The position numbers and the translations under genes were made by a program. Positions 1 through 42,887 of a stretch of 42,887 nt of DNA are shown in pieces. This DNA is from an uncultured Eubacteriales bacterium (GTDB lineage Bacteria; Bacillota; Clostridia; Oscillospirales; Oscillospiraceae): contig ONPN01000028.1 of NCBI GenBank assembly GCA_900319695.1, forward strand, positions 1 through 42,887. Reading direction: 5' to 3'. Under the pieces are notes generated by a model that worked only from the letters and a program-made list of their open reading frames with translations, had not been told where the DNA came from and ran no database searches. Position 1 is the first letter of the stretch. Each line of letters starts with the position of its first letter.

Positions 1-97
1 CTATGAGACGTGTTTTGTGCCCGAGGGCACAAAACTGGCAGCGCGCCTTGCGCGATGCCTTTTCGTTAAAACGAGCCGTTTTAACGAAAAACAGTAT
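1..97. repeat. Partial copy of the hairpin-rich GGCAACACCG element (window edge)
   Basis: The reverse complement of this stretch matches 6247-6343, the hairpin core of the complete element at 6201-6524. The two share the GTTTTGTGCCC/GGGCACAAAAC stem, the GCGC-rich stem and the TTCGTTAAAACG/CGTTTTAACGAA stem. Similarity stops near base 97 (after CAGTAT in inverted sense), before the terminal inverted repeat, so this copy is either truncated here or has a different end. It runs off the left edge of the window. Confidence 0.8.
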
Positions 98-126
98 TAG
101 TATTACACCCTTCACGTACAATTGAA

Positions 127-164
127 GCAAAAATGGGAACTTTTTTGGAAGTTCCCATTTTTGC
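127..164 (-). terminator. Perfect 16-bp hairpin, likely transcription terminator of the ABC importer operon
   Basis: GCAAAAATGGGAACTT pairs perfectly with AAGTTCCCATTTTTGC around a 6-base loop. The A/T-rich foot gives a U-run in either direction. It lies about 120 bases beyond the stop of the substrate-binding protein, the last gene of the minus-strand operon, so it is a reasonable factor-independent terminator and could work both ways. Confidence 0.7.
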
Positions 165-188
165 CCTTCAAGTTGTCGGCAGCTTGAA

Positions 189-210
189 GGGAGGCCCTTT
201 GAGGCCTCCC
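189..210. terminator. GGGAGGCC/GGCCTCCC hairpin downstream of the binding-protein gene
   Basis: An 8-bp perfect stem with a 6-base loop, between the 282 stop codon and the stronger hairpin at 127-164. It has no T-run on the minus-strand side, so alone it would be a weak terminator; it may act as a 3' stabilising stem. Confidence 0.4.
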
Positions 211-281
211 TCTTCTGGTGCGTGCAACAAGTTGCGGCTCTATATTGATAGTTGGGGCAGAGCCTTTTATATCGGTTTCGC

Positions 282-1817
282 TCAGTCGATGTCGAGATCG
301 ACGGTGACCTCGTAGTAGTCACAGGCGTGAGCTGTCCAGTTGCGGACGTTAGCCTTGGAGATCATGTTCATCTGCAGGAAGGAGCAGAAGACATAGGCAT
401 TGTCGTCCAGGATAGCCTGCTGCAGCTCGATGGCAAGCTGGGCGCGCTTTGCGGTGTCAAACTCGGTGGAGAGCTTCTCAATCAGGTCATTGACATGTTC
501 ATTCTCATAGGCGCCGAAGTTGTAGCTCATGCCGGGCAGGCAGGAGGTGGTGAAGAAGTACTGGGGATCACCGGAGGGAGCCGTCACCAGCGCGGAGGCG
601 TAGATGTCCCAGGAGGACATGTCGGCCAGGAACTGGCGGCGGTTCGCGGTGCAGTTGATGTCCACGTCGATGCCGATCTGCTTGAGGGACGCCTGCGCGG
701 ACTCGGCCAGCAGCGGCAGCTCCTGACGGCTGGGATAGGTCAGCCAGCGCACGACGAGCTTTACGCCGTCCTTCTCGCGGATGCCGTCGCCGTCGGTATC
801 GACCCAGCCCGCCTCCTCCAGAACGGCTTTTGCGGTCTCGGGATCATAGGTCTCGGTCTTGATATTCTCGCCGCCGAAGGTGGAGAAGCCGTCGGGGAAG
901 GCGCCGTTTCCGACGACACCGTGACCGTCGAGCAGCACGGCGACAAAGCCTTCTTTGTCAATGCCGAGGGCGATGGCCTTGCGCACGGCGGGGTCCTGAA
1001 TGATGGGGCTTTCCATGTTCATGGAGCCGAAGAAGGCGCGGGAGGTCTGGATACTGGAGAACTGATAGGCGGGATTTTCAAAGTTGGGGTAGGCTTCATA
1101 GGCCATGCCGTAGGCCGCGTCAATGTCGCCGGATTGCAGGGCGAACGACAGGGTATCGCCGTTGGATATGGTGCGTATGGTCAGCTCGTCCAGCTTCGGC
1201 TCGCCGTTCCAGTAGAGCTTGTTCGGGACTAAAGTCAGGTGGTCGTCGGTGACCATGTCCACCGCCACATAGGGGCCGGTGCCGACGACAACGCCGGTCT
1301 CAAAGTCGCTCGCGTCCACGTCGATGATGCAGCCGTAGGGGTCGCCCAGGTAGTTCATAAGGGCGGGGTTCGGCTCGGAGGTGGTGATGGTGAGGGTCTG
1401 GCCGTCCGCCTCCATGCTCTCGATCTTGGTGTCGCCGGGAGCGCGGTCGTGGTTTTCGAGCAGGTGCTCAAAGCACTGCTTGACGGCGGCGGCGTCCATG
1501 TCGCGGCCGGAAGAGAACTTGATGCCGTCGCGCAGGGTGATGGTCCAGGTGTTGTTGCCGTCGTTGGCCCAGGAGCTCGCAAGCCAGGGCTCGAGCTCCA
1601 TGGTGTCGGTGTAGTGGACCAGGGTCTCGCCCACGCCGTAGCGGATGCAGGGCCAGCCGTTGTAGGTGCGGTGCGGGTCGATGGTCTCTTCCCAGTTTTC
1701 GGCGTTGAAGGTGGTGTCACCGATAACCATGGTCTTTTTGTCGGCGGCAAAGGCCGAGGGTGTAAACAGACTCAGAATCAGGCCGATGAGCAGCGCAAAG
1801 GACAGGGCTTTTTTCAT
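282..1817 (-). CDS. ABC transporter substrate-binding protein, family 5 (nickel/peptide type)
   Basis: This is the extracytoplasmic solute-binding component of the importer encoded by the upstream genes. The start is the ATG at 1817, preceded by GGAGG at good spacing; an in-frame ATG at 1838 is upstream of that site and unlikely. The 511-residue product begins with a classical signal peptide (MKK, hydrophobic core, cleavage near SAFA-ADKK at residues 21-28) and has no lipobox cysteine, unusual for a monoderm binding protein, which normally needs a lipid anchor. The rest has the SBP_bac_5 layout: an N-terminal WEETIDPHRTY segment, LEPWLASSW, and a GTGPY motif near residue 190. Family 5 proteins bind oligopeptides, nickel or metal chelates; sequence alone does not decide. 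A 167-base gap separates it from the methyltransferase gene, so it may have its own promoter. Confidence 0.88.
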   Translation of the reverse strand: MKKALSFALLIGLILSLFTPSAFAADKKTMVIGDTTFNAENWEETIDPHRTYNGWPCIRYGVGETLVHYTDTMELEPWLASSWANDGNNTWTITLRDGIKFSSGRDMDAAAVKQCFEHLLENHDRAPGDTKIESMEADGQTLTITTSEPNPALMNYLGDPYGCIIDVDASDFETGVVVGTGPYVAVDMVTDDHLTLVPNKLYWNGEPKLDELTIRTISNGDTLSFALQSGDIDAAYGMAYEAYPNFENPAYQFSSIQTSRAFFGSMNMESPIIQDPAVRKAIALGIDKEGFVAVLLDGHGVVGNGAFPDGFSTFGGENIKTETYDPETAKAVLEEAGWVDTDGDGIREKDGVKLVVRWLTYPSRQELPLLAESAQASLKQIGIDVDINCTANRRQFLADMSSWDIYASALVTAPSGDPQYFFTTSCLPGMSYNFGAYENEHVNDLIEKLSTEFDTAKRAQLAIELQQAILDDNAYVFCSFLQMNMISKANVRNWTAHACDYYEVTVDLDID

Positions 1818-1984
1818 GTTTTTTCCTCCAGTTTTCATTCTTGCTTTTTCCGCTTTTTGAGTTATACTGAAGGCGGCAGAGGCGGAGCATCCGCCGCCTG
1901 TCAGTCATTCGCGGCTTCCCTGCTGCTTTTCCAGGGCCATCGGGGAAGTCGCTTTTTTATATAAAACACAGACTGTGCCTTATA

Positions 1985-2707
1985 TCATTTATATGCGGCA
2001 ATGGTGAAGATCGGCGTGGGATTATAAAACTCGTCGATCTCTTTGTATATCCGCTTATAGACGCCCACATCCACAAGCACGCGCTCAAAGCCCGCCTCCA
2101 CCAGAAGCTGCACGTCCCACTGGGGGCGCGGCCCCGCATAGGCGGAGAGCTCCACGGTGATCGCTTCATTTTCCAGTGCGAGAAATTCCGGCACCAGCTT
2201 ATGCGCGTGGTTTTCCGGCAGCTCGACCTCGTCATTGTCGATGGCGGCGCAGTAATCCGCGTCGAAGTTCAGGAGCACCCCGCCCGGCTTCAGGATACGG
2301 TACCACTCCCGGTAGGCCCGCGCGATGTGGGGCAGCGTCCAGGTCAGGTTCCGGGTCACCAGCACGTCGAAGCTCTCGGAGGCAAAGTCCGTCTCCTCGG
2401 CGTCCATGATCTGAAATTGCGCGTCCAACCCGAGGACAGCCGCCATGTGCTCGGCATGGTCGATCATCTCCGGGGTCAGGTCGATGCCGATGGCCTGATG
2501 GCCTTCCTCCGCCATCAGGCAGGCGAAAAAGCCTGTACCGGTGCCGATGTCCAGCACGCGAAGCGGCCTCCCCTGCGGCAGGTATTTGCGAAATTCCGCA
2601 AGCCAGCGGTCCTTTTTCTCACTTTCAAATTCCCGCAGGCGCTGGGCCTCAAAGCCCTCCGCCCGGTGGGACCAGTAATGCGTCACGCGATGCTTGATTC
2701 TCTCCAT
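1985..2707 (-). CDS. Class I SAM-dependent methyltransferase in the ABC importer operon
   Basis: A 240-residue Rossmann-fold methyltransferase. Motif I (VLDIGTGTGFF) is at 51-61, the acidic end of strand 2 (GIDLTP) at 74-79, the post-I acidic segment (MDAEETDF) near 101, and LKPGGVLLNFDADY at 139-152. It starts 9 bases after the second ATPase with GAGGTAA as ribosome binding site, so it is co-transcribed with and translated alongside the transporter. The substrate is unknown. Its place between transporter subunits suggests that it modifies an imported small molecule or a metal ligand, or handles a product of the imported substrate. Family assignment is firm, function is inference. It is not of the UbiE/MenG type by context, as no quinone genes are near. 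Confidence 0.85.
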   Translation of the reverse strand: MERIKHRVTHYWSHRAEGFEAQRLREFESEKKDRWLAEFRKYLPQGRPLRVLDIGTGTGFFACLMAEEGHQAIGIDLTPEMIDHAEHMAAVLGLDAQFQIMDAEETDFASESFDVLVTRNLTWTLPHIARAYREWYRILKPGGVLLNFDADYCAAIDNDEVELPENHAHKLVPEFLALENEAITVELSAYAGPRPQWDVQLLVEAGFERVLVDVGVYKRIYKEIDEFYNPTPIFTIAAYK

Positions 2708-2716
2708 GCTGTTACC

Positions 2717-3484
2717 TCACAATACACTGTCGATGAGACGCCGCGTATAGGCGTCCTTCGGATTTTTAATGATGTCGTCCGGCGTCCCCTGTTCCACAAT
2801 GCTGCCCTTGTACATCACCAGCACCCGGTCGCAGAACTGCTGCACCAGGGCGATATCGTGGCAGATAAACAGGATGGACAGGTCTCTTCCGTGCCTTCCT
2901 CGCAGCTCGTTTAACAGCGCGATGATCTCCTGCTGAATGGTCACGTCCAGGGCGGAGGTCGCCTCGTCGCAGATCAGGAGCTTAGGTTTAATGGCAAGGG
3001 CGCGGGCGATCGCCGCGCGCTGGCACTGTCCGCCGCTGACCTGATGGGGGTAGCGGGCGGCAAAATCAGCCGACAGGCCGCACTGCTCCAAAAGCCTTTC
3101 GACCTCCGCCTTTGTGTCCGCGCGTCCCCAGCCGTTGTTCCGCAGGCTCTCCCCGATCCCGTCGCCCAGGGTACAGCGGGGATCAAAGGAATCCGTCGGC
3201 GTCTGAAAGACCATCTGCATTTTCGCGTAAACCCTGCGCAGTTCTCTGCCGCCGATGCCGGTAATGTCAACCCCATCTAGGACAATTTTACCCTCCGTCG
3301 GGTCTAAAAGCCGGGTGATCATGTTGACAGCGGTGGTCTTGCCGCTGCCGCTCTCTCCGATGAGGCCGAGGCATTCGCCGGAGAACAGCTCAAAGCAGAT
3401 ATGATCCACTGCGGCAAAATCCGGCTGCCCCTTGCGGGTAAATACTTTGGTCAGGTTGTCGACCTTTAGAATCGGCTGTTCCAT
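2717..3484 (-). CDS. ABC transporter ATP-binding protein (OppF/NikE type)
   Basis: A 255-residue cytoplasmic ATPase, one of the two nucleotide-binding subunits of the importer. Visible motifs are Walker A GESGSGKTT (43-51), Q-loop Q94 in VFQTP, signature VSGGQ (149-153), Walker B LLICDE (169-174) and the H-loop in FICHD. It lacks the long C-terminal oligopeptide-ATPase extension with conserved cysteines typical of OppD/DppD, and its length fits the shorter NikE/NikD-like subset. The start is one base beyond the stop of the first ATPase, indicating translational coupling. Confidence 0.9.
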   Translation of the reverse strand: MEQPILKVDNLTKVFTRKGQPDFAAVDHICFELFSGECLGLIGESGSGKTTAVNMITRLLDPTEGKIVLDGVDITGIGGRELRRVYAKMQMVFQTPTDSFDPRCTLGDGIGESLRNNGWGRADTKAEVERLLEQCGLSADFAARYPHQVSGGQCQRAAIARALAIKPKLLICDEATSALDVTIQQEIIALLNELRGRHGRDLSILFICHDIALVQQFCDRVLVMYKGSIVEQGTPDDIIKNPKDAYTRRLIDSVL

Positions 3485-3485
3485 C

Positions 3486-4268
3486 TCATGCCCTCCTCAG
3501 CTTCGGCACTGCGGACATGAGCGTCCGGGTGTATTCCTCCTGCGGATGGTTCAGAACCTGTTTAGCTTCGCCGTATTCCACGGTCTCGCCGTTTTTCATC
3601 ACCAGCACCTTGTCCGCCATGGCGCCGATCACGCCGATGTTGTGCGTGACGAGGACGATCGCGGTGCCGAAGCTTTCCCGCACCAGGAGCATTTCCTCCA
3701 CCACCTGCTTCTGCACCGACACGTCCAGGGCCGAGGTGGGCTCGTCCGCCAGAAGGACGGAGGGATTGAGCAGCATGGCCGCCGCGATGCCGACGCGCTG
3801 CTGCATGCCGCCGGAGAGTTCAAAGGGGTAGGAATCCAGAACGCGCTGCCCGTTTTCAAAGCCGATCTTTTCCAGTATATCCAGCGCGCGGGCGGTGAAG
3901 CGCTCCCTGGGCATGGCGATATGCTCCGTCACGCTCTCGTAAAGCTGCGCGCCGACGGTGCGGATCGGGCAGAAGGAGCTGCCCGCCGACTGGAAGATCA
4001 TGCCCAGTTCCGGACCGTTGAGCCTGCGGAGCTCGTTTTCCGGGAGATCCGGCAAATTCTTTCCTTTGTACCAGATGTCCCCGCGCGTCACAAGACCGGC
4101 CGGGCCGAGAAGCCCCATCGCGGCCTTGATGAGCGTGGACTTGCCGGAGCCGGATTCGCCCACGATGCCGAGGATCTCTCCTTTGGAAACGGTAAAGCTC
4201 ACGTCTTTTACGGCCTTGAAGCCGTTATATGTGATGTCCACATGTTCATATTTCAGGATTTCCGCCAT
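3486..4268 (-). CDS. ABC transporter ATP-binding protein (OppD/NikD type)
   Basis: A 260-residue ATPase partner of the downstream ATPase. Walker A is GESGSGKST (37-45), the Q-loop FQSAGSS follows at 92-98, the signature LSGGM at 151-155 and Walker B VLLADE at 171-176. The start was set at the ATG at 4268, four bases after the permease stop, because GGGAGGTA sits just upstream; a further in-frame Met at 4370 would lie within the permease gene. It should energise import together with the second ATPase and the two permeases. Confidence 0.9.
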   Translation of the reverse strand: MAEILKYEHVDITYNGFKAVKDVSFTVSKGEILGIVGESGSGKSTLIKAAMGLLGPAGLVTRGDIWYKGKNLPDLPENELRRLNGPELGMIFQSAGSSFCPIRTVGAQLYESVTEHIAMPRERFTARALDILEKIGFENGQRVLDSYPFELSGGMQQRVGIAAAMLLNPSVLLADEPTSALDVSVQKQVVEEMLLVRESFGTAIVLVTHNIGVIGAMADKVLVMKNGETVEYGEAKQVLNHPQEEYTRTLMSAVPKLRRA

Positions 4269-4272
4269 CGTC

Positions 4273-5124
4273 CTACCTCCCCCTGCTCTTCGGGTCCGCA
4301 TAGTCCCGGATGGTATCGCCCAGGAGGTTGAAGACCATGACGGAGACAAAGATCGCAAGACCGGGGGCAAAGGTGACCCAGGGGACGGTGGTGATGAGAC
4401 TGCGCGTGTCGCTCATCATGCTGCCCCATTCGGCGATGGGCGGCTTCGCGCCGAGACCGAGAAAGCTCAGGCCCGCAAGCTCCATCATCATGGTGCCGAT
4501 GTCCAGCATGGAGGTCACGAGGATCGGGCCCATGATGTTCGGCAGGATGTGTTTGAAAATGATCTTCCATGTCCCGCTGCCGGAGAGCCGGGCGGCCTTG
4601 AGATAGGGCGTCTCCTTCTGGGAGAGCGTCTGGCTGCGGGCGATGCGGGCATACTTGGGCCAGGAGATCGCCGCGAGCGCGATGATCGCGTTCTGCAACC
4701 CGCCGCCCAGAACGCCCGCCACCGCGAGGGCGAACACCAGGCCGGGGAAGGCGAGGAACATGTCCGAAATGCGCATGAGCACGGTGTCGATCCACTCTCC
4801 GTGCCAGCCGCAGAACACGCCGATCCCGGTGCCGATCACGGTGATGATCGCAACGAGCAGGAGCGTGGAGTATATGCTCGCGCGGCTGCCCACGATGACG
4901 CGGGAGAGCATGTCCCGCCCATAGCGGTCCGTGCCGAAGAGGTGCGCCGCGGAGGGCGCGGCCTTTGCGTTGGAGAGATCCTGCAGATAGGGGTCGCAGG
5001 GCGTCAGATGCTCCGAGAAGACAGAGCCGATCAGGAGCAGGAGGGCGAGTGTCCCGAAGATGATGAGCCGGGTCTTGACGCTGTCCTTTCTGATCTTCTG
5101 TACTCTGACTGTGGGTTCACTCAT
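4273..5124 (-). CDS. ABC transporter permease (DppC/OppC/NikC type)
   Basis: A 283-residue inner-membrane permease. It has one N-terminal transmembrane helix after a short basic cytoplasmic segment, then the GTDRYGRDMLSRVIVGSR segment that marks the C-type permeases of this family, and five further helices with the EAA loop (LKAARLSGSGTWKIIFKHILPN) that docks to the ATPases. The ATG at 5124 overlaps the stop of the upstream permease as ATGA, so the two are translationally coupled. An in-frame ATG 168 bases earlier was rejected because it is inside the other permease and gives non-family sequence. Confidence 0.9.
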   Translation of the reverse strand: MSEPTVRVQKIRKDSVKTRLIIFGTLALLLLIGSVFSEHLTPCDPYLQDLSNAKAAPSAAHLFGTDRYGRDMLSRVIVGSRASIYSTLLLVAIITVIGTGIGVFCGWHGEWIDTVLMRISDMFLAFPGLVFALAVAGVLGGGLQNAIIALAAISWPKYARIARSQTLSQKETPYLKAARLSGSGTWKIIFKHILPNIMGPILVTSMLDIGTMMMELAGLSFLGLGAKPPIAEWGSMMSDTRSLITTVPWVTFAPGLAIFVSVMVFNLLGDTIRDYADPKSRGR

Positions 5125-6062
5125 TCCTTGCTCACCCCCAGTCTGATGCGCGGGTCGAGGGCATGGTACAAAAGGTCGGTGATGAGGTTTACCAGCACAT
5201 AGATAATGGCCATCCATACCACATAGGCCTGGATGAGCGGATAGTCGCGCATGGTGATGGCGTCCACCGCGAGCTTGCCCACACCGTCCCACATGAAAAT
5301 GCTCTCAATGATCGCCGTGCCGCCGAGAAGGCTGCCGATGGAGAGGGCAAGCAGCGTGATAATCGTGAGCATGGAGGATTTGAGCACGCTTTTCCACAGG
5401 ATCACGCTGTTTCTCACGCCGCGGGCCTTCGCGCCGGTGACGTAATCCTTGTTGAGCTCTTCCAGTACCGTCGCCCGCACCTGCCGCATGTATTTGGCGG
5501 ACATGGCGATGGCCAGGGTCAGCGTCGGCATGAGGGCGCTGCGAAGCGTGGTGCCGTTGGAGATGACCGGCAGGAGCTTTAATTTGATCGCCAGCAGCTG
5601 CATCAGGAGCAGGGCCACGAAGAAATTGGGCAGGGAGTTTCCCACAAAGCTCAGAAAGCGAAGCACATAGTCGATGATTTTGTCATGGTTCACCGCCGCG
5701 AGGACCCCCAGCGGGATGGAGATCACGACGGTCATAAGGATGGATAGCGCCGTCAGCAGCAGCGTCGCCGGGAGCTTGGAGACAAAGGTCGGGAACACTT
5801 CCTTGCCGGAGACATAGCTTGTGCCCATGTCGCCGGTGAGCATGCCGCCGAGCCAGGAAAGGTACTGTGTGACAAAGGGCTTGTCCAGGCCCAGCTCCGC
5901 CTTCTTCGCGTCGATGACCTCCTGCGCGACGGCCCCCTTGTCACCGTAGAGCTCGGTGATCGCGTCGCTGCCCGCCATGCGCATCATGGCAAAGGACAAA
6001 AACGTGATTCCGATCAATACCGGGATCAGCTGTATAAATCTCTGTATGACATACTTTCTCAC
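5121..6062 (-). CDS. ABC transporter permease (DppB/OppB/NikB type)
   Basis: A 313-residue permease, first gene of the minus-strand operon. It opens with the family-typical MRKYVIQRFIQLIPVLIG first helix, followed by the extracytoplasmic AELGLDKPFVTQYLSWLGG and GDMGTSYV segments, and has six predicted helices with an EAA-type loop (GAKARGVRNSVILWKSVLKS). The start codon is GTG at 6062 with only a weak GGGG sequence upstream, the poorest initiation site of the operon. Together with the following permease it forms the translocation pore. Candidate promoter and operator sequences lie 25-50 bases upstream. Confidence 0.9.
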   Translation of the reverse strand: MRKYVIQRFIQLIPVLIGITFLSFAMMRMAGSDAITELYGDKGAVAQEVIDAKKAELGLDKPFVTQYLSWLGGMLTGDMGTSYVSGKEVFPTFVSKLPATLLLTALSILMTVVISIPLGVLAAVNHDKIIDYVLRFLSFVGNSLPNFFVALLLMQLLAIKLKLLPVISNGTTLRSALMPTLTLAIAMSAKYMRQVRATVLEELNKDYVTGAKARGVRNSVILWKSVLKSSMLTIITLLALSIGSLLGGTAIIESIFMWDGVGKLAVDAITMRDYPLIQAYVVWMAIIYVLVNLITDLLYHALDPRIRLGVSKE

Positions 6063-6086
6063 GTTGTTCGCCCCGGCTTTGCAGAG

Positions 6087-6113
6087 ATTGTCAATTCTAA
6101 CAATGAAATTATA
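6087..6113 (-). promoter_or_regulatory. Candidate -10 box and inverted repeat upstream of the ABC importer operon
   Basis: On the minus strand TATAAT occupies 6113-6108. No convincing -35 lies 16-18 bases further upstream. An interrupted inverted repeat, ATTGT at 6087-6091 and ACAAT at 6100-6104, spans the expected transcription start, where a repressor would bind. The repeat does not match a Fur, PerR or NikR consensus that I can name. Confidence 0.4.
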
Positions 6114-6200
6114 TGCGATCCCGTACCCGAGCGGAAGCCCCCGGGGGGGATATTTTTTTCGCTTTCATCAAAGTACTGTGGAAGCAGAGCTTTTCATTAT

Positions 6201-6524
6201 GGCAACACCGCACAATGCGGCAAGAGCAGATTCAGAGAAAACCTGATACTGTTTTTCGTTAAAACGGTTCGTTTTAACGAAAAGGCATCGCGCAAAGCGC
6301 GCTGCCAGTTTTGTGCCCTTGGGCACAAAACATGTCTCATAGGTCTCCGACGCGCCTTTGGCGCTATCGCTATAAAACGGCTTTAAGCCGTTTTATGGGA
6401 GACCAGTATGAGTTCTGATGATGGCACTTTTTCGCAGATGTACTTTGTGTACCTCAAAAAAAAGTGGCGAGATCAGGGCACAAGTTTTCCGGAAGATGCC
6501 GCAGGCGTATTGCGCGGTATTGCC
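6201..6524. repeat. 324-bp inverted-repeat element, full copy (GGCAACACCG family)
   Basis: The element starts GGCAACACCGCACAATGCGG and ends in GCGCGGTATTGCC, so the outermost ~15 bases are imperfect inverted repeats. Flanks are TTAT and TTAA, compatible with a decayed 4-bp target duplication. Bases 6411-6524, inverted, match 19903-20015 almost base for base and 13311-13425 more distantly. The middle holds consecutive perfect stems: TTTTCGTTAAAACG (6253-6283), GTTTTGTGCCC (6308-6331), GCGCC (6352-6364), ATAAAACGGCTT (6372-6396) and an outer GGTCTCC/GGAGACC clamp (6342-6404). No transposase is encoded, and the 81-codon open frame at 6408-6653 only reads through the element end. It is best described as a non-autonomous, MITE-like element. 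Confidence 0.85.
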
Positions 6525-6610
6525 TTAACGAAATTCCTACAAAATGAGGGAAAAAAGATATTGAACTGCGCCGACAGGCGTGATACAATGCACCATATTA
6601 TTGATGTGCC

Positions 6611-6689
6611 GTTTCGCTCGTCCCAGACGGGGCAAGCGCGAAACATGGCATAATTGCTCACCAATTCATTCAAGATTGGCGAGCAAATT
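6611..6689. repeat. Two consecutive hairpins upstream of the GGDEF/EAL gene
   Basis: The first stem is GTTTCGC (6611-6617) with GCGAAAC (6638-6644), containing an inner CCC/GGG stem. The second is built from AATTGCTC and CCAAT (6652-6665) against ATTGG and GAGCAAATT (6675-6689). The first resembles the hairpin at 23619-23651: both have GGGGCAAGCG on the 3' side and are preceded by GCC. They lie in the leader of the downstream gene or at the end of an upstream transcript. The role is unknown. Confidence 0.5.
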
Positions 6690-6769
6690 ATTCTGAGCGC
6701 TGCGTGTGATCCCGGCTGTGGCCGGACGCGCCGATGAGCGCTGCACCGGCGCGGCAGAAAGGAATTGAC

Positions 6770-8962
6770 ATGAAGAAAGCCTTGCGTTTTTTAGCTGAAA
6801 TCTTTGGCTTTGAAAAACTGAGCAAATATGAGCGCGATTATCTGCACGACGCGAATATACGCAGCTGCAGCTATATGGGCTTTATCGTTGTCCTGATCGA
6901 GATCTGGATGCTGGTCCGACAGACCTATTCAAAGATCATCCCCAAATACCAGGCGGGCGGGGATCTGAGGACCCTGTTCATCCAGTACACGTCCAAGTAC
7001 TGGCTGTTCCTGCTGATCGGCCTCGGGCTCATGCTGTTCTGCCTGTTTTATCAGAGAGAAGCGCGGCTTTCAAAGGGCCGCTTTTTTGCCCTGCTTCTGA
7101 CCGGCACGGCCTGTATGCTCTATACCTCGGTTTTGAACCTGGAGAGCTTTACAAAGACGAGCGAGACGATCACCCCGGCGATGGCGGCCATCATGAACAC
7201 CATGCTGGTCTCCGTGTACGTCTTCCTGTTTGTGATCGGCGCGGTGATCGACGCCTATGTGCTGATTAAATATCTGAAAAACAGAAACATTGTCCTGCTG
7301 GAGCATCTGGTCATCGTCGCCTTTACCCTGGTCTGCCTCGCCTTCGGCATCTTCGTGTCGTACAGCGACTTCTGGGGCGGCAAGGAGATCATCTGCTTTT
7401 TGACCATGGTCATCTATGTCGGCGGCCTGCTCATCTACCGCCCGTATATCACGCTGCTGATCCTCGGCACCAGCTTCTGGGGCTTCTATCATATCCTGCT
7501 GACCTATCAGGGCGGCCTGTCCTTCAGGAAGCAGGAGATCGTCATCAGCGGCGTTACAAGACTCATCACCTCCGGCGACACCGTCAACTACATCACCTTC
7601 TTCATCTCCCTGGCCACGATCTGCTTTGCCATCTATCACGGCCGACTGAAGGAGGCCAGAAAATCCAAGGAGCTGGAGAAGAACGCCAAGCAGGATCAGC
7701 TGACCGGCCTTTATAATTACAGCTATTTCTCCGAGCGGGCGGCTGCCGCCATCCGAAATCTCACCGGCAATTACGGCGAAAACGTCCTGCTGTTTATGGA
7801 CGTGCACAACTTCAAGGCCTTCAACGACCAGAGGGGCTTTGAGGCGGGAGACAGATTCCTGGTGGCCTTCGGCGGATACATTGCCGACAGCTTTGGAGAC
7901 TCCCTCTACGGCAGACAGGGCGACGACCATTTTGTCGTCCTGACGAAGACGGAGGGCCTGAGAAAAAAGCTGGAAGAGCTCAACAGCCTGGTCCACGATT
8001 ACGACGAGGAGATCCTGATGGGGATCAACTGCGGCGCCTATCACATGAGCGGGAACAATGAGGACCCGCGCATGGCGGTCGACAGGGCGCGCTACGCCGC
8101 CCACCTGATCAGCAACCGCTTTCAGACCGTCTACATCGAATACGACAAGACGATGAGCGAGGCGTACCACAAGAGGCTGTATATCATCAATAACATCGAC
8201 AACGCCGTCAAAAACGGCTGGATCGTGCCCTTTTATCAGCCGACGGTATGGTCGGATACGAAAGAGGTATGCAGCTGCGAGGCGCTGGCCCGCTGGATGG
8301 ACCCGGTATACGGCCAGCTTTTCCCGAACGAGTTTATCCCCGTGCTGGAGGAGTACCGCCTGATCCACAAGCTCGACAGGGCGATCTTTGAGTTTGCGTG
8401 CCGGGATCTGAGAGAGGCCATGGACGCCGGAAAGCCGGTCGTGCCCATCTCCCTGAACTTCTCGAGACTGGATTTCGAGCTGATGGACGCGGTCATGGAG
8501 CTGGACGAGCTGGCCGCAAAGTATCGTATCGACAGGGAGATGATCCACGTGGAGGTCACGGAGAGCGCGTTGACCGACAACGCCTCCAAGCTCAACCATG
8601 AGATCAACCGCCTGAAGGAGCTGGGCTATTCCCTGTGGCTGGACGATTTCGGCAGCGGCTATTCCTCGCTGAACGTCCTCAAGGACTATCAATTCGACGT
8701 CATCAAGATCGACATGCGCTTCCTGTCCAACCTTGAAAACAGCGAGAAGGCGAAAACGCTGCTCGACTGCATCATCCAGCTGGCCAACCGCATCGACATG
8801 CTGACCCTGACCGAGGGCGTGGAGACTGGGGAACAGGCGGACTATCTCAGACGCATCGGCTGCGACCGCCTCCAGGGCTATCTGTTCAGCAAGCCCGTAC
8901 CCAAAGAAGTTCTGTATGAGCGGGTCGACAGCGGAGAGCTCGTCATGTCCGACAGACGTTAA
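6770..8962 (+). CDS. Membrane protein with degenerate GGDEF and intact EAL domain (c-di-GMP phosphodiesterase)
   Basis: A 730-residue protein predicted to hydrolyse cyclic di-GMP to pGpG. The N-terminal ~300 residues contain about seven or eight hydrophobic helices, a membrane sensor module of unknown ligand. A GGDEF domain follows (QDQLTGLYNY near 306), but its active site is RQGDDHF near 380 instead of GGDEF, so cyclase activity is unlikely. The EAL domain (about 485-725) keeps EALARW near 502, the NFSR asparagine, EVTES, the LDDFGSGYSS loop, the IKID lysine, EGVET near 681 and LQGY, the metal-binding and catalytic set of active enzymes. The start was set at the ATG at 6770, after AGAAAGGA. 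Its neighbour 9120-10829 is a second predicted phosphodiesterase. Confidence 0.9.
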   Translation: MKKALRFLAEIFGFEKLSKYERDYLHDANIRSCSYMGFIVVLIEIWMLVRQTYSKIIPKYQAGGDLRTLFIQYTSKYWLFLLIGLGLMLFCLFYQREARLSKGRFFALLLTGTACMLYTSVLNLESFTKTSETITPAMAAIMNTMLVSVYVFLFVIGAVIDAYVLIKYLKNRNIVLLEHLVIVAFTLVCLAFGIFVSYSDFWGGKEIICFLTMVIYVGGLLIYRPYITLLILGTSFWGFYHILLTYQGGLSFRKQEIVISGVTRLITSGDTVNYITFFISLATICFAIYHGRLKEARKSKELEKNAKQDQLTGLYNYSYFSERAAAAIRNLTGNYGENVLLFMDVHNFKAFNDQRGFEAGDRFLVAFGGYIADSFGDSLYGRQGDDHFVVLTKTEGLRKKLEELNSLVHDYDEEILMGINCGAYHMSGNNEDPRMAVDRARYAAHLISNRFQTVYIEYDKTMSEAYHKRLYIINNIDNAVKNGWIVPFYQPTVWSDTKEVCSCEALARWMDPVYGQLFPNEFIPVLEEYRLIHKLDRAIFEFACRDLREAMDAGKPVVPISLNFSRLDFELMDAVMELDELAAKYRIDREMIHVEVTESALTDNASKLNHEINRLKELGYSLWLDDFGSGYSSLNVLKDYQFDVIKIDMRFLSNLENSEKAKTLLDCIIQLANRIDMLTLTEGVETGEQADYLRRIGCDRLQGYLFSKPVPKEVLYERVDSGELVMSDRR

Positions 8963-8982
8963 GACGATCTCTTATAATGGCA

Positions 8983-9006
8983 GGGCGGGAGCTTCGGCTC
9001 CCGCCC
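8983..9006 (+). terminator. GC-rich UUCG-loop hairpin after the GGDEF/EAL gene
   Basis: GGGCGGGAGC pairs perfectly with GCTCCCGCCC around a TTCG tetraloop, 20 bases after the stop codon. It is followed by TCTCT and not by a clean T-run, so termination may be partial. It separates this gene from the HD-GYP gene. Confidence 0.65.
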
Positions 9007-9119
9007 TCTCTGCATGTGCCATGCAGGCGGCGAAGGCTTGACAAGCCGCCGCGGCAACCCTATAATTTTCATAATATGAAGAAAAAGCCCGAGAGCGGAG
9101 AAAAGGGGAGCAGCGCGCT

Positions 9120-10829
9120 ATGATTCAACAGAGCTATTATTTCGGAGTGTTCCTCCTGTCCTTCCTGCTGACGCTCTGCTACGTCTTCCTCTGGCGGCCG
9201 CGCTTTGATACGCATATGAGCGTGATCTTTATCCTCATCCCGATCGCAAATCTCGCCTATTGGCTGCTGTACATGGCGCGTGACCTGGAGACGGTCATGG
9301 CGCTGCTGAAGGTGGTGTACGCGGGCGGCTGCTTCCTGCCGTGGCTGAGCACCATGTGCGTGATGGGCCTCTGCCGCATCCGGGTCAGCCGCGGCGTGCG
9401 CATGGGGACGCTTCTGTGCAGCGCGGCGGTCTTTCTCGCGGTGCTCACCATAGGCCGCAGCCCGCTTTTCTACAAAAGCCTCACCCTCGACCCGCTCAGC
9501 GACGGCTGGATTCCGGTCAAGGAGTACGGCCCCGTCCACACGGTGCACTATGTCCTGATCGTGCTCTACCTGATGGCAAACCTCGCGGCGCTCTATTATA
9601 CCTACCGGAAGAAAAAGCAGGTCTCGCGCCGCATCCTGTTGCTGCTCTTCCTGCCCATCCCGGTCTCCATCGGGGGCTACTTCGCGGGCCACGCGCTGCT
9701 GCCGCCCGGGTTTGAGCTCATGCCCCTGAGCTATCTGCTGTCCCAGGCGCTCTACCTGCTGATCGCGCGGCGCATGGTGCTCTACAACGTCAGCGAAATG
9801 GTGATCGAGTCCATGGTGCAGTCGGGCGAGACCGGCTTTGTCACGGTGGATCTCGCGTGCAATTACCTCGGCAGCAACGCCAGCGCCAAGCGCTTTCTGC
9901 CGGAACTGCGCACACTCACGGTGGACAGGCCCGTCGGGGAGAGCGGGGAGCTGCGCGAGAGCGTGCTCTGCTGGCTGGAGCGCTTCAAAAACGACCCGAA
10001 CGACGACAAGTCCCTCTGGCGGCGCCTCGATGAAAACGGGGAGGAGCGCTGGTACAGCGTGGACGTCAGCGACCTCTACGACGGGCAGCGCAAGTGCGGC
10101 TATCAGATCTTCCTCCAGGACGACACACAGCGGCAGAAATACATCGCTCTGCTCGACCGATACAACGCCGACCTCCAGGCCGAGGTGGACGCCAAGACCG
10201 AGCGCCTTGTCGTCATGCACGACAGGCTCATTCTCGGCATGGCCTCCATGGTCGAAAGCCGCGACAACTCCACCGGCGGCCACATCCGCAGGACCAGCGA
10301 GGGCGTGCGCATCCTGATCGAGACGGCGCGGGAAAACGGCGCCCTCAGGCTCTCGGACGAGTTCTGCAAAAATATCGTCAAGGCCGCGCCCATGCACGAC
10401 CTCGGCAAGATCGCGGTGGACGACGCGGTGCTCAGAAAGCCCGGCCGCTTTACCCCGGAGGAATTTGAAAAGATGAAGGCCCACGCCGCCGAGGGGGCGC
10501 GCATCGTGCACGAGATCCTGCGCGACACCGACGACGAGTCTTTCCGCCGCATCGCCGAAAACGTCGCCCACTACCACCATGAGCGCATGGACGGCTCCGG
10601 CTACCCCGACGGCCTGAGAGGGGAGGACATCCCGCTCGAGGCGCGGATCATGGCCATCGCGGACGTGTACGACGCTCTGGTCAGCAAGCGCGTCTACAAG
10701 GACGCCTTCAGCTTCGAGAAGGCCGACCGCATCATCATGGAGGGCATGGGCCCGCAGTTCGACGAGACGCTCAAAGAGACCTACGCGGCCGCGCGTCCGA
10801 AGCTCGAGGCGTACTATTCCAACTTGTAA
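9120..10829 (+). CDS. Membrane 7TM sensor / PAS-like / HD-GYP phosphodiesterase
   Basis: A 569-residue signalling protein. Seven hydrophobic helices fill the first ~225 residues in the arrangement of the 7TM module found at the N terminus of many histidine kinases. A PAS-like segment (ETGFVTVDLACNYLGSNASA onward) and a short coiled coil (LLDRYNADLQAEVDAKTERL) lead to the HD-GYP domain at about 370-560. That domain shows GGHIRRT, the catalytic HDLGK near 427, HHERMDGSGYPDGL near 484 and ADVYDAL. HD-GYP proteins degrade cyclic di-GMP to GMP. GGGGAG lies upstream of the ATG. The MFS gene follows after 14 bases and may be co-transcribed. The sensed signal cannot be told from sequence. Confidence 0.9.
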   Translation: MIQQSYYFGVFLLSFLLTLCYVFLWRPRFDTHMSVIFILIPIANLAYWLLYMARDLETVMALLKVVYAGGCFLPWLSTMCVMGLCRIRVSRGVRMGTLLCSAAVFLAVLTIGRSPLFYKSLTLDPLSDGWIPVKEYGPVHTVHYVLIVLYLMANLAALYYTYRKKKQVSRRILLLLFLPIPVSIGGYFAGHALLPPGFELMPLSYLLSQALYLLIARRMVLYNVSEMVIESMVQSGETGFVTVDLACNYLGSNASAKRFLPELRTLTVDRPVGESGELRESVLCWLERFKNDPNDDKSLWRRLDENGEERWYSVDVSDLYDGQRKCGYQIFLQDDTQRQKYIALLDRYNADLQAEVDAKTERLVVMHDRLILGMASMVESRDNSTGGHIRRTSEGVRILIETARENGALRLSDEFCKNIVKAAPMHDLGKIAVDDAVLRKPGRFTPEEFEKMKAHAAEGARIVHEILRDTDDESFRRIAENVAHYHHERMDGSGYPDGLRGEDIPLEARIMAIADVYDALVSKRVYKDAFSFEKADRIIMEGMGPQFDETLKETYAAARPKLEAYYSNL

Positions 10830-10843
10830 ACTTGGGAGGCTTT

Positions 10844-12001
10844 ATGACTTCTCTTCTTCTCGCGGTAATCTATCTCATTTTCATCAGTCTCGGTCTGCCG
10901 GACTCGCTCCTGGGCTCCGGCTGGCCGAAAATGCAGACGGTGTTCGGCGTGCCCTCGTCCTGGGCGGGCTATGTGTCCATGACCATCTGCTTTATGACCA
11001 TCATCTCGGCGCTTTTGAGCACCCGCCTCATCCGGCGCTTTCATACCAAATGGATCGTGATCGTGTCGATCCTGCTCACGGTCCTGGGCCTGCTGGGCTT
11101 TTCGATCTCCACGCGGTACTGGATGCTATTCTTCTTCGCCGTGCCCTACGGCCTCGGCGCGGGCTCCATCGACGCCTCGGTCAACCACTATGTGGCAAAC
11201 CACTTCCCGGGCTCCGTGATGAACTTCCTGCACTGCTTCTACGGCGTGGGCGCGGTCATCAGCCCGGCCATCATGTCTTACGCGCTCAAGGTCGCCCGCT
11301 GGAACGAGGGCTACCGCTGGACGGCGTACATCCAGACGGGCATCCTGCTTGTCTGCGTGCTGTCCCTGCCGCTCTGGAAGAAGAGCGGGACGGCCGCGGA
11401 CGAGGAAGAGCTGCGCGGCGGCGCGGGCATACGCGAGACACTCGGCAGGCCCGGCGTCCTGCTCACGCTGATCGCCTTCTTCGCCTACTGCTCCGGCGAG
11501 GCCACCTGCTTTCTCTGGACGCCCAGCTACTTTGCCGGAACAAAGCAGGGCCTGAGCGATGAGACCATCGCCGCCTTCGGCTCGCTGATCTTCGGCGGTC
11601 TCATGCTGGGCAGGCTCATCTCGGGCTTTGTCTCCAACCGGCTCGGGGACAGGCGGCTCATCCGCATCGGCATCGCGGTGGAGCTTGCCGGCATCCTGCT
11701 GGTCCTGCTGCCCTCGGCGGGCTGGGGCCTCGCGGCGCTCGGCTTCGTCGTGATCGGCGCGGGCATGGGCCCGGTCTATCCCGCCATCCAGCACATGGCC
11801 CCGGCAAACTTCGGCAAGAGATACAGCGCCGCGGTCATCGGCCTGCAGATGGCCTCCGCCTATGTCGGCAGCACCTTCATGCCCATGGTCTTCGGCCATA
11901 TCCAGCAGGCCGTCGGCATGCGGATCATGCCGCTGTGGCTGCTGCTCTTCGCCGCGCTCAATCTCAGTATGCTCGAGATCACATACCGGAAAATTCAATG
12001 A
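10844..12001 (+). CDS. Major facilitator superfamily transporter
   Basis: A 385-residue protein with about twelve hydrophobic helices. The first half has the LGSGWPKMQTVFG and GLGAGSIDASVNHYVANHFPGSVMNFLHCFYGVGAVISP segments seen in the FucP/YbjJ-like branch of the MFS, which carries sugars and other small solutes. The second half includes SLIFGGLMLGRLISGF and GAGMGPVYPAIQHM. Substrate unknown. The start is the ATG at 10844, placed by GGGAGG seven bases upstream; an in-frame start at 10832 precedes this site. It converges on nagA across a shared terminator, so any link to amino-sugar metabolism is positional only. Confidence 0.82.
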   Translation: MTSLLLAVIYLIFISLGLPDSLLGSGWPKMQTVFGVPSSWAGYVSMTICFMTIISALLSTRLIRRFHTKWIVIVSILLTVLGLLGFSISTRYWMLFFFAVPYGLGAGSIDASVNHYVANHFPGSVMNFLHCFYGVGAVISPAIMSYALKVARWNEGYRWTAYIQTGILLVCVLSLPLWKKSGTAADEEELRGGAGIRETLGRPGVLLTLIAFFAYCSGEATCFLWTPSYFAGTKQGLSDETIAAFGSLIFGGLMLGRLISGFVSNRLGDRRLIRIGIAVELAGILLVLLPSAGWGLAALGFVVIGAGMGPVYPAIQHMAPANFGKRYSAAVIGLQMASAYVGSTFMPMVFGHIQQAVGMRIMPLWLLLFAALNLSMLEITYRKIQ

Positions 12002-12010
12002 CAGATATGA

Positions 12011-12048
12011 TACGAGGGCCGGAGAAAACTTCCGGCCCTCGTATTTTT
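12011..12048 (+). terminator. Strong terminator between the MFS gene and nagA
   Basis: TACGAGGGCCGGA (12011-12023) pairs perfectly with TCCGGCCCTCGTA (12031-12043), followed by TTTTT. It is a textbook factor-independent terminator for the plus-strand MFS gene and overlaps the end of the convergent nagA gene (stop at 12047). Confidence 0.9.
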
Positions 12049-13165
12049 ATACCTTTTTCCCGCCAATGTACACCGCGCGGGGCGTGAGGTCATCGCCGCA
12101 GACCACAAAGTCCGCGAGCTTGCCCTGCTCGATCGAGCCGATCTCGTCCGCGCGCCCGATCTCCCCCGCGGGGCGTATCGTCGCGGCGCGGATGGCCTCG
12201 TCCCGGTCGACGCCGAAGCGGATGGCGTTGAGCATGTCGGCGTACAGATCCGACGCCGCGCCCGCGATCGTCCCGTCCGCGAGGCGCGCCACGCCCCCCG
12301 AGAGAAACACCTGCTGGCCGCCGAGCTCATATTCGCCGTCCGGCATCCCGCAGCAGCGAAGGGAGTCGGAGATCAGGCAGATGCGCCAGGGGAAGAGCCT
12401 GAACGCCATGCGCACGGCGCTCGGGTGGACGTGCAGCCCGTCACAGATGAGCTCGGCAGCAACAAAATCCCGCTCGGAGGCCGCGCCGATGACGCCCGGC
12501 CTGCGGTGGTGGATGGGCGGCATGGCGTTGAAGAGATGGGTCAGGTGGCCCGCCCCCGCGTCGAAGACCGCCGCCGCCTCGTCGTAAGCCGCGTCGGTGT
12601 GGGCGACCGACACGGTGCACAGCGCCTTCGCGCCTCTGGCAAATTCGGCCGCGCCGGGAAGCTCCGCCGCCACATCCACGATGCGGATAAGCCCCCCGCA
12701 GCCCTCAAAGAGCCCGCGGAAGCCCTCGAGGTCCGGCGGCTTCAAGAACGCGCCGTTCTGCGCGCCCTTCTTCTTTTCGGAGAAATAGGGCCCTTCCATG
12801 TGAATGCCCATCACCCGCGCGCAGCCGTCTGGCCGGTGCACGCTGAGCTGCACCGCCGTCCGAAACGCCTGCTCCAGCGTCTCATAGGGCAGGGTCATGG
12901 AGGTGGGGGCAAAGCTCGTCACGCCGCATTTGGCCAGATGCGCCGCCATGCGCGTGAGCCCATCGGGATCGCCGTCAGAGAAGTCCGCGCCCGCCGCCCC
13001 GTGGGTGTGGATGTCCACAAGGCCCGGAATCACACAGGCCCCGCCGAGATCGGCACCGCCCGCGCGCCCGCCCTCAAAGACTTCGGCAAAGCGCCCGCCC
13101 TCCACGACAAAGCCGCCGTGCATGAAGCCCTCCGGTGTAAAGACTTTCACATTTGTAAACAGCAT
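12047..13165 (-). CDS. nagA: N-acetylglucosamine-6-phosphate deacetylase
   Basis: NagA removes the acetyl group from GlcNAc-6-phosphate to give glucosamine-6-phosphate, linking cell-wall sugar salvage to glycolysis and peptidoglycan precursors in the cytoplasm. The 372-residue product has the amidohydrolase motifs in order: GLVDIHTHG (metal-binding HxH at 53/55), GIHMEGPYFSEKKKGAQN, VSVAHTDA, THLFNAMPPIHHRRPG, ICDGLHVHP and the aspartate in CLISDSL. The start at 13165 follows GGAGGTG; an in-frame ATG at 13213 is less well placed. No nagB is next to it in this window, so it appears as a single-gene unit with its own good promoter. Confidence 0.9.
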   Translation of the reverse strand: MLFTNVKVFTPEGFMHGGFVVEGGRFAEVFEGGRAGGADLGGACVIPGLVDIHTHGAAGADFSDGDPDGLTRMAAHLAKCGVTSFAPTSMTLPYETLEQAFRTAVQLSVHRPDGCARVMGIHMEGPYFSEKKKGAQNGAFLKPPDLEGFRGLFEGCGGLIRIVDVAAELPGAAEFARGAKALCTVSVAHTDAAYDEAAAVFDAGAGHLTHLFNAMPPIHHRRPGVIGAASERDFVAAELICDGLHVHPSAVRMAFRLFPWRICLISDSLRCCGMPDGEYELGGQQVFLSGGVARLADGTIAGAASDLYADMLNAIRFGVDRDEAIRAATIRPAGEIGRADEIGSIEQGKLADFVVCGDDLTPRAVYIGGKKV

Positions 13166-13234
13166 CTCACACCTCCGGCAGGCATACGAAATGCCATATG
13201 CGCTGCCTTTCAACAGACAGGATTCCTGCCTTTC

Positions 13235-13272
13235 AGTATAGCAAAGAGGGGGCCGGGCGGCAAGCGCTTTTG
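13235..13272 (-). promoter_or_regulatory. nagA promoter with possible catabolite-response-like sequence
   Basis: On the minus strand TTGCCG (13263-13258) and TATACT (13240-13235) are separated by exactly 17 bases, a good housekeeping promoter about 70 bases upstream of the nagA start. The sequence overlapping the -35 box on the distal side, CAAAAGCGCTTGCC (13272-13259), has the AAAGCG core of a CcpA cre site but about four mismatches to the consensus, so catabolite control is only a suggestion. Confidence 0.65.
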
Positions 13273-13310
13273 AGTTGCTTTTTAACTACCTGTGTGATAA
13301 TCTATATGAA

Positions 13311-13468
13311 GGCAACACCGCACAATCCGCCTTCGGCATCTTTCGGAAAAATCGCGCTCTGATTTTGTCACTTTTCTTGCAATACACAAAGTATTCCTGC
13401 GAAAAACTGCCTTCATCAGAACCCAATTTTTCTCGAAATCTGCTCTTGCCGAATTATGCGGTGTTGCC
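13311..13468. repeat. 158-bp copy of the GGCAACACCG inverted-repeat element
   Basis: Both ends carry the same inverted repeat: GGCAACACCGCACAATCC at the left and, inverted, GGCAACACCGCATAATTC at the right. It has the ~115-base left arm shared with 19903-20019 and the ~45-base right arm shared with 6201-6245, but lacks the hairpin-rich middle of the 324-bp copy. The flanks (TGAA and TTCT) show no target duplication, which fits deletion or recombination at this site. It abuts a glycosyltransferase remnant on its right. Confidence 0.85.
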
Positions 13469-13611
13469 TTCTGCACGGCTGGCTGTGGCTGATTGCAAAG
13501 GATGGCTGGCACAGTGCGCAGGTGATCCGGCACGGCAAACTCACGCGCCTGCGTGTAATCTGGCGGGGCTTTTTGAATGGCGTTCGATTTCACCCGAAAG
13601 CGGATTCGTGA
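13468..13611 (+). pseudogene. C-terminal remnant of a glycosyltransferase
   Basis: From the right end of the inverted-repeat element the frame reads LHGWLWLIAKDGWHSAQVIR, then RLRVIWRGFLNG and a TGA stop at 13609-13611. This resembles the C-terminal tail of bacterial family 2 glycosyltransferases, which often end in a basic R-x-L-x-x-x-W-x-G-x-x-x-G segment. Nothing upstream of the element continues the protein, so about 46 codons of a lost gene remain. The junction with the element suggests that the element or recombination at it removed the rest. Family assignment is tentative because of the short length. Confidence 0.5.
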
Positions 13612-13619
13612 GGTGCGCA

Positions 13620-14654
13620 ATGAAGCAAAACAATTCAACATCAATCGACGTTGTGATTTGCTGGGTCGATGGCAGCGACGAACTATGGAGAAAAGAAAAA
13701 CACTTTTGGGAGTCAAAAGAACATCCGAACGAAACCAAGATTGAGCAACAGTGGAACAAAGGGAATATCCGTTTTCGCGACTGGGGCACACTGCGGTATT
13801 TCTTTCGCGGGATCGAGCAATTTGCTCCGTGGGTTCACAATATATATTTTGTTACATACGGCCATTTGCCGCCCTGGCTAAACATCTCACATCCAAAGCT
13901 ACGCATTGTAAGGCATGAGGAATATATCCCGCAGAAGTATTTGCCAACCTTTAATTCACACACAATTGAGCTGAATTTTCATAGAATTCAAGGCTTATCC
14001 GAACAATTTATATACTTCAACGATGATCAGTTCCTCACAGCGCCGACCAGAGAAACTGACTTTTTCAGGAATGGGCTTCCCTGCGACTCCGCAATTCTTA
14101 ATCCCATTCCCATGACACGCGGAATCGGTCATGCGGAGATCAATAACACTGAAATAATAAATGACCACTTCAGTAAAAACCATGTAATTGCCTCCAATCC
14201 GCTCAAGTGGTTCAATCTGAAATACGGCCGTAAGGTCCTGCGTACCTGCCTGATGATGCCGTGGAAACGCTTTGTCGGATTGTATGAGCAGCATTTGCCG
14301 ACAAGCTTCTTAAAATCGTCCTACGAAAAAGTTTGGGAGCGGGAAAAGGAAGAACTCGACCTGACATGCAGATGCAAGTTTCGGGACCGCAGCAATGTGA
14401 ATCAATGGTTAATCAAAAACTGGCAGATCGCGGAGGGTAGATTTGTCCCCCGGTCTTTTGACATCGGGCGTATGTTCATGTATGGAGAAGATAACAACTA
14501 TGACGAGGTTTGCGCTGCGGTAAGAAGCAGAAAATGGAAAATGCTATGTATTAATGATTCGGCGAGTATTGACGATTTTGAGCGCAGGCAGGCACAGTTG
14601 CTTGAAGCTTTTCATGCTATTCTGCCTGAAAAATCCAAGTATGAACTGTACTAA
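13620..14654 (+). CDS. Stealth-family sugar-phosphate transferase (capsule/cell-surface polysaccharide)
   Basis: Stealth proteins transfer hexose-1-phosphate from a nucleotide sugar to build phosphodiester-linked surface polysaccharides. The 344-residue product shows conserved region 1 as IDVVICWVDGSDELW (9-23) and region 2 as RFRDWGTLRYFFRGIEQFAP, HLPPWLNISHPKLRIVRHE, FNSHTIE and IYFNDDQFLT (51-140), then FRDRSNVNQWLIKNW as the likely region 3 and a short C-terminal region 4 (CINDSASIDDFE). The start at 13620 overlaps the end of the truncated glycosyltransferase frame by position (gap of 8 bases) and is preceded by GTGAGGTG. Composition is clearly more AT-rich than the flanking genes, a sign of transfer. 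The donor sugar is unknown. Confidence 0.88.
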   Translation: MKQNNSTSIDVVICWVDGSDELWRKEKHFWESKEHPNETKIEQQWNKGNIRFRDWGTLRYFFRGIEQFAPWVHNIYFVTYGHLPPWLNISHPKLRIVRHEEYIPQKYLPTFNSHTIELNFHRIQGLSEQFIYFNDDQFLTAPTRETDFFRNGLPCDSAILNPIPMTRGIGHAEINNTEIINDHFSKNHVIASNPLKWFNLKYGRKVLRTCLMMPWKRFVGLYEQHLPTSFLKSSYEKVWEREKEELDLTCRCKFRDRSNVNQWLIKNWQIAEGRFVPRSFDIGRMFMYGEDNNYDEVCAAVRSRKWKMLCINDSASIDDFERRQAQLLEAFHAILPEKSKYELY

Positions 14655-14668
14655 ATGGGGGGCATATC

Positions 14669-15733
14669 ATGGAGCAAAATCATAATCCCGAGAATTGTCA
14701 AATCACGATCCGGCCTGCGTTTGACGGAGGAACGGATGCCATTGTTTTCTGCGTGAATGATTATTATTGTCCATATTTGTCCGTGATGCTATACTCCGTT
14801 ATAGAGCATGCATCTCCCAGTCGGAACTACGACATTATCATACTGCACAGGGACATTACGCCTGAGAATCAGAATATCCTGCGGCAGATGGGAGCGGAGT
14901 ATGACAATGTTTCCATCCGCTTTCTCAATGTTGGTTCGTTGATTTGCGGCTATTCCCTGTATACGGGTGGAAAAAGAGATTTTTCTATCGACGCCTATCT
15001 GCGCCTCCTGATTCCCGATGTGCTGGACAGCGCTTATCACAAGGCTCTGTATCTGGACGCTGATATGCTTGCGCTGACTGATGTGGGTGAACTGCTTGAT
15101 ACGGAGCTTGATGGATATCTTTTGGCATCCTCCCGGGATTTGAGTGGGCTGGCAACTTATTACGGTCCACGTGATGACCTGAAAAAGTACCGCGACAGCA
15201 TTCTGCATCTGAGCCAGCCAAACGATTATTTCATTGATGGTATGCTGGTTCTTAATCTGGATGCGTTTCGCAAATCATATACCTCTAATGAACTTCTGCG
15301 CCTTGCCGCGTCAAGGGATTGGCTACAGCACGATCAGGATGTGCTGAATCTCATTTGCGACGGTGGGAAGGCAAAAATGCTTCACGCGAGCTGGGATGTG
15401 ATGAAGCCATATCGTCCGGATCTGCTGCCGGAACCGTGCAGAGTTGAGCTCGCGGAAGCCATAAAGGATCCCAAAATCATCCACTTCGGAGGCGTAAGAA
15501 AACCCTGGAAAAATCTGGACAGCCCCTGGACGGATTTGTTCTGGGATACCGCCGTGAAAACGCACTGCTATAAAGAGATCATCTATCGCCTTCTCCATCA
15601 TGATGACCCCGAAAGGAAAAACTGTGAGATCATTACGCGCATCAACAACGGTGAAATATGGTTTCGCCACATGGCAAAGTTTAATGCAGCCTGGCTTCTT
15701 TTCAAGGTGAGAAGTAAACTGCGAATACGATAG
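14669..15733 (+). CDS. Glycosyltransferase family 8 (LgtC-like)
   Basis: A 354-residue retaining glycosyltransferase, probably adding galactose or glucose to a lipid-linked surface glycan. Evidence is the N-terminal nucleotide-binding start (DAIVFCVNDYYCPYLSVMLYS), the DAYLRLLIP segment, the metal-binding DxD as LYLDADML (D130, D132), the FIDGMLVLNLDAFR region and the C-terminal IIHFGGVRKPW motif near residue 275 that contacts the donor. GGGGGGC precedes the ATG, and the gene lies 14 bases after the first Stealth gene, so they form one operon. It shares the low GC of its neighbours. Confidence 0.88.
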   Translation: MEQNHNPENCQITIRPAFDGGTDAIVFCVNDYYCPYLSVMLYSVIEHASPSRNYDIIILHRDITPENQNILRQMGAEYDNVSIRFLNVGSLICGYSLYTGGKRDFSIDAYLRLLIPDVLDSAYHKALYLDADMLALTDVGELLDTELDGYLLASSRDLSGLATYYGPRDDLKKYRDSILHLSQPNDYFIDGMLVLNLDAFRKSYTSNELLRLAASRDWLQHDQDVLNLICDGGKAKMLHASWDVMKPYRPDLLPEPCRVELAEAIKDPKIIHFGGVRKPWKNLDSPWTDLFWDTAVKTHCYKEIIYRLLHHDDPERKNCEIITRINNGEIWFRHMAKFNAAWLLFKVRSKLRIR

Positions 15734-15803
15734 CGCATTGTAAAACACCGTGTAACGATTCCGTCTCACCCATGCACGGGGGGGGAGTTCAGGGGGAACG
15801 CCT

Positions 15804-15839
15804 CTGATTTTTCGCCACGCAGGGCGAAAAACAAATCAG
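15804..15839 (+). terminator. Hairpin between GT8 and second Stealth gene
   Basis: TTTTTCGCC (15808-15816) pairs with GGCGAAAAA (15823-15831), extended by CTGAT/ATCAG. It lies in the 142-base gap before the next gene, just after a run of G. It has no downstream T-run and may be an attenuator or an RNA processing stem. Confidence 0.4.
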
Positions 15840-15875
15840 CCGCCCCGAGTCTTTTATACAAAGAGGAGAAACAAT

Positions 15876-17123
15876 ATGCCCACCTGTGAGCTTCCCATTG
15901 ATTTGGTATATCTCTATGTGAACAACGGCGATGAGGAGTGGGTCGCGAAGCGAAAGCAATACGCGATAGATCGAGACAACAGCACCTGCAGGTTCCGGGA
16001 TAACAAAGAATTGGTGTATTCCCTGCGGTCTGTGGAAGAATATGCGCCATGGATCAGGAATATTTATATCGTTTCCAATTCCTCCATGCCGGATTGGCTG
16101 AATACGGATCACCCGAAGCTTCATGTTATTGAGCAAGATAGTATTATGCCGCCGGATATTCAACCATGCTTTAACAGCAATGTGATCGAATCATTTCTTT
16201 ATAAAATTCCGGGCTTGTCGGAGATTTTTCTGTATGCGTGTGACGATATGTTTTTCGGGAATCATGTGTCACCGGATTTTTTTGTAGAAAACGGCAAACC
16301 CATCGTTCGGATGCAAAATAGGGAGATCACGCCTGCCAAGCATTATTTCAAGGCTCTTTTGAACGCAGAGAATGCGATCGCTTCCCACTATGGAAAAAAT
16401 TACGCATTGATTCCGTGGCATAATATTGACGTCTATTCGAAAACGGGTATGGCGGCGTGCGCAGAGGAATTCAGGAAGGAATTGGAAGCCTGTTCTCACC
16501 ATCGTCTGAGAACAGACAAGGATCTGCAAAGGGCGCTTTTTCATTACTACCTGTTAGCGAACAACGCCTGTATCTTAAAAACATATGACAGCGCATCCGA
16601 TCAATCGCCTGATGTCCATCATGATTATTTCTATTGCAGCATCCATGCCCTGGTCAATAATCCGTCTAAATTTGAGGCTTTACGGAAAAAGCCTGTATGC
16701 GCATGCGTGAATGACTCTGAGAATACGACGGAATTGGACGCAATACAGTATCCGTTATTCATGCGTGAACTGTTCCCAAAACAATCATCCTTTGAAAACT
16801 ATGATGTGGCGTATCTCAGTGAGAAGTCAGCCGAAGCGGATAAGCTCAAAAGGCAGGTTGCGCGGCTGCAATACGACCTCGACTGCGTGCACAACTCTGT
16901 CTCCTTCCGCGTCGGCCGTGCCATTACCTTTATTCCGCGCAAACTGCGCGGCGGCGTCCAGTGTGTCAAGGATCACGGTGCGGGCTACACCGTTCGACGC
17001 ACGCTGTACCACATGGGACTGTGGGAGGACGAGGAAGCCCCGAAGGGGCCGGAGAACCGCCCAAAGCTGATTTCCGATGTTGAGCACTTCATAAAAGGGA
17101 AGCGCGGAAAAAAGAAAGGCTGA
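15876..17123 (+). CDS. Second Stealth-family transferase with GC-rich C-terminal tail
   Basis: A 415-residue Stealth-type protein. Region 1 is a variant, IDLVYLYVNNGDEEW (8-22), lacking the usual CWVDG. Region 2 is clear: RFRDNKELVYSLRSVEEYAPWI, MPDWLNTDHPKLHVIEQD, FNSNVIE and FLYACDDMFF, with ACDDM in place of the usual FNDDM. From about residue 325 the sequence becomes a short coiled coil and a tail (SVSFRVGRAITFIPRKLRGG, then GAGYTVRRTLYHMGLWEDEE) that looks like the C-terminal module appended to unrelated glycosyltransferases in related genomes. Base composition changes from AT-rich to GC-rich at about 16850, the same place. It starts after AGAGGAG, 8 bases upstream. The acceptor and donor are unknown. 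Confidence 0.8.
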   Translation: MPTCELPIDLVYLYVNNGDEEWVAKRKQYAIDRDNSTCRFRDNKELVYSLRSVEEYAPWIRNIYIVSNSSMPDWLNTDHPKLHVIEQDSIMPPDIQPCFNSNVIESFLYKIPGLSEIFLYACDDMFFGNHVSPDFFVENGKPIVRMQNREITPAKHYFKALLNAENAIASHYGKNYALIPWHNIDVYSKTGMAACAEEFRKELEACSHHRLRTDKDLQRALFHYYLLANNACILKTYDSASDQSPDVHHDYFYCSIHALVNNPSKFEALRKKPVCACVNDSENTTELDAIQYPLFMRELFPKQSSFENYDVAYLSEKSAEADKLKRQVARLQYDLDCVHNSVSFRVGRAITFIPRKLRGGVQCVKDHGAGYTVRRTLYHMGLWEDEEAPKGPENRPKLISDVEHFIKGKRGKKKG

Positions 17124-17186
17124 GCACGCCCGTGTCCAGCCTGTGCATCCCTCTCTTTACATACGAGCACCATAGGAGAATTACTC

Positions 17187-17871
17187 ATGTTCCAAACACT
17201 CAAATCCTACCAGTTCCTTTTCGAGGAACTGGTCAAGCGCGATTTCAAAAAGAAATACAAGCGCACTGTGCTCGGCATGGCGTGGAGCGTGCTGTCGCCG
17301 CTGCTGCATCTGCTTGTGATGCGGCTCGTGTTCACGCGCTTTTTCGGCCGCACGACGCCGCATTACACCACCTTCCTCTTCTGCGGCAACCTGGTGTTCT
17401 CCTTTTTCAGCGAGTCTACCAACCAGGGCATGACCGCCCTGACAGGCAACGCCGATATCTTCACCAAGGTGAACGTCCCGAAGTATCTCTTCCTTTTTTC
17501 CAAGAACGTCCAGTGCCTCATCAACTTCGGACTGACGCTGTGCGTGTTCCTCGTGTTCTGTGCGCTCGACCACATCACGTTTACCTGGCGCTTTGTCCTG
17601 CTCCTGTACCCGATCGCCTGCCTTGTGCTCCTGAACCTCGGCCTCGGGCTGATCCTGTCGGCCCTGTTCGTACTACAGCCCCCAGGTGCAGCGCCTGTTT
17701 CTGATCAATCCCGTCTATGTCATCATCAAATATTTCCGCGTGATCGTTATTGACGCCTCCGTGCTCTCCTGGCAATATCACCTGCTGATGGCCGCAGAGG
17801 CGCTTATCGCGTTCGGACTCGGGTGCTGGATGTACAAGAAGAATAACCACAAGTTCCTGTACTATGTGTGA
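17187..17871 (+). pseudogene. ABC-2 type polysaccharide exporter permease, broken by internal deletion and frameshift
   Basis: The first frame (17187 to about 17672) is a normal polysaccharide export permease of the TagG/Wzm type: cytoplasmic YQFLFEELVKRDFKKKYKRTVLGMAWSVLSPLL, then helices up to LGLGLILSALFV. There the frame shifts to +1 and continues as YSPQVQRLFLINPVYVIIKYFRVIVIDA and ends in KNNHKFLYYV with a TGA at 17869-17871. Family members carry about 28 residues between these points, including the FxRD motif and a transmembrane helix. So roughly 80-90 bases are missing and the remainder is out of frame; a one-base sequencing error would not explain the missing helix. The product should not work as the membrane partner of the downstream ATPase. 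Confidence 0.8.
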
Positions 17872-17880
17872 GGCGGCGCG

Positions 17881-18630
17881 ATGAGTATATTGGAAGTAAA
17901 AAACGTTTCCATCCGCTACATCACCGGCGATTTCAAGGACATCGGCCTCAAGGAATACGTCATGCGCAGGCTCAAGGGGAATTACCATGTCACGGAGTTC
18001 TGGGCCGACAAGGATGTGAGCTTCACCCTCGAACACGGCGAGATGCTTGGCATCATCGGCGCCAACGGCGCGGGCAAGTCCACGCTCTTAAAGGCCGTGT
18101 CCGGCATCATGGTCCCCACCGAGGGCCGGATCAGGCGGGAAGGCTCCATCGCCGCCCTGCTCGAGCTTGCCAGCGGCTTCGACGGGGAGCTCACCGTCAA
18201 GGAAAACGCCTACCTCCGCGGCGCGATGCTGGGCTATACGCGAAAGTTCATGGACGAAAAGTATGACGAGATCATCGCCTTTGCCGAGCTGAAGGACTTC
18301 GAGGACCGACCCTTCAAGCAGCTCTCCTCCGGCATGAAATCCCGTCTCGCCTTCTCCATCGCCTGCCTTGTAAAGCCGGATATACTCATTCTGGACGAGG
18401 TTCTGTCCGTCGGCGACGGGGCTTTTAAGAAAAAGAGCGAGGCCAAAATGCGCGAGGTCATAGGCGGCGGCGCGACGACGATCCTGGTCTCCCACTCGCT
18501 GAAGCAGGTGCGCGAGATGTGTACGAAGATCCTGTGGCTCCACAAGGGAAGGCAGATCGAGTTCGGCACGGACGTGCAGGGCATCTGCGACCGGTATGAG
18601 GCTTTTCTGGGCGGAAAGCTGGAGCTGTGA
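17881..18630 (+). CDS. Polysaccharide ABC exporter ATP-binding protein (TagH/Wzt type)
   Basis: A 249-residue ATPase that would power export of the finished lipid-linked polysaccharide or wall polymer through the adjacent permease. Motifs are Walker A GANGAGKST (60-68), the ALLELASGFDGELTVKENAYL segment characteristic of Wzt/TagH ATPases, signature LSSGMKSRLAFSIA and Walker B ILILDEVLSVGD. It ends at the core ATPase and lacks the C-terminal carbohydrate-binding domain of long Wzt proteins. GAGGCGG lies upstream of the ATG and the gap to the permease remnant is 9 bases. The gene itself is intact although its permease is broken. Confidence 0.9.
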   Translation: MSILEVKNVSIRYITGDFKDIGLKEYVMRRLKGNYHVTEFWADKDVSFTLEHGEMLGIIGANGAGKSTLLKAVSGIMVPTEGRIRREGSIAALLELASGFDGELTVKENAYLRGAMLGYTRKFMDEKYDEIIAFAELKDFEDRPFKQLSSGMKSRLAFSIACLVKPDILILDEVLSVGDGAFKKKSEAKMREVIGGGATTILVSHSLKQVREMCTKILWLHKGRQIEFGTDVQGICDRYEAFLGGKLEL

Positions 18631-18641
18631 GGGAGGAAAAC

Positions 18642-19748
18642 ATGTACGACTATCTCATCGTAGGCGCGGGGCTCTACGGCGCGGTGTTCGCCCAGCAGGC
18701 GAAGGAGCGCGGCAAAAGCGTTCTCGTTATCGACAGGCGGCCCCACATTGCGGGCAATGTGTACACCGAGACCGTCGAGGGCATCCACGTCCACCGTTAC
18801 GGCGCGCACATCTTCCACACCAACGACAGAGAGGTTTGGACTTATGTAAACCGCTTTGCCGAGTTCAACCGCTTCACCAACTCCCCGGTGGCAAACTATA
18901 AGGGCGAGCTCTACAGCCTGCCCTTCAACATGTACACCTTCAATAAGATGTGGGGCGTCGTGACGCCCGCCGAGGCCGCCGCCGAAATCGAGCGCCAGCG
19001 ACGCGAGGCCGGGATCACAAAGCCGCGCAATCTTGAGGAGCAGGCGATCAGCCTGGTCGGGCGCGACATCTATGAAAAGCTCGTCAAGGGCTACACGGAA
19101 AAGCAGTGGGGCCGCCCCTGCACGGAGCTGCCCGCCTTTATCATCAGGCGCCTGCCCGTGCGCCTGACCTTCGACAACAACTACTTCAGCGCCCTCTACC
19201 AGGGCATTCCCGTCGGCGGATATACGAAGATGGTGGAGAACATGCTGGACGGCGTGGAGGTCCGCCTGGGCGTGGATTACCTCAAAGACCGTGAGGCGCT
19301 GGACGCCCTGGCTTCGATGACGGTCTACACCGGCGCGATCGACGCCTTTTATGATTACCGCTTCGGCCCGCTGGAGTACCGCTCGGTGCGCTTTGAGACG
19401 GAGCTTTTGGACGTGCCGAACTTCCAGGGCAACGCGGCGGTCAACTACACGGACCGCGAGACGCCCTGGACGCGCATCATCGAGCACAAGTGGTTCCAGT
19501 TCGGCAGAGACGGCGACGGAAACGAGCTGCCCAGGACTGTGATTTCCCGCGAGTATTCCTCCGAGTGGAAGCCGGGGGAAGAGCCCTATTATCCGGTCAA
19601 CGACGCAAAAAACGCGGCGCTGTATGAACAGTACAGAGCGCTTGCGGAAGGGGAGCGCCGTGTGATCTTCGGCGGCCGTCTCGGTGAATACAAGTACTAC
19701 GACATGGACCAGGTCATCGCCGCGGCGCTGCACAGAGCACCTGATTAG
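18642..19748 (+). CDS. glf: UDP-galactopyranose mutase
   Basis: Glf interconverts UDP-galactopyranose and UDP-galactofuranose with reduced FAD, supplying Galf for surface glycans. The 368-residue product has the N-terminal FAD-binding motif (YLIVGAGLYGAVFAQQA), the second-strand IDRRPHIAGNVYTE, and the family blocks YGAHIFHTND, LPFNMYTFNKMWGV, KGYTEKQWGRPC, LPVRLTFDNNYF and GRLGEYKYYDMDQVI. The start is the ATG at 18642, behind GGGAGG; an in-frame start 15 bases earlier is upstream of this site. It closes the polysaccharide operon and implies that the polymer contains galactofuranose. Confidence 0.95.
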   Translation: MYDYLIVGAGLYGAVFAQQAKERGKSVLVIDRRPHIAGNVYTETVEGIHVHRYGAHIFHTNDREVWTYVNRFAEFNRFTNSPVANYKGELYSLPFNMYTFNKMWGVVTPAEAAAEIERQRREAGITKPRNLEEQAISLVGRDIYEKLVKGYTEKQWGRPCTELPAFIIRRLPVRLTFDNNYFSALYQGIPVGGYTKMVENMLDGVEVRLGVDYLKDREALDALASMTVYTGAIDAFYDYRFGPLEYRSVRFETELLDVPNFQGNAAVNYTDRETPWTRIIEHKWFQFGRDGDGNELPRTVISREYSSEWKPGEEPYYPVNDAKNAALYEQYRALAEGERRVIFGGRLGEYKYYDMDQVIAAALHRAPD

Positions 19749-19886
19749 TCCGGCAATGAACTATCCCCATGCCAAAGGGCTTCCGCTTCTGTTCCTGAAG
19801 CAGACTCAAAACCGCTTCGCTCTGCACATATACATTACCCAGAGAACGCGCGGCGGATGATTATGCCGCGCAGGGGAGTGGTGTGA

Positions 19887-20119
19887 GTGCGAGAGAGCTT
19901 AGGGCAACACCGCATAATCCGCCTGCGGCATCTCCTGGAAAATTTGTGCCCTGATTTCGTCACTTTTTCTTGAGGTACACAAAGTACATCTGCGAAAAAG
20001 TGCCTTTATCAGAATTGCCTTAGAGGAGCGGGCCTGCGATCTGGCCGTGTACATCATCGAGAACCGGGCGACCGTCCGCGCCGCCGCAAAGAAATTCGGC
20101 GTATCAAAATCCACCGTGC
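19887..20119 (+). pseudogene. Truncated spoIIID copy interrupted by a 117-bp element
   Basis: From 19826 the sequence matches the region from 23283 upstream of intact spoIIID, including the CACATATA-x-ATTACCCAG segment and the GTG start with codons for RES. After TTAG at 19899-19902 the 117-bp element (19903-20019) intervenes. TTAG is then repeated at 20020-20023 and the gene resumes (GAGGAGCGGGCC onward) through KKFGVSKSTVH, where homology ends at about 20119. Downstream the frame runs into unrelated codons and a stop. It lacks the C-terminal half of SpoIIID and is doubly disrupted. Confidence 0.9.
19903..20019. repeat. 117-bp copy of the GGCAACACCG element with perfect TTAG target duplication
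   Basis: It begins GGCAACACCGCATAATCC and ends in AATTGCC, keeping only the last five bases of the right terminal repeat, so it is probably an internal-deletion derivative of a longer element. Compared with intact spoIIID, where TTAG occurs once, it is flanked on both sides by TTAG, the mark of an insertion with 4-bp target duplication. Its sequence is nearly identical to the inverted right arm of the 6201-6524 copy. Confidence 0.9.
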
Positions 20120-20195
20120 ATATGGACAAGACAATTTGGAACGGTTCATATGGCTGGTAGCATAAGCTGCCAACACAAAATATGCTGGTTAACAT

Positions 20196-20227
20196 CCGAG
20201 GGCAGGAGCCGCAGCTCCTGCCCTCGG
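20196..20227. terminator. Strong terminator between the spoIIID remnant and the SNF2 gene
   Basis: CCGAGGGCAGGAGC pairs perfectly with GCTCCTGCCCTCGG around CGCA, followed by TTTTCC on the plus strand. It ends plus-strand transcription from the polysaccharide operon side and lies 33 bases beyond the stop of the convergent SNF2 gene, which it may also serve. Confidence 0.85.
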
Positions 20228-20259
20228 TTTTCCTGCCTTGCCGATCCATGGCCTGCGCG

Positions 20260-23085
20260 TCAGCCCAGCAGCTGCAGCAGCTCCTCCTGACTGAGCGACG
20301 CAAGGCTTGTCCCCTCGCCGCTGAGCACGGCCTCCGCCAGATCGCGCTTGGCCTCCTGCAGGGCGAGGATGCGCTCCTCAATGGTATCCTTGACGATGAT
20401 CCGGTAGACGGTGACCTGGTTTTGCTGGCCGATGCGGTGGGCGCGGTCGGTGGCCTGGTTCTGCGCGGCGAGGTTCCACCAGGGATCGTAGTGGATGACC
20501 ACGTCCGCGCCGGTCAGGTTCAGTCCCGTGCCGCCCGCCTTGAGCGAGATCAGAAATACCGGCGTGTCGCCGTCGTTGAATTCCCGCACGAGTCTGAGGC
20601 GCTGCTCCTTCGGCGTTGAGCCGGTGAGCTTGAAGCAGGGGATGCCCTCGGCCTTCAGATCCTCCTCCAGCAGGGCGAGCATGGACGTAAACTGAGAGAA
20701 TACCAGCATCCGATGCCCGCCGCCCATGGCGCTTTTGACAAGCTCCAGACAGGCGTCGCGCTTGGCGCTGCCGCCGCGATAGTCCTCCAGGATCAGCGAC
20801 GGGTCGCAGCAGATCTGGCGTATGCGCGTAAGCTCCGCAAAGAGGCGCAGCTTATCCTCGCCGCTGCCGTCGGAGCTTGCCACAAGCTGCTTCATGCGCA
20901 CGACCTGCCCGTCGTAGATCTTGCGCTGCTCGTCGTCGAAGCGGGTGTAGCGCACCTCCTCCAGCTTGGGCGGCAGGTCTTTCAGCACGTCGGCCTTGAG
21001 ACGCCGCAGAATGAAAGGGGAGGTCATCCGCTTGAGCCGTTCCGTGGCGGCCGGGTCCTTCTGCTTTGTGATCGGCGTCTCCAGCCGGCGCGAAAACTCC
21101 GTATAGCTGTACAGGAAGCCGGGCATCAGATAATCGAAAATACTCCACAGCTCGGTAAGGCGGTTTTCGATGGGTGTGCCGGTCAGGGCAAAGCGAAGCT
21201 CGGCGTTCACCGCTTTCACCGCCTTGGTCATGGAGGCTTTTTGGTTTTTGATATACTGCGCCTCATCCAGGACCATGAGGGAAAAACGCAGCTCCCTATC
21301 CATTCGGAAGGTAAAGCGCGGCTCGGGAGGCAGCAGCCCTTCCGCCTCTTCGGCGCAGATGTCCTCCAGATCGACGTAAGGACTCTGCCGAAGCTGGGGC
21401 ACAACGCGGTAATAGTACTCCGCCAGCTTTTCCCGCCCGATCCGGAAACAAATGCCGCCGTTTTTGTCCGCCGCCGCGCGGAAGGGACGCAGCGCCTGTT
21501 CTTCGTCTTTGGTGATCCTGCTCAGACGGTCGGAAGTAAGCATATAGCTTCCCGCGCTGCCCTTGAGGATCACCGGCATTTTGCCGCTTACCTCAATGCC
21601 CAGCATCGCGCCGCTTTTCGGGATGCGCGCGGTACTGAGCGTCACCCGCAGCGCGGCGTGGCCGACGGAAAGCTGTCCCGCGTCCTTCTGGCCGTGGCCG
21701 GAAAACTCCACCGCCGTACCCTCGGCAAGCTCATAGAAGCGGTCGAGCACCGCCCCGGTCAGCGCGTCGCGGGTCTTGACCTTGAGGGCCCCGGAGTAGA
21801 GAAGCGTGCTGTTCGCCACCTCCGTCTCACTCATGCGGCGCTGCAGGAAGGTGAGCCAGGGGAGGCTGTCGTCGGTGAGGTCAAACGCGCCGAAGTCCAG
21901 CTCGCTTGTCTTGCTCAGCTTAAACGCCAGATGCTCCTCATAAGAATACAGAAACTCCTGATAGGACCGCAGCAAAACCGTTTTCCCGCCCACAGGCCCG
22001 ATTTTGTAGGAGAGCACCAGTTCCCCGTCGATGAGCATCAGGCGAGGCTGAAGGGAAATGCTTTTGGGCCTTGGCGTTTCCTCTGCCTGCTCGTTTTCCT
22101 GCGCGGCGGAAAAGCGGCCCATGGCTTCGAGAAAGCTGCTCGCCGCCCGGTCGGTCGCGTCGCCGGGATTGTTCTGACGAATGTACGTCCGCAGCGCCGT
22201 CAGCAGAGCCAGCTCATGCTCACACAGATCGTCGGAGTAATCGTAGAAATCGTAGTAACAATACGACTGCCTGCATGTACAGCGATGGGATTCCAGCTTG
22301 TCGGCCAGAAGGTCCAGGCGCACATCATAGCGGCGTTCCCCATCGAGAACCGCGCCCTGTGCCGTAAGCATTGGCTCACCCTTCGGCGAATAGGCTTCAC
22401 AGACGCGGCTGAGCTTTGCCGCGTTGTTTGCAAGCAGCGCCGGAAGCTGCTCGGCGGCGTATTCGTTTGTCCGCGCGGAACGGAGCACATATGGGAGATT
22501 ATAGAAGGTGCCGTCCGCTTCCTCGTCGGGGAAGAGAGAGGCGGCGGCAAGCTTGCGGCTCTTTTTCTTTTCTTTTTCCGCCTGACGCCTGGCCTCCTCG
22601 GCCTTGCGCATGGCTGCCTCGGCTTTGCGCCTGGCCTGCTCCGCCTTTTTCTGCTTCTCCCGTTCCTTTGCCTTCCGCTGCTCCTCTTCCTCCCGCCGCC
22701 GCTTTTCGGCGATCTCCGGCGGCTCGTCAAAGACCCAGGGCCCATGCTCCTCTTCCCAGAGCATCAGAACCGCCGCCTCGTGGTGGCAGACCTTGCTGCT
22801 CAGGTTCCGGTTATTGAGCCTGTAATAAAATCGCCGCTTTGTCAGGCAATCGCAGTGAAACTTTTTATCGTTCCAGCTGTCGGAATACGATTTGGGCGCT
22901 GTGATACGCACCTCACAGCGGTAACCGTTCTTTGGCTCAAGCACTGCGCTTGCCGTATCGGCTGTAGTGACGAGATCCTTCACATAAGCGCTCTTCACGG
23001 CCTTTTCTGCCTTTTCGAGGACATCTGGCGGAAACAGAATCCGCCACTCTTTTTTCTCCTGGGTGGGAAACAAGCTTTCCTGCAA
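20260..23085 (-). CDS. SNF2-family helicase-like protein with SWIM fingers, lacking the Walker A region
   Basis: A 941-residue protein of the bacterial SWIM/SNF2 helicase group. It has an N-terminal SWIM zinc finger (C78, C80, C100, H102), a long Lys/Arg/Glu-rich helix (about 120-182), a second SWIM-like finger (CTC near 270, CEHE near 290), an SNF2-associated region, then VLDEAQYIKN (motif II) near 606, FALTGTPIENR, SLKAGGTGLNLTGADVVIHYDPWWN and ATDRAHRIGQ (motifs III-VI). At about residue 600 the sequence jumps from PEPRFTFRMDRE to LRFSLMVLDEAQ. The LRPYQ and DDMGLGKT regions, holding ATP-binding motifs I and Ia, are absent, without a frameshift. Related proteins have a few hundred residues there. 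ATP-driven translocation is therefore unlikely, although both fingers and the second RecA lobe remain. It sits between direct copies of the spoIIID 5' region. Confidence 0.85.
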   Translation of the reverse strand: MQESLFPTQEKKEWRILFPPDVLEKAEKAVKSAYVKDLVTTADTASAVLEPKNGYRCEVRITAPKSYSDSWNDKKFHCDCLTKRRFYYRLNNRNLSSKVCHHEAAVLMLWEEEHGPWVFDEPPEIAEKRRREEEEQRKAKEREKQKKAEQARRKAEAAMRKAEEARRQAEKEKKKSRKLAAASLFPDEEADGTFYNLPYVLRSARTNEYAAEQLPALLANNAAKLSRVCEAYSPKGEPMLTAQGAVLDGERRYDVRLDLLADKLESHRCTCRQSYCYYDFYDYSDDLCEHELALLTALRTYIRQNNPGDATDRAASSFLEAMGRFSAAQENEQAEETPRPKSISLQPRLMLIDGELVLSYKIGPVGGKTVLLRSYQEFLYSYEEHLAFKLSKTSELDFGAFDLTDDSLPWLTFLQRRMSETEVANSTLLYSGALKVKTRDALTGAVLDRFYELAEGTAVEFSGHGQKDAGQLSVGHAALRVTLSTARIPKSGAMLGIEVSGKMPVILKGSAGSYMLTSDRLSRITKDEEQALRPFRAAADKNGGICFRIGREKLAEYYYRVVPQLRQSPYVDLEDICAEEAEGLLPPEPRFTFRMDRELRFSLMVLDEAQYIKNQKASMTKAVKAVNAELRFALTGTPIENRLTELWSIFDYLMPGFLYSYTEFSRRLETPITKQKDPAATERLKRMTSPFILRRLKADVLKDLPPKLEEVRYTRFDDEQRKIYDGQVVRMKQLVASSDGSGEDKLRLFAELTRIRQICCDPSLILEDYRGGSAKRDACLELVKSAMGGGHRMLVFSQFTSMLALLEEDLKAEGIPCFKLTGSTPKEQRLRLVREFNDGDTPVFLISLKAGGTGLNLTGADVVIHYDPWWNLAAQNQATDRAHRIGQQNQVTVYRIIVKDTIEERILALQEAKRDLAEAVLSGEGTSLASLSQEELLQLLG

Positions 23086-23336
23086 TTTACCACGGCCCCA
23101 TTTCTGATCTGATCTTTCCGAACCATTTTATCGGGCTTTCCCTGCGGTGTCAATCCGGAAAGCCCTTGAGTTTCCGCAAAATGAAAGCGCGAGGAAAACG
23201 CGGGTTCCGGAAAGAACAGGAAGTCCAGAAAAAGGCGCAAAAAAGCATGCATATCGAGATGTGCTAAACTGCCCCGCCCCACACATATATATTACCCAGA
23301 GAACGCGCGGCATAGCGCGCATGGGGAGTGGTGTGA

Positions 23337-23588
23337 GTGCGAGAGAGCTTAGAGGAGCGGGCCTGCGATCTGGCCGTGTACATCATCGAGAACCGGGCGA
23401 CCGTCCGCGCCGCCGCAAAGAAATTCGGCGTATCAAAATCCACCGTACACAAGGATCTCACGGAGCGCCTGCCGCACGTGAATCCAGGCCTGTTTGCCCA
23501 GGTGCGCGCGCTGCTGGATCTGAACAAGGCGGAGAGGCACATCCGCGGCGGCCTCGCCACGCGGAGAAAATATAGTAAACAAAAATGA
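23337..23588 (+). CDS. spoIIID: Sporulation transcription regulator SpoIIID
   Basis: SpoIIID is a small DNA-binding protein active in the mother cell after engulfment, switching genes of the sigma-E regulon and sigK. The 83-residue product has the diagnostic ENRATVRAAAKKFGVSKSTVHKDLTERLP helix-turn-helix block (about 20-47), followed by the RALLDLNKAERHIRGGLATRRKY C-terminal region, and matches the usual 80-90 residue length. The start is GTG at 23337, after GGGGAG eight bases earlier. CACATATATATT about 55 bases upstream resembles a sigma-E -10 box and is kept in the truncated copy at 19826; this is suggestive only. The stop codon falls within a hairpin (23572-23602). Confidence 0.93.
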   Translation: MRESLEERACDLAVYIIENRATVRAAAKKFGVSKSTVHKDLTERLPHVNPGLFAQVRALLDLNKAERHIRGGLATRRKYSKQK

Positions 23589-23695
23589 TTTTCGTTTACT
23601 ATTATAAGATCTGATGCCGTTTTTCTGCCCCTGGCGGGGCAAGCGAAAAACAAGGCTATATCGTAAACGTAATTTTCAATTTCGTTTACGATATA
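23572..23695. repeat. Three consecutive hairpins after spoIIID
   Basis: Stem 1, ATAGTAAAC/GTTTACTAT (23572-23602), encloses the spoIIID stop codon. Stem 2, GTTTTTC/GAAAAAC (23619-23651), has an inner TGCCCC/GGGGCA stem. Stem 3, TATATCGTAAACG/CGTTTACGATATA (23657-23695), has an inner AATT/AATT. Stems 1 and 3 share the GTAAAC/GTTTAC core. Together with the terminator at 23731 they make a heavily structured 3' region, possibly mRNA-stabilising or a relic of a repeat element. Confidence 0.6.
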
Positions 23696-23730
23696 AAGGC
23701 GATACGGTACGATCCGCCCGGACATAGGAA

Positions 23731-23754
23731 AAGGAGCCGCCAGCGCGGCTCCTT
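23731..23754. terminator. Bidirectional terminator between spoIIID and the VOC gene
   Basis: AAGGAGCCGC pairs with GCGGCTCCTT around CAGC. On the plus strand it is followed by CCTTTG; on the minus strand the 3' side reads CTCCTTTTCC. It lies between the convergent ends of spoIIID and the VOC-family gene. Confidence 0.8.
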
Positions 23755-23785
23755 CCTTTGTTAACATAATATAGGCGACATAAAA

Positions 23786-24166
23786 CTATTCGTGGATCTC
23801 CAGGGGCATATTGTCGGGATCGCGGAAGAAGGTCATTTTCTTTCCGGTGAAGGTGTCGAGGCGCACCGGCTCACATTCAATGCCGAGGGCGGCGAGCTCT
23901 GCCGCGGTTTCGTCCACGCTCTCCACGCGAAAGGCGAGATGGCGCAGCCCGTATGCCTCCGGCGACAGTCGGGCGGGATGGCCGCGCATGATGAACAGCT
24001 CAAGCTCGGTCTCCTCGTTCACACGGAGATCAATTTTCCAGTCGTCGCGCTCGGGCCGATAATTCTCGCGGATGACGGCAAAGCCGAGCTTTCGGACATA
24101 GAAATCCAGGGCGGCGTCTCTGTCGGAGCAGATGAGCGCGATATGGTGAACGGCGTTCAGCTTCAT
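23786..24166 (-). CDS. VOC-family (glyoxalase/bleomycin-resistance superfamily) protein, GloA2/YaeR-like
   Basis: A 126-residue single-domain metalloprotein of the vicinal oxygen chelate fold. It starts KLNAVHHIALICSDRDAALDFYVRKLGF, with the first metal-ligand histidine at H8, has the ELELFIMRGHPARLSPEAYGLRHLAFRV centre with a second ligand in RHLAF, and ends FFRDPDNMPLEIHE, where the last ligand is the glutamate of LEIHE. This resembles the YaeR/SMU1112c-type subgroup, generally annotated as glyoxalase-like with unproven substrate. GGAGGGAG lies upstream of the ATG. Its upstream region holds the 14-bp tandem array at 24189-24264. Confidence 0.85.
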   Translation of the reverse strand: MKLNAVHHIALICSDRDAALDFYVRKLGFAVIRENYRPERDDWKIDLRVNEETELELFIMRGHPARLSPEAYGLRHLAFRVESVDETAAELAALGIECEPVRLDTFTGKKMTFFRDPDNMPLEIHE

Positions 24167-24188
24167 GGGCGGACTCCCTCCATAGTTT

Positions 24189-24264
24189 ACCGAAAATAGA
24201 CTACATAAGAATAGTTACATAAAGATAGCTACATAAAATAGAAAACATAAAGCAGTTTACATAA
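24189..24264. repeat. 14-bp tandem repeat array upstream of the VOC gene
   Basis: ACATAA recurs at 24203, 24217, 24231, 24245 and 24259, exactly 14 bases apart, with a degenerate sixth unit (ACCGAA) at 24189. The unit is roughly ACATAAxAATAGxxT. The array fills the gap between the VOC gene start and the glycosyltransferase stop codon, which lies inside the last unit. Very AT-rich in a GC-rich region, it could be a binding array for a regulator or simply slipped-strand expansion. Confidence 0.85.
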
Positions 24265-25732
24265 AACGATCCAGATACCGCGTCAGCTCGTCGAACCAGC
24301 TGCGAAGCTGCTGCTCGCGGGCGCGCAGCTCCTCCGTGGGTCTGGCCTGCCCGGACTCCCGGTCGGAGCGGTCCGAGGCAAGCTGCATCTGCTCGAGGCG
24401 GCGCTGGCCCTCGGCCATGACCTCGTCGCGCAGCTTCCGATAGTTGTCCGTCAGCTCCCGCATCCGGGCCTTCTGGCGGTCCCGGCTCTGGTTGTAGCCG
24501 TCCATGGCCTGCGCGATGTTGTGGATGAGCTCGTCGGTCAGCCCCGCGTGGACGGGGTACTTCCCGGCGCGGTAGTTGTCGATCACGACCTCATAGCGGC
24601 GGCAGGCATTGGCGACGGCGTCCTCCCAGGAGAGGTAGAGATGGCGCAGCGCGCCCTCGCCGACAGCTCTGAGGGTCTCAGGTTGTTTACATAATTCTTC
24701 AAGCTTTGCCGCCATGCTCGCGGCGTTTTCCTCAATGAGAAAGCCGCTCACGCCGTCTTCCACATCCTCCGCCGCGCAGCTTCCCGCGATCAGCACGCTC
24801 GCCAGCGAGCAGGCCGCGGCCTCGCGCACGACCAGACCGTTGGTGTCGAAGGTAGAGGGGAAGAGGAAGAGGTCAGCCCGGCAGTACCAGGCGCGGATGC
24901 GCTCACGGTCACGGATGGGCTCGGCAAAGAACACCACGTCCGTAAGCCCCAGGTTTTCGGCATAGGCGACGATCTCCTCCTTGTCGCCGCCGCCCCCGAC
25001 GAAGACCATGCGGAAAGCCTGGCCCGTCTCGCGCAGGGTTTTCAGCGCGTCGAGGATGATGCGGATGCCCTTGTACCACATCATGCGCCCGACGAAGAGG
25101 AAGACAGGCATGTTATCGGGCAGATCAAAGCCGCCGGTGACCTCTGCGATCAGTTCGTCGGAGACGCGGCCCTTCGGGAAATCGACGCCGTTCGGCATGA
25201 CGAGCCAGTCCCCCTCGTAGCCGAGGGAGCGCAGATTCTCGCCCGCGCCGCGGCTGACGGTCCAGACCTCGTCGCAGGCGGCGATGTTCTGCACCAGCAG
25301 GTGCTTGGCCTGCTCCTGCAGGAGCTTGGAGGAGATGGCGTTGGCAATGTCGATATCAAACTTCGTGTGGTAGGTCAGCACCAGCGGCACGTTGATGCTG
25401 TCGCGCAGGGAGCGGGCCAGCATGGTGGACGAGATGGGACAGTGGCTGTGAATGAGCGAGAAGCGCTCGGCCGCCAGCTTCTTCTGCACCTCCGGCGTAA
25501 AGGGGAAGCCCGCGTGGTAGCCGACCAGCTTCGTCAGATCTACGCTCGGATAGCGCAGCACGGGGAAGGGGTAGGCGGAGTCGTCGGCCGCGGCGTTGTA
25601 CGGGGTGACGACCGTGGTCTTTCCGTACTGGCGCGTGATGATCTCCGCGTAATTCATGACGGCGTTGACCACCCCGTCGATCTCCGGCGGGAAGGAATCG
25701 TTGATAAGGCAGATGTTGAGATTGTCAGACAT
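24257..25732 (-). CDS. GT4 family glycosyltransferase with C-terminal coiled coil
   Basis: A 491-residue GT-B retaining glycosyltransferase, similar in layout to diacylglycerol glucosyltransferases that make membrane glycolipids. The N-terminal acceptor domain opens ICLINDSFPPEIDGVVNAVMNYA; HSHCPISSTMLARSLRDSI and LTYHTKFDIDIA follow. The donor domain has LFVGRMMWYKGIRIILDAL and FPSTFDTNGLVVREAAACS, where the usual EX7E pair is D-x7-E. Residues from about 400 on form a charged, Gln/Arg/Glu-rich helix (QSRDRQKARMRELTDNYRKL and beyond) absent from standard family members, likely a coiled coil or membrane-surface helix. AAGGAG precedes the ATG. It is separate from the surface-polysaccharide operon. 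The acceptor is inferred. Confidence 0.82.
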   Translation of the reverse strand: MSDNLNICLINDSFPPEIDGVVNAVMNYAEIITRQYGKTTVVTPYNAAADDSAYPFPVLRYPSVDLTKLVGYHAGFPFTPEVQKKLAAERFSLIHSHCPISSTMLARSLRDSINVPLVLTYHTKFDIDIANAISSKLLQEQAKHLLVQNIAACDEVWTVSRGAGENLRSLGYEGDWLVMPNGVDFPKGRVSDELIAEVTGGFDLPDNMPVFLFVGRMMWYKGIRIILDALKTLRETGQAFRMVFVGGGGDKEEIVAYAENLGLTDVVFFAEPIRDRERIRAWYCRADLFLFPSTFDTNGLVVREAAACSLASVLIAGSCAAEDVEDGVSGFLIEENAASMAAKLEELCKQPETLRAVGEGALRHLYLSWEDAVANACRRYEVVIDNYRAGKYPVHAGLTDELIHNIAQAMDGYNQSRDRQKARMRELTDNYRKLRDEVMAEGQRRLEQMQLASDRSDRESGQARPTEELRAREQQLRSWFDELTRYLDRFM

Positions 25733-25752
25733 AGTTGCTCCTTCATGGAAAT

Positions 25753-25782
25753 CCGGGCGGGAGACTATTCACCTCCGCCCGG
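25753..25782 (-). terminator. Hairpin downstream of fbp
   Basis: CCGGGCGG pairs with CCGCCCGG around a 14-base loop, between the fbp stop and the start of the GT4 gene. In the minus-strand direction it is followed by ATTTCC, in the plus direction by TTTATCTT. It is a plausible, possibly partial, terminator of fbp. Confidence 0.5.
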
Positions 25783-25787
25783 TTTAT

Positions 25788-25850
25788 CTTGGCTCCCCTG
25801 AAAGGGGAGCTGTCATGGCCGATCTCCCGCGAGACCATGACTGAGGGGTT
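25788..25850. repeat. Half copy of the CTTGGCTCCCC palindromic repeat
   Basis: It starts CTTGGCTCCCCTGAAAGGGG and contains AGCTGTC and GACTGAGGGG as in the full copies at 30649 and 42608, with an inner CATGG/CCATG stem in place of theirs. The right half is missing: the sequence runs directly into the fbp stop codon. Confidence 0.75.
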
Positions 25851-27825
25851 ATCCTTTATCCTGTTTGATCACGCCCACGCGGTAGGCCTCGAGCAGGAGC
25901 ATGAGGTCATCGATCTTGGCGGCGATCTCGCGGCCGTCGTTGGTGTCGGCAATGGTGACGCGCCTGGCGTAGGTCAGCACCGGGATGATCCTCGAGTCCA
26001 TGTCCCGGTTGTTGCGCACGGTCTCCTCCGCGGTGGCGAAGGGCTCATGCTCGGACAGATACATCTCATGGGAGTTGGACACCAGGGTGTAGCCCGCGAT
26101 GCCGGTGACGGACTGGTAGGCCTTGGACATGCCGCCGTCGATGATGACCAGCTTGCGCGGCACCTTGATGGGGCTCTCGCCCTTGCGGATTTTCACGGGG
26201 ATGTGGCCGTTGACGATGACGGCCTCGGGGTCGGTGATGCCGAACTCCCCGAGCACGCGGTCGCAGGCCTCCGCGTTGTAGGCCAGGGTGAAATAGGGGT
26301 CGGAGTGCTCCTTGTGCAGCTTCTTGTCCTCGACAAAGTAGCGCTCGAAGGTGGCCATCTTGTCCTTGCCGAACAGCGGCGACTTGCTGCCGCACCAGAG
26401 ATACCACATAAAGTCCGCCCCGCGCTTGCGCCTCTCCTTGTCCTTGGAGTAGCGGCCCTGGCGCACCAGCTCTTCGCAGCGGTCGAAGAGGCCGCGGCCA
26501 TGGCAGCTCACGCCGTAGATGTCCATCTCGGTAAAGCTGCCGTCGGCCTCCATCGGGATGCAGCCGTGGAACATCAGGCAGCCGTTGTAGTAGCGGTACA
26601 TGGCGCCCTTTTTGTACAGAAAGTCGATATGGCGCTGGAGCTTGTCGCAGTTGAGGAAGGAGACCTGCAGGCCCTCCAGCACCTTCTGCTCGCCGGGCGT
26701 GAGGGCGTAGGGGTCGGCCGGGTCGATGGTCGGGAAATTCGTGTCCTGCAGGGGGTACTCCGCTCCATCAATGGTCACGACGCCGCGGGTGAGATCCATC
26801 TTGTCCAGCAGCATGCGGTCGTCCATGCGGTACTCGGGGTGGAGCTTCGCGGTCTGGCCCTCAATCTTGAACTGGATGACGGCCATGGCCTTGTGCATCT
26901 TGGCGATGATCTCGTCGTCGTGGGGGTCGGCCTCGTCGCCGGGGCCGCTCTTGGGCATGAAGCAGGCGCAGGGGTCGTTTGCGTAGGTCTCGAGCGCAAA
27001 GAGGGACAGGGGCCGCATGTTGATGCCGTAGCCGCCCTCCATGAAGTCGTAGTTTTTATAGCGCAGGCAGATGCGCACGGCGTTGGCGATGCAGCACAGC
27101 TCGCCCGCGGCCGCGCCCATCCAGAGGATGTCGTGGTTGCCCCACTGGATGTCGATGTGGCGCTGCTTTTCGAGCTCGTCCATCACGAGATGGGGGCTGT
27201 CGCCGCGGTCAAAGATGTCGCCCACGACGTGGAGTCTGTCGATGACGGAGTCGTGCACCAGATGGCACATGGCGATGATGAAGCTGTCGGCGGCGTCGGT
27301 GTCGATGATGGACTGGATGATCTGGCCGAAGTAGTCCTCCTTGTTGAAATCCTTGCTGCCGGTGGTCATGAGCTCGGTGATGATGTACTCATAGTCCTTG
27401 GGCAGCATACGCTGGACCTTGGAGCGGGTGTACTTCGAGGTTGTGATCTTGCAGATGGCGATGAGCTGCTTGAGCGTGATGGTGTACCACTCGGGATTGA
27501 GCTGTCCGTGATGGCGCATGTGGCGGAGCTTGAGCTCGGGGTAGTAGATCAGCGTCGCCAGCGCGTCGCGGTCGGCGGAGGGGACGTAGTCGCCCAGCGC
27601 CTGGTCGATCTTGCGCCGCACCGAACCGGAGGCGTTGCGCAGGATGTGGCGCAGGCCCTGATACTCCCCGTGGATATCGCTGATGTAGTGCTCGGTGCCC
27701 TTCGGCAGGTTCAAAATCGCGCGCAGATTGATGATCTCGGTCTGCACCGCCTGCGTGGTGGGATAGCTGCGGGAAAGCGTTTTGAGATAACGCAGGGTCT
27801 TTTCGTCAAAAGTCATCTCTGTCAT
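25849..27825 (-). CDS. fbp: Fructose-1,6-bisphosphatase class III
   Basis: It dephosphorylates fructose-1,6-bisphosphate to fructose-6-phosphate in gluconeogenesis. The 658-residue length fits the Firmicute-specific class III enzyme, a metallophosphoesterase unrelated to class I. Visible motifs are YISDIHGEYQGLRHIL, GDIFDRGDSPHLVMDEL (metal-binding GD-x-x-D-R-G) and WGNHDILWMGAAAG (GNHD), with IVNGHIPVKIRKGESPIKV and VIIDGGMSKAYQ in the C-terminal part. The start is the ATG at 27825, behind AAGGAG, while an in-frame ATG at 27846 is upstream of it. The gene is monocistronic and its stop codon abuts a half copy of a dispersed repeat. Confidence 0.95.
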   Translation of the reverse strand: MTEMTFDEKTLRYLKTLSRSYPTTQAVQTEIINLRAILNLPKGTEHYISDIHGEYQGLRHILRNASGSVRRKIDQALGDYVPSADRDALATLIYYPELKLRHMRHHGQLNPEWYTITLKQLIAICKITTSKYTRSKVQRMLPKDYEYIITELMTTGSKDFNKEDYFGQIIQSIIDTDAADSFIIAMCHLVHDSVIDRLHVVGDIFDRGDSPHLVMDELEKQRHIDIQWGNHDILWMGAAAGELCCIANAVRICLRYKNYDFMEGGYGINMRPLSLFALETYANDPCACFMPKSGPGDEADPHDDEIIAKMHKAMAVIQFKIEGQTAKLHPEYRMDDRMLLDKMDLTRGVVTIDGAEYPLQDTNFPTIDPADPYALTPGEQKVLEGLQVSFLNCDKLQRHIDFLYKKGAMYRYYNGCLMFHGCIPMEADGSFTEMDIYGVSCHGRGLFDRCEELVRQGRYSKDKERRKRGADFMWYLWCGSKSPLFGKDKMATFERYFVEDKKLHKEHSDPYFTLAYNAEACDRVLGEFGITDPEAVIVNGHIPVKIRKGESPIKVPRKLVIIDGGMSKAYQSVTGIAGYTLVSNSHEMYLSEHEPFATAEETVRNNRDMDSRIIPVLTYARRVTIADTNDGREIAAKIDDLMLLLEAYRVGVIKQDKG

Positions 27826-27880
27826 AGCCTGCTCCTTTATATACATAATAGAGTTTACATAAAAATTCGCAATTCCCGAC

Positions 27881-27961
27881 CGTAGGGGCCAATGCCCTCA
27901 TCGGCCCGCGTATCCTGTACCGCGTCCGGGGGGCGGGTCGATCAGGGGATCGACCCCTACG
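27881..27961. repeat. Copy of the CGTAGGGGC dispersed palindromic repeat
   Basis: The left end CGTAGGGGCCAATGCCCTCA and the right end GATCGACCCCTACG form the outer inverted repeats, each with an inner stem. The reverse complement matches 33579-33660 over both arms, with a diverged centre that keeps CCGGACG. It lies between the fbp start and the nitroreductase stop. Confidence 0.8.
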
Positions 27962-27979
27962 GCGCGAGGTTTGCGCGCT

Positions 27980-28504
27980 TCACTCCACCCAGAACACCCG
28001 TCCGTCCTTCCGGGGCTTCGCCGCGGGGAGTGGGCCGTCGGGGTATCCGACGATGCAGTGGCCGATGCCCTCGTAATCGCCCTCGATGCCGAGCTCCTTC
28101 AAAATCGCCTTCCCCTCGTCGGAGTCAAACTCCTGGCGGGCGCGGTTGATCCAGCAGCTGCCGAGGCCCAGGGCGTGGGCGGCCAGCATCATGTTCCCCA
28201 TGGCGAGGGCTCCGTCGTATACATGGTTATAGCTTGATTTGTCAGACAGCACCAGCAGCACGGCGGGCGCGCCGAAGAAGGGGTCGAAGCCCTCGGCCCA
28301 GCCGCCGATTCTGCGGTTCATCTCCATGAGCCGGTCGCGGAGCTTCCTGTCCGTGATCGCCACGATAATGGCCGACTGCAGACCCTTGCCACTCGGGGCG
28401 TAGAGCCCGGCCTCGATGATCTGTTCCAGAATCTCCCGCGGCGGCGTCTCCGGCCTGTAGCTCCGGCAGCTTCGGCGGGTCAGAAGCAGCTCCATGTTGT
28501 CCAT
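27980..28504 (-). CDS. Nitroreductase-family flavoprotein
   Basis: A 174-residue FMN-dependent oxidoreductase. The N-terminal LTRRSCRSYRPETPPREILEQIIEAGLYAPSGKGLQ holds the R-S-x-R-x-Y and APSG FMN-binding motifs of the family. GNMMLAAHALGLGSCWI is the conserved central helix, and IVGYPDGPLPAAKPRK the usual C-terminal GYP-x(n)-KPRK motif. Substrate unknown; members reduce nitroaromatics, quinones or flavins with NAD(P)H. The start codon overlaps the kinase stop as TGATG, so translation is coupled to the kinase gene. Confidence 0.9.
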   Translation of the reverse strand: MDNMELLLTRRSCRSYRPETPPREILEQIIEAGLYAPSGKGLQSAIIVAITDRKLRDRLMEMNRRIGGWAEGFDPFFGAPAVLLVLSDKSSYNHVYDGALAMGNMMLAAHALGLGSCWINRARQEFDSDEGKAILKELGIEGDYEGIGHCIVGYPDGPLPAAKPRKDGRVFWVE

Positions 28505-29442
28505 CAGCTATCCTCCTCCACGTCGATGTCCAGCCCGAGCTCGCGGGGGCGAAAGCGCGGGCACACGTTCTCCGACACCTTGATGACCGACGCGGCCAGC
28601 CTTGTGCCGATCTCCACGGCCTCGCGCATGGATTTGTGATAGGTCAGGCCGATGGCCACGCCCGCGCAGAAGGCGTCGCCCGCGCCGGTGGTATCGCGCA
28701 CCTTGACATGCTCGGCGGGGTAGAAGCCCACCTCGCCGCTGCGGCTGGCGTAGACCGCGCCGCGGCTGCCCATGGTGACGACGATGGAGGGGATGTTCGC
28801 GCTCTCGAGTCTCGCGGGCAGATCGGCGCACAGCTCCTCGGGACTTGCCTTGGAGTAGTCGGTCACAAAGAGGATGCCCGCCTCGGCCTGGTTGCAGACA
28901 AAGCAGTCCATGCGCTGGAGAAGATCGCGCCGCTCGGTCGCAATGCCCATGTTGGCCACCACGCCGTAGACGGGCTTGCCGTACTTCTCGGCCAGATCCA
29001 GGGTTTTTTTGACGATGCGCTTGCCCATGTCGGCCTCGACGACCACACTGTCGGCGGCGCTGATGATCTCGTCGCCCTTCTCGTCCAGGATGTCCCGGAT
29101 GCGGTCGAGATCGGGGCGCTGGGAGATCGAGCCCGCAAGATCGCCCGTCTGGTCGAAGACCGCCAGCCACATCCCCATCCCGTTCGGGACGGCGCGGATG
29201 TAGTCGGTGTTGACCTTGTGGCTGCACAGCTTGCGCAAGACCTCCTCGCCCTGGGCGCTCTCATCCACAAGGCTGACGAAGGTGGGCCGCAGCTCCACGT
29301 TCGCGATGTCCTCCGCCACGTTGCGGCCCACGCCGCCGTGCACAAATTCGACGGAGCCGGCGTTGCGCCCCGTCGGCAGATAGAGATCCTGGGGAAAACC
29401 CTTGATGTCCACGAATACCGCGCCGATGACCACGATCGCCAT
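28504..29442 (-). CDS. PfkB-family carbohydrate/nucleoside kinase
   Basis: A 312-residue ribokinase-type enzyme that phosphorylates a sugar or nucleoside with ATP. It has the N-terminal strand IVVIGAVFVDIKG, the substrate lid motif HGGVGRNVAEDIANV (PfkB signature 1), NQAEAGILF in the centre and RDTTGAGDAFCAGVAIGL near 245 (signature 2, with the anion hole and catalytic aspartate). GGVGRNVAE is common in pseudouridine kinases and relatives, so a nucleoside such as pseudouridine is one option, but no pseudouridine glycosidase gene is adjacent. It is the first gene of a two-gene unit with the nitroreductase. Confidence 0.85.
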   Translation of the reverse strand: MAIVVIGAVFVDIKGFPQDLYLPTGRNAGSVEFVHGGVGRNVAEDIANVELRPTFVSLVDESAQGEEVLRKLCSHKVNTDYIRAVPNGMGMWLAVFDQTGDLAGSISQRPDLDRIRDILDEKGDEIISAADSVVVEADMGKRIVKKTLDLAEKYGKPVYGVVANMGIATERRDLLQRMDCFVCNQAEAGILFVTDYSKASPEELCADLPARLESANIPSIVVTMGSRGAVYASRSGEVGFYPAEHVKVRDTTGAGDAFCAGVAIGLTYHKSMREAVEIGTRLAASVIKVSENVCPRFRPRELGLDIDVEEDS

Positions 29443-29532
29443 ACGCGCCCTCCTTTGGCAGAGTAGTTTTTTCTTTTCTATGATCTAACTATAAAAAGAA
29501 TGTGAATATTTGTCAATGGGAAACGAAAGTCA

Positions 29533-29561
29533 TTTTCTTTTTTATGCTTTTGTGCTACAAT
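29533..29561 (+). promoter_or_regulatory. Candidate promoter of the aldose 1-epimerase gene
   Basis: TACAAT at 29556-29561 is preceded by TGC, giving an extended -10 (TGxTACAAT). The -35 position (29533-29538, TTTTCT) is weak. It lies in an AT-rich 150-base region between the divergent kinase and epimerase genes, about 32 bases before the epimerase start. Confidence 0.5.
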
Positions 29562-29593
29562 TCTCTTAATTAAAAAATGAGGAGGCTGTGTCC

Positions 29594-30631
29594 ATGTCCG
29601 TCAACATTCGTCCCTTTGGCTTCACCCGCGAGGGGGAGGAGGTCAAAGCCTATACCATCACCAATGAGATCGGCGCGTCCTGCACCCTGCTCGACTACGG
29701 CGCGACGATCCAGGCTCTCTGCGTTCCCGATAAGAACGGGAGCATGACCGACGTCGTCCTCGGCTACGACAGCGTGGCGGAGTACGAAAACGCAAACTAC
29801 TTCCTCGGCGCGACCATCGGCCGCTTTGCCAACCGCCTCGGCGGCGCAAAGTTTGAGCTCGGCGGCAGAGACTATATCCTCGCCAGAAACGACGGGGACA
29901 ACTGCCTCCACGGCGGCCGGCGCGGCTTTGACAGATACGTCTGGCAGGCGGAGATCGCGGACGACTATGCCGTGCGCTTCTCCCGTCTCAGCCCCGACGG
30001 GGAGGAAAATTTCCCCGGCAATCTCAGCGTCTCCGTCACCTTCCGCCTCACGCGCGAGGACTGCGGCCTCACCATAGGCTACGAGGCCCAGGGCGACGCC
30101 GACACCATCGTGAACCTCACCAACCACAGCTACTTCGACCTCTCCGGCTGCGGCAAGGCTATGGAGCAGACGCTCTGGATCAACGCCGATCGCTATCTCG
30201 AGCTCGGCGCGGGCACGCTCCCGACCGGCAAAATCGCTGCCGTTGCCGGCACGCCCTTCGATTTCACGCTGCCGAAGACCGTCGGGCAGGACATCGAAGC
30301 CGACAATGAGCAGCTTCGCCTCGGCTGCGGCTACGACCACAACTTCTGCCTCAATAACCCCGCCGACGCGGCGGAGCTTGCGAGCGCCGAGACCGGCATC
30401 CTCATGTGCGTCTCCACCACCATGCCCGGCGTGCAGTTTTACAGCGGCAACTTCCTGGACGAGCACCCCGGCAAGGGCGGCCGCATGATCCACCGCCGCG
30501 GCGCGGTCTGCCTCGAGACCCAGCTCTGGCCCGACGCGATGAACCACTGGGGCTTCCCCTGCGCGATCCTCAGAAAAGGGGAGAAGCTGGAAAGCGAGAC
30601 GAGCTATTTCTTCTCTGTGAAGAGAGATTAA
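29594..30631 (+). CDS. galM: Aldose 1-epimerase (galactose mutarotase)
   Basis: GalM interconverts alpha and beta anomers of galactose and glucose, feeding the Leloir pathway. The 345-residue product shows the family blocks GATIQALCVPDKNG, LGATIGRFANRLGGAKF, NCLHGGRRGFD, the catalytic histidine in NLTNHSYFDLSG near 178, GYDHNFCL, TTMPGVQFYSGNFL and LETQLWPDAMNH with the catalytic glutamate. The ATG at 29594 was chosen over GTG at 29588 because GAGGAGG is correctly spaced only for the ATG. It is likely monocistronic, followed by a dispersed repeat. Confidence 0.92.
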   Translation: MSVNIRPFGFTREGEEVKAYTITNEIGASCTLLDYGATIQALCVPDKNGSMTDVVLGYDSVAEYENANYFLGATIGRFANRLGGAKFELGGRDYILARNDGDNCLHGGRRGFDRYVWQAEIADDYAVRFSRLSPDGEENFPGNLSVSVTFRLTREDCGLTIGYEAQGDADTIVNLTNHSYFDLSGCGKAMEQTLWINADRYLELGAGTLPTGKIAAVAGTPFDFTLPKTVGQDIEADNEQLRLGCGYDHNFCLNNPADAAELASAETGILMCVSTTMPGVQFYSGNFLDEHPGKGGRMIHRRGAVCLETQLWPDAMNHWGFPCAILRKGEKLESETSYFFSVKRD

Positions 30632-30648
30632 GCGCGTTTCCCCGTGGG

Positions 30649-30781
30649 CTTGGCTCCCCCTCTGGGGGAGCTGTCACAATGCGTCTCCCGCAAGCATTGT
30701 GACTGAGAGGGTGTACGTCGCTGCAGACCCTCTCCGCCCCAGTGTGAGCACTGGGGCACCTCCCCCGGAGGGGGAGGCAAG
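30649..30781. repeat. Full copy of the CTTGGCTCCCC dispersed palindromic repeat
   Basis: The ends are CTTGGCTCCCCCTCTGGGGG and, inverted, CTTGCCTCCCCCTCCGGGGG. Inside lie further stems: CACAATGC/GCATTGTG, AGAGGGT/ACCCTCT and GCCCCAGTG/CACTGGGGC. It shares ends and the AGCTGTC/GACTGAG blocks with 42608-42706 and the half copy at 25788. It has no coding capacity. Confidence 0.85.
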
Positions 30782-30864
30782 GGCGGCGGCGTGACATCTC
30801 TCCCCGACGCGGGGAGGGGCAAGTTGATGCATTACACATTGAACCAACAAAAGAGGGGTACACT

Positions 30865-33552
30865 ATGGACAACAGACCTCACAGCAGAGACAAACGGGTC
30901 GGCTCCGGTTCCGTCAGCGCCGAAAAGGGGAGACGGGTCGGCACCGGCGGCCCCGTCGGCGGCGGACAGGGCGGCGGCTCCTTCCCGGGCGGCCCCCGCA
31001 GAAGCGGCGGCTCGAGAGGGCCCAGACGCGCGGGCGGCGGCATCGGCATCGTCGGTCTCATTCTGATCGTGCTCTATACCTTCCTGCGCGGCGGCTCCGG
31101 CGACGTGCAGACGACACCGGTCTCCACGCCGAGACCCACGGCCTATGTCACCGCCGCGCCCAGCCACACGCTCACACCCCAGCAGGAGGGCCTTGAATCC
31201 ATCGACGACGCGAACATGCTCTTCTCCTCCGACGGCTACGGCGACATGTCGGAGCTGATCGGCTCCCTATTCGGCTACGGGGAGAGCTATTCGGGCACGA
31301 ACCCGACCGGCGGAAGCTCGACCGGCGGCGGGCTTTTGCAGGATCTGCCCGGCGTCCAGTCCGCGCCGAAGCCCACGGCCAAACCGACGGCGACGCCCAG
31401 GCCTGCCAATACGCCGAAGCCGACGGCGGCCGCGCCCCTCGCCGACGTGCGCGACAAGCGCGTCACCCCCAAGGGCGGCGGCAGGGACACGGTCACGGTG
31501 ATGGTCTACATGTGCGGCACGGACCTCGAATCCAAGTACGGCATGGGCACCTCGGACCTGACGGAGATGACCAAGGCCAGACTCTCCGACAAGGTCAATG
31601 TGATCGTGGAGACCGGCGGCTGCAAGAGCTGGAAAAACAGCGTGGTCTCCAGTACCAATAATCAGGTCTACCGCGTGCGGGACGGCGGGCTCGAGCGCCT
31701 TGAGTCAAACTTCGGCAAAGCCGCCATGACCGACCCCGCCAACCTCACGAAGTTCATCCAGTACTGCGCGAAAAATTACCCCGCCAACCGCAACATCCTC
31801 ATCCTCTGGGACCACGGCGGCGGCTCCATCAGCGGCTACGGCTACGATGAAAAGACAGGCGGCCGCGCTTCCATGACCCTGCCGCAGCTCGACAAGGCCC
31901 TGGACGACGCAAACGTCGTCTTCGACTGGATCGGCTACGACGCCTGCCTCATGTCCACGCTCGAGACGGCCCTCGTCTCCGCCAAGTACGCCGACTACCT
32001 CATCGCCTCCGAGGAGGTTGAGCCCGGCACCGGCTGGTACTACACCGACTGGCTCAACGCCGTCTCGAAGAACACCTCCGTCTCCACCGAGAGCCTCGGC
32101 AAGACCATCATCGACAGCTATGTCACCGCCTGCCGCCAGCGCTCCTACAACGCCCAGGTGACCCTCGCCCTGACCGACCTCGCGGAGCTCCAGGGCAGGA
32201 TCCCTGCCGCCTTCCGGGATTTTTCGGTCTCGACCAACGACCTCATCACCTCGGACGGCTACCGCCAGGTCTCGAACGCCCGCGCCGGGGCGCGGCAGTT
32301 TGCCCAGTCCACCCGCATCAACCAGGTGGACCTCGCGGACCTCGCCCTGCGCATCGGCTCGCAGGAGGGGCAGACGCTCGCCCAGGCCATCCAGGACTGC
32401 GTCAAGTATAACGGCACCACCATCACCAAGTGCTACGGCCTGAGCATTTATTTCCCCTACGAGACCATGAGCTCCGTGTCCTCGGCCATCAACACCTATG
32501 ACAGCCTCGGCCTCGATTCCGAGTACGCCAAGGTCATCAAGAGCTTTGCAAGCCTTGAGTACGGCGGACAGCTCGGCGGCGCCGCCTCCCAGGGCAGCTA
32601 TAACAGCTACGGCGGCTGGGACAGCCTCTTCGGAAGCACAGGCGGCTCGTCCTCCTCGGGCTACGGCGGCCTGCTGGACGTGCTGCTGGGCGGTTACGGC
32701 GGTTCCGGCAGCTCAAGCTACGGCAGCTCCCCCTACGGCAGCACCTCGCCCTCGGGCTCTCTCTCCGGCGGCTACACCAACAGCTACGGCCAGCAGAGCG
32801 CGGGCTACAGCATCGACGCCTCTGACCTCTTCAGCCTGCTCTCGGCCTTCTCCGGCAGGAGCCTGCCCGCGGACCGCGCCTGGCTCGACACAGACCTGAT
32901 CGCAAGCTCCGCCGATAAACTCGCCGACAGCTTCCTCGACCCCGGCCGCATCACGGTGAGCTACAAAAACGGCAGGCCAGTCCTCTCCCTTACGGACGAG
33001 GAGTGGGGCCTTGTCCAGACCGTGGAACTCAACCTCTTCGCGGACGACGGGGAGGGCTACCTCGACCTCGGCCTCGACAACGTCTTCGAGTTTGACGGGG
33101 ACGATCTCCTGCTCGAGACCGACCGCACCTGGCTGACGCTCGACGGGCAGTTGGTGGCCTACTATCTGGTCTCCGACTCCCAGAACCCGGACGGGAGCTG
33201 GACCACTGTCGGCCGCATCCCGGCGCTTCTCAACGGCGATCTCGTCAACCTCCAGGTGATCTTTGACGACGAAAACCCCTACGGCAAAGTCACCGGGGCC
33301 TATCCCTTCTATGAAAACGGCGAGACCGAGACCGCTCCGAAGGGTCTCGTCCCGCTCGAGCGCGGCGATAAGCTCGAGTTTGTCTGCGACTACTACGCCT
33401 ACGACGGCAGCTATCAGAGCAGCTATACCCTCGGCAGCGCCCTCACCGTGCGGGGCGAGCCGACGCTTGAAAACCTCAGGCTCAACAACAGCGTGATCCC
33501 GAGCTACCGCATCACCGACATCTACGGCAACAGCTACTGGCTGCGGTTCTGA
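30865..33552 (+). CDS. Membrane-anchored clostripain-family (C11) cysteine peptidase
   Basis: An 895-residue predicted cell-surface protease. It has a basic, Gly/Arg-rich cytoplasmic N terminus (1-55), one transmembrane segment (about 57-73, GIGIVGLILIVLYTFL), a Thr/Pro-rich stalk (PKPTAKPTATPRPANTPKPT) and the C11 catalytic domain from about 205: VTVMVYMCGTDLESKYG, the catalytic His in LILWDHGGG near 315, and the catalytic Cys in GYDACLMSTLE near 360. A strongly Gly/Ser/Tyr-rich low-complexity linker (about 565-650) leads to a C-terminal beta-rich region of unknown fold. Clostripains cleave after arginine and often self-process; target specificity here is inferred. AGAGGGG precedes the ATG. 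The anchoring and linker differ from secreted clostripain. Confidence 0.88.
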   Translation: MDNRPHSRDKRVGSGSVSAEKGRRVGTGGPVGGGQGGGSFPGGPRRSGGSRGPRRAGGGIGIVGLILIVLYTFLRGGSGDVQTTPVSTPRPTAYVTAAPSHTLTPQQEGLESIDDANMLFSSDGYGDMSELIGSLFGYGESYSGTNPTGGSSTGGGLLQDLPGVQSAPKPTAKPTATPRPANTPKPTAAAPLADVRDKRVTPKGGGRDTVTVMVYMCGTDLESKYGMGTSDLTEMTKARLSDKVNVIVETGGCKSWKNSVVSSTNNQVYRVRDGGLERLESNFGKAAMTDPANLTKFIQYCAKNYPANRNILILWDHGGGSISGYGYDEKTGGRASMTLPQLDKALDDANVVFDWIGYDACLMSTLETALVSAKYADYLIASEEVEPGTGWYYTDWLNAVSKNTSVSTESLGKTIIDSYVTACRQRSYNAQVTLALTDLAELQGRIPAAFRDFSVSTNDLITSDGYRQVSNARAGARQFAQSTRINQVDLADLALRIGSQEGQTLAQAIQDCVKYNGTTITKCYGLSIYFPYETMSSVSSAINTYDSLGLDSEYAKVIKSFASLEYGGQLGGAASQGSYNSYGGWDSLFGSTGGSSSSGYGGLLDVLLGGYGGSGSSSYGSSPYGSTSPSGSLSGGYTNSYGQQSAGYSIDASDLFSLLSAFSGRSLPADRAWLDTDLIASSADKLADSFLDPGRITVSYKNGRPVLSLTDEEWGLVQTVELNLFADDGEGYLDLGLDNVFEFDGDDLLLETDRTWLTLDGQLVAYYLVSDSQNPDGSWTTVGRIPALLNGDLVNLQVIFDDENPYGKVTGAYPFYENGETETAPKGLVPLERGDKLEFVCDYYAYDGSYQSSYTLGSALTVRGEPTLENLRLNNSVIPSYRITDIYGNSYWLRF

Positions 33553-33578
33553 CAATTATGTAAACCATATTTGCGCGC

Positions 33579-33660
33579 TGTAGGGGGCGAGCCCCTGATC
33601 GCCCCGAAATGCCGGACGTACGATCGTGTCGGCGGGCCGATGAGGGCATCGGCCCCTACG
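33579..33660. repeat. Second copy of the CGTAGGGGC dispersed palindromic repeat
   Basis: It reads TGTAGGGGGCGAGCCCCTGA at the left and ends GGGCATCGGCCCCTACG, inverted relative to the copy at 27881-27961. A right-half remnant is at 42714-42739. It lies between the protease gene and the small helical protein gene. Confidence 0.8.
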
Positions 33661-33717
33661 GGTTTCCGCCAGGAAAACAAAATAATTGTGTAAACTACCA
33701 ACAGGAGGTAAAATACT

Positions 33718-34161
33718 ATGGGATTTCTTTCTACTCTGATCAAAACCGGCCTTGTCGCCGGGGCGAGCATCACCGCCTATCAGGCGATGACGGTCTCGAA
33801 GGATGAGCAGACCGGCAAAATCAAAACCGGCGACTTCGTGCGCAACTTCAAGGACCTCGCGGTGATGAACTCCCGCATGATCGTCGACACGGTCAAGAGC
33901 AAGGTCGGCGGCGGAGCGGGGGAGTACCGCTACTCCGACAAGGGCGAGAACGGCTATGCCTACCCCGACGCGGACGCGCCCGACAAGGTGACCGAGGTCT
34001 TTGAGACCATGAAGGAGAAGGCCCCCGAGGTCATCGACAAGGTGCAGGACTTCGTGGAGGATCTGCGTGAGAACGCCCCCGAGTACAAGGCGAAGGCCCA
34101 GGACTTCGTCGAGGACGTGAAGGAGGCCGCGAAGAAGGCCCTCGAGAAGGACGACAAGTAA
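33718..34161 (+). CDS. Small helical protein, YtxH/LEA-like (function unknown)
   Basis: A 147-residue protein that I do not recognise with certainty. It begins with a short hydrophobic stretch (MGFLSTLIKTGLVAGASITAYQAM), which may associate with the membrane, and a polar middle. The last 60 residues are a charged amphipathic helix with repeated units (VQDFVEDLRENAPEYKAKAQ, then DFVEDVKEAAKKALEKDDK), reminiscent of YtxH and LEA-type stress proteins. AGGAGGTAA gives an excellent ribosome binding site, so it is probably well expressed. It may be co-transcribed with the protease upstream, though a repeat separates them. Terminator follows at 34179. Confidence 0.7.
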   Translation: MGFLSTLIKTGLVAGASITAYQAMTVSKDEQTGKIKTGDFVRNFKDLAVMNSRMIVDTVKSKVGGGAGEYRYSDKGENGYAYPDADAPDKVTEVFETMKEKAPEVIDKVQDFVEDLRENAPEYKAKAQDFVEDVKEAAKKALEKDDK

Positions 34162-34178
34162 AACAGATCAGATTCTTG

Positions 34179-34207
34179 ATGCGCTCCGCTTTAAAAGCGG
34201 GGCGCAT
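34179..34207 (+). terminator. Terminator after the small helical protein gene
   Basis: ATGCGC and CCGCTTT (34179-34192) pair with AAAGCGG and GCGCAT (34194-34207) with one G-T pair, followed by ATTCTTT. It ends the transcript 17 bases after the stop codon. Confidence 0.75.
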
Positions 34208-34212
34208 ATTCT

Positions 34213-34242
34213 TTGCCGAGCGCGTTTTTTTATCGATATAAT
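34213..34242 (+). promoter_or_regulatory. Candidate promoter of the sugar transferase/ligase operon
   Basis: TTGCCG (34213-34218) and a perfect TATAAT (34237-34242) are 18 bases apart. The first gene starts about 150 bases downstream, leaving a leader in which I see no known riboswitch. Confidence 0.6.
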
Positions 34243-34391
34243 ATTGATTATTTCCCACGTATGTGGTATTTTATAAAAGATATTCTGCCTTTTTGATACT
34301 ACGCACAGCGGGCGCCGAGGGCTGGGGATCCCCGTGCGCGGCGCCGTACCCGGCGGCTGGAGCTGTGCCGGACAGGTGGCATGAAAGAGAT

Positions 34392-35807
34392 ATGATTCGA
34401 GAAAACCAAACGCTGCTGAACCGCCTGAACGTGTTCAGCGACGCGCTGATTACCTATATTACGCTTCCGATCGCCTACTGGCTGCGATTCCACCTCATGA
34501 GCGGGGTCAAGAACATCCAGCTGTTCAGCTATTTGCGCCTGGACATCTGGATCACCCTGCTCCAGATCTTCACGCTCGCGGCCTTCGGGCTCTACCAGTC
34601 GACACGGAAGACGCGCATCCGGCAGGAGGTCTCCCGCGTGCTGACGGCCTGCCTGCTGGACATGCTGCTCCTGCTGGGCTGGCTGTATCTGCGCCATGAC
34701 GTGAACTATTCCCGCTGGGTTCTGGCGATCTATTATATGCTGAGCGCGGGCACGCTCGCGGCCAAACGAGTCACGGTCAGGATCTTGCTCGGCATGCTGC
34801 GCTCGAACGGGCGGAACCTCAAGCACGTCCTGCTCATCGGCGGCGGTCCTTCGGCGCTGAGATACTTCAAAGCCGTCTGCGAGGAGAGACAGCTCGGCTA
34901 TCATGTGAACGGCTACATTGCCAAGCACCCCTCGCCCGATCTGCCCCTGCCGTATTTCGGCGGCTATGAGACGCTGGAGAGGGAACTCGACCGCATACAG
35001 CCGGACGAGGTCGTCTCCGCCATCGAGATGGAGGACTATGAGCTTACGCCCCATATTATCGAACAGTGCGAAAAGGCCGGCATCAAGCTGGCCATTGTCC
35101 CGTTCTATGCCGAGTACATGCCGGCCCGGCCCCAGTTTGACGACATAAACGGCGTGCCGATGCTGAACATACGCCGCATCCCGCTGGACAACTTTGCCAA
35201 CGCCTTCGTCAAGCGCTTTCTGGATTTCGCGGCGGCGCTGGTCCTGATCGTCCTGCTGTCCCCGCTCTTCCTCATCTGCGCGATCGGGGTGAAGCTGTCC
35301 TCGCCGGGGCCTGTGCTGTTCAGGCAGACGCGGGTCGGCAAGGACAGAAAGCCCTTTACCATGTACAAGTTCCGCTCCCTCGTGGTGAACAGTGAGGAGA
35401 CGACGGCCTGGACCAGAAAGTCCGACGACCGCCGGACGGGCTTTGGCAGCTTCATCCGAAAATACAGCCTGGACGAGCTGCCGCAGCTCTTCTGCGTGCT
35501 GGCCGGAACCATGAGCCTCGTCGGGCCTCGGCCGGAGATCCCGCACTTTGTCGATCAGTTCAAGGATGAGATTCCGCTGTACATGGTGCGCCACCAGGTC
35601 CGCCCCGGCATGACCGGCTGGGCGCAGATCAACGGCTTTCGCGGCGACACGCCCATCAAAGAGCGCGTGGAGCACGATCTCTGGTACATCGAAAACTGGA
35701 GCCTGTGGCTGGATATCCAGATCCTGCTGCGCACGGCGATGGGCGGCTTCGTAAACGAGGAGCGCCGCACAGACAAAACAGAAGTGAAGGAAAAGGCCGC
35801 TGTCTGA
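34392..35807 (+). CDS. Polyprenyl-phosphate sugar-1-phosphate transferase (exopolysaccharide initiation)
   Basis: It starts synthesis of a repeat unit by moving a sugar-1-phosphate from a nucleotide sugar to undecaprenyl phosphate at the membrane. The 471-residue product has four or five N-terminal helices, a Rossmann-like CoA-binding-type domain (VLLIGGGPSALRYFKAVCEE onward), another helix (KRFLDFAAALVLIVLLSPLFL) and the bacterial sugar transferase domain: SPGPVLFRQTRVGKDRKPFT, MYKFRSL, IRKYSLDELPQLFCVL, MSLVGPRPEIP and RPGMTGWAQINGFRG, the WbaP/EpsL signature. The start is the ATG at 34392 because an alignment-like N terminus (MIRENQTLLNRLNVFSDALI) begins there; GAAAGAGA lies close upstream. 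It is followed by the ligase-like gene, likely one operon. Confidence 0.9.
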   Translation: MIRENQTLLNRLNVFSDALITYITLPIAYWLRFHLMSGVKNIQLFSYLRLDIWITLLQIFTLAAFGLYQSTRKTRIRQEVSRVLTACLLDMLLLLGWLYLRHDVNYSRWVLAIYYMLSAGTLAAKRVTVRILLGMLRSNGRNLKHVLLIGGGPSALRYFKAVCEERQLGYHVNGYIAKHPSPDLPLPYFGGYETLERELDRIQPDEVVSAIEMEDYELTPHIIEQCEKAGIKLAIVPFYAEYMPARPQFDDINGVPMLNIRRIPLDNFANAFVKRFLDFAAALVLIVLLSPLFLICAIGVKLSSPGPVLFRQTRVGKDRKPFTMYKFRSLVVNSEETTAWTRKSDDRRTGFGSFIRKYSLDELPQLFCVLAGTMSLVGPRPEIPHFVDQFKDEIPLYMVRHQVRPGMTGWAQINGFRGDTPIKERVEHDLWYIENWSLWLDIQILLRTAMGGFVNEERRTDKTEVKEKAAV

Positions 35808-35840
35808 GCGCACGGTCTGCCCGTAAAAGGAGAAACAACG

Positions 35841-37268
35841 ATGGAAACAGAAAAACAAAACACGGCGTCCTCACCGATGAAGCGCGCATATGCGGCGTTC
35901 GCGGAAAAGTATGAGCAGGGGGTATGGTATCTGCTTTTGCTGTGGTGCCTTCTGCCGATCATCATGTGCGCAAACTTTGTCGTCTCTGCGGCGACTGGCC
36001 GCTTCCCCACGGTGGAGGAGCTTGCGGAGGAGGGCTTCACGCTCGGCAGTGTCAATTACGATGAGGCGCTTGCGTCCTACCAGATGCTGTTTTTCGTCCT
36101 CGGCGGGATCACGGTGTGCGTGGCCCTGACCCTCCTGATCCTCGCCCGGCGCAGGGTCTTCAGTCTGAAAGCCCTCCGGGCCCAGCCGTGGTTTTACCTG
36201 TTCGGTCTGTTCCTTCTCTGGGCCTGCGTATGCACGGCAAAATCCGATTACAAATATTTCTCCCTGGTTGGCGGCAGCTATATGCGCGACGGATTGCTGA
36301 GCTATTTTATCTACGGCGCCGTCTTCCTCTGCGCGTCCGCCCTGCGGCGGGAGGACTACCGCCGGAAGCTCATGCTGTGCTTTACCGGCGTGATCGCGTT
36401 TATCGCGCTCATCATGCTGGTGCAGGAAAAAGCAGACATCTACTTCCTTGATTACTGCTTTTCGTCCGAAAGGGCGGTCGTGTTCAACCAGTTCAACCAC
36501 CTCGGCTACATGCTGTGCATGAGCTCCATCGCCTGCTTCGGCTTCTTCCTGTATGAGAGCGGGGACAAGCGCCTCAAGCTCCTGTACCTCGCGGGCTTCT
36601 GCTTCCTGGTGTACGCGCTTGTCGTCAACGACACCTTCGGCTCCCTGCTGGCCGTGATCGCGGCGATCCCGGCGGCGCTGCTCTTCTGCTGGCGCTCCGG
36701 CAGAAAACTGAACTGGCGCGCACTGGGCCTGGCGGTGCTGATCGTGGTGGCCGCGCTGCTGATCGTCTTCGCCGTCACCGGAAGGAACGGCCCGCTCGGC
36801 AACTTCATTCAGCTCAAAAATGACCTTGTCAAAATCCTCACCGGCGCCGAGGACGCCGACAGTGCGGGCACCGAGCGCTTCAAGCTCTGGAAGGAGACCG
36901 TGGATTGGATACGCTGGCGTCCGATCTTCGGCTTTGGCCCCGAGGGGCTGGTCCGTCGGCACGCCCTGTCCGGAAACCGTCTGCCGCACAATACCTACCT
37001 GCAGGTCACCGCGTTTACCGGCTTTCCCGGCCTGTTCTTCTATCTCTCCGCGCTCATTACCCTCGCCGTGCACCACTGGAGGAAGATCAAAGCGCTCGAC
37101 ACCATGGTGCTGATCGCGTCCGGGACCGCGTTTGCCTACCTGGTGTCCCAGACCTTCGGCGCCCCGATCTACAATGTTGAGCCGTATTTCTGGCTCTTCC
37201 TCGGCCTTGTGACGCTGATGAATGAGCAGGAAAAACCGCTGCTTTATCTGGAAACGCCCGAGGCATAA
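35841..37268 (+). CDS. O-antigen ligase/polymerase-like membrane protein
   Basis: A 475-residue protein with about eleven to twelve hydrophobic helices, of the WaaL/Wzy superfamily that polymerises or ligates lipid-linked glycans on the outer face of the membrane. The family-typical large extracytoplasmic loop near the C-terminal third contains FKLWKETVDWIRWRPIFGFG and then RLPHNTYLQVTAFTGFPGLFFYL, where H-N-T-Y-L is the usual conserved block. AGGAGAAAC precedes the ATG, 30 bases after the sugar transferase stop. With that gene it makes a two-gene initiation/polymerisation module; other assembly genes would have to be elsewhere, possibly those at 13620-19748. Confidence 0.83.
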   Translation: METEKQNTASSPMKRAYAAFAEKYEQGVWYLLLLWCLLPIIMCANFVVSAATGRFPTVEELAEEGFTLGSVNYDEALASYQMLFFVLGGITVCVALTLLILARRRVFSLKALRAQPWFYLFGLFLLWACVCTAKSDYKYFSLVGGSYMRDGLLSYFIYGAVFLCASALRREDYRRKLMLCFTGVIAFIALIMLVQEKADIYFLDYCFSSERAVVFNQFNHLGYMLCMSSIACFGFFLYESGDKRLKLLYLAGFCFLVYALVVNDTFGSLLAVIAAIPAALLFCWRSGRKLNWRALGLAVLIVVAALLIVFAVTGRNGPLGNFIQLKNDLVKILTGAEDADSAGTERFKLWKETVDWIRWRPIFGFGPEGLVRRHALSGNRLPHNTYLQVTAFTGFPGLFFYLSALITLAVHHWRKIKALDTMVLIASGTAFAYLVSQTFGAPIYNVEPYFWLFLGLVTLMNEQEKPLLYLETPEA

Positions 37269-37280
37269 CGAAAAGCAACA

Positions 37281-37321
37281 AAAGCGCCGAACCCCTCACA
37301 CGCGGATGGGTTCGGCGCTTT
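37281..37321. terminator. Bidirectional terminator between the ligase-like gene and cysS
   Basis: AAAGCGCCGAACCC (37281-37294) pairs perfectly with GGGTTCGGCGCTTT (37308-37321), with A-rich sequence on one side and T-rich on the other. It lies between convergent gene ends. Confidence 0.9.
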
Positions 37322-37342
37322 GTCATATTCGCTTCGCTTTTT

Positions 37343-38794
37343 TTACAGGCGCTTCCACTTGGCGCCGTGGGGGATGTCGGTGACTTCGATCCCGGCGGCC
37401 CTGAGCTCGTCGCGGATGCGGTCGGCCTCGGCAAAATTCTTCGCCTTCTTCGCGTCCTGACGGGCCTGAATCTTCGCCTCAATCTCGGGGTCGGCTTCGC
37501 CGGACTCAGACACGATGGTGAAAGCACCCGCCGCGAGCTGCTCCCGCTTGAGCTCCTCGCGTTTGACGGCGGCCTTTTCAATCAGGCTCAAGCCCAGCAC
37601 CCTGTCAAAGGCCTCGATGGCTGCGAGCTTGGTAGCGTCATTTGTCCTGGCCTTGAGCACGTCGTACAGGGCTGTGACCGCGAGGGAGGAGTTGAGATCG
37701 TTGTCCATCGCGGCGCGGAACTTCTTGTCGAGCTCGTCAAACGCCGCCTGATCGAACTCGCCGTCCTCCGGTTTGAGGGCCGCGACGCGGGCGATCAGCT
37801 TGTTGTAGGCGCCCTGGGCGTTGTCGAGGTTTTCCCAGGAGAAGACCAGACTCTTGCGGTAGTGGCTCTGCAGGCAGAAGAAGCGGTAGGCGAGGGGATC
37901 GTAGCCCTTTTCCTCGAGCAGGGAGACGGTCAGAAACTCGCCGCTGGACTTGCTCATCTTGCCGGAATTGGTGTTCAGGTGGAGGACATGCATCCAATAA
38001 TTGCACCAATGGTGGCCCAGATAGGCCTCAGACTGGGCAATTTCGTTGGTGTGGTGGGGGAAGGCGTTGTCAATGCCGCCGCAGTGGATGTCCAGATCCT
38101 CACCCAGGTGCTTCATGGAGATGCCGGAGCACTCGATGTGCCAGCCGGGATAACCCACGCCCCAGGGGGAGTCCCACTTGAGGGCCTGATCCTCAAACTT
38201 GGACTTGGTGAACCACAGCACAAAGTCGTTCTTGTTGCGCTTGTTCACGTCCTCCTCGACGCCCTCGCGCACGCCGACATTCAGATCCTCTTCCTTGAAG
38301 TCGTTGAAGATGTAGTAGCGCTCGAGCTTGGAGGTGTCGAAATACACATTGCCGCCGGCAAAGTAGGCGTAGCCCGTGTCCATGAGCTTCGAGATGATGC
38401 GGATGTAGTCGTCGATGCAGTTGGTGGCGGGCTCCACCACGTCGGGGGTCTTGATGTTGAGCTTGGCGCAGTCGTCAAAAAAGGCGTCGGTGTAGAACTT
38501 CGCGATCTCCATGACGGTCTTGTGCTCGCGCCTTGCGCCCTTGAGCATCTTGTCCTCGCCCTCGTCGGCGTCGGAGGTGAGGTGGCCGACGTCGGTGATG
38601 TTCATGACGCGCTTGACGTTGTAGCCCGCGTAGCGCAGATATTTCTCCAGAATATCCTCCATGATGTAGGAGCGCAGGTTGCCGATATGCGCGAAGTGGT
38701 AGACCGTGGGGCCGCAGGTATACATCTTGACGATGTCGGGGTGGTTGGGGATGAACTCCTCCCGTTTGCGGGAGGCGGAATTGTACAGGATCAT
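37343..38794 (-). CDS. cysS: Cysteinyl-tRNA synthetase
   Basis: A class I aminoacyl-tRNA synthetase that charges tRNA-Cys. The 483-residue protein has the first zinc ligand C27 in MYTCGPTVY, the HIGH-type motif HIGN at 36-39, ECSG with C222, GGIDNAFPHHTNEIAQSEA, KMSKS at 279-283 and the helical anticodon-binding C terminus ending KNFAEADRIRDELRAAGIEV. Length is normal and all key residues are present. TAAGGAG lies before the ATG at 38794 and a TATAAT sits immediately upstream of that, implying a very short leader. No T-box is recognisable there. Confidence 0.96.
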   Translation of the reverse strand: MILYNSASRKREEFIPNHPDIVKMYTCGPTVYHFAHIGNLRSYIMEDILEKYLRYAGYNVKRVMNITDVGHLTSDADEGEDKMLKGARREHKTVMEIAKFYTDAFFDDCAKLNIKTPDVVEPATNCIDDYIRIISKLMDTGYAYFAGGNVYFDTSKLERYYIFNDFKEEDLNVGVREGVEEDVNKRNKNDFVLWFTKSKFEDQALKWDSPWGVGYPGWHIECSGISMKHLGEDLDIHCGGIDNAFPHHTNEIAQSEAYLGHHWCNYWMHVLHLNTNSGKMSKSSGEFLTVSLLEEKGYDPLAYRFFCLQSHYRKSLVFSWENLDNAQGAYNKLIARVAALKPEDGEFDQAAFDELDKKFRAAMDNDLNSSLAVTALYDVLKARTNDATKLAAIEAFDRVLGLSLIEKAAVKREELKREQLAAGAFTIVSESGEADPEIEAKIQARQDAKKAKNFAEADRIRDELRAAGIEVTDIPHGAKWKRL

Positions 38795-38880
38795 GGGGAT
38801 ATCTCCTTATTATAGACAGTGTGATATTGACATACGAATAGAATAAAAACCGATTACAGCCCCGGAGGAACTATAATCTC

Positions 38881-38911
38881 GTTTTTGAGGCGGCTTTGCC
38901 GCCTTAAAAAC
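38881..38911. terminator. Hairpin between cysS and pgsA
   Basis: AGGCGGC (38888-38894) pairs with GCCGCCT (38898-38904), extended by TTTTT/AAAAA, so it has a U-run in both directions. It is a likely terminator of the recA-to-pgsA operon on the minus strand upstream of the cysS promoter. Confidence 0.75.
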
Positions 38912-38993
38912 ACCCTGAGCCGAGCTATGCGAGGCCTCGCGCCGACCAAACGCGGCGTGTCACGCACCGCCGCGTGCGATGAGCGCGAGTATC

Positions 38994-39020
38994 TCGATTG
39001 AAAACCGTGTTTTCAATCGA
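38994..39020 (-). terminator. 12-bp hairpin directly after pgsA
   Basis: TCGATTGAAAAC pairs perfectly with GTTTTCAATCGA around CGT, three bases after the pgsA stop codon. It lacks a T-run. Further stems (CGCGGCG/CGCCGCG and GCGAGGCCTCGC) lie between it and 38911. Confidence 0.55.
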
Positions 39021-39022
39021 AT

Positions 39023-39544
39023 TTAATCCGCGTCGGTGAACACGTCGATGTTTTTCACAAAATACTCTGCGCCGGAGTAGACGGTGACGATCACGATCAC
39101 GGCGGAGATGCCGAGGTTCATCCACGGATACTGCGAGAAGACCAGCAGGGGGCCGATGCCGATCATGGTGCAGGTGGTCTTGACCTTGCCGGACCAGGCG
39201 GCGGCGATGACGTGCTGCCGCTCGGCGGCGACCAGGCGCAGACCGGAGACCGCAAACTCCCGGAACAGGATGACGGACAGCATCCAGCCGGGCATCTGCC
39301 CCTCGTCCACGAAGAAGCACATCGCGGCCAACACCAGCACCTTGTCCGCCAGCGGATCCATGAACTTGCCGAAGTTGGAGATCTGGTTGTAGTGCCGGGC
39401 GATGTAGCCGTCCAGCAGATCGCTCAGACTCGCGACGGTGAAGACCAGCAGGGCGATGATGCGGTGATCCGTATAACACAGCACCAGGAACACGGGGATC
39501 AGCACCACGCGCAGCATGGTGATCTTGTTGGCGGTGGTTTTCAT
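39023..39544 (-). CDS. pgsA: CDP-diacylglycerol-glycerol-3-phosphate 3-phosphatidyltransferase
   Basis: PgsA makes phosphatidylglycerol phosphate, the committed step to anionic phospholipids in the membrane. The 173-residue product has the CDP-alcohol phosphatidyltransferase motif D42-x-x-D-G-x-x-A-R50-x8-G59-x3-D63-x3-D67 (SDLLDGYIAR to GKFMDPLADK) and about five helices. The ATG at 39544 overlaps the rimO stop as ATGA. Length is slightly short but within the family range. The rimO-pgsA order is common in Clostridia. Confidence 0.92.
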   Translation of the reverse strand: MKTTANKITMLRVVLIPVFLVLCYTDHRIIALLVFTVASLSDLLDGYIARHYNQISNFGKFMDPLADKVLVLAAMCFFVDEGQMPGWMLSVILFREFAVSGLRLVAAERQHVIAAAWSGKVKTTCTMIGIGPLLVFSQYPWMNLGISAVIVIVTVYSGAEYFVKNIDVFTDAD

Positions 39545-40869
39545 GCCTCTCCCTCCTTTGTACGTCCGTAGAGCAGCCCGTCCTCGGCGCTGTCGATCAA
39601 AACGGGCACAAGCTCGCCCTCGCGGCCTTCGCCCTCGAAGAAGACCTGGCCGTCGATCTCCGGGGAGTCGGCGTAGGAGCGGCCGTACCACTGCCCGCTC
39701 TCCTCGTCATAGCCCTCGCAGAGAACATCCAGCGTCTTCCCGATGAAGGACGCACAGAACTCGTCCATGATCGGGGCCTGAAGCTCCATAATAAGATCGG
39801 CGCGGCGCTGCGCCTCCTCAAAGTCCACATGCTCCATCTTCGCCGCGGGGGTGCCCTCCTCGGGGGAGAAGGGGAAGACGCCGACGCGCTCGATCTTTGC
39901 CTCGCGGAGGAAGGCGCAGAGCTCTTCAAATTCCGCCTCTCCCTCGCCGGGGAGACCCGCGATCAGGCTGGTGCGCAGGACGAGACCGGGCACGCGCTCA
40001 CGCAGGGTTTTGAACAGGGCGCGGATCTCGTCGCCGGTACCGCGGCGGTTCATGCTCTCCAGTATCCTGTTATTGATATGCTGGATGGGGATGTCCAGAT
40101 ACTTGACGATTTTGGGGTTCGACGCGATCTCGTCAATGAGCTCATCGTCGAACTGGTCGGGGTAGAGGTAGTGCAGGCGCAGCCACTTCACGCCCTCGAT
40201 CTCCGAGAGCCTGCGGCAGAGCTCCGCCAGCATGCGCTTTCCGTAGAGATCGGTGCCGTAGCGGGTGATGTCCTGGGCGATGACGATGAGCTCCTTCGCC
40301 CCGTGGTTAGCGAGGTCTCGGGCCTCCTCAAGGATGTTCTCCATGCTCCTCGAGCGGTAGCGGCCCCGGATATAGGGGATGGCGCAGAAGGCGCAGAAGT
40401 TGTCGCAGCCCTCCGCGATGCGCAGCCAGGCCCAGCCCGGGCCGGTGGTCACGACGCGCGGCAGCTCGTCCACCGGGGCGCTCTGGTCGGAGAAGAGGCT
40501 GAGCGTGCGCCCCTCCATGACGGCGTCCGCGGCGGCAACGATGTCCTTGAAATTGCTGATCCCCAGCACCGCGTCGATCTCCGGCAGCTCTGCGAGGATG
40601 GTCTCCTTGTAGCGCTCCGGCAGGCAGCCGGTCACGATCAGCCCGCCGAGCCGCCCGGCCTTCTTGAGCTCCGCCATCTCGAGGATGTTGTCGATGGCCT
40701 CGGACTTGGCGGCGTCGATGAAGCCGCAGGTATTCACAATGACTAAATCCGCGCCGTCCGGGTCGGAGACGAGCGTATAGCCCGCCTCGCTCATCAGGTA
40801 GAGCATCTGCTCACTGTTGACCAGGTTCTTGGCGCAGCCCAGCGAAATCAGGGCATAGGTTTTTTCCAT
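39541..40869 (-). CDS. rimO: Ribosomal protein uS12 methylthiotransferase RimO
   Basis: RimO is a radical-SAM enzyme that adds a methylthio group to an aspartate of ribosomal protein uS12. The 442-residue product has the N-terminal UPF0004 domain with the three cluster cysteines C12, C48 and C82 (SLGCAKNLVNSE, VNTCGF, TGCLPERY), the radical-SAM CxxxCxxC at C155, C159, C162 (GCDNFCAFC) and the C-terminal TRAM domain (from about 375). QDITRYGTDLYGKR and HYLYPDQ are RimO-type rather than MiaB-type blocks. It starts three bases after the recX stop, behind GAGGAC. Confidence 0.94.
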   Translation of the reverse strand: MEKTYALISLGCAKNLVNSEQMLYLMSEAGYTLVSDPDGADLVIVNTCGFIDAAKSEAIDNILEMAELKKAGRLGGLIVTGCLPERYKETILAELPEIDAVLGISNFKDIVAAADAVMEGRTLSLFSDQSAPVDELPRVVTTGPGWAWLRIAEGCDNFCAFCAIPYIRGRYRSRSMENILEEARDLANHGAKELIVIAQDITRYGTDLYGKRMLAELCRRLSEIEGVKWLRLHYLYPDQFDDELIDEIASNPKIVKYLDIPIQHINNRILESMNRRGTGDEIRALFKTLRERVPGLVLRTSLIAGLPGEGEAEFEELCAFLREAKIERVGVFPFSPEEGTPAAKMEHVDFEEAQRRADLIMELQAPIMDEFCASFIGKTLDVLCEGYDEESGQWYGRSYADSPEIDGQVFFEGEGREGELVPVLIDSAEDGLLYGRTKEGEA

Positions 40870-40872
40870 AGC

Positions 40873-41487
40873 TTAGTCCTCATATTCAAATGCGGCGCGG
40901 ACCCGTTCCAGAGCCTCGCGTATCTCCTCGCCCGAGAAGCCGCGGCGGTAGAGACTCGCGCTGAGCTTTCGCACTGCGTCGCGGTCGTCGGGGTCTCTGA
41001 GCTTCGCGGCGATCAGGCGGTCGAGCCTGTCATGGCTCTCCGGCATGGACGCCAGTGCCTCGTCCGAAAGCTCCCGCGGGATACCCCGGCGCATCAGCTC
41101 CTGACGCACGCGCCCAGCGCCGCAGCCCTTGGCGGCGTAGTGCCGCACGATGGCGGCGGCGTAGCGCTCCTCGTCGATGAGGCCGCGCTCCGTGATCCAG
41201 TCGGCGCAGTAGTTTGCCGTCTCCTCGTCGAAGCCCTTGTCCTTGAGCTTCTGCAAAAGCTCCTTTATCGACATCAGCCGCTGGGACACGAGCTCAAGCG
41301 CCTTTTCCCGTCCGAGGGAGCGGGATGATTCGCGCCGCAGCTCGTCGAGGGCCGTGTCGTCCAGCTCCCGGCCGGTATACAGGCGCAGCTCCGTCACCGC
41401 GGCGAGGGTGGATCTGATCTCCGTCCCGTCGTCCAGGCAGACGGTGACGCGCTCGGGGGAGCTCTGTTTCAGAGAGACAACGCGCAT
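40873..41487 (-). CDS. recX: Regulatory protein RecX
   Basis: RecX binds RecA filaments and limits their activity. The 204-residue protein is made of the three tandem three-helix units of the family: SLGREKALELVSQRLMSIKELLQKLKDKGF, YCADWITERGLIDEERYAAAIVRHYAAKGCGAGRVRQELMRRGI, and KLSASLYRRGFSGEEIREALERV. The ATG at 41487 is ten bases past the recA stop, with GAGGACTGAG upstream; a TTG at 41511 would start inside recA. Co-transcription with recA is the usual arrangement. Confidence 0.9.
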   Translation of the reverse strand: MRVVSLKQSSPERVTVCLDDGTEIRSTLAAVTELRLYTGRELDDTALDELRRESSRSLGREKALELVSQRLMSIKELLQKLKDKGFDEETANYCADWITERGLIDEERYAAAIVRHYAAKGCGAGRVRQELMRRGIPRELSDEALASMPESHDRLDRLIAAKLRDPDDRDAVRKLSASLYRRGFSGEEIREALERVRAAFEYED

Positions 41488-41497
41488 AGACGAACAC

Positions 41498-42563
41498 TCA
41501 GTCCTCGTCAAAGTCCGCGGCGCTCACGTCCACAGCCGGGGCGACAGTCGCGCGGCCCGCGGCCTGGGCGGCCTTCATGGCCTGGGGGCTCATCAGCTTG
41601 TGGGCGTTGTCGCGGATCTCCTGCTCGATCTTATTGCAGACCTCGGGGTTCTCCGCCAGATAGGTCTTCACGCCGTCGCGGCCCTGGATGCGCTGGCCGT
41701 CCACGGTGAACCACGCGCCCGCCTTGTCGATGATCTCCAGCTTGACGCCGAGGTCCACGATCTCGCCGATCTTGGAGATGCCCTCGCCGTACATGATGTC
41801 AAACTCCGCCTCGCGGAAGGGGGGCGCGACCTTGTTCTTGACGACCTTGGCGCGGGTGCGGTTGCCCACCATCTCGCCGTTGACCTTGAGGGTCTCGATG
41901 CGGCGCACGTCGATGCGGACGGAGGCGTAATACTTGAGGGCCAGGCCGCCGGGCGTGGTCTCGGGGTTGCCGTACATGACGCCGATCTTCTGTCTGAGCT
42001 GGTTGATGAAGATGACGGTGCAGTTATTCTTGGAGATGGCGCCGGCGAGACGGCGCATAGCCTGGCTCATCAGTCTGGCGAGGGCGCCGACCACGGTGTC
42101 GCCGACCTCGCCCTCAAGCTCAACCCTGGGGATAAGGGCGGCCACAGAGTCGATGACCACCACGTCGATCGCGCCGGAGCGGACCAGGGACTCGGCAATG
42201 TCCAGGGCCTGTTCGCCGGTGTCCGGCTGGGAGATGAGCAGGCTGTCGATGTCCACGCCGAGGGCGCGGGCGTAGGCGGGCTCCAGGGCATGCTCGACGT
42301 CGATGTAGGCGGCGTCGCCCCCGGCCTTCTGGGCGGAGGCCACCGCGTGCAGGGCGAGGGTGGTCTTGCCGCTTGCCTCGGGGCCGTAAATCTCAATGAT
42401 GCGGCCCTTGGGGATGCCGCCGATGCCGAGGGCGAGGTCCAGGGACAGCGAGCCCGTGGAGAGGGCCTCGACGTTCACGGAGATGTCGTCGCCCAGGCGC
42501 ATGATGGTGCCCTTGCCGTAGTCCTTTTCGATTTTCGGCGGGAATCTTTTTCTTTTCAGCCAT
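41498..42563 (-). pseudogene. recA: recA with N-terminal deletion and frameshift
   Basis: RecA is the recombinase and SOS co-protease. The normal start is the ATG at 42563 (GGAGAGAG upstream), reading [11 protein letters not shown]. Here the frame is lost: the next family-like sequence, [16 protein letters not shown], lies one frame over, and about eleven residues expected between (the KxKALxxALxQ helix) are absent. So roughly 30-35 bases are missing. From M at 42502 the frame is intact to 41498 (334 residues), with Walker [52 protein letters not shown] and an acidic end. AAGGG seven bases before that ATG could allow internal initiation, but the product would lack the N-terminal helix used for filament packing. 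Confidence 0.85.
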
Positions 42564-42579
42564 GTTCTCTCTCCGATCT

Positions 42580-42602
42580 GCCATAATATGGCGAATTATT
42601 CG
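42580..42602 (-). promoter_or_regulatory. Two short palindromes in the recA promoter region
   Basis: GCCATAATATGGC (42580-42592) and CGAATTATTCG (42592-42602) are adjacent perfect palindromes just upstream of the recA ribosome binding site. The first contains TATTAT on the minus strand, usable as a -10 box. Neither matches the Gram-positive LexA box (CGAAC-x-GTTCG pattern), although the second has the CGAA/TTCG ends. Confidence 0.35.
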
Positions 42603-42607
42603 ATACC

Positions 42608-42706
42608 CGGCTCCCCTGAAAGGGGAGCTGTCGCCGCCGCTTGCGGCGGTGACTGAGGGGTTTGACCCTTCCGCCCTTCGGGCACCTCCCCTTTCAGGGG
42701 AGGCAA
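42608..42706. repeat. Third copy of the CTTGGCTCCCC palindromic repeat
   Basis: It starts CGGCTCCCCTGAAAGGGGAG and ends CCCCTTTCAGGGGAGGCAAG, with inner GCCGCCGC/GCGGCGG and CCGCCC/GGGC stems and the GACTGAGGGG block. It is directly upstream of the recA promoter region. Confidence 0.85.
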
Positions 42707-42713
42707 GAGCGGC

Positions 42714-42739
42714 GGGCGACCGCAAGGGTCGCCCCTACA
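42714..42739. repeat. Right-half remnant of the CGTAGGGGC repeat
   Basis: GGGCGACCGCAAGGGTCGCC followed by CCTACA matches the right arm type of the copies at 27881 and 33579, ending in the CCCCTAC block. It directly follows the prmC stop on the minus strand. Confidence 0.6.
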
Positions 42740-42887
42740 TTACATTCTCCCGACGACGGCGCGGTCCACGCCGCGCGCGTCCTGGTGAATGCTGGTGGAG
42801 GCAAAGCCGCCCGCGAGCAGCATGTCGGCGACATCCTGGGCCTGCCCCTCGCCGACCTCAAAGATCAGCAGACCGTCGGGCCGCAGC
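42740..42887 (-). CDS. prmC: Release factor glutamine methyltransferase PrmC, C-terminal part
   Basis: The last 48 codons of a gene that continues beyond the right edge. The frame reads LRPDGLLIFEVGEGQAQDVA, then ADMLLAGGF and ARGVDRAVVGRM before a TAA at 42742-42740. G-G/D-L-L-x-F-E-V/I-G-x-x-Q followed by GF and D-x-x-G-x-x-R-x-V-x-G is the characteristic end of PrmC/HemK, which methylates the GGQ glutamine of release factors. Only the C terminus is visible, so catalytic NPPY cannot be checked. Confidence 0.75.
   Translation of the reverse strand, partial: LRPDGLLIFEVGEGQAQDVADMLLAGGFASTSIHQDARGVDRAVVGRM

Follow-up and report, generated by a model that had tools for sequence, protein, structure and literature searches.

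The stretch of DNA analysed here (the window) is the whole of contig C80, 42,887 bases long, one of the 96 contigs of a metagenome bin that is 79.3% complete. Near its right-hand end, all on the minus strand, lie the 3' end of prmC (42740–42887, recognised by contig overlap and a profile match), the gene recA and, directly downstream of it, recX (40873–41511, profile match). Most of recA is intact: the 334 codons from the ATG at 42502 (41498–42502) carry the RecA core, matching Pfam RecA PF00154 with an E-value of 2.4e-126 over profile positions 20–262 of 262, and the RecA_C domain is matched as well. Compared with an ordinary bacterial RecA, the window encodes the same ATPase core, the same C-terminal domain and the same protein from MRLG onward, with the end of prmC before the gene and recX after it. 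What differs is that the window's assembly is without 53 bp of the N-terminal coding part, which interrupts the frame after the start codon and ahead of the core.

The family start codon, ATG 42563, is in place, with a ribosome-binding-like GGAGAG ahead of it (42569–42574, minus strand). Its frame (42393–42563, minus strand) encodes [11 protein letters not shown] before departing from that of RecA and ending at a stop after 56 codons; the rest of RecA, from [14 protein letters not shown] through the stop at 41498, is read in the frame of ATG 42502. Alignment with relatives places the junction at 42535|42536 (minus strand). Against G068, the nearest relative found (RecA 99.4% identical over the shared part), the gap is exactly 53 bp, with 0 bases in the window standing against 53 in G068, and the flanks match for 28 bases on the left and 32 on the right. 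There is no microhomology at the junction, which rules out a repeat collapse. The two ATGs of the gene lie 61 bases apart in the window and 114 apart in G068. The earlier note had described a frameshifting deletion of the N-terminal helix region, with an offset of 61 bases between ATG 42563 and the frame of 42502; both statements hold, the missing length being no multiple of three, while the expected size of about 30–35 bases was wrong and is corrected by G068 to 53 bp.

As assembled, the gene has no start codon in frame with both an N-terminal helix and the polymerisation motif. The motif reads TIMRLG at the cut, and from ATG 42502 onward only MRLG is left of it. Between the upstream stop at 42598 and ATG 42502 the intact frame offers CTG 42559 and ATC or ATA codons only, leaving ATG 42502 as its sole usual start. 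The AAGGG that had been pointed out upstream of this ATG is present at 42514–42510 (42510–42514, minus strand), 7 bases ahead of it, and belongs to codons found in most of the intact relatives shown in the alignment.

Aligning the gene with the recA of relatives, which had been suggested as a check, gave a uniform answer. A RecA match was found in 100 of the 101 genus genomes searched, the window's own included; G044 gave none, and in G028 only a C-terminal fragment was found. Matches that begin at the first residues of the protein define 105 recA 5' ends in 98 other genus genomes, and in every one of them an in-frame ATG lies 36–47 residues ahead of MRLG, with the helix segment between. (The automatic helix pattern overlooked four of the 105, which by eye read RKQALETVLKK or RKQALDTVLKK.) Close relatives with an intact gene, as expected for a pseudogene made by assembly, are at hand. 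The 26-mer that spans the junction, searched with up to 2 mismatches, occurs in one of 102 genomes, the window's own. In a genome collection from which the window's own record and very close ones may be absent, the best named match was to a goat caecum bin of the Oscillospiraceae, at 89%, and a search of IMG/VR returned only distant RecA proteins, the best at 76%. Within the bin we found a single RecA match and no second recA, and the stretch missing from the gene turned up elsewhere in it only as pieces of up to about 31 bases (40 of 42 candidates scored). Among the other genomes, the recA of G030 (L203, G030:C9:19900-21400) has its frame broken by another gap, about 32 bp long, in the middle of the gene and of its contig, and two recA matches with intact 5' ends, which may reflect contamination or a true second recA, occur in each of G034, G041, G050, G053, G083, G087 and G097.

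The part of recA that remains bears no sign of decay. Its 334 codons differ from those of G068 by 26 synonymous and 2 amino-acid changes. With G100 as outgroup, 16 synonymous and 0 amino-acid changes fall on the window's own branch and 5 synonymous and 1 amino-acid changes on that of G068, while 6 could not be assigned. This shows strong purifying selection on the window's branch and rules out an old pseudogene: recA was under selection until very recently, so that the lesion must be very new, absent from the cell, or harmless. Upstream of the gene, the region between prmC and recA (42609–42705 and 42710–42738) is made up mostly of short repeats that recur many times in the bin; in G068 it has another and longer filling.

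The junction lies 352 bp from the end of the contig. The last 99 bases of the window (42789–42887, within prmC) recur without a difference at the end of C26, another contig of the bin and the one with the remainder of prmC. Among the 17 contig ends of the window's bin that were compared, this was the one overlap of 99; another, of 74, lies in a repeat. In G068, two pairs of contig ends likewise overlap by exactly 99 (55 ends compared). These exact overlaps suggest that both bins are de Bruijn assemblies with a k near 99.

The window's bin was compared with G068 for other gaps of this form. About 455 kb of its 2.82 Mb entered the comparison: twenty 20-kb stretches, the window, contig C26 and a 4-kb piece of C58, the window and the C58 piece being non-random picks. 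About 164 kb of this aligned with G068 in long pieces. A gap counted as clean when 20 bp or more were absent from one genome and next to nothing from the other; aligned pieces below 85% identity or 30 bp, events below 20 bp, overlaps beyond -15 and places where both genomes had a gap of more than 10 bp were dropped. Gaps of 1–18 bp, of which there are many on both sides, fall outside this classification. In the aligned sequence, 8 clean gaps were on the side of the window's bin and 23 on that of G068. A looser filter on less sequence gave 26 events. One of these, at L227:10389, is a loss of 24 bp from an open frame in the window's bin, with an overlap of 24 bp, and is excluded by the stricter filter.

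Four of the gaps in the window's bin are in single-copy sequence, and three of these are no further than 410 bp from where a contig ends: the one in recA, one in rplA (C65:408) and a noncoding one (C78:148). Only 1,987 of 166,579 aligned bases lie that close to a contig end. The binomial P for the clustering is about 7e-6; leaving out the recA event, which prompted the analysis, raises it to 4e-4. The 410-bp limit was chosen post hoc, and 5 of the 17 contig ends of the bin aligned well enough to be judged. Three single-copy gaps of the bin are in open frames of at least 100 codons, and two of them shift the frame, numbers too small to tell whether gaps in this bin ignore it. The third, away from contig ends, is 75 bp long and in frame.

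The gap in rplA (ribosomal protein L1; L226:222-852, contig C65) is of the same kind as that in recA: a clean loss of 59 bp that shifts the frame, 408 bp from the start of its contig. The gene is thereby split into two frames, covering residues 1–63 and 81–230. In 15 other genomes, rplA was found in a full single frame in 9 and as fragments in 5, with no match in the remaining one. The same assembly thus holds a second such lesion in a gene that is rarely lost. Laboratory E. coli is able to lose rplA, so that a broken copy is not impossible.

Single-copy gaps in open frames are more numerous in G068, where we counted 18, with sizes from 26 to 158 bp. Eleven of them shift the frame, against 12 expected without selection on frame, and the G068 gaps thus seem to ignore the frame, although the direction of change is clear for three of them. 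In those three, G068 is the odd one out. Where G068 lacks 86 bp in a glycosyltransferase gene, 12 of 14 other genomes have the gene at nearly full length in one frame; where it lacks 77 bp in an E1-E2 ATPase-like gene, 13 of 14 have the gene whole; and for a gap of 67 bp at the end of a gene, 11 of 14 end like the window's genome, near residue 372. For a 63-bp gap the other genomes gave no direction. A Wzy_C gene (35841–37268 in the window), taken as a control, is present in too few relatives to be informative. Apparent gene losses in G068 should be treated with care.

Comparison at the level of whole open reading frames found 4 of 88 G068 ORFs split into two frames in the window's genome and 6 of 89 in the reverse direction, some of these on the non-coding strand. 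Split ORFs are thus about equally common in the two bins, a less one-sided picture than that of the gaps; recA escaped this comparison because the lost part is short. Against G100, with 16–17 shared ORFs per direction, too few to be very informative, there was no frameshift in the window's genome. One G100 ORF has 2 internal stops there, and in G100 an internal stop interrupts two ORFs of the window's genome, of which one is antisense to recA. At L218:14049-16788, on contig C44 of the window's bin, an ORF that runs for 905 codons in G068 is disrupted by a 29-bp difference, a 1-bp gap and a TGA. At the 29-bp difference (L218:14180) it is the frame of G068 that is open; close relatives for comparison are lacking there, and the difference could be an error of either bin.

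Taken together, the 53-bp gap in recA is probably an artefact of assembly, and the sampled cell most likely carries a full-length gene. Four observations make this reading the more likely one: the position of the gap near a contig end, the companion gap in rplA, the gaps of the same form in G068 and the purifying selection on the rest of recA. Mechanistically, a short-read metagenome assembly of the de Bruijn type would have produced the contig, and short single-copy stretches would have been dropped cleanly, in this bin close to some of the contig ends and in G068 at internal positions, apparently regardless of reading frame. Reads from the sample would then be predicted to span an intact recA. 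As to the software step we can offer only a guess, either a local extension of contig ends or a scaffold gap closed to zero length, which would fit the sizes. A de Bruijn contig in principle holds only k-mers that are present in the reads. Since the junction lacks the microhomology that a repeat collapse would need, an artefact has to be assumed to come from a chimeric or wrong join. Two further observations count against an artefact: by the gap filter the window's bin looks cleaner than G068, and an intact copy of the missing stretch is absent from the bin.

That assembly gives rise to false pseudogenes has been documented (PMC11017572). The case of recA resembles those described there in its frame-breaking lesion, in the conserved gene, in the draft genome and in the intact close relatives; it differs in coming from a metagenome bin and in the form of the lesions, which are clean gaps (53, 59 and 182 bp) no more than 410 bp away from contig ends. 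Metagenome-assembled genomes lie outside the assessment of that paper by its authors' own words. Our literature search on contig-end deletions in local metagenome assembly of the MEGAHIT type found no paper.

The main competing explanation is a real and very recent deletion in the strain, with recombination and SOS crippled; we regard this as unlikely, while giving it some weight. The gap is, after all, present in the sequence and seen nowhere else in the genus, the bin has a single RecA match and no intact copy of the stretch, and the only usual start in the intact frame after the stop at 42598 is ATG 42502. At best such a strain would make a shortened RecA from that ATG, or weakly one from CTG 42559, and filaments would form poorly. 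Yet the remaining gene is without decay, with only synonymous changes on its own branch, rplA has a companion gap, and the lesion sits beside a contig end; that one genome should truly lose both recA and rplA by clean gaps in such positions is not expected. A variant of this explanation, which would account for the purifying selection, has internal initiation yield a functional protein of 334 residues. It can appeal to the AAGGG 7 bases ahead of ATG 42502 and to a truncated frame that is fully open and conserved, but the N-terminal segment is kept at every one of the 105 recA 5' ends read in relatives, and the AAGGG is made of codons that most of the intact relatives shown share, so that it gives no sign of an adapted internal initiation. 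The lost segment, moreover, is one that contacts the adjoining subunit (PMC4957752). We therefore hold a working short RecA to be highly improbable. That a free-living gut Oscillospiraceae strain lives with a helix-less RecA, translated from the methionine of the polymerisation motif, seems to us very unlikely.

Least probable of all is a mixed population, in which the assembler preferred a minor real variant or a PCR chimera over an intact majority. The contig does stop 352 bp away from the lesion, at the 99-bp overlap of C26 and C80, which suggests a branch in the assembly graph; at such a k, a real variant should have broken the contig at the deletion itself and not some 350 bp from it. The assembly artefact remains the reading that we prefer. 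Of the account in the earlier note, the absence of the helix region from the sequence stands, while an assembly error is a likelier reading than crippled recombination or internal initiation at 42502; the observation is confirmed at its corrected size, and the underlying biology is most likely ordinary.

Were the deletion real, a strain in nature would be living without proper RecA filaments, a surprise in a free-living gut bacterium. Translation from ATG 42502 would then give a protein of 334 residues with no helix and with the polymerisation motif cut at the methionine, and a crippled RecA would be expected. In practice, the locus indicates that gene-loss calls from draft metagenome bins can mislead even for highly conserved genes: in one bin both recA and rplA look broken, and in each the break is at most about 410 bp from the end of a contig.

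Apart from these genes, no Rfam family was found in the window at gathering scores. The opposite end of the contig (window 1–97) lies in a repeat about 97 bp long, of which the bin contains 39 or more further copies, whole or partial, that are 91–100% identical (40 of 101 candidates scored). This repeat has an internal inverted match around positions 60–90, and a further copy lies within the window at 6243–6342.
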